Below are positions 1-64,000 of a stretch of 64,000 nt of DNA, one piece after another. How positions within the stretch are numbered: position 1 is the first letter of the stretch; the number at the start of each line of letters is the position of its first letter. Below the pieces are notes generated by a model. That model saw only the letters and a list, made by a program, of their open reading frames with translations. It was not told the DNA's origin and ran no database searches. Made by a program: the position numbers and the translations under genes. Origin of the DNA: Flavobacterium sp. GT3R68 (lineage in GTDB: Bacteria; Bacteroidota; Bacteroidia; Flavobacteriales; Flavobacteriaceae); contig NZ_VJZK01000002.1 in NCBI RefSeq assembly GCF_007109225.1, forward strand, positions 186,001-250,000. Direction: 5' to 3'.

Positions 1-946
1 TATATAAGAAATAACCTCCGATGAAATAAATCACAAAGCTGATGAGTAAAGTGGCAATCGGGAGGTTCCACAATTCCTTGATATACATTTGGGCTGTTCC
101 GGTGTATTGTGCTTCGGCAGCCTGCATCACCTCAGGAGATATTTTGGCTGTTGGACTCACATTGACACCAAAAAATGCGGAAGCGGCAAACATTAGCGAC
201 ATTCCTATAATGGCCCATATCATGAATTGCAGGATTCCGGCTAAAGAAGTTCCGATGATTTTTCCCATCATCAACTGAAATGGTTTTACCGAGGAAATAA
301 TGATTTCGACAATACGATTTGTTTTTTCTTCAATGACACTACGCATCACCATATTCCCGTAAATAATGATAAACATCATTATCAGGTAACCAAAAAAGCC
401 ACCTATACCAATTTTGATTTCGTTGAGACCTTTGACGCTTTCTTCTCCCGAAGATTTCGACAGGCTGATATTAACTTTAGCTTCAGCATTTTTAATAGCT
501 ACAGTATCTAAATTGGCTTTTTCGAAATTGCCTTTAGTGATTTTAGCAGCGATAATATCTTCGACATTTTCAACAAAAGACAAACTTGGACTGTCGTTTG
601 AAATGTATTGTATTTTATTCTCCAGCTGTTTATTATCGGATACTTTTGGGATAAAAATCAATCCTTCATAACTCTCATTGGTAATGCTGTCTTTAATAAT
701 TTGTGTATCAATAGCGGACAAATTGATGTACTTATACTCGTCCGAATTTTTGAATTCATTGACAAATAAACCGGTTTCATCGTGAATGGCGACCAATTTC
801 ATGTCGGCTTTCAAGGTGCTTAAATAACCCACAAAACCGGCAATACCGACGAAAAGCAATGGACTTAAGAAAGTCATCACGATGAACGACCGATTGCGGA
901 CTTTGGCTATGAATTCCCTTTTTATGATTAATGCTATTATAGACAT
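1..946 (-). CDS. ABC-2 type transporter permease (NatB-like), 3' end outside window
   Basis: The gene runs off the left edge, so only about 315 N-terminal residues are visible; the start codon is the ATG at 946. The N-terminus is short and basic, followed by a transmembrane segment near residues 17-38 and a large extracytoplasmic region of about 140 residues. After that come further membrane segments and a conserved stretch with the sequence VIEEKTNRIVEIIISSVKP, typical of the membrane-proximal coupling region in ABC-2 (NatB/YhaP) permeases. It follows the ATPase gene on the same strand after 51 bases, so the two probably form one exporter. The substrate cannot be read from the sequence; sodium, drug or lipid export are all seen in this family. 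Confidence 0.85.
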   Translation of the reverse strand, partial: MSIIALIIKREFIAKVRNRSFIVMTFLSPLLFVGIAGFVGYLSTLKADMKLVAIHDETGLFVNEFKNSDEYKYINLSAIDTQIIKDSITNESYEGLIFIPKVSDNKQLENKIQYISNDSPSLSFVENVEDIIAAKITKGNFEKANLDTVAIKNAEAKVNISLSKSSGEESVKGLNEIKIGIGGFFGYLIMMFIIIYGNMVMRSVIEEKTNRIVEIIISSVKPFQLMMGKIIGTSLAGILQFMIWAIIGMSLMFAASAFFGVNVSPTAKISPEVMQAAEAQYTGTAQMYIKELWNLPIATLLISFVIYFIGGYFLY

Positions 947-997
947 TTTAGATTATTAGATTGTTAGACATTTTAGATTATAAATTCTTAAGAAAGT

Positions 998-1918
998 CTA
1001 TTTACTTACCGTCTGAATGAAAATATCGTTGACACTCGGAATTTTTTCAACGAAATGTGTTACCTGCCCTCTTTGCGTCAGGATATGCAGCAATTCATTT
1101 GGTGTAGCGTTGCCTAACTGGATTTCGAGTTTCAATTCGTCGTTCAGTGATTTGAAATTCGTCTGGCCTACAGTGAATTTCTGGGTAATGTCGTACATCA
1201 GACCTTCGATATTATCACTCAAAATACCGACTTCGAAACTATTGGTACGGTATTTTTTCTTGACATCGTCTAATCTTCCTTCAATCAATTTGTTCGACTT
1301 GTGAAGCAATGCGATATGGTCGCACAATTCTTCCACGCTTTCCATTCGGTGGGTCGAGAAAATAATCGTCGAACCCTGCTCACGCAAGGCAAGGATTTCG
1401 TCTTTAATCAGATTGGCATTGACTGGGTCAAATCCCGAGAACGGTTCGTCAAAAATCAACAATTTCGGCTTATGCAAAACACATACGACGAATTGGATTT
1501 TTTGGGCCATCCCTTTGGATAACTCCTGTATTTTTTTGTTCCACCAACCTTGGATTTCCAATCGTTCAAACCAATATTCAAGTTGTTTTTTAGCTTCTGC
1601 TTTAGACAATCCTTTCATTTGTGCCAGATACAGGCATTGCTCGCCGACTTTCATACTTTTGTACAAGCCTCGTTCTTCGGGCATGTAACCGATATATTGC
1701 ACATGATTGGACTGCAGTTTTTCGCCGTCGAGAATGATCTCGCCGCTGTCGGGCATTGTAATCTGATTTATGATTCGGATCAGAGAGGTTTTTCCGGCTC
1801 CGTTGGGACCAAGAAGTCCGTAGATACTTCCTTTGGGAACCGTGATTGAAACTTCGTTAAGTGCCGTATAATCACCGTATTGCTTGACGACTTTATTAAC
1901 TTCAAGTATATTTCTCAT
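998..1918 (-). CDS. ABC transporter ATP-binding protein (NatA-like)
   Basis: 306-residue ATPase subunit. Walker A is at residues 37-44 (GPNGAGKT), the signature reads LSKGMAQK rather than the textbook LSGGQ (common in the NatA/CcmA branch), Walker B ends in LIFDEP, and the H-loop follows in STHRM. The C-terminal 80 residues form the DUF4162-type tail found on exporter ATPases of this branch. It lies directly upstream of the ABC-2 permease gene. It energises transport across the inner membrane; the substrate is unknown. Confidence 0.92.
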   Translation of the reverse strand: MRNILEVNKVVKQYGDYTALNEVSITVPKGSIYGLLGPNGAGKTSLIRIINQITMPDSGEIILDGEKLQSNHVQYIGYMPEERGLYKSMKVGEQCLYLAQMKGLSKAEAKKQLEYWFERLEIQGWWNKKIQELSKGMAQKIQFVVCVLHKPKLLIFDEPFSGFDPVNANLIKDEILALREQGSTIIFSTHRMESVEELCDHIALLHKSNKLIEGRLDDVKKKYRTNSFEVGILSDNIEGLMYDITQKFTVGQTNFKSLNDELKLEIQLGNATPNELLHILTQRGQVTHFVEKIPSVNDIFIQTVSK

Positions 1919-1978
1919 CCTATTTTTAAGATTTATGTAAAAGTAAAGAATTAGTATTGAAAAGGGTACGAATGTTTC

Positions 1979-2017
1979 AAAAAAAACCCATCCTTATTTA
2001 CACAAGGATGGGAAAAA
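1979..2017 (-). terminator. Rho-independent terminator after dnaJ
   Basis: A 9-bp stem (CCCATCCTT pairing with AAGGATGGG, 1987-2012) with an 8-base loop is followed on the minus strand by a run of eight T. It ends the grpE-dnaJ transcript and separates it from the ABC exporter genes. Confidence 0.85.
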
Positions 2018-2049
2018 TTGTCATGATTAAAATCATCACAATAAAAAAA

Positions 2050-3174
2050 TTATGAAAACATGTCTTTCACTTTTTCAAAAAAGGACTTATCTCCTTTTTC
2101 CGGGTTTGGGATGAAATTTTCATCGGTCAACGCTTTTTCGAAAAACTGTTTTTGTTCTTTATTTAATGTTTTTGGCGTCCATACATTCACATGAACCAAT
2201 AAATCGCCATTACCGTAACCATTAATACTAGGAATACCTTTTCCTTTCAATCTTAATATTTTACCGGATTGAATCCCCTCTTCCAATTTAATTCTGACTT
2301 TTCCGCTAACGGCATCGATTTCTTTGGAAATACCCAGGACCGCTTCCGCAAAACTGATGTATAAATCCAAATGAAGATTCTCGCCTTCACGTTTCAAGGT
2401 TTCATGTTCTATTTCTTCAATAACGACAATTAAATCTCCAGGAACACTGTTACCCGGAGCATCGTTACCTTTATTGGCCACTTTCAATTGCATGCCATCC
2501 ACTACACCTGCCGGGATTTTAATCGAAACGGTTTCGTCTTCCAAAATCATTCCCTGAGTATCCGCCTCGGCTGGTTTTTTATCTAATATCTGACCGGACC
2601 CCCCGCAGGTAGGACACGTCGAAGCCGACTGCATTCTACCTAAAATAGTATTGGTAACACGCATTACCTGTCCCTGACCATTACAGGTAGAACAAGTTTT
2701 ATACGATACACCGGGTGCTTGTGCTTTACGTTTTACTTTAACTTTTTTCTCCACTCCATGGGCAATTTCTTCCAAAGTTAATTTGACTTTGATACGAAGA
2801 TTACTTCCTTTGGTTCTGCGTTGGCCTCCTCCGCCACCGCCAAATCCACCGAAACCACCTCCGCCACCGAAAGCACTTCCAAAGATATCACCGAATTGGC
2901 TGAAAATATCGTCCATATTCATGTGACCGCCACCACCGTAACCACCGTTACCGTCGAAAGCCTGATGACCATACTGATCATATTTTGCTCTCTTTTGTGA
3001 ATCGCTTAAAATTTCATAAGCTTCTGCCGCTTTTTTGAAGTTTTCTTCAGCAGCTTTGTCTCCCGGATTTTTGTCAGGGTGAAACTCAATCGCTTTCTTA
3101 CGGTAGGCTTTTTTAATTTCTGCCGCATCAGCATTTTTAGAGATGCCTAATATTTCGTAAAAATCTTTTTTCAT
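2050..3174 (-). CDS. dnaJ: Molecular chaperone DnaJ (Hsp40), with only two zinc-finger motifs
   Basis: Co-chaperone that stimulates DnaK ATPase and delivers unfolded proteins. The J domain covers residues 4-68 with the HPD motif at 32-34. A Gly/Phe-rich linker follows (about 75-120), then the zinc region and the two C-terminal substrate-binding beta domains. Type I DnaJ proteins normally carry four CxxCxGxG motifs; here only two are present, at 161-168 and 187-194. They are adjacent and match motifs 2 and 3 (zinc centre II) of the standard layout. Motifs 1 and 4 (centre I) are absent and the reading frame is intact. The gene lies 64 bases downstream of grpE and shares its promoter. Confidence 0.96.
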   Translation of the reverse strand: MKKDFYEILGISKNADAAEIKKAYRKKAIEFHPDKNPGDKAAEENFKKAAEAYEILSDSQKRAKYDQYGHQAFDGNGGYGGGGHMNMDDIFSQFGDIFGSAFGGGGGFGGFGGGGGGQRRTKGSNLRIKVKLTLEEIAHGVEKKVKVKRKAQAPGVSYKTCSTCNGQGQVMRVTNTILGRMQSASTCPTCGGSGQILDKKPAEADTQGMILEDETVSIKIPAGVVDGMQLKVANKGNDAPGNSVPGDLIVVIEEIEHETLKREGENLHLDLYISFAEAVLGISKEIDAVSGKVRIKLEEGIQSGKILRLKGKGIPSINGYGNGDLLVHVNVWTPKTLNKEQKQFFEKALTDENFIPNPEKGDKSFFEKVKDMFS

Positions 3175-3198
3175 TTTTATTTTTCTAATTTTTATGAC

Positions 3199-3227
3199 GA
3201 TGCAACTTCACAAACGTGTTGTGCATC
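3199..3227 (-). other. Hairpin in the grpE-dnaJ spacer
   Basis: Inverted repeat GATGCA (3199-3204) and TGCATC (3222-3227) with a further short ACA/TGT pairing inside, located between the grpE stop and the dnaJ start. It has no T-run, so it is not an ordinary terminator. It could be an mRNA processing or stabilising hairpin within the operon transcript; this is inference. Confidence 0.35.
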
Positions 3228-3238
3228 TAGTAGTGGAT

Positions 3239-3808
3239 CTATTGTCCGATTACTACTTTAGGAAAACGAATGATTTTATCACCCAATTTGTATCCCTTTT
3301 CAAGAACGTCAACAATTTTCCCTTTGGAATCCGGAGCTGGGATTTGTGTAATTGCCTCTGCATAATCGGCATTAAATACGTCTCCGGGACGTACTTCAAC
3401 TTCTTCCAATCCTTTTGAAACCAATGTATTTTTCAATTTGTCATATATCAATTCCACACCTTTCAACAAGACGTCGTCTTCTGACTTTTTGATTTCGATT
3501 ACCGCTCTGTCAAAATCATCCAAAACAGGAAGCATCGCCTGTAAAACCTCTTGGTTTGCGGTTTTAAACAAATCGATACGTTCTTTGGCAGTTCTTTTTT
3601 TGTAGTTTTCAAATTCAGCAAAAAGCCTTAAATGCTTGTCTCTTTCTTTTGCTAGATCCTGTGTCAATTGTTCTTCAATACTTAATTCTTCTATAATGAG
3701 CTGCTCCCCATTAGCATTTGTCTCTAATGTTACATCATCCAGTTCCTGTTCCATTTCAGTATTTTCAGTCGTCATCTTGCTTGTATTTTTAAATATATTT
3801 TTAAACAT
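3239..3808 (-). CDS. grpE: Nucleotide exchange factor GrpE
   Basis: GrpE releases ADP from DnaK. The product is about 189 residues: an acidic, disordered N-terminus, a long coiled coil starting around ELSIEEQLTQDLAKERDK, and a C-terminal beta domain ending in GDKIIRFPKVVIGQ. The frame is open to an ATG at 3850, but a clear promoter (-7 box TAATTTTG at 3836-3843) overlaps that upstream start and would begin transcription near 3829. The ATG at 3808 (MFKNIFKN) is therefore preferred. It is first in an operon with dnaJ, as usual in this phylum. Confidence 0.93.
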   Translation of the reverse strand: MFKNIFKNTSKMTTENTEMEQELDDVTLETNANGEQLIIEELSIEEQLTQDLAKERDKHLRLFAEFENYKKRTAKERIDLFKTANQEVLQAMLPVLDDFDRAVIEIKKSEDDVLLKGVELIYDKLKNTLVSKGLEEVEVRPGDVFNADYAEAITQIPAPDSKGKIVDVLEKGYKLGDKIIRFPKVVIGQ

Positions 3809-3835
3809 CGGTTTTTTATTCTTTTCTTGGGATTG

Positions 3836-3868
3836 CAAAATTACTGCCATTTCTTTGAAAATGTCAAA
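3836..3868 (-). promoter_or_regulatory. Promoter of grpE-dnaJ
   Basis: On the minus strand: TTTG (3865-3868), 21 bases, then TAATTTTG (3836-3843), a full match to the Bacteroidota TTTG / TAnnTTTG promoter pattern. It fixes the grpE start downstream at 3808. I see no CIRCE-type inverted repeat. Confidence 0.7.
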
Positions 3869-4063
3869 TTGTCACACTTTTTTTATCAGGTATGTAGAAA
3901 TAACAGGTTTGGTAAATTTTAATATAAATTTAAGAAAAATTCCTGATGCTTTTGATATGTTTGTTTTGGTAAAAATTCTTTTGACAAAAGTAGGATTGAA
4001 TTTAACCGACGGTTGCGGAAACGCTTCCATATTAATTATTAATTCAAATTGCAGTATATTAAA

Positions 4064-4095
4064 AAAAAAGCTCCGTTTTTAAATGGAGCTTTTTT
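4064..4095 (-). terminator. Terminator overlapping the stop codon of the epimerase gene
   Basis: Stem AAGCTCC / GGAGCTT with flanking A and T runs on both sides (4064-4074 pairing with 4085-4095), so it can work in either direction. The stop codon of the leftward gene (4094-4096) lies inside the T-run. Confidence 0.75.
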
Positions 4096-4999
4096 ATGGA
4101 AAAAGGTTTTCAAATGCTTTGAATAATGTCTTGTATTTAAATAAAAACCCTGCATCGATGACCTTTTGGGGACTTAGCTTTTTATTTTCGAATAATAATT
4201 CATGCATGTCACCCAGAATAAATTTCATTACGAACTGCGGAATATTAGGGAGCAGTAACGGTTTCCTCAAAACAGTAGCGATTGCTTTTGTTAATTCTTC
4301 GTTGGTTACAGGATTAGGTGCCACAGCATTATAAACGCCATCCAACTTATTTTCGACAGCAAACAAATACAATGCGGCCAGATCATGAATATGAATCCAG
4401 GACTGCATCTGTTTTCCGCTCCCAAACGGAGCCCCCACACCCCATTGAATGGGTTTCATCATTTCGGGCAAAGCTCCACCTTTATTGGAAAATACCAATC
4501 CCGTGCGTAATATACAGACCTTAACATTTAATCTTTTAAAGGCGTCCACGCTGTCTTCCCACTTTACGACCACAGTACCTAGAAACCCATCATCAAATTC
4601 AGGTGAATCTTCGGTGTAGACTATCGTATCGCTGTTCGGATAGATACCCGAAGCCGAAGCGGAAACAATTTGTTGAACCTGATGCGGATTGTTTTTGAGT
4701 GCCTTAAAAAGTACGTTAGAGGATAGAATCCTGCTTTCGAGAATTTCCTCTTTATAGGCAGTGGTCCATCGTTTAGCGATAGTGGCTCCTGCCAGGTGAA
4801 TGATGGCATCGACTCCCATAAGACAATTTTCGTCAATAATTCCCTGTTCCGGATTCCAGAAAAAACCCCTGTAATTCGGTTGGTTTTCAATTTTTTTCTT
4901 GGATGTGGTAAGATAATGAATGCTGATTCCGTTTTGCAGTAACAAGGAAACGATTTCATCTCCAATCAAACCTGTTGCCCCTGTAATTAATACTTTCAT
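4094..4999 (-). CDS. TIGR01777 family NAD(P)-dependent epimerase/dehydratase (YfcH/SDR39U1-like)
   Basis: 301 residues. It starts with a Rossmann motif, ITGATGLIG, near residues 5-13 and has the extended-SDR pattern; TIGR01777 proteins usually lack a clear substrate assignment. The C-terminal 50 residues, ending KVIDAGFLFKYKTLFKAFENLF, are the DUF1731 tail that defines this group. The YfcH group is thought to be an NADP-binding oxidoreductase or epimerase of unknown substrate. Single gene, leftward, with its own terminator. Confidence 0.88.
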   Translation of the reverse strand: MKVLITGATGLIGDEIVSLLLQNGISIHYLTTSKKKIENQPNYRGFFWNPEQGIIDENCLMGVDAIIHLAGATIAKRWTTAYKEEILESRILSSNVLFKALKNNPHQVQQIVSASASGIYPNSDTIVYTEDSPEFDDGFLGTVVVKWEDSVDAFKRLNVKVCILRTGLVFSNKGGALPEMMKPIQWGVGAPFGSGKQMQSWIHIHDLAALYLFAVENKLDGVYNAVAPNPVTNEELTKAIATVLRKPLLLPNIPQFVMKFILGDMHELLFENKKLSPQKVIDAGFLFKYKTLFKAFENLFP

Positions 5000-5114
5000 G
5001 GTTTCATTTCTATCGATCCTTAAAATTACGTTCGAACGGATAAAAATAAATGTTAATTAAGTACGATTTAACTTTCTTTTTATTTTATAAGTCTTACAAA
5101 CAGGACATTACTAT

Positions 5115-5567
5115 TTACTTGAGCCTTATGCTCCATTCGAAATTCATCTCTGAAACGGGATACCCTTTTTCATCGGTTCCGATTGATTTCATCCAAAACG
5201 TTTGCCCTTCACCCGTCGCAATCGTTTGTCGAATGGCATCTTCGATAAGGGCTCCGTCTTTACAGGAGAAGGTAATTCTTCCGGTCGCTTTTTTGGTAAA
5301 AGTGCTATTGTTATTGGCCACGAGCATCGAAATGTTTTTACCGCTTTTTTTAATCTGATACATTACCAAAGCGCCGGTGGTCAATTCAGCTGCCATTGCC
5401 TGCACCGCAAAGTACATCGATTTGAATGGATTCTGATTAAACCATCTGTGTGTTACTGTTGCAACGCATTGTTTATTATCAATTTGTTTTACGCGAACCC
5501 CGCACCAGAAGGCGGAAGGTAGCTTAAAGAACAGAAAAGTGTTTAATTTTTGAGGAGAAAGTTCCAT
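5115..5567 (-). CDS. DUF4442 domain protein (hotdog-fold thioesterase-like)
   Basis: About 150 residues from the ATG at 5567 (MELSPQKLN); the frame is open 14 codons further upstream, but the hotdog domain begins here. The pattern of a short helix with WCGVRV, then TVTHRWFNQNPFKS and the helix FAVQAMAAEL matches DUF4442, a branch of the PaaI/YiiD-type hotdog superfamily. Members are predicted to bind acyl-CoA or a similar thioester; the substrate is unknown. No operon partner is visible. Confidence 0.8.
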   Translation of the reverse strand: MELSPQKLNTFLFFKLPSAFWCGVRVKQIDNKQCVATVTHRWFNQNPFKSMYFAVQAMAAELTTGALVMYQIKKSGKNISMLVANNNSTFTKKATGRITFSCKDGALIEDAIRQTIATGEGQTFWMKSIGTDEKGYPVSEMNFEWSIRLK

Positions 5568-5749
5568 GGCTGCGCATTTTTTTATAAAAATACGAAAAAT
5601 ACTATGCACTCATATAAAATTCCAGAAAACCTTCAAAACTCAATAAAGACAAGCAATAAGCAGGAGTTTTGCTTAATTTATAAAAACAAATTTGTTAATT
5701 TTTTGTTAATATTTGGTACTATGCAAAACAAGATACTGTCTTTTAGACA

Positions 5750-5757
5750 TATATTTG
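5750..5757 (+). promoter_or_regulatory. -7 promoter box upstream of the DUF4870 gene
   Basis: TATATTTG is an exact TAnnTTTG match, 31 bases before the ATG at 5789. I see no TTG at standard spacing upstream, so only the -7 element is supported. Confidence 0.5.
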
Positions 5758-5788
5758 TATAAGAAATTACTATATACAATTTAAAGTC

Positions 5789-6244
5789 ATGGAAACAACA
5801 AAGCACCAGAACACCGCAGCCTTAATTCATTTAAGCACTTTGTCACAGTATTTTATTCCGTTTGGGAATTTTATTTTTCCGCTTATTCTTTGGAATACGA
5901 ACAAGCATAAATCAGAATATGTGGACCAACAAGGAAAACAGGCAGTAAATTTTCAATTAAGCTTGTTCCTATATGCACTCGTACTTTGTCTGATCTCGCT
6001 GCCAATTTTATTTTTCACAATACTGAAAAATCTTCCGCTGAACGAGATTATAAATGGGAATGAAATCGGCATCGAAAATTTCCATATTCCGAATCTAACA
6101 GGAATGGCAATACTGGCCGGAGTGGCAATATTTCTGGTTGTCATTATAAAAGTAATTGAATTTTGCTTAATCATCTATGCTACCGTGAGAACATCAAACG
6201 GAGAACCATTCAAATATCCGGTAACCATTCCATTCATTAAATAA
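5789..6244 (+). CDS. DUF4870 domain membrane protein
   Basis: 151 residues with three or four predicted transmembrane segments (about 25-45, 62-85, 108-135). The motif DQQGKQAVNFQLSL near residue 50 is characteristic of DUF4870 (Tic20-like). The biochemical function is unknown. It lies about 90 bases upstream of padR, and members are often found next to PadR/PspC genes in flavobacteria, which suggests a role in envelope homeostasis; that role is inference. Confidence 0.85.
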   Translation: METTKHQNTAALIHLSTLSQYFIPFGNFIFPLILWNTNKHKSEYVDQQGKQAVNFQLSLFLYALVLCLISLPILFFTILKNLPLNEIINGNEIGIENFHIPNLTGMAILAGVAIFLVVIIKVIEFCLIIYATVRTSNGEPFKYPVTIPFIK

Positions 6245-6303
6245 TATATAAGCCGCAAATACGAAGTCAATCATCAAAAATCATCATCAATCATCAATCA
6301 AAA

Positions 6304-6348
6304 ATGGACAGTTTAATTAAAAACAAAAAAAGGAATTATGAACATTGA
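6304..6348 (+). CDS. Possible 14-codon leader ORF overlapping the PadR start
   Basis: ATG at 6304 opens a short frame (MDSLIKNKKRNYEH) that ends at 6348, overlapping the first 11 bases of the PadR gene. It follows directly on a CAATCA-rich leader like those that sit immediately before the ATG of two genes downstream. That placement hints that this ATG is used and could couple or attenuate translation of PadR. It may equally be chance. Confidence 0.3.
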   Translation: MDSLIKNKKRNYEH

Positions 6349-6667
6349 AAACACAAAAGCCCAGATGCGAAAAGGTGTTCTTGAGTTTTGCATCTTATCT
6401 GTATTAAAAGAAAAAGATGCTTACACCTCTGAAATATTAGACACTTTGAAAAACGCTAAATTACTTGTGGTCGAGGGAACTGTGTACCCCCTGCTGACAA
6501 GATTAAAAAATGACGGACTGCTCAATTATCGTTGGGAAGAATCCACATCGGGACCGCCAAGAAAATATTATGGATTAACCGAGATCGGAAAAACATTTTT
6601 AAAAGAATTAAATAGCACCTGGACGGAACTGTCCGATGCAGTAAACATAATAACAACACAAAAATAA
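6338..6667 (+). CDS. PadR family transcriptional regulator
   Basis: 109-residue winged-helix protein. N-terminal MRKGVLEFCILSVLKEKDAY, then the recognition region VVEGTVYPLLTRLKNDGLL and the wing SGPPRKYYGLTEIGK, are the PadR signature. An AGGA motif lies five bases before the ATG, unusual for this phylum. The gene ends five bases before the PspC gene, so it is probably the local regulator of the PspC cluster. The small size (subfamily 2-like) and the missing long C-terminal dimerisation helix are normal for this group. Confidence 0.93.
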   Translation: MNIENTKAQMRKGVLEFCILSVLKEKDAYTSEILDTLKNAKLLVVEGTVYPLLTRLKNDGLLNYRWEESTSGPPRKYYGLTEIGKTFLKELNSTWTELSDAVNIITTQK

Positions 6668-6672
6668 TAGTC

Positions 6673-8421
6673 ATGAACAAAACGGTAAACATAAATTTAG
6701 GCGGAATGTTTTTTCACATTGACGAAGATGCATACCAAAAATTAACGCGTTATTTCGATGCCATCAAGCGTTCATTATCGAACACAGGCGGTCAGGACGA
6801 AATTATAAAAGATATAGAAATGCGTATTGGTGAATTAATCACCGAAAAACATACTAGCGAAAAACAGGTAATCAACCTGAAAGAAGTAGATGAAATCATT
6901 ACCATCATGGGACAACCGGAAGATTACCGTATTGACGGTGATGATGATGTACCAGCAGATTTCAGTGCGCCAAAAAGAAGAAACAAAAAATTATACCGCG
7001 ATACTGAAAAAGGATTAGTCGGTGGTGTTGCCACCGGATTGGGACATTATTTTGGGGCGGATGCAATATGGTTCAAAATTATGTTTCTGATATTTGTTTT
7101 TGCAGGTTTCGGAACGGGAATCATCGCTTATATTATTCTTTGGATTGTAACTCCGGAAGCGGTTACAACCACTGAGAAATTAGAAATGACCGGAGAACCG
7201 GTTACGATTTCCAATATAGAAAGAAAGGTTCGTGAAGAATTTGAAAATGTTTCGGAAAGACTGAAAAATGCCAATTATGATGCCATGGGAAACCAGGTAA
7301 GAACAGGAATGGGAAGAGCTACCGATAATTTGGGTACCGCATTCATTAAGATTCTCGGGATCGTTGCAAAAATTTTAGGTCTGTTCATGGTATTGTTTTC
7401 TTCTGTAGCGCTGATTGCTGTAGCGGTAACATCCATAATCCTGATGTTTTCATCGTCTTTACCGGATATGACTGTCCTAAACCATATTAACACACCGATA
7501 GGACTTGAAACACCACTTTGGGTACAGGGAATATTATTTCTTTTAGCGGCCGGAATTCCATTGTTCTTTATTTTAATCTTAGGTTTAAAATTATTGGTAA
7601 CCAATTTAAGACCTATCTCCACTATGGTGAAATATAGTTTGCTTGCGGTTTGGATTATAGCTATAGGAATCGTTATTTCATTAGGAATAAAAGAGGCCAG
7701 CCAATTGGCTTTTGATGGAAAAGTAGTTCAAAAAGAAACGATTGCATTGCAGGAAACCGATACCCTTTTCCTGAAATTTAAAAACAACGATTATTATTCC
7801 AAAGACCTCAATAATCGCAGTGATTTTGTTTTTACACAAGATTCAGCCAATACCGAAGTAATTTACTCAAACAATGTTAGATTCTATGTATTGAAAACAG
7901 ACGAAAAGGTACCCTACATCCAAATTGAAAAATTGGCGGAAGGGAAGTCAATTCAGGAAGCTAAAAAAAGAGCTGAGAAAATCAAATATGCTTTCAAAAT
8001 TGAAGGAAATCATATCATATTGGACAATTATTTATTGACAGAAGCTGCAAACAAATACCGCAACCAGAAAGTAGAAATCTATTTATACCTTCCTGAAGGT
8101 GTGGCATTCCAACCGGATATGAGTGTACAACATTACGACCATTCTGATTACGGTTTAGAATTTAATTCTTCTAATGAAGTGTATAAAATGCACAATGGAG
8201 AACTGGATTGTACTAACTGCATCGTCGATAACGAGGGAGAAGATATGGATCCAGATATGGACCCAGATATGATTCAAACTGAAACTATTTCAGGAGATGG
8301 AAACGATACTATAAAAACAGTTACTCTAAAAGTAAACGGTAAGGAAATCATCCGCACCGAGACCAAAAAGAAAGGATCCTTAACAGTCGATGGCAACGGC
8401 GTAATTATCAAAACCAATTAA
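6673..8421 (+). CDS. PspC domain membrane protein
   Basis: 582 residues. The cytoplasmic N-terminus (1-95) begins MNKTVNINLGGMFFHIDEDAY. The PspC domain follows at about 105-165, with KKLYRDTEKGLVGGVATGLG and a membrane hairpin. Three more membrane segments lie at about 225-260, 283-310 and 318-340, and the C-terminal part (about 350-582) is a beta-rich extracytoplasmic region. PspC proteins sense or counter inner-membrane stress. No pspA homologue is visible here. The gene sits five bases after padR and six before the M23 gene, so co-transcription is likely. Confidence 0.92.
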   Translation: MNKTVNINLGGMFFHIDEDAYQKLTRYFDAIKRSLSNTGGQDEIIKDIEMRIGELITEKHTSEKQVINLKEVDEIITIMGQPEDYRIDGDDDVPADFSAPKRRNKKLYRDTEKGLVGGVATGLGHYFGADAIWFKIMFLIFVFAGFGTGIIAYIILWIVTPEAVTTTEKLEMTGEPVTISNIERKVREEFENVSERLKNANYDAMGNQVRTGMGRATDNLGTAFIKILGIVAKILGLFMVLFSSVALIAVAVTSIILMFSSSLPDMTVLNHINTPIGLETPLWVQGILFLLAAGIPLFFILILGLKLLVTNLRPISTMVKYSLLAVWIIAIGIVISLGIKEASQLAFDGKVVQKETIALQETDTLFLKFKNNDYYSKDLNNRSDFVFTQDSANTEVIYSNNVRFYVLKTDEKVPYIQIEKLAEGKSIQEAKKRAEKIKYAFKIEGNHIILDNYLLTEAANKYRNQKVEIYLYLPEGVAFQPDMSVQHYDHSDYGLEFNSSNEVYKMHNGELDCTNCIVDNEGEDMDPDMDPDMIQTETISGDGNDTIKTVTLKVNGKEIIRTETKKKGSLTVDGNGVIIKTN

Positions 8422-8427
8422 AATCTA

Positions 8428-9504
8428 ATGACAACTCAATCATCAATCAAAATCACATTATTAGCATTCACCATATTTTTGACATCGCAAATTAGCAATG
8501 CACAGCAGAATATTAAAATCGAGCACAAACCTGAGCGTCCGTTAAAAGAGAAAACAGGGAGTAATTATAGTCTCAATTTTGATTTTGTTGTCGAAAATAA
8601 TTCGGCTGACACGTTACGACTGACACGATTGGAAGTGCGGTTGCTGGATAAAAACAATATCGTTATCCAACAAAAGTTCCTTGACAATAACGGTACGGCA
8701 CCAAGTATCAATACCATCCCTTCCATTCAATGGGATGGCGTTTCGAAAAGTATGTTGTTCAACCCGTTTCCGGAAATTAATCCGGTAACGGAAAAGCTCG
8801 AGTATATCTTTACTTTCAATGACAACATAGAAGTAAAAGATGTTGTAACCCCAAAAAATTACGAACAAGTTCAGGAATTTATCCTGCCACTTAAAAATAG
8901 GATTTTAGTCTATGACGGACACGATTTCTATTCGCACCACCGACGCTTTAATTACGAATTCGTTCCTATCAAACAATTGGGATTCACAGGAAACTTCATG
9001 CGTTATGCCTATGATTTTGTTCCCTTGAATGCAGATGGAAAACAATTTGCAAATAAAGGGGAAAACAACACCGACTGGTATGGATTTGGAACTGATGTAC
9101 TTGCGGTAGCAGATGGAGAAATTGTCGCCTTGGAAACCAACCAGAAAGACGATAAAAAGTTCGATATTCCGGCTTTGAAAAACAACCCGTTAGCCTTGTA
9201 TGGTAATTATGTCGTCATCAAACATAGTGACAATGTTTACAGCATGTGTGGTCATTTACAAAATCAAAGCTCAGCCTCTCTGAAGGTGGGTGATAAAATT
9301 AAAAAAGGTAAAAAAATTGGCGCTATAGGAACATCAGGAAGTGCATTTTTTCCGCATCTGCATTTTGAAGTGCGGAATACGATCGGACATGAATCGGAAG
9401 GTATACCGTCCTATTTTAACAATTATTCCCTAATTTTGGGTTCTATAAAGAAAGACATTAACAAAGGAACCCTTGCAACCGGGGATATTATTCAATCAAA
9501 ATAA
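8428..9504 (+). CDS. M23-family peptidase domain protein, one zinc ligand replaced
   Basis: 358 residues with a signal peptide ending near ISNAQQ (about residue 25). Residues 30-150 form an N-terminal beta domain. The LytM/M23 fold covers about 185-320, with GH276L and the HLHFEV motif (H310, H312). The first ligand position of the usual HxxxD is Arg: R192-Y-A-Y-D196. M23 enzymes need this His for zinc, so catalysis is doubtful unless another residue substitutes (H170 and H171 lie shortly before). It could act as a peptidoglycan-binding or regulatory protein. Part of the PadR-PspC operon. Confidence 0.85.
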   Translation: MTTQSSIKITLLAFTIFLTSQISNAQQNIKIEHKPERPLKEKTGSNYSLNFDFVVENNSADTLRLTRLEVRLLDKNNIVIQQKFLDNNGTAPSINTIPSIQWDGVSKSMLFNPFPEINPVTEKLEYIFTFNDNIEVKDVVTPKNYEQVQEFILPLKNRILVYDGHDFYSHHRRFNYEFVPIKQLGFTGNFMRYAYDFVPLNADGKQFANKGENNTDWYGFGTDVLAVADGEIVALETNQKDDKKFDIPALKNNPLALYGNYVVIKHSDNVYSMCGHLQNQSSASLKVGDKIKKGKKIGAIGTSGSAFFPHLHFEVRNTIGHESEGIPSYFNNYSLILGSIKKDINKGTLATGDIIQSK

Positions 9505-9529
9505 TTAAGCAACCATAAAACACAAACTC

Positions 9530-10261
9530 ATGATTAATTTTTTAAAACTTTCCGGCAAAGTAGCAGCAATTGCATCAGTAGCACTAGTATTTACATCTTG
9601 TAAAGCTGATTTTGGGGGCATAGACGGAAACGGAAATGTTACTACGGAAAACAGAAGTACAACTGGTGACTTTGCAAGTATTGAAGCCAGCAATGGCCTG
9701 GATGTGTACTTGGAACAGTCCGCCGCCAGATCAATTACCGTGGAGGCCGATCAAAACCTGCAGGAGCATATCATCACTAAAGTGGAAAACGGGGTTCTGA
9801 TAGTAGAAACTGATGTAAGTATTGATGAGTCGAAAGCAAAAAAAATAACCGTGAAATTACCGAATATCAGCTCTGTAAAATCAACAAGCGGTTCAAGAGT
9901 TTCTGCTAATAATATTTTAAAGAGCGAAGCACTTAAATTGGATTCGGCTAGCGGAAGCGAAATCGAATTAGCTCTTGAAGTAGATACCATAACCTGTGAA
10001 GCTTCCAGCGGAAGTAACATTACTATCAGTGGAAAAGCATTAAGCCTGCAAACTTCGTCTTCCAGCGGAAGCGAAATCAATGCCGAAAAATTATTGGCAA
10101 ACGAAGTATCTTCACACACCAGCAGCGGAAGCTCCACAAGTGTGCACCCAATTGTCAGTTTAAAGGCGAAAGCATCCAGCGGAAGTTCTATCAATTACAA
10201 TAATATTCCCAAGTCAATCGCCAAAGAAGAAAATTCGGGAGGCAGTATTTCTCAGGAATAA
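9530..10261 (+). CDS. DUF2807 (head GIN domain) lipoprotein
   Basis: 243 residues. A lipoprotein signal peptide ends at C24 (lipobox FTSC). The rest is a DUF2807 right-handed beta-helix, which begins with the usual FASIEASNGLDVYLEQ. The second half carries a repeated SSGS(E/S/N)I motif about every 20 residues, one per helical turn. The function is unknown; such proteins are predicted to sit on the cell surface or in the periplasm. It lies 25 bases after the M23 gene in the PadR-PspC cluster. Confidence 0.9.
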   Translation: MINFLKLSGKVAAIASVALVFTSCKADFGGIDGNGNVTTENRSTTGDFASIEASNGLDVYLEQSAARSITVEADQNLQEHIITKVENGVLIVETDVSIDESKAKKITVKLPNISSVKSTSGSRVSANNILKSEALKLDSASGSEIELALEVDTITCEASSGSNITISGKALSLQTSSSSGSEINAEKLLANEVSSHTSSGSSTSVHPIVSLKAKASSGSSINYNNIPKSIAKEENSGGSISQE

Positions 10262-10273
10262 CCAAAAACAATC

Positions 10274-10328
10274 AACAATCAATCAACAATCAATCAACAA
10301 TCAATCAACAATCAAACAACAATCAAAC
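10274..10328 (+). repeat. Five tandem 11-bp repeats before a start codon
   Basis: Three units of AACAATCAATC (10274-10306) are followed by two of AACAATCAAAC (10307-10328), ending one base before the ATG at 10330. The run is unstructured and free of G. It probably forms the 5' leader or ribosome-loading region of the next gene, and its unit length makes copy-number change by slippage likely. Confidence 0.9.
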
Positions 10329-10329
10329 A

Positions 10330-10686
10330 ATGAAAAACATTTTTTTTAAAGCCGCATTTATTTTGGCATTAGCTTTTGGAGCTTCATCTGTTCAGGCACA
10401 ACAGCAAAAATCAGCTGCCCTGACTGCGAATAAAGCAGCATCAAAGTACGAAAGTTATTTAGGCCAGTTTTCAAGTAAACAGGCCCCTTTTAAAATAGTC
10501 TTATCCGACATTAAAGGTGATCTTGTGGCTACTCCAACCGGGGATATGCCTCCGGTTATCCTGGATTTAATCGGTAAAGACAAGTTTATTGTGGAAACGG
10601 AAGGTCTTGAATTCCAGTTCAATGAAGCTAAAACGGAGTTTACTGTGAGCAAAAGAGACGAAACCTATTTGTTTACAAGGGATTAG
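10330..10686 (+). CDS. Small secreted protein, homologous to the C-terminal domain of the M1 peptidase downstream
   Basis: 118 residues with a signal peptide cleaved near SVQAQQ (about residue 24). The mature domain (about 42-118, starting YLGQFSSKQ and ending YLFTRD) aligns along its length with the last 75 residues of the neighbouring M1 peptidase (YLGNYSSKQ to FFFTRV), with roughly 35 of 75 positions identical by eye. So the same small domain exists here alone and as a fusion 2 kb away. It may be a DUF3471-like beta domain; function unknown. It has its own terminator. Confidence 0.8.
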   Translation: MKNIFFKAAFILALAFGASSVQAQQQKSAALTANKAASKYESYLGQFSSKQAPFKIVLSDIKGDLVATPTGDMPPVILDLIGKDKFIVETEGLEFQFNEAKTEFTVSKRDETYLFTRD

Positions 10687-10703
10687 GCTTTAATTCATAA
10701 TGA

Positions 10704-10739
10704 AAAAAAACGCAAACTGAGAAGTTTAGCGTTTTTTTT
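10704..10739 (+). terminator. Terminator after the small secreted protein gene
   Basis: Stem AACGCAAACT / AGTTTAGCGTT with a short loop and a following run of T. It separates the PadR-PspC-DUF2807 transcript from the M1 peptidase gene. Confidence 0.8.
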
Positions 10740-10800
10740 ATTTCTTATTACGAAAATATGTCAGAAAATTAGTCACAATATACACCCGTTTTTAAAAATC

Positions 10801-10822
10801 AATCAATAATCAATCAATAATC
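10801..10822 (+). repeat. Two tandem 11-bp repeats before the M1 peptidase start
   Basis: Two perfect units of AATCAATAATC, four bases before the ATG at 10827. The unit is a rotated, one-base variant of the 11-bp unit in the preceding gene's leader, so the two leaders share one repeat family. Confidence 0.8.
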
Positions 10823-10826
10823 AACT

Positions 10827-13094
10827 ATGAAAAACAATCCAATCAAAAGAAACAAAATCTTAGCTGTGCTATACGTAGCCCTAAGCTTTGGGATGACAGT
10901 ACAGGCCCAAGAAAAACCAGCAGAAAAAGCAATTTCAAAATACGATTATACTGCTGTCTTTGGACCGAATTTTTATACCAAAAACAGCACCCCAACCCAT
11001 TCCGCAAGTGGCCAGCCGGGTGCGAAATACTGGCAAAATAAAGCCGATTACCAGTTAACGGCAACCCTGAACGAAAAAAACAATGAGATTATCGGTTCAG
11101 AGATTTTAACCTATACCAATAACAGCCCGGACAAAATTTCTTTTTTATGGCTGAATGTAGATCAGAATTTATTCGAAAAAGGCTCCCGCGGAATGGCTAC
11201 AACACCTGTAAGAGGAAGTAGGAATGGTAGCAATGGTCAGGTTTTTGACGGGGGCCATAAAATCAAATCCGTAAAAATACTGACCAAAAAAAGAGGCAAA
11301 CTGACAGAGACAGCTGCGCAATTTGAAATTACAGATACCAGAATGCAGGTTTTTCTTCCGGAAGATTTGGATTCAGATGGAGGAACTGTATCTCTTAAAA
11401 TTGAATTCTCGTTTATTTCCCCAAATTTTGGTGCAGACAGAATGGGTGTTTTGGAAACAAAAAACGGTAAAATTTTTACAATAGCGCAATGGTATCCGAC
11501 CATGTGTGTGTATGATGATGTACTGGGCTGGAACACAATGCCCTATCTGGGCGCTGGTGAATTTTATATGGAATACGGCGATTTTGAAGTTAACATTACA
11601 GCTCCCGCCAATCATATAGTAGTTTGTTCAGGAGAATTAATGAATCCGTCAGAAGTGTATACACCAGAGCAACAAAAACGTTGGGCGGCAGCTTTACAAA
11701 GCGATAACACGGTGATGATCCGTTCATCTGAAGAAATCTTAAACCCAGCTTCCCGCCCATCTGGAAAATCAACTTTGACATGGCGTTTTAAAATGACGAA
11801 CAGTCGCGATGTTTCCTGGGCTTCTTCAACAGCTTTCATTGTGGATGCCGCAAAAATCAATTTGCCAAGCGGTAAAAAATCATTAGCCATATCGGCATAC
11901 CCTATCGAAAGTTCCGGCGAGAAAGCTTGGGGAAGATCGACCGAATATACGAAAACCTCCATCGAAAATTATTCCAAAAGATGGTTCGAATATCCGTACC
12001 CGGCAGCCATAAACGTAGCTGGAATTGCAGGCGGAATGGAATACCCCGGAATTGTTTTTTGCAACTACGAAATGAAAGGACAAGAATTATGGGAAGTTAC
12101 CGATCATGAATTCGGCCACATTTGGTTCCCGATGATTGTAGGCTCCAACGAACGCCAATTTGCCTGGATGGATGAAGGATTCAACACTTTTATCAACACT
12201 TTGAGTTCAGTCGATTTCAACAAAGGGGAATACAAATCACGTGTAAAAAATATGCACCGGATGGCTAAGGTCTTCACCAACCCGGAGTTAGAACCTATTA
12301 TGACCATACCCGACGGATTAAAAAACAGGAATTTAGGGATTTTGGCTTATGAAAAACCATCTTCAGGATTGGTAATGTTACGGGAACAGGTATTAGGCAC
12401 AGAAAAATTTGACAGGGCATTCAGGATTTATATCGCCAGATGGGCCTTTAAGCACCCTACTCCGGATGACTTTTTCAGAACAATGGAAAATGCAGCGGGA
12501 GAAAACTTAAACTGGTTCTGGAGAGGCTGGTTTGTAAATAATTGGCGTTTAGACCAGGGAATTACTAAAGTAGAATATGTGCAAAACGACCCGAAACTGG
12601 GGGCAATTATTACTATTGAAAACCTGGAAAAAATGGCGATGCCTGTAACCGTAGAAATTAAAACCAAAAGCGGAGCAGTGAGCCGTATGCAACTTCCGGT
12701 TGAAATCTGGCAACGCACTGCAACCTGGTCATTTAAAAATGCTGCTACTGAAGAAATTGAATCAATCACTTTAGATCCGGATCATGTCCTGCCTGATTCC
12801 GACAGCGCCAATAACGTTTGGAATGCAGAGAAAAGTGAAGTAAAAAAAGGGGTCGCTTTAACAGGTTATCTCGGAAATTACTCCAGTAAACAAATTCCAT
12901 TGAAAATTGCTTTTACAGAAAATAACGGAACGCTCGTGGGCACCCCGGAAGGCGACTCGGGACTTTCTTTTGATTCTATTGGTAAAGATAGATTTGGTGC
13001 TGAACAGGCAGGAATTGAAATTCAGTTCACTGAAAGTAAAAAGGAATTTACCTTAAAAATGAACGGTCAGGAATTCTTCTTTACCAGGGTTTAA
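10827..13094 (+). CDS. M1 family zinc aminopeptidase-like protein, secreted
   Basis: 755 residues with a signal peptide ending near VQAQE. The gluzincin site is complete: GGMEYPG (the GxMEN-like exopeptidase motif), H427-E-F-G-H431 and the downstream ligand in WMDEGFNTF. The catalytic domain is followed by a beta domain, and then an extra C-terminal domain of about 75 residues (YLGNYSSKQ onward) shared with the small secreted protein encoded just upstream. It is probably a periplasmic or outer-membrane peptidase. It is preceded by the 11-bp leader repeats and followed by a strong terminator. Confidence 0.93.
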
Positions 13095-13118
13095 AATCAT
13101 CCCGATGCCAATTTGAAT

Positions 13119-13156
13119 AAAAAAACATCCGAATCGCAATTCGGGTGTTTTTTTTT
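13119..13156 (+). terminator. Terminator after the M1 peptidase gene
   Basis: Stem ACATCCGAAT / ATTCGGGTGT with loop CGC and a run of T on the plus strand. It is directly followed by a -7 box for the next gene. Confidence 0.85.
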
Positions 13157-13157
13157 A

Positions 13158-13165
13158 TATTTTTG
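13158..13165 (+). promoter_or_regulatory. -7 promoter box of the second DUF2807 gene
   Basis: TATTTTTG is an exact TAnnTTTG match 16 bases before the ATG at 13182. It abuts the preceding terminator, and the short leader implies near-leaderless translation. No clear -33 TTG at standard spacing. Confidence 0.45.
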
Positions 13166-13181
13166 ACAAAACCAATTAGCC

Positions 13182-14024
13182 ATGATGATGAAAAAAATTA
13201 CTATTCTACTGATCGCCGTTTTATTTACGGCTGTATCATTTGGACAAAAAAGAGAAAAAGTTAAGGGATCCAAAATCGTGACGGTGGAGCAGAAAGAAAT
13301 TGGCTCATTTGAAAATTTAGAAGTCGAGGATAATCTGGAAGTATTTCTTGTCAAAGGAGATAAATGTGCCCTGGAGATTGATGCTGACGAAAACCTGCAT
13401 AATGTGATTAATATTAGTTTAACCGGAAATACATTGCGCCTGACCACGGCAAAGGAAGTTTCAGGATTTAAAAAATTCAGCGTGAAAGTAACCTATACGG
13501 ATGACTTCAAAATGCTGATTGCAAAACATGAAGCAAGCGTGACTACTTTGGCTGATCTGACTTTGAATAATTGCACCTTTAAAAGTTTCGACTATTCAAA
13601 AATATTTACCAATGTGAAAGGGAAATCTTTCACACTAATGGCCAATGATAAATCAAAAGTAGAACTGAACCTGAAAACGGAAGATGCCATAATCGAATTA
13701 AGCAAAAATGCGCAGTTGAAAGCGATGATCGTTTCTGCAAAATTGAAATTGGATATCTACCAAAAGGCAACTGCTGTTCTTGAAGGAGATGTGACCGATT
13801 TAAAACTTCGTGTGGACAACAGTTCGAACTTCACAGGAAAAAACCTGACCGCTAAAAATGCAATGATCGTTGCCGAAGGAAATACCATCTGTAGCGTAAA
13901 CGTTACCACAAATGCTATTGTGGAAGCTTCCGGAAAATCGGAAATCCAGTTCTTTGGTGATGCCAAAATTGAACTGAAGAAATTTACCGAAAACACCGTG
14001 ATTATGAAAAAATCATTGAAATAA
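13182..14024 (+). CDS. DUF2807 (head GIN domain) secreted protein
   Basis: 280 residues with an N-terminal signal peptide ending near SFGQK (about residue 22) and no lipobox. The DUF2807 region begins IGSFENLEVEDNLEVFLVKG and continues as a repetitive beta-helix. It is a divergent paralogue of the lipoprotein encoded at 9530, without the SSGS repeats. Function unknown; probably periplasmic or surface. It is separated from the PspC cluster by two terminators and so likely has its own promoter. Confidence 0.87.
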   Translation: MMMKKITILLIAVLFTAVSFGQKREKVKGSKIVTVEQKEIGSFENLEVEDNLEVFLVKGDKCALEIDADENLHNVINISLTGNTLRLTTAKEVSGFKKFSVKVTYTDDFKMLIAKHEASVTTLADLTLNNCTFKSFDYSKIFTNVKGKSFTLMANDKSKVELNLKTEDAIIELSKNAQLKAMIVSAKLKLDIYQKATAVLEGDVTDLKLRVDNSSNFTGKNLTAKNAMIVAEGNTICSVNVTTNAIVEASGKSEIQFFGDAKIELKKFTENTVIMKKSLK

Positions 14025-14044
14025 TCGAGATAAAAAAATAGAAT

Positions 14045-14081
14045 AAAAAAATCCCATTCGCCGCGGCGAATGGGATTTTTT
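14045..14081. terminator. Bidirectional terminator between convergent genes
   Basis: A near-perfect palindrome, ATCCCATTCGCC-GC-GGCGAATGGGAT, flanked by A and T runs. It serves both the DUF2807 gene (rightward) and trxB (leftward). Confidence 0.9.
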
Positions 14082-14095
14082 ATTTAACAATTGGA

Positions 14096-15043
14096 TTATT
14101 CCAATGTTGACAAATATCTCTCCGCATCCAAAGCTGCCATACAACCTGTACCGGCTGCAGTAACGGCCTGACGGTATACATGATCCGCTGCGTCGCCCGC
14201 TACAAAAACTCCGGGAACATTGGTCTGTGCCGTTCCGGGTTTGTTGATGATATAACCGGTTTCATCAAGGGTGATATAATCCTTAAATATATCGGTGTTT
14301 GGTTTATGACCAATAGCCACGAAGAAACCTGTCGCGGGGATATCAATAATTTCCCCGGTGGTTTTGTTTTTCGCCTGAACACTGGTTACGACCTGCCCGT
14401 CTCCTAAAACTTCAACGGTATCATGATTCATTAAAATAGTAATATTCTCTGTTTTGCGAACGCGGTCTTCCATAATTTTGGAAGCCCTGAAATGCTCGCT
14501 TCTAACCAACATCGTCACCTTAGAACACATTTTTGATAAATAATGTGCTTCCTCACAAGCGGAATCCCCTGCTCCTACTATGACCACTTCCTGATTTCTG
14601 TAGAAAAACCCGTCGCAGATAGCACAAGCCGAAACACCTCCACCAGTTAATAAGTAATGTTGCTCTGACTGTAAGCCTAAATATTTAGCCGCAGCACCGG
14701 TCGAAATAATTACTGTTTCACAGTGTAGTTCTTTAACGTCATTGATCCATACTTTAAGGACTTCTCCGCTGAAATCAACTTTGGTTGCCCAGCCTTCACG
14801 TACCGCAGTTCCAAAACGCTCAGCCTGTCCTTGCAGCTGCACCATCATTTCAGGACCTGTTACCCCGTCAGGATATCCCGGGAAATTCTCTACTTCATTT
14901 GTAGTGGTCAATTGTCCACCAGGTTGTATTCCTTGGTATAAAACAGGATGCATATTAGCTCTGGCAGCATAAATAGCGGCTGTATAACCTGCTGGCCCCG
15001 AACCTATAATAAGACATTTTATTTTTTCGATTGTATCTGACAT
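14096..15043 (-). CDS. trxB: Thioredoxin-disulfide reductase
   Basis: 315-residue flavoprotein that reduces thioredoxin with NADPH. FAD-binding GSGPAGYTAAIYAARA lies near residues 15-30, the redox-active pair is C140-A-I-C143, the NADPH-binding site reads VVIGAGDSACEEA (with GAGDSA), and the C-terminal FAD motif ends in FVAGDAAD. Length and order of domains are those of low-Mr bacterial TrxB. Single gene with its own promoter. Confidence 0.97.
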   Translation of the reverse strand: MSDTIEKIKCLIIGSGPAGYTAAIYAARANMHPVLYQGIQPGGQLTTTNEVENFPGYPDGVTGPEMMVQLQGQAERFGTAVREGWATKVDFSGEVLKVWINDVKELHCETVIISTGAAAKYLGLQSEQHYLLTGGGVSACAICDGFFYRNQEVVIVGAGDSACEEAHYLSKMCSKVTMLVRSEHFRASKIMEDRVRKTENITILMNHDTVEVLGDGQVVTSVQAKNKTTGEIIDIPATGFFVAIGHKPNTDIFKDYITLDETGYIINKPGTAQTNVPGVFVAGDAADHVYRQAVTAAGTGCMAALDAERYLSTLE

Positions 15044-15065
15044 AGTATATTCATTTTTGAAGTCG

Positions 15066-15100
15066 CAAATGTAAGTTTTAATTGAAATAGTTTGATCAAA
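15066..15100 (-). promoter_or_regulatory. Promoter of trxB
   Basis: On the minus strand: TTTG (15097-15100), 23 bases, TACATTTG (15066-15073). The -7 box is exact; the spacing is at the long end for this promoter class. Confidence 0.55.
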
Positions 15101-15154
15101 AAAATATCACATTTAACTATTCAAAAATAAAATTATCCTATTTCCGGGGAATTA

Positions 15155-15184
15155 TTGTTTAAACAAAAAAGTTTGCTATATTTG
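15155..15184 (+). promoter_or_regulatory. Promoter upstream of the tRNA-Pro locus
   Basis: TTG (15155-15157), 19 bases, TATATTTG (15177-15184). Transcription should begin just before the degenerate tRNA copy at 15195. It is the only convincing promoter I see upstream of the intact tRNA at 15514. Confidence 0.7.
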
Positions 15185-15194
15185 CACCGCGTTA

Positions 15195-15265
15195 CGGGGT
15201 GTAGCGTAGCTCGGTTATCGCGTCCCGCGGGGCGGGAAGACGCAGATAGAAAACCTCTAAGAAAT
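15195..15265 (+). pseudogene. Degenerate tRNA-Pro copy
   Basis: The first 28 bases (15195-15222) are identical to the first 28 bases of the intact tRNA-Pro at 15514, starting exactly at mature position 1. After that the copy diverges. It keeps a 5-bp anticodon-arm-like hairpin (TCCCG / CGGGA, 15223-15237) with only a 5-base loop, and a length-matched T-arm (GCAGA, 7 bases, CCTCT) that cannot pair properly. The 3' acceptor strand and CCA are lost. It cannot give a functional tRNA. Confidence 0.75.
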
Positions 15266-15268
15266 ATT

Positions 15269-15509
15269 ATGTACTTAGTATATTTTATATAGTGAAAGTT
15301 CTTTAAAATATTACACAGGTCAAACTGATAATCTGGAAAGTAGATTATATAGACATAATTCTGGTTTAAGTATTTCTACTAAATCAGGGAAACCTTGGAA
15401 ATTGATTTATCACAACCAATTTTCAACACGCTCAGAAGCAATGCTTATCGAGCTAAAAATTAAAAAAAGAGGAGCCAAAAGATATCTTCAAGATATTGGT
15501 TTCTTTTAA
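15269..15509 (+). pseudogene. GIY-YIG nuclease gene with a 5' frameshift
   Basis: From the codons for YILYSES to the TAA at 15507-15509, one frame encodes a nearly complete single-domain GIY-YIG protein: YIL followed ten residues later by YYTG, then LESRLYRHNSG with the conserved Arg, KPWKLIYHNQF, and SEAMLIELKIKKRG with the catalytic Glu. The only ATG (15269, MYL) is in a different frame; the span is 80 codons plus one base, so a single-base insertion near 15276-15280 separates start and domain. Single-domain GIY-YIG proteins of about 80-100 residues are common in flavobacteria. It sits between the degenerate and intact tRNA-Pro copies. Confidence 0.75.
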
Positions 15510-15513
15510 CATT

Positions 15514-15591
15514 CGGGGTGTAGCGTAGCTCGGTTATCGCGCCTGCTTTGGGAGCAGGAGGCCGCAGGTTCGAATCCTGCCACCCCGACCA
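15514..15591 (+). tRNA. tRNA-Pro (anticodon TGG)
   Basis: A 78-base cloverleaf. Acceptor CGGGGTG pairs with CACCCCG, the anticodon stem is CCTGC / GCAGG around loop TTTGGGA (anticodon TGG), the T-arm is GCAGG-TTCGAAT-CCTGC, the discriminator is A, and CCA is encoded. The D-stem is short (GCG/CGC). A terminator follows 20 bases downstream. Confidence 0.97.
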
Positions 15592-15611
15592 ATTTATTGT
15601 CAATTCATACT

Positions 15612-15642
15612 AAAGCCTGTAAATATTTTTACAGGCTTTTTT
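15612..15642 (+). terminator. Terminator after tRNA-Pro
   Basis: Stem AAAGCCTGTAAA / TTTACAGGCTTT with a four-base loop and a following T-run. Confidence 0.9.
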
Positions 15643-15696
15643 ATTTCTTATTCTCAAACATTTCCAAAAAACAAGCCCTCAGTTTCTATTAATTAC

Positions 15697-15704
15697 TATT
15701 TTTG
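15697..15704 (+). promoter_or_regulatory. -7 promoter box of udk
   Basis: TATTTTTG, an exact TAnnTTTG match 28 bases before the udk ATG. No clear TTG at -33. Confidence 0.45.
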
Positions 15705-15732
15705 TGCCTACAAAACACAACACAACTATTTT

Positions 15733-16341
15733 ATGCTGATTATTGGTATTGCCGGAGGAACAGGAAGTGGAAAAACAACTGTAGTTCACCAGATTATGAA
15801 CGAACTGCCACAGACGGAAGTGGGGATTATTTCGCAGGACTCTTATTATAAGGAAACAAATAATTTAAGTTTTGACGAGCGGGCGCTGATTAATTTCGAC
15901 CATCCGCGTGCCATTGATTTTGAATTATTGGTCAGCCACCTTAAAGAATTAAAAGCCGGAAATAATATCAACCAACCGGTGTATTCCTTCGTAACACACA
16001 ACCGTACAGACGATACCATCTTTACACATCCGAGAAAAGTGATGATTGTAGAGGGAATCCTAATCCTGGCAAATCCGGAATTAAGAGAAATGTTTGACGT
16101 CAAAATTTACGTTCACGCTGATTCCGACGAAAGACTGATCCGTCGTCTCAAACGTGATATTGCCGAGCGTGGCCGCGATATGAACGAGGTCCTGAACCGT
16201 TATCAGAACACCCTGAAACCGATGCACGAACAGTTTATCGAACCGACCAAAGCCTTTGCCGATATCATTATTCCAAACGACAAATACAACACTGTGGCAA
16301 TCGATGTGGTCCGCGCCGTTATTAATCAACGAATTTCATAA
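15733..16341 (+). CDS. udk: Uridine kinase
   Basis: 202 residues. Phosphorylates uridine and cytidine in pyrimidine salvage. The P-loop is GGTGSGKTT at residues 8-16. Further family marks are ISQDSYYKE, the FDHPRAIDF motif that binds nucleoside, VMIVEGILIL, and the lid segment DSDERLIRRLKRDIAERGRD. Length is normal. It is followed by a copy of the dispersed hairpin element and then by the DivIC-like gene on the same strand. Confidence 0.96.
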   Translation: MLIIGIAGGTGSGKTTVVHQIMNELPQTEVGIISQDSYYKETNNLSFDERALINFDHPRAIDFELLVSHLKELKAGNNINQPVYSFVTHNRTDDTIFTHPRKVMIVEGILILANPELREMFDVKIYVHADSDERLIRRLKRDIAERGRDMNEVLNRYQNTLKPMHEQFIEPTKAFADIIIPNDKYNTVAIDVVRAVINQRIS

Positions 16342-16370
16342 ATATTCCTTATTTTTATCATCAATTTTAA

Positions 16371-16459
16371 GGAGCCATTTCCTGCTGTCCGCTAAATCTT
16401 TTTGTTTTTAAAGAAAAAACAAAAAGGCAATTGCGAGAGCAATTCGACCATCAGGGCTA
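16371..16459 (+). repeat. Dispersed structured element, copy A
   Basis: Begins GGAGCCATTTCCTGCTG and ends CATCAGGGCTA. A long A/T hairpin (TTTTTGTTTTT / AAAAAACAAAAA) fills the variable centre, and a second hairpin, AATTGC-GAGA-GCAATT with a GNRA-type loop, is unique to this copy. The outer pairing CCTG / CAGG is intact. It starts 30 bases after the udk stop and ends 17 bases before the DivIC-like start codon, so it lies in that gene's leader if the two are co-transcribed. Other copies: 23753 (inverted), 53681, 63807. Confidence 0.8.
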
Positions 16460-16476
16460 TAATATCCGGTAATACC

Positions 16477-16815
16477 ATGAAAAACCCATTAAAGAAAACC
16501 ATCGAGAAACGTCCCTGGCTCAAATTCCTGAGTAACAGGTATGTGCTCATTTTATTGCTTTTCATTTCATGGATGCTTTTTCTGGACAACTATTCCTATC
16601 TGGACCATCGCGTTTTAAACAAACAGATTGACGAACTGGAAGAAAATAAAAAATACTACCAGGACGAAATCAGTAAAGACCATCAAAACATAAAATTGCT
16701 CAAAAACCCTGACCAAATCGAGAAATACGCCCGCGAAAAATACTATATGAAAAAAGATAGCGAAGATATTTACATCATCGAATTCGAAGGCGACACAACT
16801 AATGGAATACAATAA
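16477..16815 (+). CDS. Septum formation initiator family protein (DivIC/FtsB-like)
   Basis: 112 residues from the ATG at 16477. A basic N-terminus, one transmembrane helix (about 24-42, VLILLLFISWMLFLDNYS), an extracytoplasmic coiled coil (NKQIDELEENKKYYQDEI) and the terminal motif NPDQIEKYAREKYYMKK, typical of DivIC/FtsB, are all present. These proteins bridge FtsL and FtsQ in the divisome. The frame is open further upstream, but that part lies inside the dispersed element and is not conserved-looking. The next gene begins immediately after its stop codon. Confidence 0.9.
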   Translation: MKNPLKKTIEKRPWLKFLSNRYVLILLLFISWMLFLDNYSYLDHRVLNKQIDELEENKKYYQDEISKDHQNIKLLKNPDQIEKYAREKYYMKKDSEDIYIIEFEGDTTNGIQ

Positions 16816-18030
16816 ATGAAAACAATAGTTTTTTTTACATTAACTTTTCTATTTTTCAGTACTTCTCTACTTTCACAAGTGGGTTGTACAGATCCTTTAG
16901 CTTCCAATTATAGTAGCGTTGCAGTAACAAATAATGGTAGTTGCATCTATCCGGATGCCACAGTATCGCCACAAAGTTCCATAAATTTAAGTCCTGTCAT
17001 TGATGAAACTTCCGGTTTAATCGAATGGAACAATAACCTTTTGACTCACAATGACGATACAGACACCAATATTTATGAATTAAATAAAACCGACGGAAGT
17101 ATAATTCAAAACTATCCATTGAATTCCATCCAGAACATCGACTGGGAAGAAATAGCTCAGGATGCGGATTATATCTATATTGGAGATTTCGGAAACAATT
17201 CCTCCGGGAACAGAACCAATTTGAAAATTTACAGAATAGCTAAAAACTCCATCTCAACCTCACCTCAAATAGACGCCATTAATTTTTCGTATTCCAATCA
17301 ATTAGATTTTTCGGCTCAAGCAGCAAATAATACCGATTTTGATTGCGAAGCATTTGTAGTAACTTCTTCTGGCATCCTTTTATTTACAAAACAATGGATT
17401 AGCAACAATACCAGCGTTTATTTGCTTCCGAAAACCCCTGGAACTTATATCGCAGTCTTATCCGAAACAATAAACGTTTCCGGACTAATTACTGGAGCAA
17501 CCAGCAAAGAAAACCTAAATTTAATAGCCCTATCCGGTTACACGAGTTCCCTTCAACCCTTTGTTTTTTTGCTTTATGATTATATTGGGGTGGATTTTTC
17601 GACTTCAAACAAAAGAAAAATAAATATTTCACTGCCTTACCATCAAGTAGAGGGCATCTCCACAACTGACGGCTTGGAATATTATATCACCAATGAATCG
17701 TTTGTCAATGCTCCTTTTGTCAATAATCCTCAGAAATTACATCAATTTTCCTTAGATCCATATTTGGCTGATTATATTAATTCATTATCAAATGAGAGCT
17801 TTGACAACAACAAAAAAATCATAGTAGTCCCAAATCCGGTAGGTGACGAACTATTTTTAGAATATACAGATTCGAGAAATCAAGAATATCAAATTTTTGA
17901 CACACTGGGAAAACTGATAACAAAAGGCATTACTAATAAAAATCAAATTAATGTACAGAGTTTAGAAAAAGGAGTCTATTTTTTGAAACTAAACCCGAGC
18001 CAGAAAGTATATAAAATTTTAAAAAAATAA
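16816..18030 (+). CDS. T9SS-secreted protein with C-terminal sorting domain
   Basis: 404 residues. Signal peptide of about 20 residues (TLTFLFFSTSLLSQVG), then a short Cys-containing segment CTDPLASNYSSVAVTNNGSC of the kind seen in flavobacterial surface proteins. A central beta-propeller-like region (about 55-310) has recurring IYIGDFGNN and FDCEAFVV motifs. The last 75 residues (VPNPVGDELFLEY to KVYKILKK) are a type A sorting domain that directs export through the type IX secretion system. It starts on the base after the upstream stop codon. The function of the central domain is unknown. Confidence 0.87.
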   Translation: MKTIVFFTLTFLFFSTSLLSQVGCTDPLASNYSSVAVTNNGSCIYPDATVSPQSSINLSPVIDETSGLIEWNNNLLTHNDDTDTNIYELNKTDGSIIQNYPLNSIQNIDWEEIAQDADYIYIGDFGNNSSGNRTNLKIYRIAKNSISTSPQIDAINFSYSNQLDFSAQAANNTDFDCEAFVVTSSGILLFTKQWISNNTSVYLLPKTPGTYIAVLSETINVSGLITGATSKENLNLIALSGYTSSLQPFVFLLYDYIGVDFSTSNKRKINISLPYHQVEGISTTDGLEYYITNESFVNAPFVNNPQKLHQFSLDPYLADYINSLSNESFDNNKKIIVVPNPVGDELFLEYTDSRNQEYQIFDTLGKLITKGITNKNQINVQSLEKGVYFLKLNPSQKVYKILKK

Positions 18031-18044
18031 ACTTAAATTTCATA

Positions 18045-19421
18045 ATGAAATTAGACCTATTCCACGAATTTAATAATGTATCCTCCAAACAATGGAAACA
18101 ACAAATCCAGTTTGAACTTAAAGGAGCCGATTACAATGATACCCTGATTTGGAATTCGCCCGAGGACATTAAGGTAAAGCCTTTCTATCACAAAGACGAA
18201 GCCGAAAAGCCGCTATCTATAACTACCAAAGCGAAGGATTTCAAAATATGTCAGAACATTTTTGTTTACGATATTGACAAATCCATCGAAAGAGCCCTCG
18301 ATTCATTGAACCGCGGAGCCGAAAGCATCCGTTTCTCTATTGATGACCAGACCATTGATGTCGCCAAATTATTGGAAAAACTGCCTTTAGACAGGTTTAC
18401 TGTTTATTTCAACCTGAACTTTCTTTCAGTCGATTTCCTGAAAAAAATTGACAGTTATGCCCAAGAAAAAAACGTCACTGTATTTTGTAACCTCGACCCT
18501 ATCGGACAATTGGCCAAAGACGGTAATTGGTTTTCAAGTGAAGAGAAAGATAATTTTGCGGTTCTGAATTCCATTTCGAAAGACACGCCAAATATTTCCG
18601 TTTTAAGTATTAATGCTACATTGTACCAAAATGCCGGCGCCAATATGGTACAGCAAATTGCGTATGCATTGGCACATGCCAACGAATATTTCAACCGGAT
18701 ACCAAATCTGACTCAGCCTATTGTTTTTCAGGTAGCCGTGGGAACCAATTATTTCTTTGAAATTGCAAAATTGCGGGCATTGCGACTGCTTTTCAATCTC
18801 ATTGCTAAAGAATATGGTATCACTACCGATTGTCATTTATTGGTTACACCGACCAAACGCAATAAAACGCTGTACGATTACAATGTAAATTTATTGCGTA
18901 CCACAACAGAATGTATGAGCGCTATTTTAGGTGGAGCCGATGCCGTAGCTAACCTTCCGTACGATGCCTTGTACCATAAGGACAATGAATTTGGCGACCG
19001 AATTGCACGAAACCAATTGCTGGTATTGAAACACGAAAGTTATTTTGATAAGGTAAATAATCCGGCGGATGGCTCTTATTATATCGAAAGCCTGACCAGT
19101 CAATTAGCCGAAAAAGCCTTAACTATATTCAAGGATATTGAAGACCATGGCGGATTCCTGAAACAATTGAGCGACGGAACCATCAAAAGAAAAATACAGG
19201 AAAGTGCCGATAAAGAACAGGAACTGTTCGATTCCGGAAAAGAAATCCTTCTGGGTACTAATAAATATCCTAATAAAGCGGACCGAATGAGCCATGATTT
19301 GGAATTATTCCCTTTTGTGAAAATAAAATCCAGGAAAACACTGATTACCCCAATTATTGAAAAACGATTGGCCGAAAAAATAGAACAGGAACGATTGGAT
19401 ATGGAAAAAACTAATACATAA
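18045..19421 (+). CDS. mutA: Methylmalonyl-CoA mutase small (beta) subunit
   Basis: 458 residues. Homologous to the TIM-barrel part of methylmalonyl-CoA mutase but without the C-terminal B12-binding domain, as expected for the non-catalytic subunit. Recognisable blocks are WNSPEDIKVKPFY, VGTNYFFEIAKLRALRLLF, GGADAVANLPYDALYH and NPADGSYYIESLTSQLAEKA. With the large subunit it interconverts succinyl-CoA and (R)-methylmalonyl-CoA in propionate metabolism. Here one unknown gene separates the two subunit genes. Confidence 0.93.
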   Translation: MKLDLFHEFNNVSSKQWKQQIQFELKGADYNDTLIWNSPEDIKVKPFYHKDEAEKPLSITTKAKDFKICQNIFVYDIDKSIERALDSLNRGAESIRFSIDDQTIDVAKLLEKLPLDRFTVYFNLNFLSVDFLKKIDSYAQEKNVTVFCNLDPIGQLAKDGNWFSSEEKDNFAVLNSISKDTPNISVLSINATLYQNAGANMVQQIAYALAHANEYFNRIPNLTQPIVFQVAVGTNYFFEIAKLRALRLLFNLIAKEYGITTDCHLLVTPTKRNKTLYDYNVNLLRTTTECMSAILGGADAVANLPYDALYHKDNEFGDRIARNQLLVLKHESYFDKVNNPADGSYYIESLTSQLAEKALTIFKDIEDHGGFLKQLSDGTIKRKIQESADKEQELFDSGKEILLGTNKYPNKADRMSHDLELFPFVKIKSRKTLITPIIEKRLAEKIEQERLDMEKTNT

Positions 19422-19426
19422 TTCAC

Positions 19427-20038
19427 ATGAACAGATTTTTTCTAATATTGTTTTTTATTCCATTTTCGCTTTTCGCAAAGTTTTATCCCGGAAGTATAAC
19501 GCTGTACGATGGGGTGAAAAAAAATGGTTTTTTAGAAATTCCACACAATTATAATGATGACCATATCAGGTTCCGATTGGAAAAAAATGGTAAAACAGAA
19601 AATTTTGAAATCGATTATGTCCGGAGTTTTGAAATTGTTAATGATAGAAATACGGCCGAAAATTATATCCCTTTATATTTAGGTAATCCTGATTCGAAAG
19701 GGGATATTTACATTGCTAAAAAAAAATCATGGGTAAAAATCATTAAGGAAGGAAAAATCAGCATATACTCAGCAACACTTCCTTTTTTGCCAGATAATGC
19801 CAGTCGGGGTATTGGATATTATATCAAAAGGCAAAATGAACATCACGGATTATATCTAGGTGTGGGGAAAAAAGGATTTAATTTTTGCTCCGACTTTAAT
19901 ACCTTGAAAAATATTCTGAAAGTTTATTTTGAAAAAGATTGTCCGGCCTTATTCGATTTGATAATCTCAGCGGATTTACAAAATAATGGATTAGGTCAAA
20001 TTGTGGAACTTTACGAGCAAAATTGTGGAGCAAAATAG
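19427..20038 (+). CDS. Secreted protein of unknown function between the mutase subunits
   Basis: 203 residues with a signal peptide ([14 protein letters not shown], cleavage near residue 18). The rest is a beta-rich domain that opens [22 protein letters not shown] do not recognise the family. It starts five bases after mutA and ends ten bases before the large-subunit start, so it is co-transcribed with the mutase although a secreted product has no obvious role in that reaction. Base usage looks like the neighbours. Confidence 0.8.
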
Positions 20039-20048
20039 CTATTTAAAA

Positions 20049-22184
20049 ATGAAAAGAAAAGACCTTGGCCATGTAAGCATACCGAAAGATACTTCGAGCG
20101 CATCCATTGGCGATACATCCACTTTTGCGACCGCAGAAGGCATCGATTTAAAGGCGACGTATTCTGAAAAGGATATTGAAAATCTGGAACACGTTGATTA
20201 CGGAGCCGGTTTTGCTCCCAATTTACGAGGACCCTATGCGACCATGTACGTTCGCAGACCTTGGACCGTCCGTCAGTACGCCGGATTTTCAACTGCTGAG
20301 GAAAGCAATGCTTTCTATCGCCGTAATTTGGCCGCAGGTCAAAAAGGATTATCCATCGCTTTCGATTTACCAACCCACAGAGGGTACGACAGTGATCATG
20401 AACGCGTGGTTGGTGATGTTGGAAAAGCAGGCGTAGCAATCGATAGTGTTGAAGATATGAAAGTATTGTTCGACCAGATTCCGCTGGATGAAATGTCGGT
20501 ATCGATGACCATGAATGGTGCTGTTTTGCCCATTATGGCATTTTATATTGTGGCTGCCGAAGAACAAGGCGTCAAAACCGAATTACTCTCCGGCACGATT
20601 CAAAATGATATCCTGAAGGAGTTCATGGTTCGGAACACCTACATCTACCCGCCTACTCCATCGATGAAAATCATTGCTGATATTTTTGAATTTACGAGCA
20701 AGAAAATGCCAAAATTCAACTCGATCAGTATTTCCGGATACCACATGCAGGAAGCCGGGGCCACAGCTGATATTGAATTGGCTTACACTTTGGCTGACGG
20801 ATTGGAATACATCCGCACCGGACTATCCACAGGGATGAAAATCGATGAATTCGCTCCCCGCCTTTCGTTTTTCTGGGCTATTGGAATGAATCATTTTATG
20901 GAGATTGCCAAGATGAGAGCCGGACGAATGATTTGGGCCAAACTGGTAAAGACCTTTAATCCAAAAGATGAAAAATCATTGGCATTACGAACCCATTGCC
21001 AAACCAGCGGATGGAGTTTGACCGAACAGGATCCGTTTAATAATGTGGCCCGTACATGTATTGAAGCGGCTGCCGCAGCATTTGGTGGAACCCAGTCTTT
21101 ACATACCAATGCATTGGATGAAGCGATTGCATTACCAACAGATTTCTCTGCACGAATTGCCCGAAACACCCAGATATTTCTCCAGGAAGAAACCAAAATT
21201 ACCAAAACTGTAGACCCTTGGGCCGGAAGTTATTATGTCGAAAGCCTGACCAATGAAATCGCTCAGAATGCGTGGAAACTCATTCAAGAAGTGGAAGAAT
21301 TGGGTGGTATGACCAAAGCCATCGAAGCTGGAATTCCAAAATTACGTATTGAAGAAGCCGCAGCAAGAAAACAAGCCCGGATTGACAGCAGTCAGGACAT
21401 CATTGTTGGTGTTAACAAGTACAGATTGGAGAAAGAAGATCCTTTGCATATTCTCGATGTGGACAACCAGATGGTTCGAAAACAACAAGTGGAAAGATTA
21501 GCCCAGATAAAGGCTTCGAGAGATACAGAGAAAGTAAAACTCACTTTGGATAAATTAATTGCCACGGCAAAATCCGGAGAAGGGAATTTATTGGAAATTG
21601 CCGTAGAGGCTGCCCGCTACAGAGCCACATTAGGCGAAATTAGCGACGCCCTCGAAACGGTTTTCGGACGATATAAAGCACAAATTAAATCCTTTAGCGG
21701 TGTGTATAGCAAAGAAATAAAAAACGACGAAAGTTTCGAAAAAGCCAAGCAATTGGCCGATCAATTTGCCAAATTAGAAGGCCGTCGACCCCGAATCATG
21801 ATTGCCAAAATGGGTCAGGACGGACACGATCGCGGCGCTAAGGTAGTGGCTACCGGTTATGCCGACGTAGGTTTTGATGTGGACATAGGCCCCTTATTCC
21901 AGACACCTGCCGAAGCCGCAAAGCAAGCTGTTGAAAATGACGTCCATATATTAGGCGTTTCTTCACTGGCGGCAGGACACAAAACTTTGGTCCCACAAGT
22001 AATTGAAGAACTCAAAAAGTATGGACGTGATGATATTATGGTTATTGTCGGGGGTGTAATCCCTGCACAGGATTATCAGTATTTATTTGATGCCGGAGCA
22101 GTTGCCGTATTTGGTCCCGGAACCAAAATCAGTGAAGCTGCCATTCAAATTTTACAGATATTGATTGACGGAATAGAACAATAA
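20049..22184 (+). CDS. scpA: Methylmalonyl-CoA mutase large (alpha) subunit
   Basis: 711 residues from the ATG at 20049; an upstream in-frame ATG at 20001 lies inside the preceding gene and is unlikely. The N-terminal TIM barrel binds the CoA ester ([19 protein letters not shown], the signature of the family). The C-terminal cobalamin domain carries the base-off motif [11 protein letters not shown] (DxHxxG) near residue 590, followed by GVSSLAAGH and the GGVIPAQDY segment. This is the catalytic, adenosylcobalamin-dependent subunit. No cobalamin riboswitch is visible upstream. A terminator follows immediately. Confidence 0.97.
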
Positions 22185-22187
22185 ATT

Positions 22188-22217
22188 AAAAAACACCAAT
22201 TGATAAATTGGTGTTTT
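22188..22217 (+). terminator. Terminator after scpA
   Basis: Stem AACACCAATT / AATTGGTGTT with loop GATA and a T-run. It also stands just beyond the end of the convergent gene at 22231. Confidence 0.88.
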
Positions 22218-22230
22218 TTTTATACTGTAT

Positions 22231-22548
22231 TTATACATGAACATCCTGCCACTTTTCAGCAAGTTTAGAAAGGTTGGCGCGTTGTAAATCATCAGGTGTC
22301 ATGGCTATTCTAAATTCGCAATGCGCTTCGAAATTCAAAAACCAAGGTTCTGCAATTGACGGAATCGCCGAAGCATCTTTTACTTCTACAACCATCACCG
22401 CGCCTCGATTGCCTTCTTGTTCCGAAAAATAAATACTTTCCGGTTTGATATCATCAACTACACAGCCGATAAGTTCACCAACCGAGCCGTTTCTTACCAT
22501 CGAGTTGAACGGTTCAATTGGAAAGATAACGTTAACTAACATTTTCAT
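22231..22548 (-). CDS. Conserved small protein, function unknown
   Basis: 105 residues, no signal peptide, no membrane segment. Begins MKMLVNVIFPIEPFNSMVRNG and contains GAVMVVEVKDASAIPSIAEPW, a pattern suggesting a small ferredoxin-like (dimeric alpha-beta barrel) fold. Proteins of this kind in the databases sometimes carry the doubtful label panthothenate synthetase; nothing here supports that activity. Single gene, convergent with scpA. Confidence 0.7.
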   Translation of the reverse strand: MKMLVNVIFPIEPFNSMVRNGSVGELIGCVVDDIKPESIYFSEQEGNRGAVMVVEVKDASAIPSIAEPWFLNFEAHCEFRIAMTPDDLQRANLSKLAEKWQDVHV

Positions 22549-22764
22549 AGCAATTGGATTTAAAAATTAATACTGTCCAAAGTTACAAAATAAGCCTTTC
22601 TTTATTGTTTTCAAAATACTAATTACCAATAACTTAACTATTGATTAGTGTTCCATATTGCATCTTGCTTCAGCACCCCAAAATGAATTAAGATACACTT
22701 TTCAACTTGCTATGCATGCATAATAATTATTTTATCTATATTTACCTCTATTAAAAATCAAACT

Positions 22765-23646
22765 ATGAATTTTTCAGCTAAAATGCTTCGTGATGATGCC
22801 CTTACAGACAAAGTGATTGTCGTAACCGGAGGCGGTAGCGGTTTGGGTAAAGCCATGACCAAATATTTTATGGAATTGGGAGCAAAAGTAGCCATCACTT
22901 CTCGCGATTTGGAGAAACTGCAGACTACAGCCCAAGAATTGGAAATCGCAACTGGCGGAAAATGTTTGGCCCTGCAATGCGATGTGCGTCATTATGACCA
23001 GGTCGAAGCCATGCTTGCCGAGGTGCTGAAAGCCTATGGAAAAGCAAATGTCTTACTGAACAATGCAGCGGGAAACTTCATCTCTCCTACCGAACGTTTG
23101 TCGGCTAATGCATTCGACACCATTATTGATATTGTGCTGAAAGGTTCGAAAAACTGTACATTGGCTTTTGGAAAACATTGGATTGACACGGAACAGGAGA
23201 ATTCGGTTATTTTAAATATTGTAACAACCTATGCCTGGACAGGTTCTGCGTATGTGGTACCATCAGCGACTGCAAAAGCAGGAGTTTTGGCTATGACCAG
23301 AAGTTTAGCAGTAGAATGGGCCAAATATGGCATTCGTTCGAACGCGATTGCTCCGGGTCCATTTCCAACCAAAGGCGCCTGGGACCGATTATTGCCGGGT
23401 GAATTAAAAGAAAAATTCGATTTAGCCAAAAAAGTGCCGTTGAAACGCGTGGGCGACCATCAGGAGCTGGCCAATCTGGCTGCATACCTAGTTTCCGATT
23501 TTTCGGCGTATATCAATGGCGAAGTAGTTACTATTGACGGCGGCGAATGGCTGCAGGGCGCGGGACAGTTCAATTTGCTGGAAGCAGTTCCGACCGAAAT
23601 GTGGGATATGCTGGAGATGATGATAAAAAATAAAGGGAATAAGTAA
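22765..23646 (+). CDS. SDR family oxidoreductase, 2,4-dienoyl-CoA reductase-like
   Basis: 293 residues. Rossmann motif TGGGSGLGKAM near residue 20, NNAAG near 111, and the active-site region TYAWTGSAYVVPSATAKAG, in which Tyr and Lys correspond to the catalytic residues of the peroxisomal/mitochondrial dienoyl-CoA reductase group. The downstream NAIAPGPFPTKGA also matches this group. It probably acts in beta-oxidation of unsaturated fatty acids, using NADPH. Single gene; its terminator lies about 80 bases downstream. Confidence 0.88.
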   Translation: MNFSAKMLRDDALTDKVIVVTGGGSGLGKAMTKYFMELGAKVAITSRDLEKLQTTAQELEIATGGKCLALQCDVRHYDQVEAMLAEVLKAYGKANVLLNNAAGNFISPTERLSANAFDTIIDIVLKGSKNCTLAFGKHWIDTEQENSVILNIVTTYAWTGSAYVVPSATAKAGVLAMTRSLAVEWAKYGIRSNAIAPGPFPTKGAWDRLLPGELKEKFDLAKKVPLKRVGDHQELANLAAYLVSDFSAYINGEVVTIDGGEWLQGAGQFNLLEAVPTEMWDMLEMMIKNKGNK

Positions 23647-23723
23647 TCATTGTGCATTGTGAATGATGAGTTGTGAATTAAAAAACAGACTATTAAATCA
23701 TTAACTTACAATTTAACATTTAA

Positions 23724-23754
23724 AAAGAGAGCTGTCATGGTTCTCTTTTTTTTA
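23724..23754 (+). terminator. Terminator after the dienoyl-CoA reductase-like gene
   Basis: Stem AAAGAGA (23724-23730) / TCTCTTT (23742-23748) plus a T-run. The 3' end touches the inverted copy of the dispersed element. Confidence 0.65.
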
Positions 23755-23834
23755 GCCCTGATCGCAGCGGCATCCTTTTTGTCCCGCTTCTTCAGCGGAA
23801 TAAAAAGATACAGCGAAGAGCGGGAAACAGCTCC
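23753..23834 (-). repeat. Dispersed structured element, copy C (inverted)
   Basis: On the minus strand it begins GGAGCTGTTTCCCGCT and ends GATCAGGGCTA, matching the other three copies at both flanks. The variable centre is a hairpin: TTTTTATTCCGCT pairs with AGCGGGACAAAAA around a GAAGA loop. It occupies most of the 309-base gap between the reductase gene and parA, the rest being the terminator and the parA leader. Confidence 0.8.
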
Positions 23835-23955
23835 AAAAAACGCCAATGAAATAAATGGAATGACCAGCGAATCAAACCTTAACAATTGTTAACAAATAAC
23901 ATTTTCAAAACCCATAAATAATTGTATTTTTACGGTTCAAAATTCAAAAAAATAA

Positions 23956-24720
23956 ATGGGTAAAATCATTGCAATTGCCAATCAAAAAGGTGGTGTTGGA
24001 AAAACAACAACTTCAATAAACTTAGCTGCTTCGCTAGGGGTTTTAGAAAAAAAAGTCCTGCTTATCGATGCTGACCCTCAGGCGAATGCAAGTTCGGGCC
24101 TGGGTATTGACGTTGAAGGTGTAGAAATTGGTACATATCAGATATTAGAACACAGTCATAAACCGGAAGATGCCATTGTTAAGAGTTCCTCTCCTAATGT
24201 GGATGTGATTCCCGCTCACATTGACCTTGTGGCCATCGAAATCGAATTGGTGGACAAGGAAAACAGAGAATACATGCTGAAGCAAGCTTTGGCAAGCATC
24301 AAAGACAAATACGATTATATCCTTATTGACTGTGCGCCATCGTTGGGTTTACTGACATTGAACGCCTTGACAGCTGCTGACTCGGTGATTATCCCGATTC
24401 AATGCGAATATTTTGCGTTGGAAGGATTAGGCAAGTTATTGAATACAATTAAAAGCGTTCAGAAAATACACAATCCGGATCTGGACATCGAAGGATTACT
24501 ATTGACGATGTTTGATTCACGTCTGCGTCTTTCGAATCAGGTGGTCGAAGAAGTTCAGAAACATTTCAACGATATGGTTTTTGAGACCATAATCCAACGA
24601 AATGTTAAATTAAGCGAAGCTCCGAGTTTTGGCGAAAGCATTATCAATTATGATGCTACCAGCAAAGGTGCCACCAATTACTTAGGCTTAGCGGAAGAAA
24701 TTATTAAGAAAAACAGTTAA
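23956..24720 (+). CDS. parA: Chromosome partitioning ATPase ParA (Soj)
   Basis: 254 residues. The deviant Walker A motif KGGVGKTT is at 11-18, followed by LLIDADPQANAS and the Walker B-like YDYILIDCAPSLG. Length and motifs fit chromosomal Soj/ParA rather than plasmid ParA with an N-terminal DNA-binding extension. It is the first of a tight rightward run with parB, seven bases downstream. Confidence 0.95.
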   Translation: MGKIIAIANQKGGVGKTTTSINLAASLGVLEKKVLLIDADPQANASSGLGIDVEGVEIGTYQILEHSHKPEDAIVKSSSPNVDVIPAHIDLVAIEIELVDKENREYMLKQALASIKDKYDYILIDCAPSLGLLTLNALTAADSVIIPIQCEYFALEGLGKLLNTIKSVQKIHNPDLDIEGLLLTMFDSRLRLSNQVVEEVQKHFNDMVFETIIQRNVKLSEAPSFGESIINYDATSKGATNYLGLAEEIIKKNS

Positions 24721-24727
24721 TTGACTT

Positions 24728-25627
24728 ATGGCACAAGCAATAAAAAAACAGGCATTAGGTAGAGGATTATCGGCTTTATTAAAAGACCCTGAAAATGATA
24801 TTCAGTCGGTTAATGATAAAAACGCGGATAAGGTGGTGGGCAATATTGTCGAGCTTGAATTGAGTGCTATCGAGATCAATCCTTTTCAGCCCAGAAGCAA
24901 TTTTAATGAGGAATCCTTACAGGAATTAGCTACTTCTATACGTGAGTTAGGGGTAATTCAGCCAATTACCGTTCGTAAAACCGACTTTAATAAATACCAG
25001 TTAATCTCCGGTGAACGAAGATTACGGGCCTCCAAATTAGCCGGTCTTGAAGTAGTTCCCGCTTATATCCGTATTGCCAACGACAACGAATCGCTGACGA
25101 TGGCTTTGGTTGAAAATATTCAAAGACACGATTTAGATCCGATTGAAATCGCGCTATCCTACCAACGGTTAATTGATGAAATTCAATTGACCCAGGAACA
25201 GATGAGCGACCGCGTTGGAAAAAAACGTTCCACAATTGCAAATTACCTGCGTTTATTGCGATTGGATCCGATTATCCAAACCGGAATCCGGGATGGTTTC
25301 ATCAGTATGGGCCATGGTCGTGCCATTATCAATATCGAGGACCACGATGTTCAAACGGATATCTATCAAAAAATAGTAAGTCAGAATCTTTCAGTAAGAG
25401 AAACAGAAACCCTGGTAAAAAATTACCAGGAGAGCCTGAAACCGAAACCTGCAACCACTTCAAAAGTGGCTTCATTCAATATTGCGGATGAAGAAAAGAA
25501 AGCCATCACCAATTATTTTGGGGCGAAAGTGGATGTGAAGGTAGCCGGGAATGGTAAAGGGAAAATTACGATTCAATTTCATTCCGAAGAAGACTTCAAT
25601 AGAATTATCAAACTAATCAAAGGGTAA
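24728..25627 (+). CDS. parB: ParB/Spo0J chromosome partitioning protein
   Basis: 299 residues. The N-terminal CTP-binding domain has the motifs FQPRSNF and GERRLRASKLAG (GERRxRA) and continues to ENIQRHDLDPIEIA. The central helix-turn-helix (about 155-200, VGKKRSTIANYLRLL) binds parS, and the C-terminal dimerisation domain ends the protein. No good parS site (TGTTTCACGTGAAACA-like) was noticed in the window. Confidence 0.95.
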   Translation: MAQAIKKQALGRGLSALLKDPENDIQSVNDKNADKVVGNIVELELSAIEINPFQPRSNFNEESLQELATSIRELGVIQPITVRKTDFNKYQLISGERRLRASKLAGLEVVPAYIRIANDNESLTMALVENIQRHDLDPIEIALSYQRLIDEIQLTQEQMSDRVGKKRSTIANYLRLLRLDPIIQTGIRDGFISMGHGRAIINIEDHDVQTDIYQKIVSQNLSVRETETLVKNYQESLKPKPATTSKVASFNIADEEKKAITNYFGAKVDVKVAGNGKGKITIQFHSEEDFNRIIKLIKG

Positions 25628-26196
25628 TGCATAAACTCATTCCCATATTTTTACTGGTCTTCCTTTTGGGAAATGTTACGCTTTCTGCACAAGAAAAAGT
25701 AGGCGATCTGGTAATTATCCAGGATACTATAAAAGGGAAGGAACTCAACGCATTAGCTCCGGCAAAAGCCGCCTTTTATTCGGCCATTTTACCGGGTTTG
25801 GGGCAGGCCTACAATAAAAAATACTGGAAAATCCCCATTGTCTATGGTGGTATGGGTGCCGGAATTTATTACTACTCTTGGAACAATACCAAATACCGTC
25901 AGTTTCGGGACGAATACAAGAAACGTCTTAACGGAACCTCGAATCCCTTAGACCCTTTATACGGAAATCTGGACAATGCGCGTTTGATCTCGGGGCAACG
26001 ATTTTATCAACGAAACCGTGACATTTCGGCTATTGTCGCTGTGGCTTTTTATGTCTTGAATATTGTTGATGCTAACATTGATGCGCACTTTTCGCAATTC
26101 AACGTCAACGATCGATTATCACTAGGACCGCGGATTTACCAGAATGAATTCAATTACAAGCAAAATGTCGGACTTACTTTAAATTACCAGTTTTAA
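25627..26196 (+). CDS. DUF5683 domain protein
   Basis: 189 residues. Signal peptide ending near TLSAQE, then a domain with KAAFYSAILPGLGQAYNKKYWKIP, the hallmark of DUF5683, and two hydrophobic segments. Function unknown. Its ATG shares one base with the parB stop codon and its stop shares one base with the dapB start, so translation is probably coupled. Confidence 0.85.
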   Translation: MHKLIPIFLLVFLLGNVTLSAQEKVGDLVIIQDTIKGKELNALAPAKAAFYSAILPGLGQAYNKKYWKIPIVYGGMGAGIYYYSWNNTKYRQFRDEYKKRLNGTSNPLDPLYGNLDNARLISGQRFYQRNRDISAIVAVAFYVLNIVDANIDAHFSQFNVNDRLSLGPRIYQNEFNYKQNVGLTLNYQF

Positions 26197-26912
26197 TGAA
26201 AATTGCTCTTTTAGGATACGGAAAAATGGGAAAAGTTATCGAAAAGATAGCCATTCAGCGAGGACATGAAATTATACTGCGCAAAACCAGTTCCGATACT
26301 TTTGAAGGATTGGAAAATGCCGACGCCGCCATCGATTTCAGTGTACCAAGTGCCGCAGTAACGAACATTTCCGCATGCCTGAACATTGGAATTCCAGTCA
26401 TTTCAGGAACAACAGGCTGGTTGGAAGACTATGACAAAATGGTGACGCTTTGCAACGATAAAAACGGTGCTTTCACATATGGTTCTAATTTCAGTTTAGG
26501 GGTGAATATTTTCTTTGAACTGAATGAGTATTTGGCCAAAATAATGTCCAAATTCAATCAGTATCAGGTAGAAATGGAAGAAATCCATCATACCCAAAAA
26601 CTCGATGCACCAAGCGGGACAGCCATTTCGTTGGCCAACGGCATCATCAATAACAGCGAGTATAAAAACTGGATTTTAAAAAATCCCGAATCCGATAACC
26701 CGAATCCGGAAAAAATTGTAATCGATGCCAAAAGAATCGAAAATGTACCCGGAACACACAGTGTCTTCTATAATTCAGAAGTAGACTTAATCGAAATCAA
26801 GCACGTAGCCCACAACCGGGAAGGCTTTGCTTTGGGTTCGGTTGTTGCTGCCGAATGGATTTTGGGCAAAAAAGGGGTTTTCACAATGAAAGATGTACTA
26901 AATCTAAAATAA
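26196..26912 (+). CDS. dapB: 4-hydroxy-tetrahydrodipicolinate reductase
   Basis: 238 residues. Catalyses the NAD(P)H-dependent step that makes tetrahydrodipicolinate for lysine and diaminopimelate (peptidoglycan) synthesis. The nucleotide-binding motif is GYGKMGK near residue 7, the catalytic segment is EEIHHTQKLDAPSGTA (His-His and Lys), and the conserved SGTTGW precedes it. Slightly shorter than the proteobacterial enzyme but usual for Bacteroidota. It lies between DUF5683 and lepB. Confidence 0.95.
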   Translation: MKIALLGYGKMGKVIEKIAIQRGHEIILRKTSSDTFEGLENADAAIDFSVPSAAVTNISACLNIGIPVISGTTGWLEDYDKMVTLCNDKNGAFTYGSNFSLGVNIFFELNEYLAKIMSKFNQYQVEMEEIHHTQKLDAPSGTAISLANGIINNSEYKNWILKNPESDNPNPEKIVIDAKRIENVPGTHSVFYNSEVDLIEIKHVAHNREGFALGSVVAAEWILGKKGVFTMKDVLNLK

Positions 26913-26954
26913 TATTGAGTTCAGAATAGTGAACTTTAACCTTAAATAAAAATT

Positions 26955-28535
26955 ATGACACTATATCAATGGTTTGTATTTTTCCTGATTCTTCAGATTG
27001 TTCATTTTTTGGGAACCTGGAAATTATATGAAGCGGCAGGGAGAAAAAGATGGGAAGCGGCCATTCCAATATATAATGCTATCGTTTTGATGAAAATCAT
27101 CAACCGCCCGGCCTGGTGGACCATTTTACTATTCATACCGGTAATCAACCTGATCATGTTTCCGGTAGTTTGGGTTGAAACCTTGAGAAGCTTTGGAAAA
27201 AACTCGACTTTAGATACTGTTTTAGCGATCGTTACCTTAGGGTTTTATGTGTATTACGTGAATTACACCCAAAAATTAAATTACATCCCGGAACGAAGTT
27301 TAACACCAACAAATAAAACGGCTGATACAATCAGCTCATTGCTTTTCGCCATTGTCGTAGCCACTTTAGTGCATACATATTTTATTCAGCCCTATACCAT
27401 TCCATCTGCGTCATTGGAAAAAACATTACTGATTGGTGATTTCCTTTTTGTCAGTAAAGTAAATTATGGAGCCCGTGTTCCGATGACAACAATTGCTGCT
27501 CCCATGGTTCATGACTCTTTGCCTTTGACCGGGAAATTATCGTATACCAAATGGCCACAATTGCCTTATTTCAGGCTTCCGGGTTTTGAAAAAATCAAAA
27601 ATAATGATATCGTCGTATTCAACTGGCCGCGGGATACTTTAGATAATATGTACCATCCATCAAATGTGAGAATTGATAAACCCAGAGATAAGAAAACCAA
27701 TTATGTAAAAAGATGTGTCGGAATTCCAGGTGATTCACTTGCTATAAAAGACGGTATTGTTTTCATCAATGGAAAAGAATTAATACTACCCGAACGCGCT
27801 AAACCACAGTATTCGTACAAAATTGGACTTGATGGTAAAACCGGTATTGACTTTGAAAATCTGCTGAAAGATATGAATGTTACTGATGGTGCCGGATTGA
27901 TAGGCAATAACAGAGACACGCTATACATTCAGGCATTAACTTTCGAAAATGCGGCGCGCATGAAAAATGTACCTGGTGTTACTTCCGTAACCAGAATCAT
28001 TAACAAAGGTCCTGAAGACGGCGTTTTTCCTGATTTTAAAGACACCAGACCTTCTGTTACCAATAACTGGAGCGGAGACAATTTCGGCCCGATATATATT
28101 CCACAGGTCGGTAAAACCGTTACTTTGGATTTAAAATCCTTACCATTTTACAAGATCATTATCACAGAATATGAAGGCAACGATTTAAAAGTAATAGGTG
28201 ACGATATTTATGTTAATGGAAAAAAAGCGAATACTTATACTTTCAAGCAAAATTATTATTGGATGATGGGAGATAACCGACACAATTCACTAGACGCGCG
28301 TTATTTCGGATATACGCCAGAGGATCATATTGTTGGGAAACCAACTTTCATCTGGATGAGTTTGGACCCTAATGGAAAAGGCATCAATAAGGTGCGGTGG
28401 GACAGAGTTTTCACTACCGTTAGTGGTGAAGGACAGCCTTACTCCTACTTTAAATTTTTCCTGATTGCATTGGCCGCTTATTTTGGGATTAGTTTCCTGA
28501 TGAACAAGAGAAAAGAAAAAAAACAGTTGATGTAA
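26955..28535 (+). CDS. lepB: Signal peptidase I (long Bacteroidota form)
   Basis: 526 residues. Two or three N-terminal membrane segments (about 5-20, 52-75, 85-103, DUF5684-like) precede the peptidase domain. The catalytic Ser is S153 in IPSASLEKTL; the general-base Lys is K252 in YVKRCVGIPGD. The box E motif is MGDNRHNSLDARYFG near residue 440. A long insertion of about 150 residues lies between the Lys box and box E, normal for this phylum, and a C-terminal membrane helix ends the protein. It cleaves Sec signal peptides. Confidence 0.94.
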   Translation: MTLYQWFVFFLILQIVHFLGTWKLYEAAGRKRWEAAIPIYNAIVLMKIINRPAWWTILLFIPVINLIMFPVVWVETLRSFGKNSTLDTVLAIVTLGFYVYYVNYTQKLNYIPERSLTPTNKTADTISSLLFAIVVATLVHTYFIQPYTIPSASLEKTLLIGDFLFVSKVNYGARVPMTTIAAPMVHDSLPLTGKLSYTKWPQLPYFRLPGFEKIKNNDIVVFNWPRDTLDNMYHPSNVRIDKPRDKKTNYVKRCVGIPGDSLAIKDGIVFINGKELILPERAKPQYSYKIGLDGKTGIDFENLLKDMNVTDGAGLIGNNRDTLYIQALTFENAARMKNVPGVTSVTRIINKGPEDGVFPDFKDTRPSVTNNWSGDNFGPIYIPQVGKTVTLDLKSLPFYKIIITEYEGNDLKVIGDDIYVNGKKANTYTFKQNYYWMMGDNRHNSLDARYFGYTPEDHIVGKPTFIWMSLDPNGKGINKVRWDRVFTTVSGEGQPYSYFKFFLIALAAYFGISFLMNKRKEKKQLM

Positions 28536-28561
28536 TTTAACCATTTATTTTTGAATACGAT

Positions 28562-28596
28562 AAAAGTCATAATGTCTAAAACGACTTATGACTTTT
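28562..28596 (+). terminator. Terminator after lepB
   Basis: Stem AAAAGTCATAA / TTATGACTTTT with a 13-base loop and a T-run. Confidence 0.75.
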
Positions 28597-28619
28597 TACA
28601 TTTAATCCTTTTTACTTAA

Positions 28620-29231
28620 ATGAACATTTTACTGCACCCTACCTATTTCCCTTCTATCAGTCATTTCGCTGCCATGGTCCAAGCGGACACCATTACCTTT
28701 GAATTGGAAGACAATTTCCAGAAACAAACCAACAGAAACCGTACTTATATTCACAGTCCGAATGGGATTCAAATGCTGAATATTCCCGTAAAACATACCG
28801 CCAGCAGGTATCAAAAAGCGAAAGAAACCAAATTGGAAAATGCGTTCGACTGGCAAAAGCAACATTTCAAATCCTTGGAAGCGGCCTACAGAGCATCCCC
28901 TTTCTTCGAATACTTTGAAGATGCACTACAGCCTATTTTTACTAAGAAACATACGTTCTTAATGGACCTGAATTTTGAAACGATGGAAATCGTTGCGAAG
29001 TGTTTAGCAATGAAATTGCAATATAAAAAAACAGCGGAGTATTTTCATGATGCTCCTGAATATCACGACTTTCGGGCTTTAGCAAATGGAAAAAAAGACA
29101 CGTTAATCTTCGAACCCTATACTCAGGTTTTTGAAGAAAAACATGGTTTTTTGAACAATCTGAGTGTTTTGGACCTATTGTTTAATGAAGGAAGATTTGC
29201 TTTGGATTACTTGAAAAAGCAACAACTTTAG
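28620..29231 (+). CDS. WbqC family protein
   Basis: 203 residues. Begins MNILLHPTYFPSISHFAAM and contains NRTYIHSPNGIQMLNIPVKH, the conserved N-terminal block of the WbqC family, and ends with LSVLDLLFNEG. WbqC proteins are found in polysaccharide clusters and elsewhere; the activity is unproven. The stop codon lies two bases from that of the convergent gene. Confidence 0.85.
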   Translation: MNILLHPTYFPSISHFAAMVQADTITFELEDNFQKQTNRNRTYIHSPNGIQMLNIPVKHTASRYQKAKETKLENAFDWQKQHFKSLEAAYRASPFFEYFEDALQPIFTKKHTFLMDLNFETMEIVAKCLAMKLQYKKTAEYFHDAPEYHDFRALANGKKDTLIFEPYTQVFEEKHGFLNNLSVLDLLFNEGRFALDYLKKQQL

Positions 29232-29233
29232 TA

Positions 29234-30283
29234 TTACTCCATTGCCAGTCGGGCGATGACAGGATAGTGATCCGAGTTGATGAATTCCGGGAAACTTTCA
29301 AAACTTTTGACTTTCATGGTAGGATCCGAAAAAATATAGTCAATACGGGCCGGATAATATTTGAAGCTGTAGGTTGGTCCAAAACCACTTCCGGCCTCTT
29401 CAAAGCTGTCGTTTAATTTCCCTTTGATACTTCTATACACATACGAAAAAGCACTGTTGTTCATGTCGCCACAAATTATAATCGGATATTCGCATTCCTT
29501 TTTGTGGTTCATGATAATCTCCGCCTGTTGCTGTTGCTTCTTGAATGCCTTACCGATTCTTTTAATCACCATCTGCGATTTTTCCTGATTGATGCCGTCA
29601 ATGTTTTCGGAAATTTCATTGACATCGGGGGAAATTTTTATCGACTGTAAATGGATGTTATAAACGCGGATAATGTCCTTACCTCTTTTGATATCGACAA
29701 AAATCGCATTGTTATTGGAGTTCGGAAAAATAAGGTTTCCTTCGTCCAAAATAGGATACTTAGAGAATATGGCCTGACCTGTTTTGATTTGGTCTCCCTG
29801 CATAAAAACATATTTATACGGGTATATTTTTAAATCAATATCGGCGGAGCCGGAATACTCCTGAATACACAAAATATCCGGATTCTGCTCATTGATGAAC
29901 TTCACAATTTCCTGCGGAACATAGTCATCATTCAGCCATTTAAAAAGATTGAAAAGCCGGACGTTATAACTCATGACGACAAAGTCATTTTCTTCTTTAG
30001 GCAAATCGGGTGACGAAAATTTATAAAATTTATTGATAAAGGTAATTCCCATCAACAGTACCAACCCGGAGAGAACAATCTGCTTTTTAAATTGTATGCC
30101 CCAATAAATGAAAAATAGTCCGTTCAAAATTAAAAATAGCGGTAAAATCAATGTCAAGACTGATAACAGCGGAAATAATTTTGGTGCTAAAAATGGCAAA
30201 ACATATGCAATGAACGTCAATACAGTCAATACTATATTAAAGAAAAACATTACCTTATTAAACCATGACAGGTTTCTCATCAT
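29234..30283 (-). CDS. Endonuclease/exonuclease/phosphatase family membrane protein
   Basis: 349 residues. Three N-terminal membrane segments (about 8-30, 35-60, 65-85) anchor an EEP domain (about 100-349). Catalytic blocks are SYNVRLFN, ILCIQEYSG (metal-binding Glu), IICGDMNNSAFSYVY (GDxN) and SDHYPVIARL (SDH). The substrate could be a nucleic acid, phospholipid or inositol phosphate. Last gene of the mutL-rhomboid run; a second ATG one codon downstream is an equal start candidate. Confidence 0.88.
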   Translation of the reverse strand: MMRNLSWFNKVMFFFNIVLTVLTFIAYVLPFLAPKLFPLLSVLTLILPLFLILNGLFFIYWGIQFKKQIVLSGLVLLMGITFINKFYKFSSPDLPKEENDFVVMSYNVRLFNLFKWLNDDYVPQEIVKFINEQNPDILCIQEYSGSADIDLKIYPYKYVFMQGDQIKTGQAIFSKYPILDEGNLIFPNSNNNAIFVDIKRGKDIIRVYNIHLQSIKISPDVNEISENIDGINQEKSQMVIKRIGKAFKKQQQQAEIIMNHKKECEYPIIICGDMNNSAFSYVYRSIKGKLNDSFEEAGSGFGPTYSFKYYPARIDYIFSDPTMKVKSFESFPEFINSDHYPVIARLAME

Positions 30284-30297
30284 ATTGGATTCGCTTA

Positions 30298-31179
30298 TTA
30301 ATTTCCGGATTTGAACAAAAATTCTTTTTCTTCCTTACTCAGGCTTTCGTAGCCCGACTGACTTATTTTATCTAAAATCTCGTCAATTTGTTGCTGTTTT
30401 TTGTCTTTCGTTACAATTTTGGATATCGCTTTTGCCGGTGGTTGATTATAATTGCGATGGACTTTTTTAAACGGTACACTTTTATTTTTGCCAAAGACAT
30501 TAACCAATCCATCCAAAATCCAGGAAAACAAGCTACAAATATCCCTGCCTTGTTTCAATTGTTGAACATAAATATAACCAAAAAAAGCGCCACCTAAATG
30601 AGCCAAATGGCCTCCGGTATTTTCCATTGGAAGTTGCACTAAATCCACTATGATTAAAATCAACGAGATATGCCAAAGTTTTACATTTCCAAAAAACATT
30701 AATCTAATGTTCATCAAAGGAGCATAAGCGACAGTAGCGAAAAGAATTGCCATTACGGACGCCGAGGCCCCAACTACAGAAACAGTAATCCCTTCCAAAG
30801 CAGGAATAAACCTATAGCTGATTAAATAAATGATTCCTGCGAAAATAGAACCCACAAAGTACAGGCTAAGGAGTTGTTTTTGGGTGAAAAAAATAAGGAA
30901 TAAACGTCCCACGAAATTCAACATGATCAGATTGAAGAGAATATGAAAAATTCCAGAGTGAAAAAACGAATAGCTAATAAGCGACCATGGTTTCCAAAGC
31001 AAATCTGGCGGATCAGAAGATAGACTGACATAACGCAGGAAGTCAATATTTATATGGAACAACTGCAAAATCCCAAAAACGATATAAGGAATGGCAAAAA
31101 AAGCAATGTTCCAAAAAATCAATTTGGTCACCACATCGCCACTTTTAATCTGCAATTTTAAATCATCAAGTATACTCAT
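30298..31179 (-). CDS. Rhomboid family intramembrane serine protease with C-terminal extension
   Basis: 293 residues. Six membrane segments, the GASAS motif carrying the catalytic Ser, the HILFNLIMLNFVG block (His/Asn of the oxyanion region) and GGHLAHLGGAFFG with the catalytic His. A soluble C-terminal tail of about 70 residues (DUF6576-like, ending SLSKEEKEFLFKSGN) is present here but not in the tandem neighbour. The substrate is unknown. It lies 28 bases after the first rhomboid gene. Confidence 0.92.
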   Translation of the reverse strand: MSILDDLKLQIKSGDVVTKLIFWNIAFFAIPYIVFGILQLFHINIDFLRYVSLSSDPPDLLWKPWSLISYSFFHSGIFHILFNLIMLNFVGRLFLIFFTQKQLLSLYFVGSIFAGIIYLISYRFIPALEGITVSVVGASASVMAILFATVAYAPLMNIRLMFFGNVKLWHISLILIIVDLVQLPMENTGGHLAHLGGAFFGYIYVQQLKQGRDICSLFSWILDGLVNVFGKNKSVPFKKVHRNYNQPPAKAISKIVTKDKKQQQIDEILDKISQSGYESLSKEEKEFLFKSGN

Positions 31180-31207
31180 AATAGATGCAAAGTTCTAATT
31201 TAACCTA

Positions 31208-31951
31208 CTAGTCCCAACGGTTGGCATGATTTTGCCCCTTTTTCCAATACCACATCATCATAAAACCTACAAAAGCGCCTCCGACGTGTGCAAAATGGGC
31301 AATTCCGCCTCCAAAGACTGAAAATCCTGTCACGCCCGAAAATAAATCTAAAGCTACAATTACAGGAACAAAGTATTTTGCTTTTATTGGAATTGGAATA
31401 AACATTAATGCCAGTTCAGCGTCCGGAAACATAAATGCAAATGCTACCAAAATCCCATAAATAGCTCCTGAAGCGCCAACCGCAGGAGTTACAAAAGAAC
31501 TGATAAAACTTTCAAAATCAGATTTTGGAAGAATTTGCTGCCATTTAGTATCAAATTTTCCTTCACTCAAAATCTTCATGATTTCCTCTTTCGGAATACC
31601 ATTAGCAACCAAAGTGTTTAGCCCATCATGGAAAAAATAATAATTCGATAAAATATGAATTAAAGCAGCTCCCAATCCACAAGATATGTAGAAAAATAGA
31701 AATTTCTTTGCACCCCAATAATGTTCCAATGCTGATCCAAATGAAAATAAGGCAAACATATTAAAGAAGATATGCATCAAATTTCCATGCATAAACATAT
31801 GCGACACGGGCTGCCAAAATTTGAAATCCGGATTTTCAGGATAATACAATGACAAAAATTTATAGGCAACATCCCCAAGAAATTGGGTTCCTATGTAGAA
31901 AATAATATTAATAATGATTAATTGCTTAACCGTTTCGGTTACATTTCTCAT
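31208..31951 (-). CDS. Rhomboid family intramembrane serine protease
   Basis: 247 residues. Catalytic Ser in GASGAIYG and His in AHFAHVGGAFVG; HIFFNMFALFSFG supplies the conserved His/Asn. An insertion of about 50 residues in the loop before the Ser helix (NGIPKEEIMKILSEG) distinguishes it from the tandem paralogue. Its start overlaps the mutL stop in an ATGA, indicating translational coupling. Confidence 0.93.
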   Translation of the reverse strand: MRNVTETVKQLIIINIIFYIGTQFLGDVAYKFLSLYYPENPDFKFWQPVSHMFMHGNLMHIFFNMFALFSFGSALEHYWGAKKFLFFYISCGLGAALIHILSNYYFFHDGLNTLVANGIPKEEIMKILSEGKFDTKWQQILPKSDFESFISSFVTPAVGASGAIYGILVAFAFMFPDAELALMFIPIPIKAKYFVPVIVALDLFSGVTGFSVFGGGIAHFAHVGGAFVGFMMMWYWKKGQNHANRWD

Positions 31952-33828
31952 ATAGCGAATTTTTTATCTAAATCTTCCACACGCATCGTGATGAAAGTAG
32001 GTTTTTGGAAAGGGGAAACATTAGGTTCTTTACAGGCAAACAGGCCATTGACCAAATTTTCCTGTTCTTTTTCTGTCAGATAGGAACCTGTCTTAACGGC
32101 AAGACTTTTCGCCATTGATTTGGCTATGCTGTCGTTTTGGCTAAAGCTGCTCTCCGGAATCCCATCCTGCAGGTCGCTTAACAATTGTTCTAATACAATT
32201 GAAGCTTCCCCTTCAGAGACATTGACCGGCAAGCCCGAAATGACCACATGATCATCGTTAGCATCCTCGAAAACAAAACCGGTATTGACCAACGAAAGTT
32301 GTAATTCGCTTATCAGTTCCATTTCTGTAGAAGAGAAAAACAAATTAATCGGAAATAACAATTGCTGGCTAGATGCCTGATGTACCGTCATATTGGTCAG
32401 AAATTGTTCGTACAAAATCCGTTGATGCGCCCGCTGTTGGTCGACAATGACAATACCCGATTTAATAGGGTTAACTATATATTTTTTGTGTATTTGGTAC
32501 GTACGGTTTCCCGAATGCTCGATTTCGTTTTCATCAAACAAAGAACCTGTTACTTCTTCGCTTTCAAATTCTATGTCAGCGATATCCGTAATCGTATGCT
32601 GCGCCAGTTCGCCTTCTAAACTCGAGTCAGTGTCGTGTTTAAGTCCCACATATAAACTTTCCCAACTGGAAGCATTGTCTGTTTTCCGATGTGTCGAAAA
32701 ATGTTTGTTGGGTTTGTCATCCGAAAACGGATTGAAATTTCCATCAACCTGAATCGTGGGCGTGGATGCTTCTTTATTTTGATAATTATAAGGCGTATCT
32801 AAATTCGAATCCCGGTCAAAATCCAAAACGGGCGCCACATTAAACTGGCCCAGACTGTGTTTTATCGCCGAACGCAAAATAGCATATAAAGCATGTTCAT
32901 CGTCGAATTTGATTTCGGTTTTTGTCGGATGAATGTTAATATCTATAGTATGGGGCGGGACACTCAAATACAGGAAATAGCTCGGCTGTGCACCGTCTTT
33001 CAACAAACCTTCGTAAGCTGCCATTACCGCATGATGCAAATAACCGCTTTTGATAAAACGATCGTTGACAAAGAAAAACTGTTCGCCACGGTTCTTCTTG
33101 GCAAATTCGGGTTTGCTGACAAATCCCTGAATGCTGACAATCTCTGTATCTTCATGAACAGGTACTAATTTCTCGTTAGTTTTACCGGAAAAAATATTGA
33201 CGATACGCTGCCTGAAATTGGATTGGGGCAAATTAAACAATTCACCTCCATTATGATAATAAGTAAAATGAATGTTGGGATGAGCTAATGCCACTCGTTG
33301 GAATTCGTCTACAATATGACGGTGTTCCACAGTTTCCGATTTCAAAAAATTGCGTCGCGCCGGTATATTAAAGAAAAGATTTTTGACTGCAAAGGAGGTT
33401 CCTTTGGGTAAAACCGCAACATCCTGAGAAACAAATTTACTGCCTTCAATGATGATGTGTGTTCCAAGTTCTTCCTGTTCCTGTTTGGTTTTCATCTCCA
33501 TATGCGCAATTGCGGCAATGGAAGCCAAAGCCTCTCCTCGGAATCCTTTGGTATGTAATGAAAATAAATCTTCTGCCTGACGGATTTTAGAAGTTGCGTG
33601 GCGTTCGAAACACAAACGCGCATCGGTGACACTCATACCTGATCCGTTATCGATGACCTGCACCAATGATTTTCCGGCATCTTTTATGATTAATTTGATG
33701 TCGGTTGCTTTGGCATCAACGGCATTTTCCAATAATTCTTTAACCACAGAAGCAGGCCGTTGAACGACTTCTCCAGCGGCAATTTGGTTCGCAACGTGAT
33801 CAGGAAGCAATTGAATGATACTCGACAT
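31948..33828 (-). CDS. mutL: DNA mismatch repair protein MutL, endonuclease motif degenerate
   Basis: 626 residues from the ATG at 33828 (MSSIIQLLPDHV, the conserved MutL start); the frame is open 25 codons further but that part is not typical. The GHKL ATPase motifs are intact: ELLENAVDA, DNGSGM, TKGFRGEALASI. The C-terminal domain replaces the metal-binding DQHAxxE of nicking MutL proteins with D463-Q-Q-R-A-H-Q, and the CPHGRP-type motif reads SPFQKP. It probably coordinates repair without cutting DNA itself. Confidence 0.94.
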   Translation of the reverse strand: MSSIIQLLPDHVANQIAAGEVVQRPASVVKELLENAVDAKATDIKLIIKDAGKSLVQVIDNGSGMSVTDARLCFERHATSKIRQAEDLFSLHTKGFRGEALASIAAIAHMEMKTKQEQEELGTHIIIEGSKFVSQDVAVLPKGTSFAVKNLFFNIPARRNFLKSETVEHRHIVDEFQRVALAHPNIHFTYYHNGGELFNLPQSNFRQRIVNIFSGKTNEKLVPVHEDTEIVSIQGFVSKPEFAKKNRGEQFFFVNDRFIKSGYLHHAVMAAYEGLLKDGAQPSYFLYLSVPPHTIDINIHPTKTEIKFDDEHALYAILRSAIKHSLGQFNVAPVLDFDRDSNLDTPYNYQNKEASTPTIQVDGNFNPFSDDKPNKHFSTHRKTDNASSWESLYVGLKHDTDSSLEGELAQHTITDIADIEFESEEVTGSLFDENEIEHSGNRTYQIHKKYIVNPIKSGIVIVDQQRAHQRILYEQFLTNMTVHQASSQQLLFPINLFFSSTEMELISELQLSLVNTGFVFEDANDDHVVISGLPVNVSEGEASIVLEQLLSDLQDGIPESSFSQNDSIAKSMAKSLAVKTGSYLTEKEQENLVNGLFACKEPNVSPFQKPTFITMRVEDLDKKFAI

Positions 33829-33928
33829 TAAAAAATATTCAGTTTTGGGTTTTGGTTTTATACCCTTCTCCCGATTTTCATCAGGAGTAACAAGGGTTGA
33901 CACTATTTCGGTTTAATTCCGAAGATTA

Positions 33929-33936
33929 CAAATTTA
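33929..33936 (-). promoter_or_regulatory. -7 promoter box upstream of mutL
   Basis: TAAATTTG on the minus strand, an exact TAnnTTTG match about 100 bases before the mutL start. No TTG at the right distance was found, so this is a weak call. Confidence 0.35.
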
Positions 33937-33974
33937 GGTAATTTCTGTTTGGTTTTATTATTAAGTTTATCATA

Positions 33975-34013
33975 AAAAAACAAAAAAGCCTATACAAATT
34001 ATGCACAGGCTTC
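33975..34013 (-). terminator. Terminator after ribH
   Basis: On the minus strand, AAGCCT and AGGCTT flank a 15-base loop and are followed by a run of T interrupted once. It separates ribH from the mutL operon. Confidence 0.65.
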
Positions 34014-34033
34014 ATGAAATATAAATTTTATTT

Positions 34034-34606
34034 TTATTCCTTCAATTTCAGTGGCAATCCTTCAATCTGAAGCAGTCCTTCGGTTAATAACTGTTGGTTC
34101 TGAAACTTATAATTTAACGATGCCTGTTCTCTCAAATAAGCCATTTTAATCGCTGCAATTGCTGCTTCGGTTCCTTTATTGCCGTGGACTCCTCCACTTC
34201 TGTCAATCGATTGTTTTTCGGTATTATCTGTAAGAACACAATAGATTACAGGGATATCGGTTTGTACATTCAGGTCTTTTATCCCTTGGGTAACCCCTTC
34301 ACATACGAATTCGAAATGCATGGTTTCTCCTTTAATGACGCAGCCAATCACGATAACAACATCGACGCTCTGCGTTTCAATCATCTTTTTGGATCCGTAT
34401 ATCAGTTCAAAACTTCCCGGCACACTCCAACGGATAATATTTTCAGGAATGGCACCACAGTCCAATAAGGCCGCTTCCGCTCCGGAATACAATCCGTTTG
34501 TTATCTTGTCATTCCATTCAGAAACAACAATCCCAAACCGAAAATTTTTCGCGCCTGGGATTGTATTCTTATCGTAATCTGATAAATTTTTATTTGCAGT
34601 TGCCAT
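34034..34606 (-). CDS. ribH: 6,7-dimethyl-8-ribityllumazine synthase
   Basis: 190 residues. Condenses the ribityl pyrimidine with dihydroxybutanone phosphate in riboflavin synthesis. Conserved segments are VSEWNDKITNGL, the substrate loop VPGSFELIYG, GCVIKGETMHFEFV (with the catalytic His nearby) and GNKGTEAA. A C-terminal extension of about 30 residues is present, as in other flavobacteria. Nine bases after the TPR gene on the same strand. Confidence 0.96.
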   Translation of the reverse strand: MATANKNLSDYDKNTIPGAKNFRFGIVVSEWNDKITNGLYSGAEAALLDCGAIPENIIRWSVPGSFELIYGSKKMIETQSVDVVIVIGCVIKGETMHFEFVCEGVTQGIKDLNVQTDIPVIYCVLTDNTEKQSIDRSGGVHGNKGTEAAIAAIKMAYLREQASLNYKFQNQQLLTEGLLQIEGLPLKLKE

Positions 34607-34615
34607 AGGCTTTTT

Positions 34616-35398
34616 TTATTGAGCTAACCCAATCATTGCATCGATAGTCGCTGCTTCCGGGCTCGCTTCGTACTTTTCTTTTATTTCAGTGAAATATTTC
34701 AATGCGTCTGCTTTATTTCCAGAAGCCAAAGCCGTTTGACCCGCCTTTAATAAGAAACGAGGCGTTGTGAATTCATTTTTATTAGTTTCAGAGGCTTTTA
34801 CATAATATTCCAAAGCTTCTTTTGGTTGGTTTTTCTGAGAATAGGCATCACCAATAGCTCCTTTGGCCAATGCACTCAAAACCATGTCTTTCGAATCAAA
34901 TTTCTCCAAATAAGAAATAGCTTCAGTGTATTTACCGGTATTCAGGTATGCCATTCCAGCATAGTAATTGGCTAAATTTCCAGCATGAGTACCAGAATAT
35001 TTATCAGCAATATCAATAAAACCTAATTTTCCTTCAGAACCTTTTAATGCTAAAGTATACAAAGAATCACTTTTTACACCATCTGTAGCTTTCTGGAAGT
35101 TTTGTTGTGCCAAAAACATTTTGGTAGCACCATCATCTTCTTTAGGCTCGGCAATGAATTTCTGATACATCAAATATCCTACAGTAATTAAGGCAATCCC
35201 ACCAACGATACCAAAAATGATTTTTTGATTACGGGCAACCCAGTCTTCCGTTTTAGAAGCAGTTTCATCCAAAGAATTAAAAACACCGGCAGTTGTACTG
35301 TCTTTTTCATCAACATTTACATCTTCAATAAAATTAGCGTCTAATTTTTCTTCTTTTTCTTTTGGAGTTTTATAACCTCTTTTACTATACGTTGCCAT
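34616..35398 (-). CDS. Membrane-anchored tetratricopeptide repeat protein (YfgM-like)
   Basis: 260 residues. Acidic N-terminus, one membrane helix (about 62-82, IIFGIVGGIALITVGYLMY) and an extracytoplasmic domain of several TPR units (NYYAGMAYLNTGKYTEAISYL, GAIGDAYSQKNQPKEALEYY, LLKAGQTALASGNKADALKYF). This resembles the YfgM/TPR_21 group, which works with periplasmic chaperones and the Sec translocon. First gene of a two-gene unit with ribH. Confidence 0.85.
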   Translation of the reverse strand: MATYSKRGYKTPKEKEEKLDANFIEDVNVDEKDSTTAGVFNSLDETASKTEDWVARNQKIIFGIVGGIALITVGYLMYQKFIAEPKEDDGATKMFLAQQNFQKATDGVKSDSLYTLALKGSEGKLGFIDIADKYSGTHAGNLANYYAGMAYLNTGKYTEAISYLEKFDSKDMVLSALAKGAIGDAYSQKNQPKEALEYYVKASETNKNEFTTPRFLLKAGQTALASGNKADALKYFTEIKEKYEASPEAATIDAMIGLAQ

Positions 35399-35419
35399 TT
35401 ATTTTAATTTAGTGAATCG

Positions 35420-35427
35420 CAAAAATA
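35420..35427 (-). promoter_or_regulatory. -7 promoter box of the TPR-ribH unit
   Basis: TATTTTTG on the minus strand, an exact TAnnTTTG match 21 bases before the start codon. Confidence 0.45.
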
Positions 35428-35572
35428 AAATTTTTATTCAAACCGACATAAAAAATATGGTTTTATATTGAAAAAAAATAATAAAGTGGGTCTTTCTTTA
35501 CAAAGGCAAAATAATTAGTAGAGAAAAAATCTAAAAGGTCTTTTTATCGAAATTTTTCATAATTTGCACACG

Positions 35573-35602
35573 CTTTGAAAAAAACATCTAATAATTTCAA
35601 AG
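35573..35602 (+). promoter_or_regulatory. Inverted repeat upstream of recF
   Basis: CTTTGAAA (35573-35580) and TTTCAAAG (35595-35602), an exact 8-bp inverted repeat with a 14-base spacer, 26 bases before the recF start. It could be an operator or a chance palindrome in AT-rich DNA. Confidence 0.3.
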
Positions 35603-35627
35603 TTCTCACTCTCAGTAAGCCTTGTAG

Positions 35628-36707
35628 ATGTATTTAAAAAATATTTCCTTATTCAATTATAAAAATTTTTCGGAGGCCAATTTCGAATTTGACAGCAAGA
35701 TCAATTGTTTTGTAGGCAAAAACGGAATCGGGAAGACCAATGTATTGGATGCCATCTATCATTTGTCGTACGGTAAAAGTTATTTTAATCCGTTGGCGGT
35801 TCAAAATATCCGCCACGGCGAAGAGTTTTTTGTTATTGATGGCGAATTCGAAAAAAACGGCCGGAACGAACAGATTGTCTGCAGTCTCAAAAAAGGCCAG
35901 AAAAAAATCTTAAAACGTAACGGGAAGCAATACGACAAGTTTTCGGACCATATCGGGTTTATTCCGTTGGTGATTATTTCCCCGGCCGACCGTGATTTGA
36001 TTGTTGAAGGAAGCGAAACAAGACGCCGGTTTATCGACAGCGTTATTTCCCAGTTGGATGCCACTTATCTGCAGCAGCTTATACAATATCAAAAAATCCT
36101 CAACCAACGGAATGCCCTGCTCAAGTATTTTGCAGTTAACTATGTTTTTGATGTGGACACCTTATCTATATATAATGAGCAACTCAATGGCTTAGGCCTG
36201 GCTATATTTGAGAAAAGAAAACAATTCCTGGAGGATTTCATCCCGATTTTCAATCATCATCACCAGGCTATTACAGGTTCCGAAGAAACGGTGCAATTGG
36301 TCTATCACAGTCAGTTATCTGAGAAAGATTTACTTACTCTTCTACAGGAAAGCATTAATAAGGACCGCGCTTTACAATATACCAGCGTCGGAATCCATAA
36401 AGACGATCTTTCCTTCGAAATCGATCATTATCCCATTAAAAAGTTTGGTTCCCAAGGGCAGCAGAAATCATTTTTGATTGCCTTGAAACTGGCCCAATTT
36501 GAATTTGTGAAAAAATTATCCGGAGAGAAACCGATTTTATTGTTTGATGATATTTTTGATAAACTGGACGAAAGCCGTGTGGAGAAAATTATTGAAATGG
36601 TCAATAATGATAATTTTGGTCAGCTTTTCATCTCCGATACGCATCCGGAACGTACCGAAGTCATAGTAAAATCGACACATCAGAGTTATAGAATATTTAA
36701 CTTATAG
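35628..36707 (+). CDS. recF: DNA replication and repair protein RecF
   Basis: 359 residues. SMC-like ATPase that helps load RecA at gaps. Walker A is GKNGIGKT at residues 30-37, the signature segment is [18 protein letters not shown], and Walker B is [13 protein letters not shown]. Length is standard. It is not next to dnaA/dnaN here, as is often the case in Bacteroidota. Confidence 0.96.
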
Positions 36708-36752
36708 TGTGGCTGAAATTTGTAAATTAGCATAATTTTTAAAAATAATAAA

Positions 36753-37445
36753 ATGAGAGCCCAAATCCTCACCCTGTTTTTTATCACCTTCTTTATTTCT
36801 TCTTGTAACGGACAATCCCAAAATTACGAAAGTATTCCCGCTACTGCTTTTGCAGAAAAAATAAAAACAACTCCTAAAGCACAAATCCTGGATGTCCGCA
36901 CCTTAGATGAATATGCCTCAGGACACATTGAAAACGCTGACAACATCAACTGGAACAGCGATAGTTTTGTTGCCAAGACAGACAAGTATGACAAATCAAA
37001 ACCCGTTTTTGTTTATTGTATGAGTGGCGGACGAAGCAAAAAGGCGGCAGACAAATTGCACGAATTGGGTTTTAAATCTATCTATGAACTACAAGGTGGA
37101 ATCCTTAAATGGAATGCAGCCGGATTTGCCAAACCAAACGATAAAATCATCGGAATGTGCTCTCAGGAATATGCTGAATTATTGAATTCTGATAAAAAAG
37201 TACTCATCAATTTTTATGCGCCTTGGTGTGCCCCCTGTAAAAAAATGGAGCCTTATATTTTGCAGATGCAAAAAAATCTTTCCGATAAAGTAACCATCAT
37301 CCGATTGAATGCCGATGAAAACAAGACTTTGCTTTCTGAGTTAAAAATAGATGAACTACCTACCATACTAATCTATCAAAATAAGGAAGTAAAATGGAAA
37401 CATTCCGGTTTTATCACCGAGGAAGATTTAACCAAACAACTGTAA
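36753..37445 (+). CDS. Rhodanese-thioredoxin fusion lipoprotein
   Basis: 230 residues. The lipoprotein signal ends at C18 (ISSC). A rhodanese-like domain (about 28-128) has its active Cys at C89 in VYCMSGGRS, and a thioredoxin domain (about 135-230) has the redox pair C159-A-P-C162. Joining a persulfide-carrying domain to a dithiol reductase on one periplasmic anchor suggests a role in handling sulfane sulfur or disulfides outside the inner membrane; this is inference. The gene follows recF by 45 bases. Confidence 0.88.
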   Translation: MRAQILTLFFITFFISSCNGQSQNYESIPATAFAEKIKTTPKAQILDVRTLDEYASGHIENADNINWNSDSFVAKTDKYDKSKPVFVYCMSGGRSKKAADKLHELGFKSIYELQGGILKWNAAGFAKPNDKIIGMCSQEYAELLNSDKKVLINFYAPWCAPCKKMEPYILQMQKNLSDKVTIIRLNADENKTLLSELKIDELPTILIYQNKEVKWKHSGFITEEDLTKQL

Positions 37446-37452
37446 AAATCCA

Positions 37453-38124
37453 ATGCTTACAAAAGATACTTTACAATTTCTGAAAGATTTGAAAGCCAAC
37501 AATAATCGGGAGTGGTTTTTGGCAAATAATAAGCGCTATGATATTGTCAAAAAGGAATACCATCAACTGATTGGGAATTTTCTGGAGATGATGAAACCGC
37601 TCGATTCTTCGCTTGAAATGCTGGAAGTCAAAAATTGCACGTTCCGTATCAACCGCGATATTCGGTTCTCCAAAGACAAATCACCGTATAAATCCCATCT
37701 GGGAATTTGGATGAACACCAATCCAAGTGGCTTCAATGCTCCCGGATACTATATCCATATTGAAAAAGGAGCGAGTTTTATTGCCGGAGGTTTTTATTCA
37801 CCGGAAGCGCCGGATTTAAAAAAAATACGCAAGGAAATTGAATTCTTTCATGATGATTTGCTGGAAATAGTAAACGAACCGAATTTTAAAAAACAGTTTG
37901 ACGATTTAGACCGATCGGAATCCAACTCTTTAAAAAATGCACCGAAAGGATATGAAAAAGACCATCCTGCAATTGATTTCCTGAAACTGAAAAGTTTTAC
38001 CGTTTCAAAAAAACTGACCGATGCCGAATTGATTCACCCTGATTTTGTTAGGAAAAGTGCCGAAAAGCTCATCGTTGTAAAACCTTTATTGGAATTTTTG
38101 AACCGCGGACTGGCCACGGATTAA
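37453..38124 (+). CDS. DUF2461 domain protein
   Basis: 223 residues, cytoplasmic. Contains LKANNNREWFLANNKRYD near the N-terminus, then FRINRDIRFSKDKSPYKSH and GGFYSPEAPDLKKIR, the conserved blocks of DUF2461 (TIGR02453). Function unknown. Seven bases after the preceding gene, so probably co-transcribed. Confidence 0.9.
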   Translation: MLTKDTLQFLKDLKANNNREWFLANNKRYDIVKKEYHQLIGNFLEMMKPLDSSLEMLEVKNCTFRINRDIRFSKDKSPYKSHLGIWMNTNPSGFNAPGYYIHIEKGASFIAGGFYSPEAPDLKKIRKEIEFFHDDLLEIVNEPNFKKQFDDLDRSESNSLKNAPKGYEKDHPAIDFLKLKSFTVSKKLTDAELIHPDFVRKSAEKLIVVKPLLEFLNRGLATD

Positions 38125-38196
38125 TTTTCGAACTATAATTATAAATTACAAATGGTTTAAAGTATTTTTGCTTTTCATCATTTTTATGAATTTCAA

Positions 38197-39210
38197 ATGG
38201 AAATCCTTTCTAATTTTTCTCTTAAAAATCACAACACATTTGGCATCGAAGCCAAAGCCAAACGATTCGTAGATGTTCATTCTGTGGAAGAATTAAAGAG
38301 CGTTTTACAACAAAACCAATCCGAAAAAAAATTTATCCTTGGCGGCGGAAGCAATATGCTGTTGACGCAAGATATTGATGCTTTGGTAATCCATGTTGAT
38401 TTGAAAGGGAAAAATATTCTTAAAGAGGATGACGATTTTGTCTGGGTGCAATCGCAGGCCGGTGAAAACTGGCATGAATTGGTTCTTTGGACTATTGGTC
38501 AGAATTTTGGCGGTTTGGAGAACATGTCGCTTATCCCTGGAAATGTCGGCACCACGCCTATACAGAATATTGGCGCGTATGGAACTGAAATGAAAGATAC
38601 CTTTGTTTCCTGTGAAGCCGTAAATATCGCTGCTTTGGAAATGAAAACCTTTCACAAAGAAGAATGCAGTTTCGGTTATCGGGAAAGCATCTTCAAGCAT
38701 GAGGCAAAAGACCAATATGTCATTACGTCGGTGATTTTTAAACTGACCAAACGCAACCACAAAATCAATACATCTTATGGCGATATCACTGCGGAATTGG
38801 CAAAAAACGATATTTCCACTCCAACCTTAAAAGATATCAGTAATGCCGTAATTGCGATTCGTCAGAGTAAATTACCGGATCCCAAAGAATTGGGAAACAG
38901 CGGTAGTTTTTTTAAGAATCCGATCATATCAAAATCTGAATTTGAAAAAATCCACCACCAGTTTCCGGAAATGAAATACTATAACATCTCGGAAACGGAA
39001 GTCAAAGTCCCAGCCGGTTGGCTTATCGAACAGGCAGGTTTCAAAGGAAAACGTTTTGGCGATGCCGGAATCCACAAAAATCAGGCCTTGGTTTTGGTCA
39101 ATTATGGAAATGCTACCGGACAGGAGATTTTGAATGTTTCCAAAGATATTCAGGAAACGATTTTTAAAACTTTTGGAATCCATATCGAGGCTGAAGTAAA
39201 CGTGATTTAG
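38197..39210 (+). CDS. murB: UDP-N-acetylmuramate dehydrogenase
   Basis: 337 residues. Reduces UDP-GlcNAc enolpyruvate in peptidoglycan synthesis. The FAD-binding segment reads ILGGGSNMLL, then IPGNVGTTPIQNIGAYG, the catalytic Ser in NSGSFFKNP, and the C-terminal Glu near IHIEAEVN. Length and motifs match type I MurB (E. coli-like). Confidence 0.96.
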   Translation: MEILSNFSLKNHNTFGIEAKAKRFVDVHSVEELKSVLQQNQSEKKFILGGGSNMLLTQDIDALVIHVDLKGKNILKEDDDFVWVQSQAGENWHELVLWTIGQNFGGLENMSLIPGNVGTTPIQNIGAYGTEMKDTFVSCEAVNIAALEMKTFHKEECSFGYRESIFKHEAKDQYVITSVIFKLTKRNHKINTSYGDITAELAKNDISTPTLKDISNAVIAIRQSKLPDPKELGNSGSFFKNPIISKSEFEKIHHQFPEMKYYNISETEVKVPAGWLIEQAGFKGKRFGDAGIHKNQALVLVNYGNATGQEILNVSKDIQETIFKTFGIHIEAEVNVI

Positions 39211-39232
39211 TTTCATTATATAATTTCAATTT

Positions 39233-39847
39233 ATGTACATCCCAGACATTCACAAAAACGAAAATCCCCAAGAAATCAACAGTTTTATCCAGACAAACAG
39301 TTTTGGAATTTTGGTCAATCAATTGGATGGCAAATTATCGGCGACCCATATTCCATTGGAACTGGATGTGAATGAAGAAGGCAAACAAGTGCTTTACGGA
39401 CATATCTCCAGAGAAAACCCGCAATGGAAAAGTTTTGTTTCAAACAATGAAGTTTTAGCCATTTTTTCAGGACCACACAGTTATATTTCTTCTTCGTGGT
39501 ACGACCATGAAAATGTTCCCACGTGGAATTATTCTGCAGTTCACATCTATGGAACCATCAAAGTTATTGAAGGCGAAGCGCTTTTGGCATCCTTGAAAAA
39601 ATTAGTCGACAAATACGAAGCTCATTCTGAAAAACCGGTTCGTGTGGAAGATTTATCCGAAAAAACGATGCGGCAAACCCGCGGTATTGTCGCTTTTGAA
39701 ATCGAAATCCGCGAGATTCAGGCGGTTAAAAAATTATCACAAAACCGGGACGATAAAAACTATCAAAATATCATTTCCGAATTAGAGAAAACGGGAGAAA
39801 CTAATTCGGCCGCTGTTGCGAAAGAAATGTCAAAATGTAAAAAGTAA
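39233..39847 (+). CDS. FMN-binding negative transcriptional regulator (PaiB-like)
   Basis: 204 residues. Starts MYIPDIHKNENPQEINSFI and contains PTWNYSAVHIYG and TRGIVAFEIEI, which mark the PaiB family. PaiB proteins have a split-barrel flavin fold, and some also act as regulators. Whether this one binds DNA cannot be told from sequence. Confidence 0.88.
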   Translation: MYIPDIHKNENPQEINSFIQTNSFGILVNQLDGKLSATHIPLELDVNEEGKQVLYGHISRENPQWKSFVSNNEVLAIFSGPHSYISSSWYDHENVPTWNYSAVHIYGTIKVIEGEALLASLKKLVDKYEAHSEKPVRVEDLSEKTMRQTRGIVAFEIEIREIQAVKKLSQNRDDKNYQNIISELEKTGETNSAAVAKEMSKCKK

Positions 39848-39883
39848 TTAACATTTGGCAATGGAAAATTGATAATTGATAAT

Positions 39884-39891
39884 TACCTTTG
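39884..39891 (+). promoter_or_regulatory. -7 promoter box of the glycosyltransferase-sigma factor pair
   Basis: TACCTTTG, an exact TAnnTTTG match. Transcription from it would start near 39898, so the ATG at 39919 is the likely start of the glycosyltransferase rather than the TTG at 39889. Confidence 0.45.
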
Positions 39892-39918
39892 CCTATTCCA
39901 AAAAGAAGATACGCTTAT

Positions 39919-41025
39919 ATGTTGACCATTATTTTTTACACGTTTATCGGTATAGTTGCTATTCAACTTTTTTATTACACGTTTGTTTTCGGGAAGTTCG
40001 CTTACGCCAAAGCACAAAAAAGCACGCCTAAAAGAATCCCGATTTCGGTAATTGTCTGCGCAAAAAATGAAGCCGAAAATGTGGCTAAGTTAGTTCCGCT
40101 ATTGGCCGAACAGAATTATCCTGATTTTGAAATCATCTTAATTGATGATGCTTCAAGCGATACCACTTTGGATGTTTTTGAAGCGTTTGAAAAGAAATAT
40201 TCCAATGTACGTCTGGTAAAAGTTGCTAATAATGAAGCTTTTTGGGGCAACAAAAAATTCGCATTGACTTTAGGAATAAAAGCCGCCAGGAAAGAATACC
40301 TGCTCTTTACCGATGCGGATTGCTATCCAACTTCTAAGGATTGGATTGCGTTGATGAGCTCCCAGTTTACACTCCATAAAACCTTTGTTTTGGGATATGG
40401 AGCGTATGAAAGAGTTCCAGGATCATTCCTTAATAAAATCATTCGTTTCGAAACCATGTTAACCGCTGTCCAATACTTTTCATGGGCAAAAATGGGACGC
40501 CCTTATATGGGCGTGGGACGTAATCTGGCCTACAAAAAAGAAGAATTCTTTAATGTAAACGGTTTTATTGACCATATGAAAATCCGCTCCGGAGATGACG
40601 ATTTATTCATCAATCAAGCAGCCGACGGGATAAATACCACGTATTGCTACACGCCCGAAAGCTTTACTTATTCGAGGCCCAAAACTACTTTTAAGGAGTG
40701 GTTTACCCAAAAGAGAAGACATGTTGCCACGGCCACGTTCTATAAATCTTTTGACAGAGCTCAATTGGGACTGTTTTTCCTTTCTCAGATCTTGTTTATT
40801 CTTTTACCAATACTATTGCTTGCTTTTCAATTCGAATGGATTTTAGTGCTAAGCTTAATTGGTTTCCGTTATCTATTCGCATGGATTGCGTTGGGCTTAT
40901 CGGCAGGAAAATTAAAAGAAAAAGATGTAATGTATTGGTTTCCCATTATTGAAATTATACTTATATTCACACAATTGAACATCTTTATGACTAATATTTT
41001 CTCAAAACCAGTGCATTGGAAATAA
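39919..41025 (+). CDS. Membrane glycosyltransferase family 2
   Basis: 368 residues from the ATG at 39919. One N-terminal membrane helix (about 2-24), then a GT-A domain with PISVIVCAKNEAENV, LIDDASSDTT, LLFTDADCYP (DxD-type) and RSGDDDLFINQAA, followed by the KRRHVATATFYK segment (QxxRW-like) and two C-terminal membrane helices. It resembles processive or polyprenol-linked GT2 enzymes, but the sugar and acceptor are unknown. Its last ten bases overlap the next gene. Confidence 0.88.
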   Translation: MLTIIFYTFIGIVAIQLFYYTFVFGKFAYAKAQKSTPKRIPISVIVCAKNEAENVAKLVPLLAEQNYPDFEIILIDDASSDTTLDVFEAFEKKYSNVRLVKVANNEAFWGNKKFALTLGIKAARKEYLLFTDADCYPTSKDWIALMSSQFTLHKTFVLGYGAYERVPGSFLNKIIRFETMLTAVQYFSWAKMGRPYMGVGRNLAYKKEEFFNVNGFIDHMKIRSGDDDLFINQAADGINTTYCYTPESFTYSRPKTTFKEWFTQKRRHVATATFYKSFDRAQLGLFFLSQILFILLPILLLAFQFEWILVLSLIGFRYLFAWIALGLSAGKLKEKDVMYWFPIIEIILIFTQLNIFMTNIFSKPVHWK

Positions 41026-41567
41026 AAAAAAATATAGAAAAGGCAAAAAACGGTGACCAGGTTGCCTTTACTTTTTTATTGGATTTTTACTGGAATGAGG
41101 TTTATGGATTCATGCTCAAACGAACTGAAAATGAAACCGATGCAGAAGATATTACTATCGAAACTTTCTCGAAGGCTTTTGACAAAATAGCAACATACAA
41201 CCCCGAATTTCAATTCAATACCTGGCTGATTTCAATTGCCAAAAACGTTCACATCGATTTATTGCGGAAAAAGAAATCTTCCCTTTTTTTGGACATCACT
41301 GACGAAGAGGACCATCAGGCCTACAATATCGCCGATACCACGCCATCAGCAGAAGACAAATTGATTACCGAACAGAATTTGTCGCGTTTACTTCAGTTTA
41401 TAAAAGAGCTAAAACCCCATTATCAGGAAGTGATCCAAATGCGCTATTTCCAGGAAATGAGTTATCAGGAAATAGCCAATCAATTGAATGAGCCTTTAAA
41501 TAACGTCAAAATCAAATTGCTTCGCGCTAAAAAATTGCTGGCCGAAATTATCGAAAACAAACGCTAA
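41016..41567 (+). CDS. RNA polymerase sigma factor, ECF type
   Basis: 183 residues. Region 2 (VYGFMLKRTENETDAEDITIETFSKAF; NTWLISIAKNVHIDLLRKK) and region 4 (LKPHYQEVIQMRYFQEMSYQEIANQLNEPLNNVKIKLLRAKKLL) are both present. The only in-frame start that keeps region 2 complete is the TTG at 41016, which overlaps the glycosyltransferase. No anti-sigma factor gene is adjacent; the next gene is a TonB-like protein after a 210-base AT-rich gap. Confidence 0.92.
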   Translation: MEIKKNIEKAKNGDQVAFTFLLDFYWNEVYGFMLKRTENETDAEDITIETFSKAFDKIATYNPEFQFNTWLISIAKNVHIDLLRKKKSSLFLDITDEEDHQAYNIADTTPSAEDKLITEQNLSRLLQFIKELKPHYQEVIQMRYFQEMSYQEIANQLNEPLNNVKIKLLRAKKLLAEIIENKR

Positions 41568-41777
41568 GTTTACACAACATATTACTTATCAGCTTCTTAC
41601 AAAACAACTCCCTTCACACTTTTATAATTCCATTTTTTACTGTTAAAAAAATCTTAAAATATTTTTATTTTTATATATTAAAACGCAGAATATTTACGTT
41701 ATAAGTTAAAATATCGAATATCTAAAAATATAAGCATATGATTTAAAAGCTACTTTAACAATTAAAAACCATAAATT

Positions 41778-42596
41778 ATGTCTAAAGTTAGTATTTATGA
41801 AAACGGTTGGATTGACGTCGTTTTCGAAGGAAGAAATCAGGAATATGGCGCTTATCAACTGCGCCAGCAAAGTCCAAGAACCACAGTAGCGGCACTTTTC
41901 CTAGGTCTGCTATTCATCACGACGGTGGTAAGTATACCGGTGATTATTAATTATTTTAATAAGAGCAATAGCAGTGTTATTAGCGAATCATTGGAAGATG
42001 TAAAAATTGTATTAGCCAATATTACTCCTACCCAACCAAAAGCACCCGATCAATTAGCGTTACCGATAATAAAAGATCCGGAAAAAGAAACGGTAACCAC
42101 TGAAAAAGAACTGAAAGATCCTATTTTAATAGATGCGAGTCAGGAAGATAAAATTGCCGATAATGGCGAAAAAACCAAACCGACTTCTCCTACTACTCCC
42201 ACTGGCGATGGCAGCAATACTCCTTCAACAGCAACAGGAAAAGGACCTGCCGTAACCGTGTCAACCCCAACGAATCCCGATGGACCGGTTGCTACTCTCG
42301 CGTTGGACAAACTACCGGAATTTCCTGGTGGACTTAATAAATTTTACACATACGTTGGAAATCACTTTGAAAAACCGGAAACAGATATCGCCACCATAGG
42401 GGTTATAGTATCTTTTGTGATTGAAAGAGACGGAAGCATGACAGATATTCAAGTCAAAAAAGATCCCGGTTACGGTATCGGGAAAGAAGCAATTCGCGTT
42501 TTAAAATCATTAAAAACGAAATGGGAGCCCGGTATGATTGGCGGAAAACCGGTGAGAACCTCATACAACCTACCCATTACCGTGAAAATGGAATAA
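41778..42596 (+). CDS. Energy transducer TonB
   Basis: 272 residues. A cytoplasmic N-terminus of about 33 residues with the flavobacterial motif NQEYGAYQLRQ, one membrane helix (about 34-55), a Pro/Thr/Lys-rich linker (about 85-165) and a C-terminal TonB domain (GVIVSFVIERDGSMTDIQVKK, then WEPGMIGGKPVRTSYNLPITVKM). It couples proton motive force to outer-membrane receptors. No exbB/exbD lie nearby. Confidence 0.92.
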   Translation: MSKVSIYENGWIDVVFEGRNQEYGAYQLRQQSPRTTVAALFLGLLFITTVVSIPVIINYFNKSNSSVISESLEDVKIVLANITPTQPKAPDQLALPIIKDPEKETVTTEKELKDPILIDASQEDKIADNGEKTKPTSPTTPTGDGSNTPSTATGKGPAVTVSTPTNPDGPVATLALDKLPEFPGGLNKFYTYVGNHFEKPETDIATIGVIVSFVIERDGSMTDIQVKKDPGYGIGKEAIRVLKSLKTKWEPGMIGGKPVRTSYNLPITVKME

Positions 42597-42615
42597 GACA
42601 CACTTTATGAATCAG

Positions 42616-42668
42616 GATAATTTAGGCATGGAAAATTTATTTCCAATCTGCCTGGATTATCTTTTTTT
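42616..42668. terminator. Terminator between the convergent TonB and response regulator genes
   Basis: A long interrupted hairpin: GATAAT / ATTATC outside, AGGCA / TGCCT in the middle, GGAAA / TTTCC inside, then seven T on the plus strand. Confidence 0.6.
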
Positions 42669-42670
42669 GT

Positions 42671-43078
42671 TTAAAGCTTCTGAGCGCTTTGAAAATCTTT
42701 TAAACGAATAAGCTTTTCAATTGTCAAAGGCTTTGAAATGAAATTGAAAACATATTTGGATTTATTGGCTCTGCTTATATCTTCAGGATTTACGGAAGAA
42801 CTCAGCATATAAATTTTGCAGTCTGGATTTATAAGTTCTGGCGTATCTTCAATTTTGTTTAAGAAACCAAAGCCATCTGTCTCGGGCATCCTAATATCCA
42901 GAAAAATGATTTCAGGCTGTTCTTCAGGTAAAGCCGATTTGGAATTCAGATACTCAACTCCGTTGGCAACAGAATCGAATGCAATTACATTTTCGGCAAA
43001 TTTCGCCAATTCCAGCACTTTTGTAGCAATCAGACGATCAAAATATGAGTCGTCAATTACCATAACATTATTATACAT
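42671..43078 (-). CDS. Single-domain response regulator (CheY-like)
   Basis: 135 residues, receiver domain only. Acidic pair in VMVIDDS, phospho-acceptor Asp in IIFLDIRMPETDGFGFL, Ser/Thr switch in YMLSSSV and Lys in FISKPLT. No output domain. It lies 43 bases downstream of the TPR/DHp sensor gene on the same strand, so the two form a natural pair. Confidence 0.92.
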   Translation of the reverse strand: MYNNVMVIDDSYFDRLIATKVLELAKFAENVIAFDSVANGVEYLNSKSALPEEQPEIIFLDIRMPETDGFGFLNKIEDTPELINPDCKIYMLSSSVNPEDISRANKSKYVFNFISKPLTIEKLIRLKDFQSAQKL

Positions 43079-43121
43079 AGTAGGTTTGTTTTTAACTTTG
43101 AAACTTGGGGAAATTCCAAAA

Positions 43122-44684
43122 TCATATTTTTTTTTCTTTCGTATCGTTAATTACTTGTATTACTACTTCATCCAGATTGTTTGCCAATATATTAATCCCT
43201 TCAATCAGTTCCTTATTGGCAGGATCGTCCGGTTTATTGAAATTAAATAATTGTGACAGTCCCAGAATCGAAGCGATTGGCCCTCTGATTTCATGAGATT
43301 GTATCCTGATCAATTTCGCCATCGCATTATCATGCGATCTCATTTGCTTGATAAGATAGCGGACTATGGTAAAAATCACAATGAAAAGAATCAAAATACC
43401 GGAGATATACAACATCCGATCATTTTCATCTTCAAGCTGATTGATTTCTAACTCTTTGTTTTTAATGATAATATCTTTATTTTTTAAAGATAAATCCCGT
43501 TTGGTTTCCAATTTAGACAACTCAATTTGAGACTGCTTCGAAAATATAGAATCCCTTAATAAAATACTACTTTTTAACGTAGAATATGCCATTTTATAGT
43601 TCTCTGCGAGCGTATAGGCCTCAGTAAGGTTTTCGCTAAACTCGATTTGTGGAGCTGAAAAGCCAATGTCTTTGCAAATAGCTACAGCATTTTCCAAATG
43701 ATGAATTGCCGAACGGATGTTATTTGAATTTTTACCTATTGTAACATTTTTAGGATCCATTTCCATCCGCAGATACGTATTTCCCAAATTACCATTATTG
43801 ATGGCAATATTATTTTTAAAACCTAATTCTTCACTAATTCGCAACGCTTCAGAATGATAATGAACTGCTTTTTCGTATTCTTTAAGCTTAATATAGACAA
43901 TCCCGATATTGGCCATATTGCCCTGAACCGAATTCGGCATTCCCAAATCCTGATTGGTTTTTAAAGCTGAAAAAAGATAATCCAAAGCCTTCTGATACTC
44001 TTTTCCCGACTGAAAAACACGAGCCATATTCCCCATACAGCGGGCAATATCCCTTTGACTTCCGGATTCATTATAGATATCTAACGCTTGTGAATAATAT
44101 TTTTTCGTCTTATTATACTTTTTCTGTTCGTAATAAACATGTCCAATATTCTCCAGAACCTGAGCGGTATTAGGATCTTTTTTAAACTCTTCATAAATTT
44201 TTAAGGCTTCAAAAGAATTCCTTAATGCTTCGGGATATTTGCTTAGTCCCAAATAAATCTCACTAACATTCGCATAAATGGAAGCTACACTCCTTTTATC
44301 TTTCAGTTTCTGATATTGCGCCAAAGCTTTTTGATTGAGTGCTATCGCCTTGCCGTATTCTGTTTTTACATTATAATTGACAGCCAGCATTGCGATTGAG
44401 GCAGCTATCCCCTTTGGATAATCCAATTTTTCTGACAATGCCAATGCGACATTCGAATATTTAACACCTTCATCAGGATTTAAATTGGAATATGCAAATG
44501 AGATTTCATGGAGGAATTTGACCTTAAGAGTGTCATCTTGTTTTCTGGGAAGTTCAACCAAAAGAGAATCAATCTTCGCTTGTTGCTTGGTCTGCCCCAA
44601 TAATAAAAAGGGCAACAGCAGAAATATGAAACAGCTAATTCTCATCTGATTTGGTCTTGCGAAACTTTTATTTTCGCTGAACAA
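43122..44684 (-). CDS. TPR sensor with a histidine-kinase DHp domain but no ATPase domain
   Basis: 520 residues. Signal peptide (about 1-22), seven or so tetratricopeptide repeats (about 60-370), a coiled coil, one membrane helix (about 430-450), and a C-terminal DHp-like segment with H464 in HEIRGP. Only 56 residues follow the His, so the roughly 110-residue HATPase domain of a working kinase is missing. The 43-base gap to the response regulator gene leaves no room for it, so a simple frameshift is not the explanation. Possibly a phosphotransfer or scaffold protein. Confidence 0.88.
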   Translation of the reverse strand: MFSENKSFARPNQMRISCFIFLLLPFLLLGQTKQQAKIDSLLVELPRKQDDTLKVKFLHEISFAYSNLNPDEGVKYSNVALALSEKLDYPKGIAASIAMLAVNYNVKTEYGKAIALNQKALAQYQKLKDKRSVASIYANVSEIYLGLSKYPEALRNSFEALKIYEEFKKDPNTAQVLENIGHVYYEQKKYNKTKKYYSQALDIYNESGSQRDIARCMGNMARVFQSGKEYQKALDYLFSALKTNQDLGMPNSVQGNMANIGIVYIKLKEYEKAVHYHSEALRISEELGFKNNIAINNGNLGNTYLRMEMDPKNVTIGKNSNNIRSAIHHLENAVAICKDIGFSAPQIEFSENLTEAYTLAENYKMAYSTLKSSILLRDSIFSKQSQIELSKLETKRDLSLKNKDIIIKNKELEINQLEDENDRMLYISGILILFIVIFTIVRYLIKQMRSHDNAMAKLIRIQSHEIRGPIASILGLSQLFNFNKPDDPANKELIEGINILANNLDEVVIQVINDTKEKKI

Positions 44685-44832
44685 TATATAAAAATATATT
44701 ATCCGACAAAAGAAAAATATGCAAAATCCTAAATATAATAATCTTTAAGAATCCAAAATCATGTTATAGAGCATTCTCTTCTCTCTAACATCAAATTAAC
44801 GAATAAAGAATACACAACTAAATTCCATTGCC

Positions 44833-44840
44833 TATCTTTG
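44833..44840 (+). promoter_or_regulatory. -7 promoter box of lipA
   Basis: TATCTTTG, an exact TAnnTTTG match 19 bases before the lipA ATG. No -33 element at standard spacing. Confidence 0.45.
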
Positions 44841-44859
44841 TGCTTTCAAAATTGTTACT

Positions 44860-45759
44860 ATGGAAAGTGTTTTAGATAATGCCTTACCGACGGGAACCCG
44901 AGGCGGAGCCGAACTCAGCGGAGCTAAACCGAAATGGTTAAAAGTAAAATTGCCTATTGGTCAAAAGTATACCGAACTCCGGGGTTTAGTTGACAAATAC
45001 AGCCTTAATACGATCTGTACTTCAGGAAGTTGTCCGAATATGGGCGAATGCTGGGGCGAAGGAACGGCAACATTTATGATTTTAGGGAATATCTGTACGC
45101 GTTCTTGTGGTTTTTGCGGTGTAAAAACCGGAAGACCTGAAACGGTGGATTGGGATGAACCTGAAAAAGTAGCCCGTTCCATTAAAATCATGAACATCAA
45201 ACATGCCGTAGTAACGAGTGTCGACAGGGATGATTTGAAAGATGGCGGTTCGATTATCTGGATTGAAACCATCAAGGCTATCCGAAGAATGAATCCTACG
45301 ACAACATTGGAAACATTAATTCCTGATTTCCAGGGCATCGAGAGAAATTTGGACCGCATTGTAGAAGCAAATCCGGAAGTGGTTTCACACAATATGGAAA
45401 CTGTGCGACGCTTAACGAGAGAAGTACGGATTCAGGCAAAATACGACCGAAGCTTAGCGGTGTTGAAATACCTTAAAGAGCAAGGAATTAACCGCACAAA
45501 ATCTGGGATTATGCTTGGATTAGGCGAACAGGAAGAAGAAGTAATTCAGACACTCTATGATTTGCGTGACGCAAAAGTTGATGTGGTGACTATTGGCCAA
45601 TATTTACAACCCAGTAAAAAACATTTACCTGTAAAGGAGTTTATAACACCGGACCAGTTTGCAAAATATGAGAAAATTGGATTGGAATTAGGTTTCCGCC
45701 ATGTAGAAAGCGGGCCGTTGGTTCGTTCCTCTTATAAAGCACAAAAACATATTTTGTAA
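44860..45759 (+). CDS. lipA: Lipoyl synthase
   Basis: 299 residues. Radical SAM enzyme that inserts two sulfurs into octanoyl groups. Both clusters are supplied: the auxiliary site [12 protein letters not shown] and the radical SAM motif CTRSCGFC. The C-terminal conserved segment [11 protein letters not shown] (RSSY, which holds the auxiliary cluster Ser) is intact. Length is usual. Confidence 0.97.
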
Positions 45760-45778
45760 GCCTCTAAAAATATATTTT

Positions 45779-46786
45779 TTGGAAAAAGTGAAAACAAGAA
45801 TTGCTATTAACGGCTTTGGACGAATTGGACGAAATTTATTCCGTTTACTTTTAGACCATCCCCAAATTGAAGTAGTTGCCATCAATGATATCGCTGATAA
45901 AAAAACCATGGCACACTTGGTTAAATACGACAGCATTCATGGCGTTCTGCCTTTTATCGTGTCGCATGATGACAACGGAATTGTCGTCGACGGAAAATCC
46001 TACTTATTTTCGCAGCAAAAAAAAATCTGCCATTTAGAATGGAAATCATTGGACATTGATATCGTCATTGAAGCTACGGGAAAATACAAAACCTTTGACG
46101 AAATTAATGCGCATATTCTGGCTGGAGCCAAAAAAGTAATTCTCACTGCTCCCTCAGAAACCGATGCAATAAAAACGGTCGTATTGGGCGTAAATGAAAA
46201 TATTCTCGACGGAACCGAAACGATTATATCTAATGCAAGCTGCACAACGAATAACGCTGCTCCCATGATGAAGGTCATTGACGAACTATGCGGAATCGAA
46301 CAAGCCTACATTACCACAATACATTCATACACAACAGATCAGAGTTTGCACGATCAGCCCCATAAAGATTTACGCCGGGCGCGTGGCGCTTCACAATCCA
46401 TTGTTCCAACGACAACCGGAGCAGCAAAAGCACTGACCAAAATTTTTCCTAAACTCGACAATAAAATTGGCGGTTGTGGCATCCGCGTTCCAGTTCCTGA
46501 CGGTTCCCTGACCGACATTACTTTCAACGTAAAAAGACAAGTATCGATAGCAGAAATTAATGCAGCATTCAAAACTGCTTCAGAGTCTAACCTGAAAGGG
46601 ATTCTTGACTATACCGAGGATCCCATCGTATCCGTAGACATCATAGGCAATAGGAATTCCTGTGTATTTGATGCCCAATTAACGTCCGTAATTGACAAAA
46701 TGGTAAAGGTGGTGGGATGGTATGACAACGAAATTGGATACTCTTCCAGAATAATTGATTTAATTATTTTAACATTTAACAAATAA
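45779..46786 (+). CDS. gap: Glyceraldehyde-3-phosphate dehydrogenase, type I
   Basis: 335 residues. NAD-binding INGFGRIGRNLFRLL, catalytic Cys in SNASCTTNNAAP, substrate-binding region ARGASQSIVPTTTGAAKA and the C-terminal WYDNEIGYS. No ATG opens the domain; the start is the TTG at 45779 or the GTG at 45788, both just ahead of the Rossmann motif. It lies 19 bases after lipA. The family works in glycolysis or gluconeogenesis; a second gap gene elsewhere in the genome is likely but not visible here. Confidence 0.94.
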   Translation: MEKVKTRIAINGFGRIGRNLFRLLLDHPQIEVVAINDIADKKTMAHLVKYDSIHGVLPFIVSHDDNGIVVDGKSYLFSQQKKICHLEWKSLDIDIVIEATGKYKTFDEINAHILAGAKKVILTAPSETDAIKTVVLGVNENILDGTETIISNASCTTNNAAPMMKVIDELCGIEQAYITTIHSYTTDQSLHDQPHKDLRRARGASQSIVPTTTGAAKALTKIFPKLDNKIGGCGIRVPVPDGSLTDITFNVKRQVSIAEINAAFKTASESNLKGILDYTEDPIVSVDIIGNRNSCVFDAQLTSVIDKMVKVVGWYDNEIGYSSRIIDLIILTFNK

Positions 46787-46827
46787 TTCGCTATATTTAG
46801 CTTTTATTATATAAAATACGAGTTTAA

Positions 46828-48990
46828 ATGAAGCAATTTATACTATTCTTTATTTTATTCAGTTCCCTTATATATTCTCGAGAGCGCCCAGCTACCCGTG
46901 AATCTGACAGCGTGGGTTATTATTTAGGCCTCGCGAAATTCAACACCAAAACCAACAACTACAAAAACGCCCTTACCAATACTCAAAAATCAATTGATTA
47001 CGCTAATGCACACAAGAGCGTAATCGACAAAGCATACACCTTTTCGTCGTTAGGTTCTATTTACTTGGAATTAAAAAAGTACGATGATGCTATTATCACT
47101 TTCAAAAAAAGCCTGACATTATACAAAACCTTGGTACCATCCTCCGAAGAAGCTTTTTCCTTCTACAGTTTAGGTTTGTGTTATATGGAAAAAGGCAATT
47201 ATTCCAAAGCCGAAGTGTTTTTTGATAAAGCAGAAACCATTTATGAAAAAATCCGAATCCCCAAAGCCATTGAACTGTTAAATCTGCAGAAAGGCCTTCT
47301 ATACAGGGCCAAAGGAAAAAACCAATTGGCTGCGACCATTTTTACGTCCATAATTTCTAAAAAAGACAATGACGATAAAATTAAAGCGGAAGCCTTATAT
47401 CAGATCGGCACCATTGAATCCAAAAACAATAGAAATAATTTAGCGCTAAATTACCTGAATCGGGCTCTGAACCTAAATTCTAAAAACCATGACATTGATT
47501 TAAAAGCGAAAATTTATGAAGCTTTAAGTCATGCCTATGAGAAAAATTCTGAAATCCCAAATTCTCTTTTTTACCTCAAAAAACACATCGCACTCAAAGA
47601 CAGTATCGCTACGCTTAATAAAGAAAAAATTGAGGACCAGGATTATACCAAATTCAAGGACGATGAGCAGTTGAAAACCATTGCTCAAATGGATAAAGAG
47701 AAAAAGCAACAGGAAAAAGCCAGCAAATTTGCCAAGCTGATCAGTATTCTTGCGATTGCATTGATTTCTATCCTGTCATTATTAAGTTTGTCTTTGTACA
47801 AAAACAATATCATTCGGAACCAATCCAACCTTTTGCTTAAAGAAAAAAATAAAGAATTACAGATAGCAAAAGAGAATGCCGAGAAAGCATCAAAATCTCG
47901 TTCGGAATTCCTATCGACCGTAAGCCACGAATTGCGAACACCTTTGAATGCCATTAATGGAATTACTCATCTATTATTGGAAGAAAAACCGAAAAAAAAT
48001 CAGCTTGATTATTTGAACTCCCTCCAGTTTTCGGGAAATTATCTGCTGACGTTCATCAATGAAATATTGGAAATCAACCGGATCGAGTCCAGCACAGTCG
48101 AGGCAGAAAACATCAATTTCAACCTCAAACTATTGTTGGCGAACATTCAGCAATCCTTAAAAGAATTGGCCAGCAACAATAATAACAAGTATTTGATTGA
48201 AATAGATGATAACATCCCTGATAATCTGATTGGGGACCCAACGAAACTGTCGCAGATTTTCATGAACTTAATTAATAATGCCTTAAAATTCACGAAAAAC
48301 GGTGAGGTAAAAGTCATCGCCAAACTTAATTCACTGAACAAAGAATCGGCTTCGGTGTATTTTGAAGTATTGGATACCGGTATTGGAATCCCGGAAGACA
48401 AACTGGAAACTGTTTTCGATAGTTTCTCCCAAGGTTCCATTGAAATCAACAGAAAATATGGCGGAACTGGTTTAGGCCTGAATATCGTTAAAAAATTAAT
48501 TGATATTTTGGGCGGCAAAATCAAATTAGAAAGTAAAGTAGATTTTGGCTCCACTTTTTCATTCGATCTTAATTTTAAATTAGGAACCGAAATGGCTGTT
48601 GCAGTTACCAAACAATATGATGAATCTTTGCTTGCCAATAAAAAAATACTGCTGGTAGAAGACAATAAAATCAATCAGATGATTACCAAAAAAATGCTCG
48701 AGCATAAGAAAATGATATGCGAAGTAATCGAAAATGGTGAAGAAGCGATTGAAAATGTCAAAGACCACAAGTATGATTTGATATTAATGGACGTCCATCT
48801 TCCGGGAATTAACGGAACAATTGCCACTGAAGAAATCAGAAAGTTTGATGACCATACGCCGATTATTGCTTTGACAGCGATATCGTTGGATGAAAACAGG
48901 GAAATGCTTTTATCTTTCGGAATGAATGATGTGATTACCAAACCTTTTGACCCAAATAATTTCTACAAGGTAATCGCGCAGAATATTTAA
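46828..48990 (+). CDS. Hybrid sensor histidine kinase/response regulator with TPR sensor
   Basis: 720 residues. Signal peptide (about 1-18), TPR sensor region (about 25-285), one membrane helix (about 307-328), coiled coil, HisKA with H in STVSHELRTPLNA, HATPase (ESNN-type N box in MNLINNALKFTKNGEV, then DTGIGIP and YGGTGLGLNI), and a C-terminal receiver with KILLVEDNKIN, DLILMDVHLPG and a late Lys in ITKPFDP. All kinase parts are complete, unlike the TPR sensor encoded at 43122. No DNA-binding output domain, so a partner must act downstream. Confidence 0.93.
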   Translation: MKQFILFFILFSSLIYSRERPATRESDSVGYYLGLAKFNTKTNNYKNALTNTQKSIDYANAHKSVIDKAYTFSSLGSIYLELKKYDDAIITFKKSLTLYKTLVPSSEEAFSFYSLGLCYMEKGNYSKAEVFFDKAETIYEKIRIPKAIELLNLQKGLLYRAKGKNQLAATIFTSIISKKDNDDKIKAEALYQIGTIESKNNRNNLALNYLNRALNLNSKNHDIDLKAKIYEALSHAYEKNSEIPNSLFYLKKHIALKDSIATLNKEKIEDQDYTKFKDDEQLKTIAQMDKEKKQQEKASKFAKLISILAIALISILSLLSLSLYKNNIIRNQSNLLLKEKNKELQIAKENAEKASKSRSEFLSTVSHELRTPLNAINGITHLLLEEKPKKNQLDYLNSLQFSGNYLLTFINEILEINRIESSTVEAENINFNLKLLLANIQQSLKELASNNNNKYLIEIDDNIPDNLIGDPTKLSQIFMNLINNALKFTKNGEVKVIAKLNSLNKESASVYFEVLDTGIGIPEDKLETVFDSFSQGSIEINRKYGGTGLGLNIVKKLIDILGGKIKLESKVDFGSTFSFDLNFKLGTEMAVAVTKQYDESLLANKKILLVEDNKINQMITKKMLEHKKMICEVIENGEEAIENVKDHKYDLILMDVHLPGINGTIATEEIRKFDDHTPIIALTAISLDENREMLLSFGMNDVITKPFDPNNFYKVIAQNI

Positions 48991-48992
48991 AA

Positions 48993-49805
48993 CTAATATC
49001 TTATTATCAGCTCCTTAATCAGGTTTCTAACATGAGGCTCGGCTTTTTCGGCAGCTTTAAGTACTTCCGCGTGGCTCACTTCATCAATGTTATCCTCATC
49101 GCCCATATCGGTGATTACAGAAACTCCAAAGCACTCCATATCCATATGACGAGCGACAATCACTTCCGGCACGGTTGACATACCAACACAATCACCACCT
49201 AATATTTTGACCATTCTGTATTCGGACAACGTCTCGAAAGTCGGTCCCTGCAAACCTAAATAAACCCCATCTTTAACTTCAATTTGCAGATCTGAAGCTA
49301 CTTCTTTCGCCTTCCCAATCATTTTTTTGGAATATGGCTCGCTCATGTTCAAAAATCGTGGACCAAAGCGTTCTTCATTCCTACCTCTCAAAGGATGTTC
49401 CGGCATCATATTGATATGATCTTTGATAATCACAATATCACCCACTTTATAATTAGGATTCACCCCTCCTGAAGCATTTGAAACTACCACTTTATTGATT
49501 CCTAGATATTTCATGACACGCACCGGAAAGGTCACCTCTTTCATGGAATAACCTTCATAAAAATGAAAACGGCCCTGCATCGCGACGACCTTTTTTGTTC
49601 CAATGGTTCCAAAAACCAAAGCTCCTTTATGTCCTTCTACGGTAGATACCGGGAAATTCGGGATTTCATTATAAGGCAATGTAAATTCGATTTCAATGTC
49701 ATCGGTAAAACCGCCTAATCCGGAACCTAAAATAATACCATATTCGGGTGCAAAATTGATTTTTGATTGAATATAACTAACGGTTTCCTGTACTTTTTCC
49801 CACAT
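48993..49805 (-). CDS. Purine-nucleoside phosphorylase
   Basis: 270 residues from the ATG at 49805 (MWEKVQETVSYI); an ATG seven codons upstream lies deeper in lpxK. Phosphate loop GIILGSGLGGFTD, FPVSTVEGHKGALVFG, NASGGVNPNYKVGD and GPTFETLSEYRM identify the trimeric (mammalian/PunA-type) enzyme. Cleaves guanosine and inosine in purine salvage. The first 29 bases overlap the end of lpxK. Confidence 0.93.
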   Translation of the reverse strand: MWEKVQETVSYIQSKINFAPEYGIILGSGLGGFTDDIEIEFTLPYNEIPNFPVSTVEGHKGALVFGTIGTKKVVAMQGRFHFYEGYSMKEVTFPVRVMKYLGINKVVVSNASGGVNPNYKVGDIVIIKDHINMMPEHPLRGRNEERFGPRFLNMSEPYSKKMIGKAKEVASDLQIEVKDGVYLGLQGPTFETLSEYRMVKILGGDCVGMSTVPEVIVARHMDMECFGVSVITDMGDEDNIDEVSHAEVLKAAEKAEPHVRNLIKELIIRY

Positions 49806-50802
49806 AATTTGTAATAGTTTTATCAAAATCCGAACCTCCGGCCAGAAAAGAACTTTTTATCGGTAAATAAAAAAGCTGATGTCCCGGAATACTGCCTTTC
49901 AATCTCATGAAATCCTTCTCGGTAGTAATTATGATCTTGTTTTGTGATTTGTTTTTAATTTCTAAAATATCTTTGTCATCAAAATGATGATGATCCGGAA
50001 AAGTCATACAGACATCACCCGGATTTTGCAAATATGCAAAAAACGGTTCAGGTTTCGCAATCCCTGCCAAAAGTAATTTATCAACACTCTGCAGATCACT
50101 CACTTTTATCTGCTGGTTTTCGGAATAAACGAAATCATCGTACTCTATATAAGTGAAGTATAATTGCTGACTTTTAGCGAGATTTAATTTTTTGGTAATA
50201 TTATTTTGCTCTTCGATAGAAAGATCTGGAGGACATTTGGTCACAATCACAACAGTCGCCCGTTTGGCTCCGCTTCTGCTTTCCCGTAAATTACCCGTTG
50301 GTAAAATATAATCGTCCACATACAAATCACCGTAAGCGGTCAGTAAAATATATAAACCGGCCTTCACTTTTCTATGCTGAAAAGCATCATCCAATAATAT
50401 CACTTCCGGTTTTTCAGATTGGGAAAGCAATTGTTCGATACCGTTTTTGCGATTGGCATCAACAGCCACCTGAATGTTTTTGAATTTCTGATAAAACTGA
50501 AAAGGTTCATCTCCAAGAATGGAAGCGTCTGATGTGGCATCTGCCAAGATAAAACCTTCAGATTTTCTTTTATACCCACGACTGAGCGTCGCTATTTTAT
50601 AATTTTTGGAAAGCAGTCGTATTAAATATTCAATTTGCGGGGTCTTACCGGTCCCACCAACACTGAGATTGCCCACGGCTATAATTGGTAAATCAAAAGT
50701 ATATGATATTAAAATTCCCTTATCGAACAGGAAATTGCGGATACTCGTGATGACACCATACAAAATGGCAAATGGGAAGAGTATTTTTCGCAGTAAAATC
50801 AT
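49777..50802 (-). CDS. lpxK: Tetraacyldisaccharide 4'-kinase
   Basis: 341 residues from the ATG at 50802 (MILLRKILFPFAILYG). Phosphorylates the lipid A precursor at the inner membrane. The P-loop is NLSVGGTGKTP, the second conserved block is VILLDDAFQHRKV, and TEKDFMRLK lies near the C-terminus. The frame is open 31 codons upstream, but the family start is the membrane-binding helix chosen here. Divergent from the Nif3-like gene. Confidence 0.93.
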   Translation of the reverse strand: MILLRKILFPFAILYGVITSIRNFLFDKGILISYTFDLPIIAVGNLSVGGTGKTPQIEYLIRLLSKNYKIATLSRGYKRKSEGFILADATSDASILGDEPFQFYQKFKNIQVAVDANRKNGIEQLLSQSEKPEVILLDDAFQHRKVKAGLYILLTAYGDLYVDDYILPTGNLRESRSGAKRATVVIVTKCPPDLSIEEQNNITKKLNLAKSQQLYFTYIEYDDFVYSENQQIKVSDLQSVDKLLLAGIAKPEPFFAYLQNPGDVCMTFPDHHHFDDKDILEIKNKSQNKIIITTEKDFMRLKGSIPGHQLFYLPIKSSFLAGGSDFDKTITNYVGKSTGNR

Positions 50803-50904
50803 TTTACGAAAGTATAATATTTTATCTTTGAATAGAAATAAATGTGTACTTATTGATTTGCGGCTCATCCAAATAAAATTCCAATAATTCAACAATCTTT
50901 TACC

Positions 50905-51999
50905 ATGAAAATTAAAGAAATCCTTACCATACTTGATGAAATGGCGCCCCTGGCCTATGCTGAAGACTTTGACAACGTTGGGTTATTGGTAGGCAATCTG
51001 GATATGGAAGCAGCCGGAGTTCTGGTTTGCCATGATGCTTTGGAAAATGTAATTGATGAAGCCATCGCAAAAAAATGTAATCTGGTGGTTTGTTTCCACC
51101 CGATTGTTTTTTCAGGATTAAAAAAAATAACAGGCAAAAACTATGTGGAACGTTCGATTATTAAAGCCATCAAAAATGATGTTGCCATCTATGCCGTTCA
51201 TACCGCTTTAGACAACCATAAGGATGGGGTGAATAAAATATTTTGTGATGCGCTGGGACTAACTAACGCAAAAGTCCTCATTCCAAAATTAAATTTTATC
51301 CGGAAGTTAGTGACTTATACGATTCCCGAAAATGCCGAAAAAGTCCGGAATGCCTTATTTGATGCCGGCGCGGGAAACATTGGAAATTACGAAAACTGCA
51401 GTTTCAATTCGAAGGGTATCGGAACCTATATGGGCAATGAACACAGCAACCCTGAAATTGGCGAACGTTTTGAGTTTGTAGAAGGCGACGAAATCAAAAT
51501 CGAAGTCATTTTTGAAAAACATCTGCAGGCCAAAATCCTCAAAGCGCTTTTTAACAACCATGTGTATGAAGAAATTGCGTACGAAATATATGACCTTCAA
51601 AATCAGCACCAAAGCATAGGTCTGGGGATGATTGGGGAATTAAAGCACCCGATGAACGAAAAGGATTTTCTCACTTTTGTAAAAGAAAAAATGGAAGCTA
51701 ACGGTATCCGCCATTCCGAATTTACGGGAAAACCAATCAAGAAAGTGGCCGTTCTGGGCGGCTCGGGAAGTTATGCGATAAAAAATGCGATCATGGCCGG
51801 TGCGGATGCCTTTTTAACCGCCGATTTGAAATATCATCAGTTTTATGAAGCTGAAAATCAGTTACTTTTGGCAGATATCGGACATTTTGAAAGCGAACGC
51901 TATACAAAAAATTATATTGTTGATTATCTTCGGAAAAAAATCCTTAATTTTGCAATTATTTTTTCTGAAGAGAATACAAATCCAGTTAAGTACTTATAA
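50905..51999 (+). CDS. Nif3-like dinuclear metal centre protein (YbgI/DUF34)
   Basis: 364 residues. N-terminal half with DNVGLLVG, VVCFHPIVFSGLK (metal-binding His) and YAVHTALDNHKDG; an inserted middle domain of about 100 residues (CutA1-like) of the longer Nif3 form; and C-terminal VAVLGGSGSYAI, ADIGHFESE with further metal ligands. Forms hexamers; the reaction is not settled. Followed three bases later by the coiled-coil gene, its usual partner in flavobacteria. Confidence 0.92.
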   Translation: MKIKEILTILDEMAPLAYAEDFDNVGLLVGNLDMEAAGVLVCHDALENVIDEAIAKKCNLVVCFHPIVFSGLKKITGKNYVERSIIKAIKNDVAIYAVHTALDNHKDGVNKIFCDALGLTNAKVLIPKLNFIRKLVTYTIPENAEKVRNALFDAGAGNIGNYENCSFNSKGIGTYMGNEHSNPEIGERFEFVEGDEIKIEVIFEKHLQAKILKALFNNHVYEEIAYEIYDLQNQHQSIGLGMIGELKHPMNEKDFLTFVKEKMEANGIRHSEFTGKPIKKVAVLGGSGSYAIKNAIMAGADAFLTADLKYHQFYEAENQLLLADIGHFESERYTKNYIVDYLRKKILNFAIIFSEENTNPVKYL

Positions 52000-52002
52000 A
52001 AT

Positions 52003-52782
52003 ATGGCGAATACGAAAGAACTAAGTGTAGAAGACAAGTTAAGAGCATTATACGATTTACAATTAATCGATACTAGAATTGACGAAATCAGAAATGTAAG
52101 AGGGGAACTTCCTTTAGAAGTGGAAGATTTAGAAGATGAAGTGGCTGGTTTAAGCACACGTTTGGAGAAACTTAAGACTGATTTGGATGGTATTGAAGAA
52201 CTCATCAAAACCAAGAAAAATGCAATTGACGAGCACAAAGAATCAATCAAAAAATATACAAAACAACAAGATACTGTTCGTAACAACAGAGAATTCAACT
52301 CTTTAACCAAAGAAGTTGAATTTCAGGAGTTGGAAATCCAATTGGCTGAAAAGCAGATTAAGGAAATGAAAGCTTCTATCGAACATAAGAAAGAAGTGAT
52401 TTCTGGATCAAAAGAGCGGTTGGAAACTAAATCCAGCCACTTAAAGCATAAAAAATCAGAACTTGAAGCAATCATGTCTGAAACTGCTAAAGAAGAAAAC
52501 TTCTTATCAGAAAAATCATCCGAGTACCAGGAATTAATTGAAGAAAGATTATTGGCCGCCTACAACCGAATCAGAACAAGTGTTCGCAACGGTTTAGCTG
52601 TAGTTTCTATCGAAAGAGGCGCGTCAGCAGGTTCATTCTTTACTATTCCGCCACAAACACAAGTGGAAATAGCATCCAGAAAAAAGATCATTACCGATGA
52701 GCACTCGGGAAGAATATTAGTCGACAGCTCTCTGGCCGAAGAAGAAAGAGAGAAAATGGAGCTCTTATTCTCTAAAATTTAA
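52003..52782 (+). CDS. Coiled-coil protein of the zinc-ribbon (DUF164) family, cysteines lost
   Basis: 259 residues, long coiled coil from about 15 to 185, then the conserved C-terminal block FFTIPPQTQVEIASRKKII and SGRILVD. In the family this block is a C4 zinc ribbon (CxxC ... CxxC). Here the four expected Cys positions are S208, S211, D232 and S235, so zinc cannot be bound. The surrounding fold residues are kept. Co-transcribed with the Nif3-like gene. Confidence 0.88.
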   Translation: MANTKELSVEDKLRALYDLQLIDTRIDEIRNVRGELPLEVEDLEDEVAGLSTRLEKLKTDLDGIEELIKTKKNAIDEHKESIKKYTKQQDTVRNNREFNSLTKEVEFQELEIQLAEKQIKEMKASIEHKKEVISGSKERLETKSSHLKHKKSELEAIMSETAKEENFLSEKSSEYQELIEERLLAAYNRIRTSVRNGLAVVSIERGASAGSFFTIPPQTQVEIASRKKIITDEHSGRILVDSSLAEEEREKMELLFSKI

Positions 52783-52790
52783 GTAAATTT

Positions 52791-52815
52791 AAGCCACGCT
52801 AAGCGTGGCTTTTTT
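52791..52815 (+). terminator. Terminator after the Nif3/coiled-coil unit
   Basis: Stem AGCCACGC / GCGTGGCT with loop TAA and six T. The core stem GCCACGC / GCGTGGC recurs in the folD terminator at 55080. Confidence 0.9.
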
Positions 52816-52818
52816 ATT

Positions 52819-53667
52819 ATGAAACAGCTATCTTTTTTCCTGTTCACTAAGACTCTTGGATTGTACATTAATTTACTAAGTTTTGTATATCCAAGGAAGG
52901 CCTCTCAATTGGCTTATGCTTTCTTCAGTGAACCGAGAGATGGAAGATTATCGAAAAACAATCTGCCCGGAATCCTGCAGGAAACCCAAACCGAAACGTT
53001 CCAAAAAGACGATCATTTCTTTCAAACGTATACCTGGAAAGGCAATGATACCGTAATTTTACTGGTTCACGGTTGGGAAAGCAATGCCTCGAGATGGGAA
53101 AACATATTGCCTTACCTGAAAAAATCGGGAAGCACCATCATCGCTCTCGACGGACCCGCACACGGACTGTCCAGCGGAAAGGAATTCAGCATTCCAAAAT
53201 ATGCCGAATTCATTAATCTGGCGGTCGAAAAATTCAAGCCTCACTACCTGATCGGACATTCCATCGGCGGAAAAGCCATCCTTTATTACCAATCGTTATA
53301 CCAAAATACTACGATTCAGAAAATGGTCATTTTGGGTGCTCCGAGTGATTTCAAAATAATACTCAACAATTATATCACCCTATTGAGCCTGAATGCCAAG
53401 ATTTCCAAAGCACTGGAAGACCATTACTTTACGCATTTCAAACTTAAACTTGAAGAGTTCTCCGCAAAATTATTCGCTTCCAAAATACAAATCAAAGGTT
53501 TTATTGCCCACGATGTGGATGATACCGTCGTCTTATTTGAAGAAGGAAAAAAAATTGCCGGCAGCTGGAAAGACGCCATTTTCATTGAAACCAAAGGATT
53601 AGGACACAGCATGCACGATGACGACCTATACCAAAAAGTCTCCCGATTTTTGTTTGAAGCAGAATAA
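52819..53667 (+). CDS. Alpha/beta hydrolase
   Basis: 282 residues. After a hydrophobic N-terminal segment (about 5-25), the fold begins with VILLVHGWESNASRW; the nucleophile elbow is GHSIGGKA. A late Asp in HDVDDTVV and the His in GLGHSMHDD complete the triad. The N-terminal segment may be a membrane anchor. Specific substrate unknown. A copy of the dispersed element follows 13 bases after the stop. Confidence 0.88.
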   Translation: MKQLSFFLFTKTLGLYINLLSFVYPRKASQLAYAFFSEPRDGRLSKNNLPGILQETQTETFQKDDHFFQTYTWKGNDTVILLVHGWESNASRWENILPYLKKSGSTIIALDGPAHGLSSGKEFSIPKYAEFINLAVEKFKPHYLIGHSIGGKAILYYQSLYQNTTIQKMVILGAPSDFKIILNNYITLLSLNAKISKALEDHYFTHFKLKLEEFSAKLFASKIQIKGFIAHDVDDTVVLFEEGKKIAGSWKDAIFIETKGLGHSMHDDDLYQKVSRFLFEAE

Positions 53668-53680
53668 CCGGAATTTTAAT

Positions 53681-53750
53681 GACCGTTCTCTCCCGCTATT
53701 CGTTGCAATCCGCGTAAAAAAACGCGGGATTTCCACTCTTATCGGGGCTA
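53681..53750 (+). repeat. Dispersed structured element, copy D
   Basis: Contains CCCGCTATTCGTTGCAATC, the variable hairpin CGCGT / ACGCG with an A-rich loop, and GGATTTCCACTCTTATCGGGGCTA. Its outer stem is CCCG / CGGG where copies A and B have CCTG / CAGG, a compensatory pair change. The first twelve bases (GACCGTTCTCTC) are more diverged than in the other copies. Confidence 0.75.
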
Positions 53751-53841
53751 TAAATCAGGGTCTGGATTCCAAAAAAACATCTCCTGACTTCATATTATTA
53801 ATTTTCTAAACGAGCAAAGCCAACCAACAATCTAAATTGCT

Positions 53842-53849
53842 TACTTTTG
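53842..53849 (+). promoter_or_regulatory. -7 promoter box of rluF
   Basis: TACTTTTG, an exact TAnnTTTG match four bases before the rluF ATG at 53854, implying a nearly leaderless message, or that the box is chance. Confidence 0.35.
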
Positions 53850-53853
53850 CATT

Positions 53854-54666
53854 ATGGAAGAAAATCTAAAACGTCTTAATAAATTCATCGGTGAAACCGG
53901 CTATTGTTCCCGTCGTGAAGCCGACAAGCTTATTGAAGAAGGACGGGTTACCATCAACGGTATCGTACCGGAAATGGGAACCAAAGTGTCGACAACTGAT
54001 GAAGTCCGTATTGACGGAAAGCTTATCGTCGAAAAAAATGAGAAACCAGTGTATTTGGCCTTCAATAAACCTGTAGGAATTGAATGCACTACCAATCTGG
54101 ACGTCCGTAATAACATCGTAGATTACATCAATTATCCAAAAAGGATTTTCCCTATCGGACGTTTGGACAAAGCCAGTGAAGGTTTAATATTTATGACCAA
54201 CGACGGCGATATCGTTAATAAAATTCTTCGTGCCCGAAACAATCACGAAAAAGAATATACGGTTACCGTAAACAGACCGATTACCGATCGTTTTATTGAA
54301 CGCATGGGAAATGGCGTACCTATTTTGGACACCGTAACCCGAAAATGTAAAGTCGAACAAATCAGCAAATACATTTTTAAAATTATCCTGACACAAGGGC
54401 TGAACCGTCAGATCCGTCGCATGTGCGAATATTTGGGTTACGATGTTACAGCGTTGAAGAGAATCCGAATTATTAATATCTCTCTGGACATTCCCGTTGG
54501 ACGATTCCGTGATTTAACGGATACTGAAATAAAAGAATTAAACCAGCTTATTGAACCTTCGAGCAAAACAGAGGAAGCCAGTCTGCCAAAAGCAGAGCCC
54601 GCAATAAAAAAAACAGAATTCATCAAAAGAGATGATCCCCGATTCAAAAAACGAGGGGATTATTAA
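53854..54666 (+). CDS. rluF: 23S rRNA pseudouridine synthase RluF-like
   Basis: 270 residues. N-terminal S4 RNA-binding domain (RLNKFIGETGYCSRREADKLI), then the catalytic domain with the Asp in IGRLDKASEGLIFM and the motif LTQGLNRQIRRMCEYLGY. The RsuA/RluB/E/F family is certain; RluF (position 2604) is the best guess from VYLAFNKPVGIECTT. The basic C-terminal tail ends FIKRDDPRFKKRGDY. Its stop codon is adjacent to that of the convergent DUF1801 gene. Confidence 0.9.
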   Translation: MEENLKRLNKFIGETGYCSRREADKLIEEGRVTINGIVPEMGTKVSTTDEVRIDGKLIVEKNEKPVYLAFNKPVGIECTTNLDVRNNIVDYINYPKRIFPIGRLDKASEGLIFMTNDGDIVNKILRARNNHEKEYTVTVNRPITDRFIERMGNGVPILDTVTRKCKVEQISKYIFKIILTQGLNRQIRRMCEYLGYDVTALKRIRIINISLDIPVGRFRDLTDTEIKELNQLIEPSSKTEEASLPKAEPAIKKTEFIKRDDPRFKKRGDY

Positions 54667-55074
54667 TTATTGGATTTTCCTTCGCTTGGCCTTAACAAGC
54701 TTTTCATCAAGTGAGACAGCATCGTAAATCTGCTGTTTTAACAACGGAACGTCAATTTCCTGAATGGAAGTGAAAATCAGTTTGGACATGAAATTTTCCG
54801 ATTTAAAAGTTTCATCAGAAAGCAAATCACCCTTGCAAAATCCAATCGCCACTCCTTCCTCAACTTTTCCCCACGGAACAGAAGCCGGCCAGATATAACA
54901 AATACGGGAATGCCGATAATAAAAAGGGACATTATAGGCCAATTTTTCCTTGCAGTCAAAAATACAGTCCAATATAATTTTGCGCAGAAATTGAACAATT
55001 TCCAGTTCCTTTTCCGGCAGGTGATCCAGAAATTCATCGATACTCTTAAACTGCATTCCTTGCGGATTTCCCAT
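54667..55074 (-). CDS. DUF1801 domain protein
   Basis: 135 residues. Contains LRKIILDCIFDCKEKLAYNVPFY, the core of DUF1801 (YdhG-like), and GVAIGFCKGDLLSD. Small cytoplasmic protein, function unknown. A terminator hairpin separates it from folD upstream. Confidence 0.87.
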   Translation of the reverse strand: MGNPQGMQFKSIDEFLDHLPEKELEIVQFLRKIILDCIFDCKEKLAYNVPFYYRHSRICYIWPASVPWGKVEEGVAIGFCKGDLLSDETFKSENFMSKLIFTSIQEIDVPLLKQQIYDAVSLDEKLVKAKRRKIQ

Positions 55075-55079
55075 ATCTT

Positions 55080-55104
55080 AAAAAAAGCCACGCTGAGGCG
55101 TGGC
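55080..55104 (-). terminator. Terminator after folD
   Basis: Stem GCCACGC / GCGTGGC with loop CTCA and seven T on the minus strand. Same stem as the terminator at 52791. Confidence 0.9.
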
Positions 55105-55112
55105 ATATGATT

Positions 55113-56000
55113 TTATAAATTTTTAAATCGTTTCTGTTCCCTTGCCAGCAGCGTATTTTTCAGCAGCATCGCAATGGTCATCGGTCCTACTCCACCTGGA
55201 ACGGGCGTAATGAAAGATGCTTTTTTGCTGACATTCTCAAAATCAACGTCACCGGTAATCACATAACCTTTTTCGGTAGAACTATCCGCTACTCTTGTAA
55301 TTCCGACATCAATAACTACGGCACCGTCTTTTACCATTTCGGCTTTCAGATAATTCGGAACACCCAAAGCAGTGATGATGATATCAGCCTGTGTGGTGAT
55401 TTGCGCAATATTTTTGGTATAACTGTGTGTCACTGTAACCGTGGAATTCCCGGGAAACCCTTTTCTTCCCATAAGGATGCTCATCGGACGTCCTACAATA
55501 TGACTGCGGCCAATAACTACAGTATGTTTTCCCTGAGTTTCCACATTGTATCTTTCCAATAATTCCAGAATTCCAAATGGCGTAGCAGGTATGAAAGTAG
55601 TCATATCCAACGCCATTTTTCCAAAATTTTCAGGATGAAAACCATCCACATCTTTACTTGGATCAATAGCCATCAGTACTTTTTGAGTATCGATCTGATC
55701 GGGTAATGGTAACTGAACGATAAATCCATCGATATTATCATCCATATTCAGTTCGCTGATTTTCATCAGAAGCTCCGTTTCGGAAGTTGTGCTCGGCATT
55801 TTAACCAATGTAGATTCAAAACCTACGCGTTCGCAAGCAGTAACTTTACTTCCCACATACGTCAGACTGGCGCCATCATTACCTACGATAATAGCAGCCA
55901 GGTGAGGCACTTTTTCATTATTTTCCCGCATCTTCTGAACCTCAGCGGTGATTTCAATCTTGATGTCCTCGGATACTTTTTTTCCGTCTAGTAGTTGCAT
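55113..56000 (-). CDS. folD: Bifunctional methylenetetrahydrofolate dehydrogenase/cyclohydrolase
   Basis: 295 residues. Interconverts methylene- and formyl-tetrahydrofolate. Substrate loop VGNDGASLTYVGSKVTACE with the catalytic Lys, VQLPLPDQID, PSKDVDGFHPEN, NADP loop VIGRSHIVGRPMS and the C-terminal TPVPGGVGPMTIAMLLKNT are all present. Standard length. Single gene between two terminators. Confidence 0.97.
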   Translation of the reverse strand: MQLLDGKKVSEDIKIEITAEVQKMRENNEKVPHLAAIIVGNDGASLTYVGSKVTACERVGFESTLVKMPSTTSETELLMKISELNMDDNIDGFIVQLPLPDQIDTQKVLMAIDPSKDVDGFHPENFGKMALDMTTFIPATPFGILELLERYNVETQGKHTVVIGRSHIVGRPMSILMGRKGFPGNSTVTVTHSYTKNIAQITTQADIIITALGVPNYLKAEMVKDGAVVIDVGITRVADSSTEKGYVITGDVDFENVSKKASFITPVPGGVGPMTIAMLLKNTLLAREQKRFKNL

Positions 56001-56068
56001 TGTAAATAGTTTAGTTGTGAAGTCCCCACGGAGAATCTTCGTTGTAGTTTTGTTGTTGTTTTATATAA

Positions 56069-56110
56069 AAAAAAGGTTTAAAGTTTCAACAGACTGAAGC
56101 TTTAAACCTT
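56069..56110 (-). terminator. Terminator after ffh
   Basis: On the minus strand, AAGGTTTAAAG and CTTTAAACCTT (with further partial pairing inside) are followed by a run of eight T. Confidence 0.85.
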
Positions 56111-56117
56111 ACAAATA

Positions 56118-57455
56118 TTATCTCATCCCATTCATGCCGCCCATCATTTTCATCAGGTTTTTTCCCCCCGGGCCTTGCATCATTTTCATCATTTTACTCA
56201 TCTGGTCGAACTGTTTCATCAATTGATTGACCTGCTCGATTTTAGTTCCGGAACCTTTTGCGATTCTGGTTTTTCTTTTTACATCGATGATGGACGGTTT
56301 CGTTCTTTCACTCGGAGTCATCGAGTGGATGATGGCTTCAATATGTTTGAAAGCGTCGTCTTCAATCTCCACATCTTTCATCGCTTTGGAAGCTCCGGGA
56401 ATCATACCGACCAAGTCTTTCATGTTACCCATTTTCTTCACTTGCTGAATTTGGGTCAGGAAATCATCAAAACCAAATTCATTCTTTGCAATTTTCTTTT
56501 GTAACTTTCTGGCTTCCTCCTCATCAAATTGCTCGTGTGCTCTTTCCACCAACGACACAACATCTCCCATTCCAAGGATACGTTCCGCCATACGGATTGG
56601 ATAGAATATATCAATTGCATCCATTTTTTCGCCGGTACCAACAAATTTGATTGGTTTGTTAACTACCGATTTAATAGAAATTGCAGCTCCTCCACGGGTA
56701 TCTCCATCTAATTTGGTAAGGATAACTCCGTCAAAGTTCAATCTGTCGTTGAACGCTTTTGCAGTGTTTACAGCATCTTGTCCCGTCATGGCATCCACAA
56801 CGAACAAGGTTTCCTGCGGCTGAATGGCTTTATGAACGCGTTCGATTTCATCCATCATTTCCTCATCCACTGCCAAACGACCCGCCGTATCTATAATCAC
56901 GACATTGAATCCGTTTGCTTTGGCATGCTTGATAGCGTTTTGAGCAATCTCTACAGGATTTTTGTTTTCTGGTTCCGAGTAAACCTCAACTCCGATTTGA
57001 TCCCCTACAACATGCAACTGGTTGATTGCTGCAGGGCGGTATATATCACACGCTACTAAAAGCGGTTTTTTATTCTTTTTGGTTTTAAGAAAATTTGCCA
57101 ATTTTCCGGAGAAAGTTGTTTTTCCAGAACCTTGCAGACCCGACATTAAGATTACTGTTGGCGCTCCCGAAAGATTGATTCCGGCTACATCACCACCCAT
57201 TAATTCGGTCAGCTCATCTTTAACTAATTTGACTAACAATTGTCCCGGCTGAAGCGTGGTCAATACATTTTGTCCAATTGCTTTTTCTTTTACCTTAGTG
57301 GTAAAATCTTTGGCAATCTTGAAATTGACATCGGCATCCAACAAAGCGCGGCGCACTTCTTTCAAAGTATCGGCTACGTTTACTTCGGTGATTTTACCGT
57401 GTCCTTTTAGTATATGAAAGGCTTTATCTAGTTTATCGCTTAAATTATCGAACAT
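56118..57455 (-). CDS. ffh: Signal recognition particle protein Ffh
   Basis: 445 residues. N domain with ALLDADVNFKIAKDF, G domain with GLQGSGKTTFSGKLA, DTAGRLAVD and TKLDGDTRGGAA, and a Met-rich M domain that binds 4.5S RNA and signal peptides and ends KNLMKMMGGMNGMR. Targets membrane proteins to FtsY and SecY. Complete and of normal length. Confidence 0.97.
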   Translation of the reverse strand: MFDNLSDKLDKAFHILKGHGKITEVNVADTLKEVRRALLDADVNFKIAKDFTTKVKEKAIGQNVLTTLQPGQLLVKLVKDELTELMGGDVAGINLSGAPTVILMSGLQGSGKTTFSGKLANFLKTKKNKKPLLVACDIYRPAAINQLHVVGDQIGVEVYSEPENKNPVEIAQNAIKHAKANGFNVVIIDTAGRLAVDEEMMDEIERVHKAIQPQETLFVVDAMTGQDAVNTAKAFNDRLNFDGVILTKLDGDTRGGAAISIKSVVNKPIKFVGTGEKMDAIDIFYPIRMAERILGMGDVVSLVERAHEQFDEEEARKLQKKIAKNEFGFDDFLTQIQQVKKMGNMKDLVGMIPGASKAMKDVEIEDDAFKHIEAIIHSMTPSERTKPSIIDVKRKTRIAKGSGTKIEQVNQLMKQFDQMSKMMKMMQGPGGKNLMKMMGGMNGMR

Positions 57456-57477
57456 AATAGTGTCTTTTATTGAAGTG

Positions 57478-57485
57478 CAAATTTA
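57478..57485 (-). promoter_or_regulatory. -7 promoter box of ffh
   Basis: TAAATTTG on the minus strand, an exact TAnnTTTG match 22 bases before the ffh ATG. No clear TTG at -33. Confidence 0.45.
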
Positions 57486-57521
57486 AGGATTTGATTTTGA
57501 AGTTTTATCGATTATCTGAAT

Positions 57522-57548
57522 AAAAAAACCAGTCCGAAAAGACTGGTT
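57522..57548 (-). terminator. Terminator after the lipocalin-like lipoprotein gene
   Basis: Stem AACCAGTC / GACTGGTT with a six-base loop and seven T on the minus strand. Confidence 0.85.
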
Positions 57549-57571
57549 AGTAATATACTCAATTTTGATTT

Positions 57572-58036
57572 TTAATTTTTTTCAAAAGTCAGGTAGTCTG
57601 TTCCACCATTACCTCCACTTATATCAATAAGTTGGATTTTGGTACTGGTTTGCGAAACGATATCCCAGTCATCTGATAAATCTATAAAATTAATCGGAGA
57701 GGCGAATAGAATAGTAAAATCCAGATCACCGCTCGGATCATCATCATCGGTACTATTGTCGGCCGTAACGGACCATGAACCTGTATAGGCATTAACGCCA
57801 TTGGTAGCTGTTAAAACATTGGAAGCACCAAAGGTAAATGCATACCCCGAAAAATTCGCTGTCTCATTATTATCCGATTCGATAAAACTGGTAATCCGCC
57901 ATGTTCCCTGCGTCATCAGATTGATTACGGGTGTCGGATTTTGAGAAGAGGACGAATTATCGTCGGAACTACACATCGAGGCTGTAGTCAACATGAAAAT
58001 CAAAGCTAATAAGGAAAGAAATGATAATTTTTTCAA
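57572..58036 (-). CDS. Surface lipoprotein, lipocalin-like, function unknown
   Basis: 154 residues. The lipoprotein signal ends at C22 (ASMC), followed by SSDDNSSSS, an acidic stretch of the kind that marks surface-exposed lipoproteins in flavobacteria. The remainder (TQGTWRITSFIESD to TDYLTFEKN) has the strand pattern of small lipocalin-like domains. Its specific role is unknown. It lies between ffh and argS, leftward, with its own terminator. Confidence 0.78.
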   Translation of the reverse strand: MKKLSFLSLLALIFMLTTASMCSSDDNSSSSQNPTPVINLMTQGTWRITSFIESDNNETANFSGYAFTFGASNVLTATNGVNAYTGSWSVTADNSTDDDDPSGDLDFTILFASPINFIDLSDDWDIVSQTSTKIQLIDISGGNGGTDYLTFEKN

Positions 58037-58094
58037 AAGTAATTTATTTAGGGCATTTTAAGGCTACTAAAGATACAACAATTAACTCACGGAA

Positions 58095-59873
58095 TTACAT
58101 TCGTTCCGGAACATCAATACCTAATAATGCAAATGCAGAAGCAATGGTTTCTGCAACTTTTTTGGATAATTGTACGCGGAAAATTTTCTTGGTGACATTC
58201 TTTTCTCCCAAGATAAATACACTTTGGTAAAACGAATTATATTCTCTGACCAAATCATAGGTGTAATTGGCAATCAAGGCCGGACTGTGGTTTTGCGCCG
58301 CATTCTGAATCACTTCAGGATAAAGCTCTAATTGTTTCAGAAGTTCTTTTTCCTTTTCGTGTAATTCGGAAGCTTCTGTTATGGCGCTGTAATCAAAGTT
58401 GGCCTTGCGTAAAATCGACTGGATTCTCGCATACGTATATTGAATGAACGGTCCTGTATTTCCAGCAAAATCAACTGATTCTTCCGGATTGAAAAGGATA
58501 CGTTTTTTGGGATCGACTTTCAGAATATAATATTTCAGCGCACCCATGCCGATCGTGTTGTATAAATTTATCTTTTCTTCTTCCGAATACCCTTCCAGTT
58601 TACCTAAATCTTCCGATATTTTTTGGGCGGTTTCGGTCATTTCATTCATTAAATCATCCGCATCAACGACAGTTCCTTCGCGGCTTTTCATTTTTCCGGA
58701 AGGCAAATCCACCATTCCGTAAGATAGATGAAACAGGTTTTGAGACCAATCAAATCCTAATTTTTTCAAAATCAAAAACAATACTTTGAAATGATAATCC
58801 TGTTCATTTCCAACAGTGTAAACCATCCCTCCTACATCCGGAAAATCCTTGACACGCTGAATGGCAGTCCCGATATCCTGTGTCATGTATACCGCAGTAC
58901 CGTCCGAACGCAGCACGATTTTTCGGTCGAGCCCGTCTTCTGTCAAATCAATCCAAACCGAACCGTCCGGGTCTTTTTCGAACACGCCTTTTTCCAAACC
59001 AATCTGAACCACATCTTTTCCTAATAAATAGGTATTGCTTTCGTAATAATATTGATCAAAATCAACACCCATACTTTTATAAGTAGTCGCAAAACCATCA
59101 TAAACCCATTGGTTCATCATGTTCCAGAGCGCTTTTACTTTTTCATCACCCGCTTCCCATTTCAAAAGCATTTCCTGCGCTTCTAAAATAATCGGAGCGG
59201 TTTTTTTAGCTTCTTCCTCGGTCTTACCTTCTGAGATTAATTGATTGATTTCTTCTTTATAAGCTTTATCAAAAGCAACATAATAGTTACCCACTAATTT
59301 GTCGCCTTTTAAACCCGTTGACGCCGGCGTTTCACCATTGCCAAATTTTTGCCATGCCAGCATCGACTTACAGATATGGATTCCACGGTCGTTAATAATT
59401 TGCGTTTTATATACTTTCTTCCCCGAGGCTTTGATAATTTCAGCTACAGAATAACCCAAAAGATTATTACGAACGTGTCCCAAATGGAGCGGTTTGTTAG
59501 TATTTGGTGAAGAATATTCTACCATAATCGCTTTATCTCCGGGAGTTGGCGTAACGAAACCATATTTGGAATCATCTTTTATTCCATTAAAGAAATTAAG
59601 ATAATATTGGTCAGCGATGACAATATTCAAAAAGCCCGAAACGACATTAAAGCGATCCACTTCCGCTACATTTTCAACCAAATAGTTTCCTATTTTGTTT
59701 CCTAATTCCACCGGATTGCTTTTGATCACTTTCAACAAGGGAAAAATCACCATCGTAATATCCCCCTCAAATTCCCGGCGTGTCGCTTGAAATTCAACTT
59801 TGTCAATAGCAATGTCAAATAAGGCCTGAATGGCTTTTTCAATAGAAGGCGTGAGAATCTGAGATAGTGTCAT
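58095..59873 (-). CDS. argS: Arginyl-tRNA synthetase
   Basis: 592 residues from the ATG at 59873 (MTLSQILTPSIEKA); the frame is open 29 codons upstream, but a promoter lies in that stretch. Class I synthetase: HIGH motif as HLGH in SPNTNKPLHLGHVRN, the KMSKS position as GKMKSREG, the N-terminal Arg-specific domain and the C-terminal anticodon-binding domain ending in LLGIDVPERM. Length is normal. Confidence 0.96.
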   Translation of the reverse strand: MTLSQILTPSIEKAIQALFDIAIDKVEFQATRREFEGDITMVIFPLLKVIKSNPVELGNKIGNYLVENVAEVDRFNVVSGFLNIVIADQYYLNFFNGIKDDSKYGFVTPTPGDKAIMVEYSSPNTNKPLHLGHVRNNLLGYSVAEIIKASGKKVYKTQIINDRGIHICKSMLAWQKFGNGETPASTGLKGDKLVGNYYVAFDKAYKEEINQLISEGKTEEEAKKTAPIILEAQEMLLKWEAGDEKVKALWNMMNQWVYDGFATTYKSMGVDFDQYYYESNTYLLGKDVVQIGLEKGVFEKDPDGSVWIDLTEDGLDRKIVLRSDGTAVYMTQDIGTAIQRVKDFPDVGGMVYTVGNEQDYHFKVLFLILKKLGFDWSQNLFHLSYGMVDLPSGKMKSREGTVVDADDLMNEMTETAQKISEDLGKLEGYSEEEKINLYNTIGMGALKYYILKVDPKKRILFNPEESVDFAGNTGPFIQYTYARIQSILRKANFDYSAITEASELHEKEKELLKQLELYPEVIQNAAQNHSPALIANYTYDLVREYNSFYQSVFILGEKNVTKKIFRVQLSKKVAETIASAFALLGIDVPERM

Positions 59874-59892
59874 TTGTCTTTTTTTAAGGGCG

Positions 59893-59922
59893 TAAAGATA
59901 GTCAATATGGAGTAAACTCAAA
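59893..59922 (-). promoter_or_regulatory. Promoter of argS
   Basis: On the minus strand: TTTG (59919-59922), 18 bases, TATCTTTA (59893-59900), seven of eight matches to the -7 pattern. It supports the argS start at 59873 over the longer frame. Confidence 0.5.
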
Positions 59923-60098
59923 AACAGAAAAAGGAGATAATTATGTTTTAAAAAATACAAAAAGACCGATAAACTGACAATTTCGCATTTTTTTCAAAAA
60001 TAACTGTAACATTTTATTCATTTTGCAGTCTAGTTGAATATCCCAATTAAAGATACTTGTTAATAAATGTTAAACTTTGTATAAAATAGTACTTTGTA

Positions 60099-60129
60099 TT
60101 GCATACTATAGTAAATAAGAATACATTTG
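60099..60129 (+). promoter_or_regulatory. Promoter of the TonB-dependent receptor gene
   Basis: TTG (60099-60101), 20 bases, TACATTTG (60122-60129): a full match to the phylum's promoter pattern, 31 bases before the ATG. Confidence 0.65.
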
Positions 60130-60160
60130 CAGCATCAATCAATTTTAAATCAAACAAATC

Positions 60161-62626
60161 ATGAAGTTCAAATTAATGTTACTATGCTTATTCGGAGCCA
60201 TACTTTCGATGCAGGCACAAAATTCGGCCAAACCCTCACTAATTGAAAGTCCCGGCAGTATCAATGGAAAAGTGGTGGACAAAACTACCAACGAACCACT
60301 ACCATATGTAAATATTATTGTAAAGGAAAGTGACAAAGTAATAACAGGCGGTATCACCTCTGACGCGGGAACCTTTGCTATTAAAAATTTAGCATTAAAA
60401 AATTATACTGTAGAAATCCAGTTTATCGGATACAAAACAATTTTCAAGAATGTTGTTTTAACTGCGGATAACAAAACTGTCAATCTAAACACCATCAATC
60501 TGGAAGAGGAAGCCGTACAATTGGAAGGTGTTGAAGTGGTTGCCGAAAGAACAAGTGTCGTTCAGAAAATAGACCGAAAAGTATATCATATCGGCAAGGA
60601 TATAATAGCATCCGGAACGACAGCAGCGGCAATTTTAAACAACATTCCAACAGTAAGTGTGGATGCACAAACCAAAGAAATTAGCCTTAGAGGAAATGCA
60701 AATGTCCGTGTCTTAATCGACGGAAAGCCATCAAACCTAGATCCAGCCCAATTATTAGAACAGATTCCATCGTCCTCAGTTAAAGATATTGAAACGATTA
60801 CCAATCCGTCTTCAAAATACAATCCGGAAGGGATGAGTGGTATCATTAATATCATTTTGCACAAAAGTGCCAATCAAGGTTTCAATGGTTCATTAAATAC
60901 AGGTATCACTTTTGCCAAAACACCAAAACTGAACACTGCCTTGAACTTAAATTACAAAGTTGGCAAAGTAAATATGTACAGTAATTACGGTATTAATCAC
61001 GGTATTAACGCCAATCATGGTTTTGTATTCAGCGAAAAACCAACTTTTGAAAATCATCAGACATTTACATTCAAAAATAAAAACACTTCTCATTTACTGA
61101 AACTTGGTGTAGATTATTATATCAATGAAAAAAACACCTTTTCTTTTTACACTATCCAAAATATTACTGATGGTAGCGGAAATGGAAGCACACCGGTAGA
61201 CTATTTCGATAATACAACTCCGAATGCAAATAATGGCGGTGCACCAAATCGTGATTCAGAACAATTATTCGACTCTACAAGTGATGACAAATCGCAAACG
61301 TATGATATGGATTTCAAACATGACTTCAAGAAAAAAGGGGAAAATTTAGAATTACAAGCCAATTTTTCGCATTCGAAAGAAGATGAAAACACACGTTACG
61401 ACAACACCATTTTCACTCCAACCACCACTTCAACGAATACCAATATAGTGGATGGAAAAACGAATTCTTTTCAGTTTAATTTAGATTACACGAACCCTTT
61501 ATCCGAAACTGCAAAATTGGAATTAGGAGCAGAAAGCCGAATTCAAAATACAAAAAGTGACTTTCAGGATATTGCTCCTTCCAATATGACTCATAATTAT
61601 TTTGATTTCAACAGAAACATTCATGCGGCCTATACCAATTACAGCAAACAATGGAATAAATGGAGCGCACAAATTGGAGTTCGTTTGGAGAATTACGCAA
61701 TCGAGGCGGATTTTGAGAAAAATGAAACCAATCCAATGTTCAATAGTAACGAAAAAGTAACCGATAATATTTTCTCCTTTTATCCATCCGCATTCTTAAC
61801 GTATACGGCGAGCGAGAAAAACTCTTTCAATTTTAATTATTCCAGAAGAGTAGACCGCCCTAGTATTGGACAAATCAGTCCAATCAGAGAATGGACAACA
61901 TCATTGATGGAATCTCGTGGAAATCCTTCATTGAAACCACAATTTACCAATTCATTTGAAGTAAATTATACCCGAACTTCTGCATTAGGTTCGATTACAG
62001 CAGGTGTATTCTACAGACAAATCAACGACGAAATATCCAGAGTTATCTTTAATGACCCTAACGATCCGAACAGAAGAATTCTTTCTTATGATAATTTCGA
62101 TGACAACAATGCTTTTGGGGTTGAAACCTCAGCAAACTTAAAATTCACCAAATGGTGGTCGGCAAACACCAGTGTCGATGCTTATTTTAAAACAGTGAAG
62201 GGAACCGTTCAAAATGCTACAACTGATGAATTTGAAACAGGTGAAATAGATGTCACGTCTTTCAATGCCAGGATCAACAATACTTTCACAGCAACAAAAA
62301 ATCTTCGTTTTCAATTATTTGGAATGTACAGAGGTCGTGATTTGAGTTTGCAATTCGAAAGAAAAGCGATGTACAAAGCAGATTTTGGAGCTACCTATAA
62401 CGTTCTAAAAGGAAAGGGAACCATTACAGCCCGTATGAACGACGTATTCGACACGATGAATTTCTCTTTCGACGGAAGCAATCCATACAGACAACATGGT
62501 GCCTTCTATTGGGAAAGCCAGTCCGTATATGTTGGGTTCAACCTGATGTTTGGTGGTGGAAAAAACAAAGCCATGCAAAGAAAAGATCGTGATGCCAATG
62601 AAACCCAAGGGGGCGGAATGTTCTAA
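60161..62626 (+). CDS. TonB-dependent receptor, outer membrane beta-barrel (OMP_b-brl_3)
   Basis: 821 residues. Signal peptide ending near SMQAQN (about residue 20), CarboxypepD_reg-like domain (about 32-115, GKVVDKTTNEPLPYVNIIV), plug domain (about 130-225, with GNANVRVLIDGKPSNL and NPEGMSGIINIIL), and a barrel of the OMP_b-brl_3 type to the C-terminus. No SusD partner gene follows, so it is not a classical SusC/D unit. The terminal residues are Gly-rich rather than ending in a strong barrel strand. The ligand is unknown. Confidence 0.92.
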   Translation: MKFKLMLLCLFGAILSMQAQNSAKPSLIESPGSINGKVVDKTTNEPLPYVNIIVKESDKVITGGITSDAGTFAIKNLALKNYTVEIQFIGYKTIFKNVVLTADNKTVNLNTINLEEEAVQLEGVEVVAERTSVVQKIDRKVYHIGKDIIASGTTAAAILNNIPTVSVDAQTKEISLRGNANVRVLIDGKPSNLDPAQLLEQIPSSSVKDIETITNPSSKYNPEGMSGIINIILHKSANQGFNGSLNTGITFAKTPKLNTALNLNYKVGKVNMYSNYGINHGINANHGFVFSEKPTFENHQTFTFKNKNTSHLLKLGVDYYINEKNTFSFYTIQNITDGSGNGSTPVDYFDNTTPNANNGGAPNRDSEQLFDSTSDDKSQTYDMDFKHDFKKKGENLELQANFSHSKEDENTRYDNTIFTPTTTSTNTNIVDGKTNSFQFNLDYTNPLSETAKLELGAESRIQNTKSDFQDIAPSNMTHNYFDFNRNIHAAYTNYSKQWNKWSAQIGVRLENYAIEADFEKNETNPMFNSNEKVTDNIFSFYPSAFLTYTASEKNSFNFNYSRRVDRPSIGQISPIREWTTSLMESRGNPSLKPQFTNSFEVNYTRTSALGSITAGVFYRQINDEISRVIFNDPNDPNRRILSYDNFDDNNAFGVETSANLKFTKWWSANTSVDAYFKTVKGTVQNATTDEFETGEIDVTSFNARINNTFTATKNLRFQLFGMYRGRDLSLQFERKAMYKADFGATYNVLKGKGTITARMNDVFDTMNFSFDGSNPYRQHGAFYWESQSVYVGFNLMFGGGKNKAMQRKDRDANETQGGGMF

Positions 62627-62650
62627 AAATAAGAGTAGTTAGTTATTAAT

Positions 62651-62684
62651 AAAAAACTCGAAGTGTCATGCTTCGAGTTTTTTT
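62651..62684. terminator. Terminator between convergent receptor and FabH-like genes
   Basis: Stem ACTCGAAG / CTTCGAGT with a seven-base loop, A and T runs on both sides; works in both directions. Confidence 0.88.
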
Positions 62685-62709
62685 ATACTTAATATTTTAT
62701 CTCTTTAAA

Positions 62710-63720
62710 TTACCATTTGATAATGGCACTTCCCCACGTAAATCCGCTTCCGAAAGCAGCCAAAACTACCGTATCTCCTGATTTGATTTTCCCTTGTTCC
62801 CACGCTTCTGTCAACGCAATCGGAATCGAAGCTGCAGTTGTATTTCCGTATTTCTGGATATTATTAAAAACCTGGTCATCCGTCAATTCGAATTTCTTTT
62901 GTATGAATTGTGAAATCCTTAAATTCGCCTGATGCGGAATCAGCATGTCAATATCGGAAGTCTTCAGATTATTGGCTTCTAAACCTTCGTTTATCACTTC
63001 GCTAAAACGAACCACCGCATTCTTGAATACAAACTGACCGTTCATATACGGAAAATAACTGTCGTCTTCCGGGCTTTGGTCCTTCAGGATATCGGTTACC
63101 CAGCGTCCGCCCATTCCCGGTGCTTTCACAATCAGTTCCGCGGCATGTTCCCCTTCCGAATGCAGATGTGTGGAAAGGATTCCTTTGGTCAGATCTTCTT
63201 CCCGGCTTAAAACCGCTGCTCCTGCCCCATCGCCAAAAATCACCGAAACACTACGGCCTCGGTCTGTCATATCCAATCCTGTCGATTGTACTTCCGATCC
63301 AATAATCAGAATGTTTTTATACATTCCCGTTTTGATATACTGGTCGGCCACTGACAAGGCATAGATAAATCCGGAACATTGGTTTCTGACATCCAACGCG
63401 CCCACTGTTCTCAACCCTAAATCACGTTGCACCAAAACTCCCGGTCCCGGAAAATAGTAATCCGGACTCAGGGTTGCAAAAACCACAAAATCTATATCTT
63501 CTTTGGCAACACCGGAACGCTCAATAGCAATCTCGGCGGCCTTAACTCCCATCGAAGTGGTCGTGTCTTCTCCCTGAATTATATGTCTTCTTTCCTTAAT
63601 TCCCGTCCGCTCCTGAATCCACTCATCATTGGTGTCCATCAATTTCGACAAATCGTCGTTGGTCACTATATTATCGGGAACATAATAACCCAGTCCCGTA
63701 ATTTTGGAATGATACATCAT
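62710..63720 (-). CDS. 3-oxoacyl-ACP synthase III family protein (FabH-like)
   Basis: 336 residues. Thiolase-fold ketosynthase with the catalytic triad visible: C115 in NQCSGFIYAL, His in PHQANLRI and Asn in YGNTTAASI. Also GDGAGAAVL and a C-terminal GSGFTWGSAIIKW. FabH starts fatty acid synthesis from acetyl-CoA; this version has an insertion around KAPGMGGRWVTDILKDQSPEDD that is common in Bacteroidota paralogues, so the exact primer is uncertain. The second codon is also ATG. Confidence 0.9.
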   Translation of the reverse strand: MMYHSKITGLGYYVPDNIVTNDDLSKLMDTNDEWIQERTGIKERRHIIQGEDTTTSMGVKAAEIAIERSGVAKEDIDFVVFATLSPDYYFPGPGVLVQRDLGLRTVGALDVRNQCSGFIYALSVADQYIKTGMYKNILIIGSEVQSTGLDMTDRGRSVSVIFGDGAGAAVLSREEDLTKGILSTHLHSEGEHAAELIVKAPGMGGRWVTDILKDQSPEDDSYFPYMNGQFVFKNAVVRFSEVINEGLEANNLKTSDIDMLIPHQANLRISQFIQKKFELTDDQVFNNIQKYGNTTAASIPIALTEAWEQGKIKSGDTVVLAAFGSGFTWGSAIIKW

Positions 63721-63744
63721 TTTATTTTAGATTAAATACAACTA

Positions 63745-63778
63745 CAAATTTAAGCTATTAAACCAATACACTCACAAA
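63745..63778 (-). promoter_or_regulatory. Promoter of the FabH-like gene
   Basis: On the minus strand: TTTG (63775-63778), 22 bases, TAAATTTG (63745-63752). The -7 box is exact and lies 25 bases before the start codon. Confidence 0.6.
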
Positions 63779-63806
63779 TTACCACTATTTTAGCAATTGC
63801 TTTTTA

Positions 63807-63876
63807 GGAGCTGTTTCCTGCTGTCCGTTATATCCACACAGAAAAAGTGTGGGATGCCGCTTCCATCAGGGCTAGG
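63807..63876 (+). repeat. Dispersed structured element, copy B
   Basis: The cleanest copy: GGAGCTGTTTCCTGCTG at the left, the hairpin CCACAC / GTGTGG with an A-rich loop in the centre, and GGATGCCGCTTCCATCAGGGCTAGG at the right. The outer stem CCTG / CAGG is intact, and AGC / GCU can extend it across a five-base bulge. It lies in the gap between the FabH-like gene and a possible gene at the right edge. Confidence 0.85.
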
Positions 63877-63980
63877 CAATTATGATGAAAAACAAAATAT
63901 TGTTTCCGGATGTAACAAGATTGAAGTACTTTAGACCAATTAATTCTATCAACCATTCATTAATACAAATAGTTCCGCAC

Positions 63981-64000
63981 ATGAAATTAAAAGTCATTTT
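63981..64000 (+). CDS. Possible start of a rightward gene at the window edge
   Basis: ATG at 63981 opens a frame (MKLKVI) that leaves the window after six codons. The gap before it holds only the dispersed element and no other obvious gene. Too short to identify. Confidence 0.25.

Follow-up and report, generated by a model that had tools for sequence, protein, structure and literature searches.

Recurrent association of a small GIY-YIG nuclease gene with intact and partial tRNA copies in Bacteroidota: a putative homing-like element

Between a trxB-like and a udk-like gene of Flavobacterium sp. GT3R68, a tRNA-Pro gene is split by a 319-bp insert that carries a small GIY-YIG gene. The locus (L058) lies in the window, i.e., the whole 64,000-nucleotide stretch of DNA that was analyzed, and comprises the following features:

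14096..15043, minus strand: trxB-like gene, left neighbor (open reading frame; by tblastn, adjoins tRNA-Pro in 34 genomes); from its family we take it to be trxB (thioredoxin reductase)
15177..15186, plus strand: TATATTTGCA, probable promoter element of the original tRNA gene, inferred from identical letters 5' of tRNA-Pro in the empty relatives L059 and L073; presumably of the Bacteroidota type
15195..15222, plus strand: tRNA-Pro positions 1-28 (5' part), standing where the ancestral gene stood (exact repeat; distance from trxB as at empty sites)
15223..15237, plus strand: 15-nt hairpin TCCCGCGGGGCGGGA replacing the anticodon arm of the partial copy
15238..15268, plus strand: what is left of the partial tRNA copy after erosion, together with the nuclease gene's leader (compare L217, L221 and L222)
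15269..15509, plus strand: single-domain GIY-YIG nuclease gene, frameshifted near its 5' end
15514..15591, plus strand: rebuilt intact tRNA-Pro(TGG) (ARAGORN; Rfam RF00005)
15607..15644, plus strand: inverted repeat with a T run, inferred to be the tRNA terminator
15733..16341, plus strand: udk-like gene, right neighbor (open reading frame; udk stands beside trxB and tRNA-Pro in L072, L073, L075 and L119); presumably udk (uridine kinase)

A first-pass annotation of this DNA had reported a 28-base exact repeat starting at position 1 of tRNA-Pro, and the repeat was confirmed at 15195-15222 and 15514-15541, a spacing of 319. The intact second tRNA-Pro that it had described was recovered as well, being the sole tRNA called by ARAGORN in the window and matching Rfam RF00005 with 69.2 bits; four bases separate it from the end of the nuclease gene. 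The annotation had further described the first copy as perfect in its 5' part and ruined in its 3' part. The 3' part is indeed diverged, but not by random decay: positions 1-28 are kept, the hairpin then takes the place of the anticodon arm, and the T arm beyond it is eroded. No terminator was seen between the two tRNA-Pro copies of the window, and a single transcript spanning partial copy, nuclease and tRNA-Pro is plausible, in the absence of transcript data. On the minus strand at 16374-16462 (2361-2449 of L058), a Flavo-1 RNA match of 34.7 bits stayed below the gathering threshold of 42.

The gene between the copies had been called a GIY-YIG remnant, which is accurate insofar as it holds a PF01541 domain in a broken frame: the frame opened by the ATG at 15269 stops at 15290-15292, and the conserved frame ends with the TAA at 15507-15509. 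The part after the break matched PF01541 at 7e-13, the locus read with one in-frame TAG gave 54 bits for the GIY-YIG domain, and the window nuclease (49-54 bits) exceeded the curated PF01541 cut-off of 22.6 bits. However, since comparison with seven relatives gave a dN of 0.06-0.21 against a dS of 0.48-1.26, the nuclease is otherwise well preserved despite this one early break, and the window copy is a recently disabled member of its class of elements. Among 16 diverse members of the nuclease alignment, all of 80-95 aa, PF01541 was matched by every one (E up to 0.001), the only other Pfam match was T5orf172 in five, and the invariant columns included Y5, Y16, G18, R26, H30, E62 and K66, which we take to be the catalytic residues. 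Median dN/dS was 0.07-0.18 in six hand-picked groups (57 pairs, only those with dS of 0.1-2 being used), with 0.49 as the highest single pair, and therefore the protein appears to be functionally maintained where it is intact. By profile, the nearest solved structures were UPF0213 and SLX1 GIY-YIG proteins (1zg2, 1ywl and 7cq2; E 2.8e-13, 2.9e-10 and 1.5e-5); the SLX1 entry, which ranks after the UPF0213 proteins, is named a structure-specific endonuclease subunit.

In 34 sampled genomes trxB adjoins tRNA-Pro, and a GIY-YIG gene is present at six of these sites (the window's genome, G000, together with G007, G024, G027, G031 and G036). No nuclease was found at the other 28 of the 34 trxB-linked sites, two of the 34 stretches having ended at contig ends; empty sites in relatives, which the first-pass annotation had proposed to look for, thus exist. 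Among nuclease-free relatives with tRNA-Pro on the window's strand, a single intact tRNA-Pro starts 149-175 nt from trxB in 17 of 19, the remaining two being G006, with a nuclease-free partial copy before the intact tRNA, and G050, with its tRNA at 823 nt. Since the partial copy of the window lies 152 nt from trxB, it is the original 5' half, the intact gene having been completed 319 bp downstream. At the same site in a Flavobacterium MAG (L151, the same place as L216), a 5' half is followed by the hairpin TCTCGCTCTGCGAGA, an open nuclease frame and an intact tRNA-Pro, so that intact versions of the nuclease, which the annotation had also proposed to look for, exist. The spacing of the empty sites and this sibling support the first of the annotation's two readings, that a nuclease cassette entered the tRNA gene with a replacement 5' part and left the tRNA working.

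The other tRNA-Pro gene, inside a Ser-Pro-Arg tRNA cluster, can be occupied too: L222 (G352) carries a window-type element there, and no nuclease was found near the second tRNA-Pro located in that genome (L339). G000, G353 and G354 carry the element at trxB and lack it in the cluster tRNA-Pro gene. G027 has two tandem intact tRNA-Pro genes beside a GIY-YIG start. As for orientation, tRNA-Pro is on the opposite strand relative to trxB at 10 of the 33 trxB sites having an intact tRNA; in L072 (1501-1576) compared with L073 (1501-1576), the tRNA alone looks inverted, since both neighbors, trxB and udk, are unchanged. Hairpin-bearing 5' halves of tRNA-Pro and tRNA-Arg also precede intact tRNAs without any nuclease, at 1384-1740 of L111 (G005:C9) and in L081 (G006:C12), two of them in tandem with a spacing of 80 nt, and resemble non-autonomous or decayed units.

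The layout recurs across Bacteroidota as an intact tRNA, a GIY-YIG gene of ~80 aa and a partial copy of that tRNA in which a hairpin replaces an arm. Its occurrence at other tRNAs, a further check named by the annotation, was found for 14 amino-acid specificities, the isotypes adjoining the nuclease being Pro, Val, Ala, Asp, Asn, Met, Gly, Arg, Ser, Phe, Lys, Leu, His and Thr (the last three once each). The window's genome itself holds a second case, in which tRNA-Met is combined with an 84-aa nuclease and a hairpin-bearing 3' copy, and a third at tRNA-Leu, which has the same layout with the terminator duplicated too. Both the hairpin and this breadth had been missed by the annotation.

When 60 relatives were surveyed, 53 matches at 1e-6 or better were obtained, in 26 of the 60 genomes, those in the window's own genome being included among the listed matches and L002 being added to the 53. 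A profile search of 296 genomes of the phylum gave a match at 1e-8 or better in 187, from which 70 loci were retrieved, 30 by score and 40 picked down the list, and a scan of named genomes gave 76 loci, including Flavobacterium psychrotolerans, F. beibuense, F. caseinilyticum, Lacibacter, Maribacter and Melioribacter. Loci of the same genus were identical in sequence to named Flavobacterium records, which identifies the phylum as Bacteroidota. Merging of duplicates reduced 192 retrieved loci to 184 distinct ones; the own-genome matches L005-L010, with long or weak GIY-YIG domains, were excluded from the counts. An intact tRNA on the same strand lay within 300 nt of the nuclease at 149 of the 184 loci and a tRNA fragment only at another 25 (score threshold of 17 set by eye, L214 added by eye), while an antisense tRNA beside the nuclease was found at none of the 184. 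Since the surveys used tRNA-linked queries, which favor linked matches, and best-scoring matches, these proportions are valid for this nuclease family and not for all GIY-YIG genes. By the criteria used, no tRNA piece, intact or fragmentary, was found at 10 of the 184 loci; a nuclease without tRNA fragments, which the annotation had named as a refuting case, therefore does occur there, though not at the other 174. In one of the 10 (L281), a tRNA lies farther off, about 350 nt upstream. Seven come from the survey of relatives, and of these, six either are flanked by repeated motifs of their own or encode a different type of protein (by eye) and the seventh is inside a long open frame.

At least 27 of the 184 loci contain 2-7 nuclease copies or pieces. 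Five similar nuclease copies form an array in L050 (G022:C1) and seven in L214 (G282:C1), accompanied by partial tRNA-Pro and (by eye) tRNA-Phe copies. Judged by eye, the nuclease/tRNA-Pro arrays of L143 (about 900-945; G007:C24) and L042 (G005:C20) abut an apparent island end that carries a tRNA-Pro 3' end. Other small GIY-YIG genes, in L002 (G000:C41:90874-91095), L051, L054 and L026, lie among repeated motifs such as GTCATTGCGAG..GAACGACGAAGCAATCT and not at tRNA genes (by eye); the protein of L002 is of the type YITN..TTLYVGVTSNL, and these genes are possibly a sister system.

Two forms of the layout were distinguished among the 149 loci with an adjacent intact tRNA. In form D (117 loci), the tRNA is followed by the nuclease and then by a 3' part of the same tRNA; where inspected, a terminator follows the tRNA, and the nuclease match begins a median of 51 nt after it (set not de-duplicated). 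In form U (32 loci, including the window), a 5' part precedes the nuclease and the intact tRNA comes last, a median of 8 nt from the nuclease match. In our reading, both result from a single kind of event, in which the element inserts at an arm and itself supplies the half that completes one of the junctions. Since the window's nearest neighbor on the nuclease tree, G036, is of form D, with extra partial copies, the two forms interchange among close relatives.

A partial copy scoring above all 50 shuffles was present at 135 of the 144 loci tested, nine being without one and five short-flank loci having been excluded. A new hairpin, defined as one of 6 bp or more with no counterpart in the intact tRNA, occurred in 116 of the 135 partial copies and was lacking in 19; before de-duplication, the count was 119 of 138 copies, compared to 210 of 2760 copies after shuffling and 55 of 737 windows taken from other parts of these loci (about 8% in controls). 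The shuffles, for hairpins and partial copies alike, preserve single-base composition only. In most Pro, Val and Ala copies, similarity to the tRNA stops at about position 26-28 and resumes at 44-48, with the hairpin in the gap; it replaces the T arm in Phe, Leu and five of seven Asp copies and the D arm in form-U Ser and Arg copies. The commonest stems among 133 hairpins were TCCCGA (34), TCCCGC (20), TGGCGC (14), TTCCGA (9) and TCACGC (9). A tally of their pair types is not an independent test of covariation, since the hairpins were found by perfect pairing.

The palindrome TCCCGA..TCGGGA occurs at 17 sites elsewhere in G000, while a scrambled palindrome occurs 0-4 times per genome. At the 15 of these 17 sites that were viewed, T-rich runs follow and, in most, A runs also precede, as in intrinsic terminators. 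The motif alone is therefore no proof of a special signal, and membership of the hairpin in a dispersed, REP-like family of mobile palindromes was dropped, for G000 only. In relatives the palindrome reaches 106 sites per genome (G015, G004, G006), many of those in G006 being TCCCGATAGCTATCGGGA. Hairpin-bearing copies can mislead tRNA annotation: ARAGORN labels two altered tRNA-Val copies of G038 (L020 and L040) tRNA-SeC(TCA), probably falsely.

On a tree of 148 nucleases, tRNA isotype changed 31 times, compared to 79.4 in shuffles, none of 200 shuffles being as low. The tree rests on 80 columns with 70 of 145 inner branches unresolved, and rows shorter than 60 aa, with more than two stops, identical to another or of unclear isotype were omitted. 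Nuclease clades thus mostly follow tRNA isotype, the Arg-linked nucleases clustering poorly (four changes in five rows), and such clustering is partly expected from linkage alone. When one Pro-type query or alignment was run against 50,697 phage records, 72,556 plasmid records and viral contigs, it retrieved no close relative. The weak matches comprised 11 phage records (32-36% identity), one plasmid record (36.5%) and three loci on two viral contigs (34-39%); a phage or plasmid vehicle was set aside on this ground, and the vehicle by which the element spreads is unknown.

We consider it probable, though not secure, that the locus represents a minimal, one-gene selfish element that invades tRNA genes and rebuilds them in a homing-like manner; cleavage, copying, mobility and the role of the hairpin are all inferred. 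The element would insert at one arm of a tRNA gene, in the window the anticodon arm, leaving one half of the host gene as a stump that ends in a small hairpin, while the other half would be completed by a matching half-tRNA borne by the element, so that the cell keeps a working tRNA. The probable target of the single-domain nuclease is a tRNA gene of matching isotype that has not yet been invaded, either as such or folded into a hairpin or branched structure; hairpin or branched tRNA-gene DNA is a reasonable substrate since the nearest solved relatives are UPF0213 and then SLX1. Recombinational repair through the shared half-tRNA sequences could then copy the element in, as in homing, and the same repeats would let units multiply into tandem arrays. 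The hairpin would mark where the host half meets the element, and it probably serves for recognition or protection. Supporting this interpretation are the observed recurrence of the layout, same-strand linkage, hairpin swap, isotype clades and low dN/dS, the presence of the element at six of 34 trxB sites and in two tRNA-Pro genes, the arrays and the intact sibling L151. Counted against it are the small size of a lone 80-aa catalytic domain for a sequence-specific homing enzyme; the risk that a nuclease cutting intact tRNA genes should pose to the rebuilt tRNA in cis and to the genome's second tRNA-Pro; the use of the stem TCCCGA as a terminator stem in the window's genome; the lack of a close relative in the phage and plasmid records searched; the share of isotype clustering that linkage alone would produce, with the poor clustering of Arg; the bias of tRNA-linked queries toward linked matches; and the exceptions, i.e., the nine loci without a partial copy, the 19 copies without a new hairpin and the 10 loci without a tRNA piece. 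A more extensive claim, that a mobile element of this kind acts phylum-wide, its 80-aa structure-selective nuclease and hairpin seam splitting tRNA genes of the 14 specificities at a chosen arm and rebuilding them, with the hairpin-for-arm swap as a cis signal or immunity mark, is offered only tentatively and with some doubt.

Other explanations must account for the same observations. The second reading of the first-pass annotation, a tandem tRNA duplication that later decayed, here taken together with an unrelated intervening nuclease gene, can draw on the tandem intact pair of G027 and on the nuclease-free tandem partial copies in G005. However, it leaves the recurrent replacement of an arm by a hairpin (116 of 135 copies) unexplained, as well as a nuclease on the tRNA strand at all 149 loci with an adjacent intact tRNA, and we regard it as very improbable. 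Alternatively, the insert could be mobilized in trans by a tyrosine recombinase or be carried by tRNA-attachment islands, the GIY-YIG gene being cargo. A duplicated tRNA half with a rebuilt gene is what attachment sites show, and two arrays abut an apparent island end at tRNA-Pro (by eye; integrase was not sought there), but the insert of the window is 319 bp with the nuclease only, form U duplicates the 5' half, and a hairpin seam would not be expected. The loci were located by way of the nuclease, so any that had lost such cargo would have been overlooked, and partial copies without a nuclease do occur; on balance, this explanation is quite unlikely.

The gene might instead be domesticated, i.e., linked to tRNAs, inherited vertically and retained for a cellular function such as repair or tRNA-gene dosage, rather than selfish. 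Purifying selection and a profile match in 187 of the 296 genomes of the phylum are compatible with such a role, whereas patchiness at a given site (six of 34), the many isotypes, the arrays, the broken copies and the occupation of two different tRNA-Pro genes are not readily so, making it improbable. It is likewise unlikely that the system is a toxin and antidote acting at the RNA level, in which the nuclease would cut its cognate tRNA or the gene for it, the partial copy with its uncuttable hairpin would be a transcribed decoy, and loss of the pair would be punished. This would account for the swap of one arm within a tRNA half that is otherwise near identical, for clades that follow isotype and for a tRNA-like copy at 135 of 144 tested loci. 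But since many partial copies are only halves, a whole-tRNA decoy is rated low: neither the T arm nor the 3' acceptor strand is present in the form-U Pro loci that we inspected, and ahead of the hairpin many form-D Pro copies showed no similarity to the tRNA. In addition, GIY-YIG enzymes are known as DNA nucleases, and the nearest structures are UPF0213 and SLX1.

If the favored, homing-like interpretation holds, a single very small nuclease gene, which in numerous genomes of a major bacterial phylum appears able to invade many kinds of tRNA genes and leave them functional, would by our estimate be among the smallest autonomous selfish elements and would offer a natural means of placing DNA in a tRNA gene while restoring its function. 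Large elements that bring their own integrase are known to land in tRNA genes. Like those integrative elements, the present one duplicates part of a tRNA, leaves the gene intact and may form tandem arrays; unlike them, it duplicates the 5' half in form U and has a hairpin seam, and no integrase was found in the 319-bp insert of the window, which has no open reading frame large enough. Group I intron homing in tRNA genes (I-TevI type) similarly places a nuclease gene near the anticodon with function preserved, but here the tRNA is rebuilt in DNA and not by splicing, the mature tRNA being contiguous; an intron was rejected, as Rfam gave no intron family match at E up to 0.1 in L058, L093, L151, L214 and L281. 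REP/RAYT systems share the solitary enzyme gene next to small hairpins, but the enzyme here is GIY-YIG, and the dispersed sites viewed in G000 (15 of 17) look like terminators and not like a mobile population. SLX1, whose structure is among the closest, acts with a partner on branched DNA; no paper linking UPF0213/YhbQ and GIY-YIG with tRNA was found in the openly licensed literature.

Within the titles and abstract openings of that literature, no report was found of GIY-YIG genes inserted in bacterial chromosomal tRNA genes, nor did the same partial material mention a one-domain nuclease combined with a rebuilt half-tRNA and a hairpin-for-arm seam. The accessible portion of a paper on tRNA gene fragments contains no mention of 'Bacteroid' or 'endonuclease' (PMC9897764). 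Known already are tRNA-targeting integrative elements and SegB, the closest comparison. SegB has a separate DNA-binding region beyond its catalytic domain, and no such region was detected by Pfam in the 16 nuclease members of 80-95 aa. SegB of T-even phages is a free-standing GIY-YIG homing endonuclease that is reported to cut within tRNA genes at the motif RAWTSGAAC, to be associated with tRNAs of many isotypes, and to drive tandem amplification of the tRNA/segB unit by recombination (PMC13096335). By our own inference, the reverse complement of this motif is similar to the conserved T loop. The authors of that study leave open by what means SegB keeps from destroying the genome that carries it (PMC13096335), and the present element bears on this question of how a tRNA-cutting nuclease spares its own genome; that the hairpin has a role in such sparing is a guess. 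The likeness thus lies in a GIY-YIG nuclease tied to tRNA genes of many isotypes (here beside an intact tRNA at 149 of 184 loci) and in tandem units (PMC13096335). The differences are that SegB is phage-borne, whereas the present element is chromosomal and has one ~80-aa catalytic domain, and that here a half-tRNA is rebuilt, the partial copy bears a hairpin instead of one arm, and the nuclease clades group mostly by isotype.
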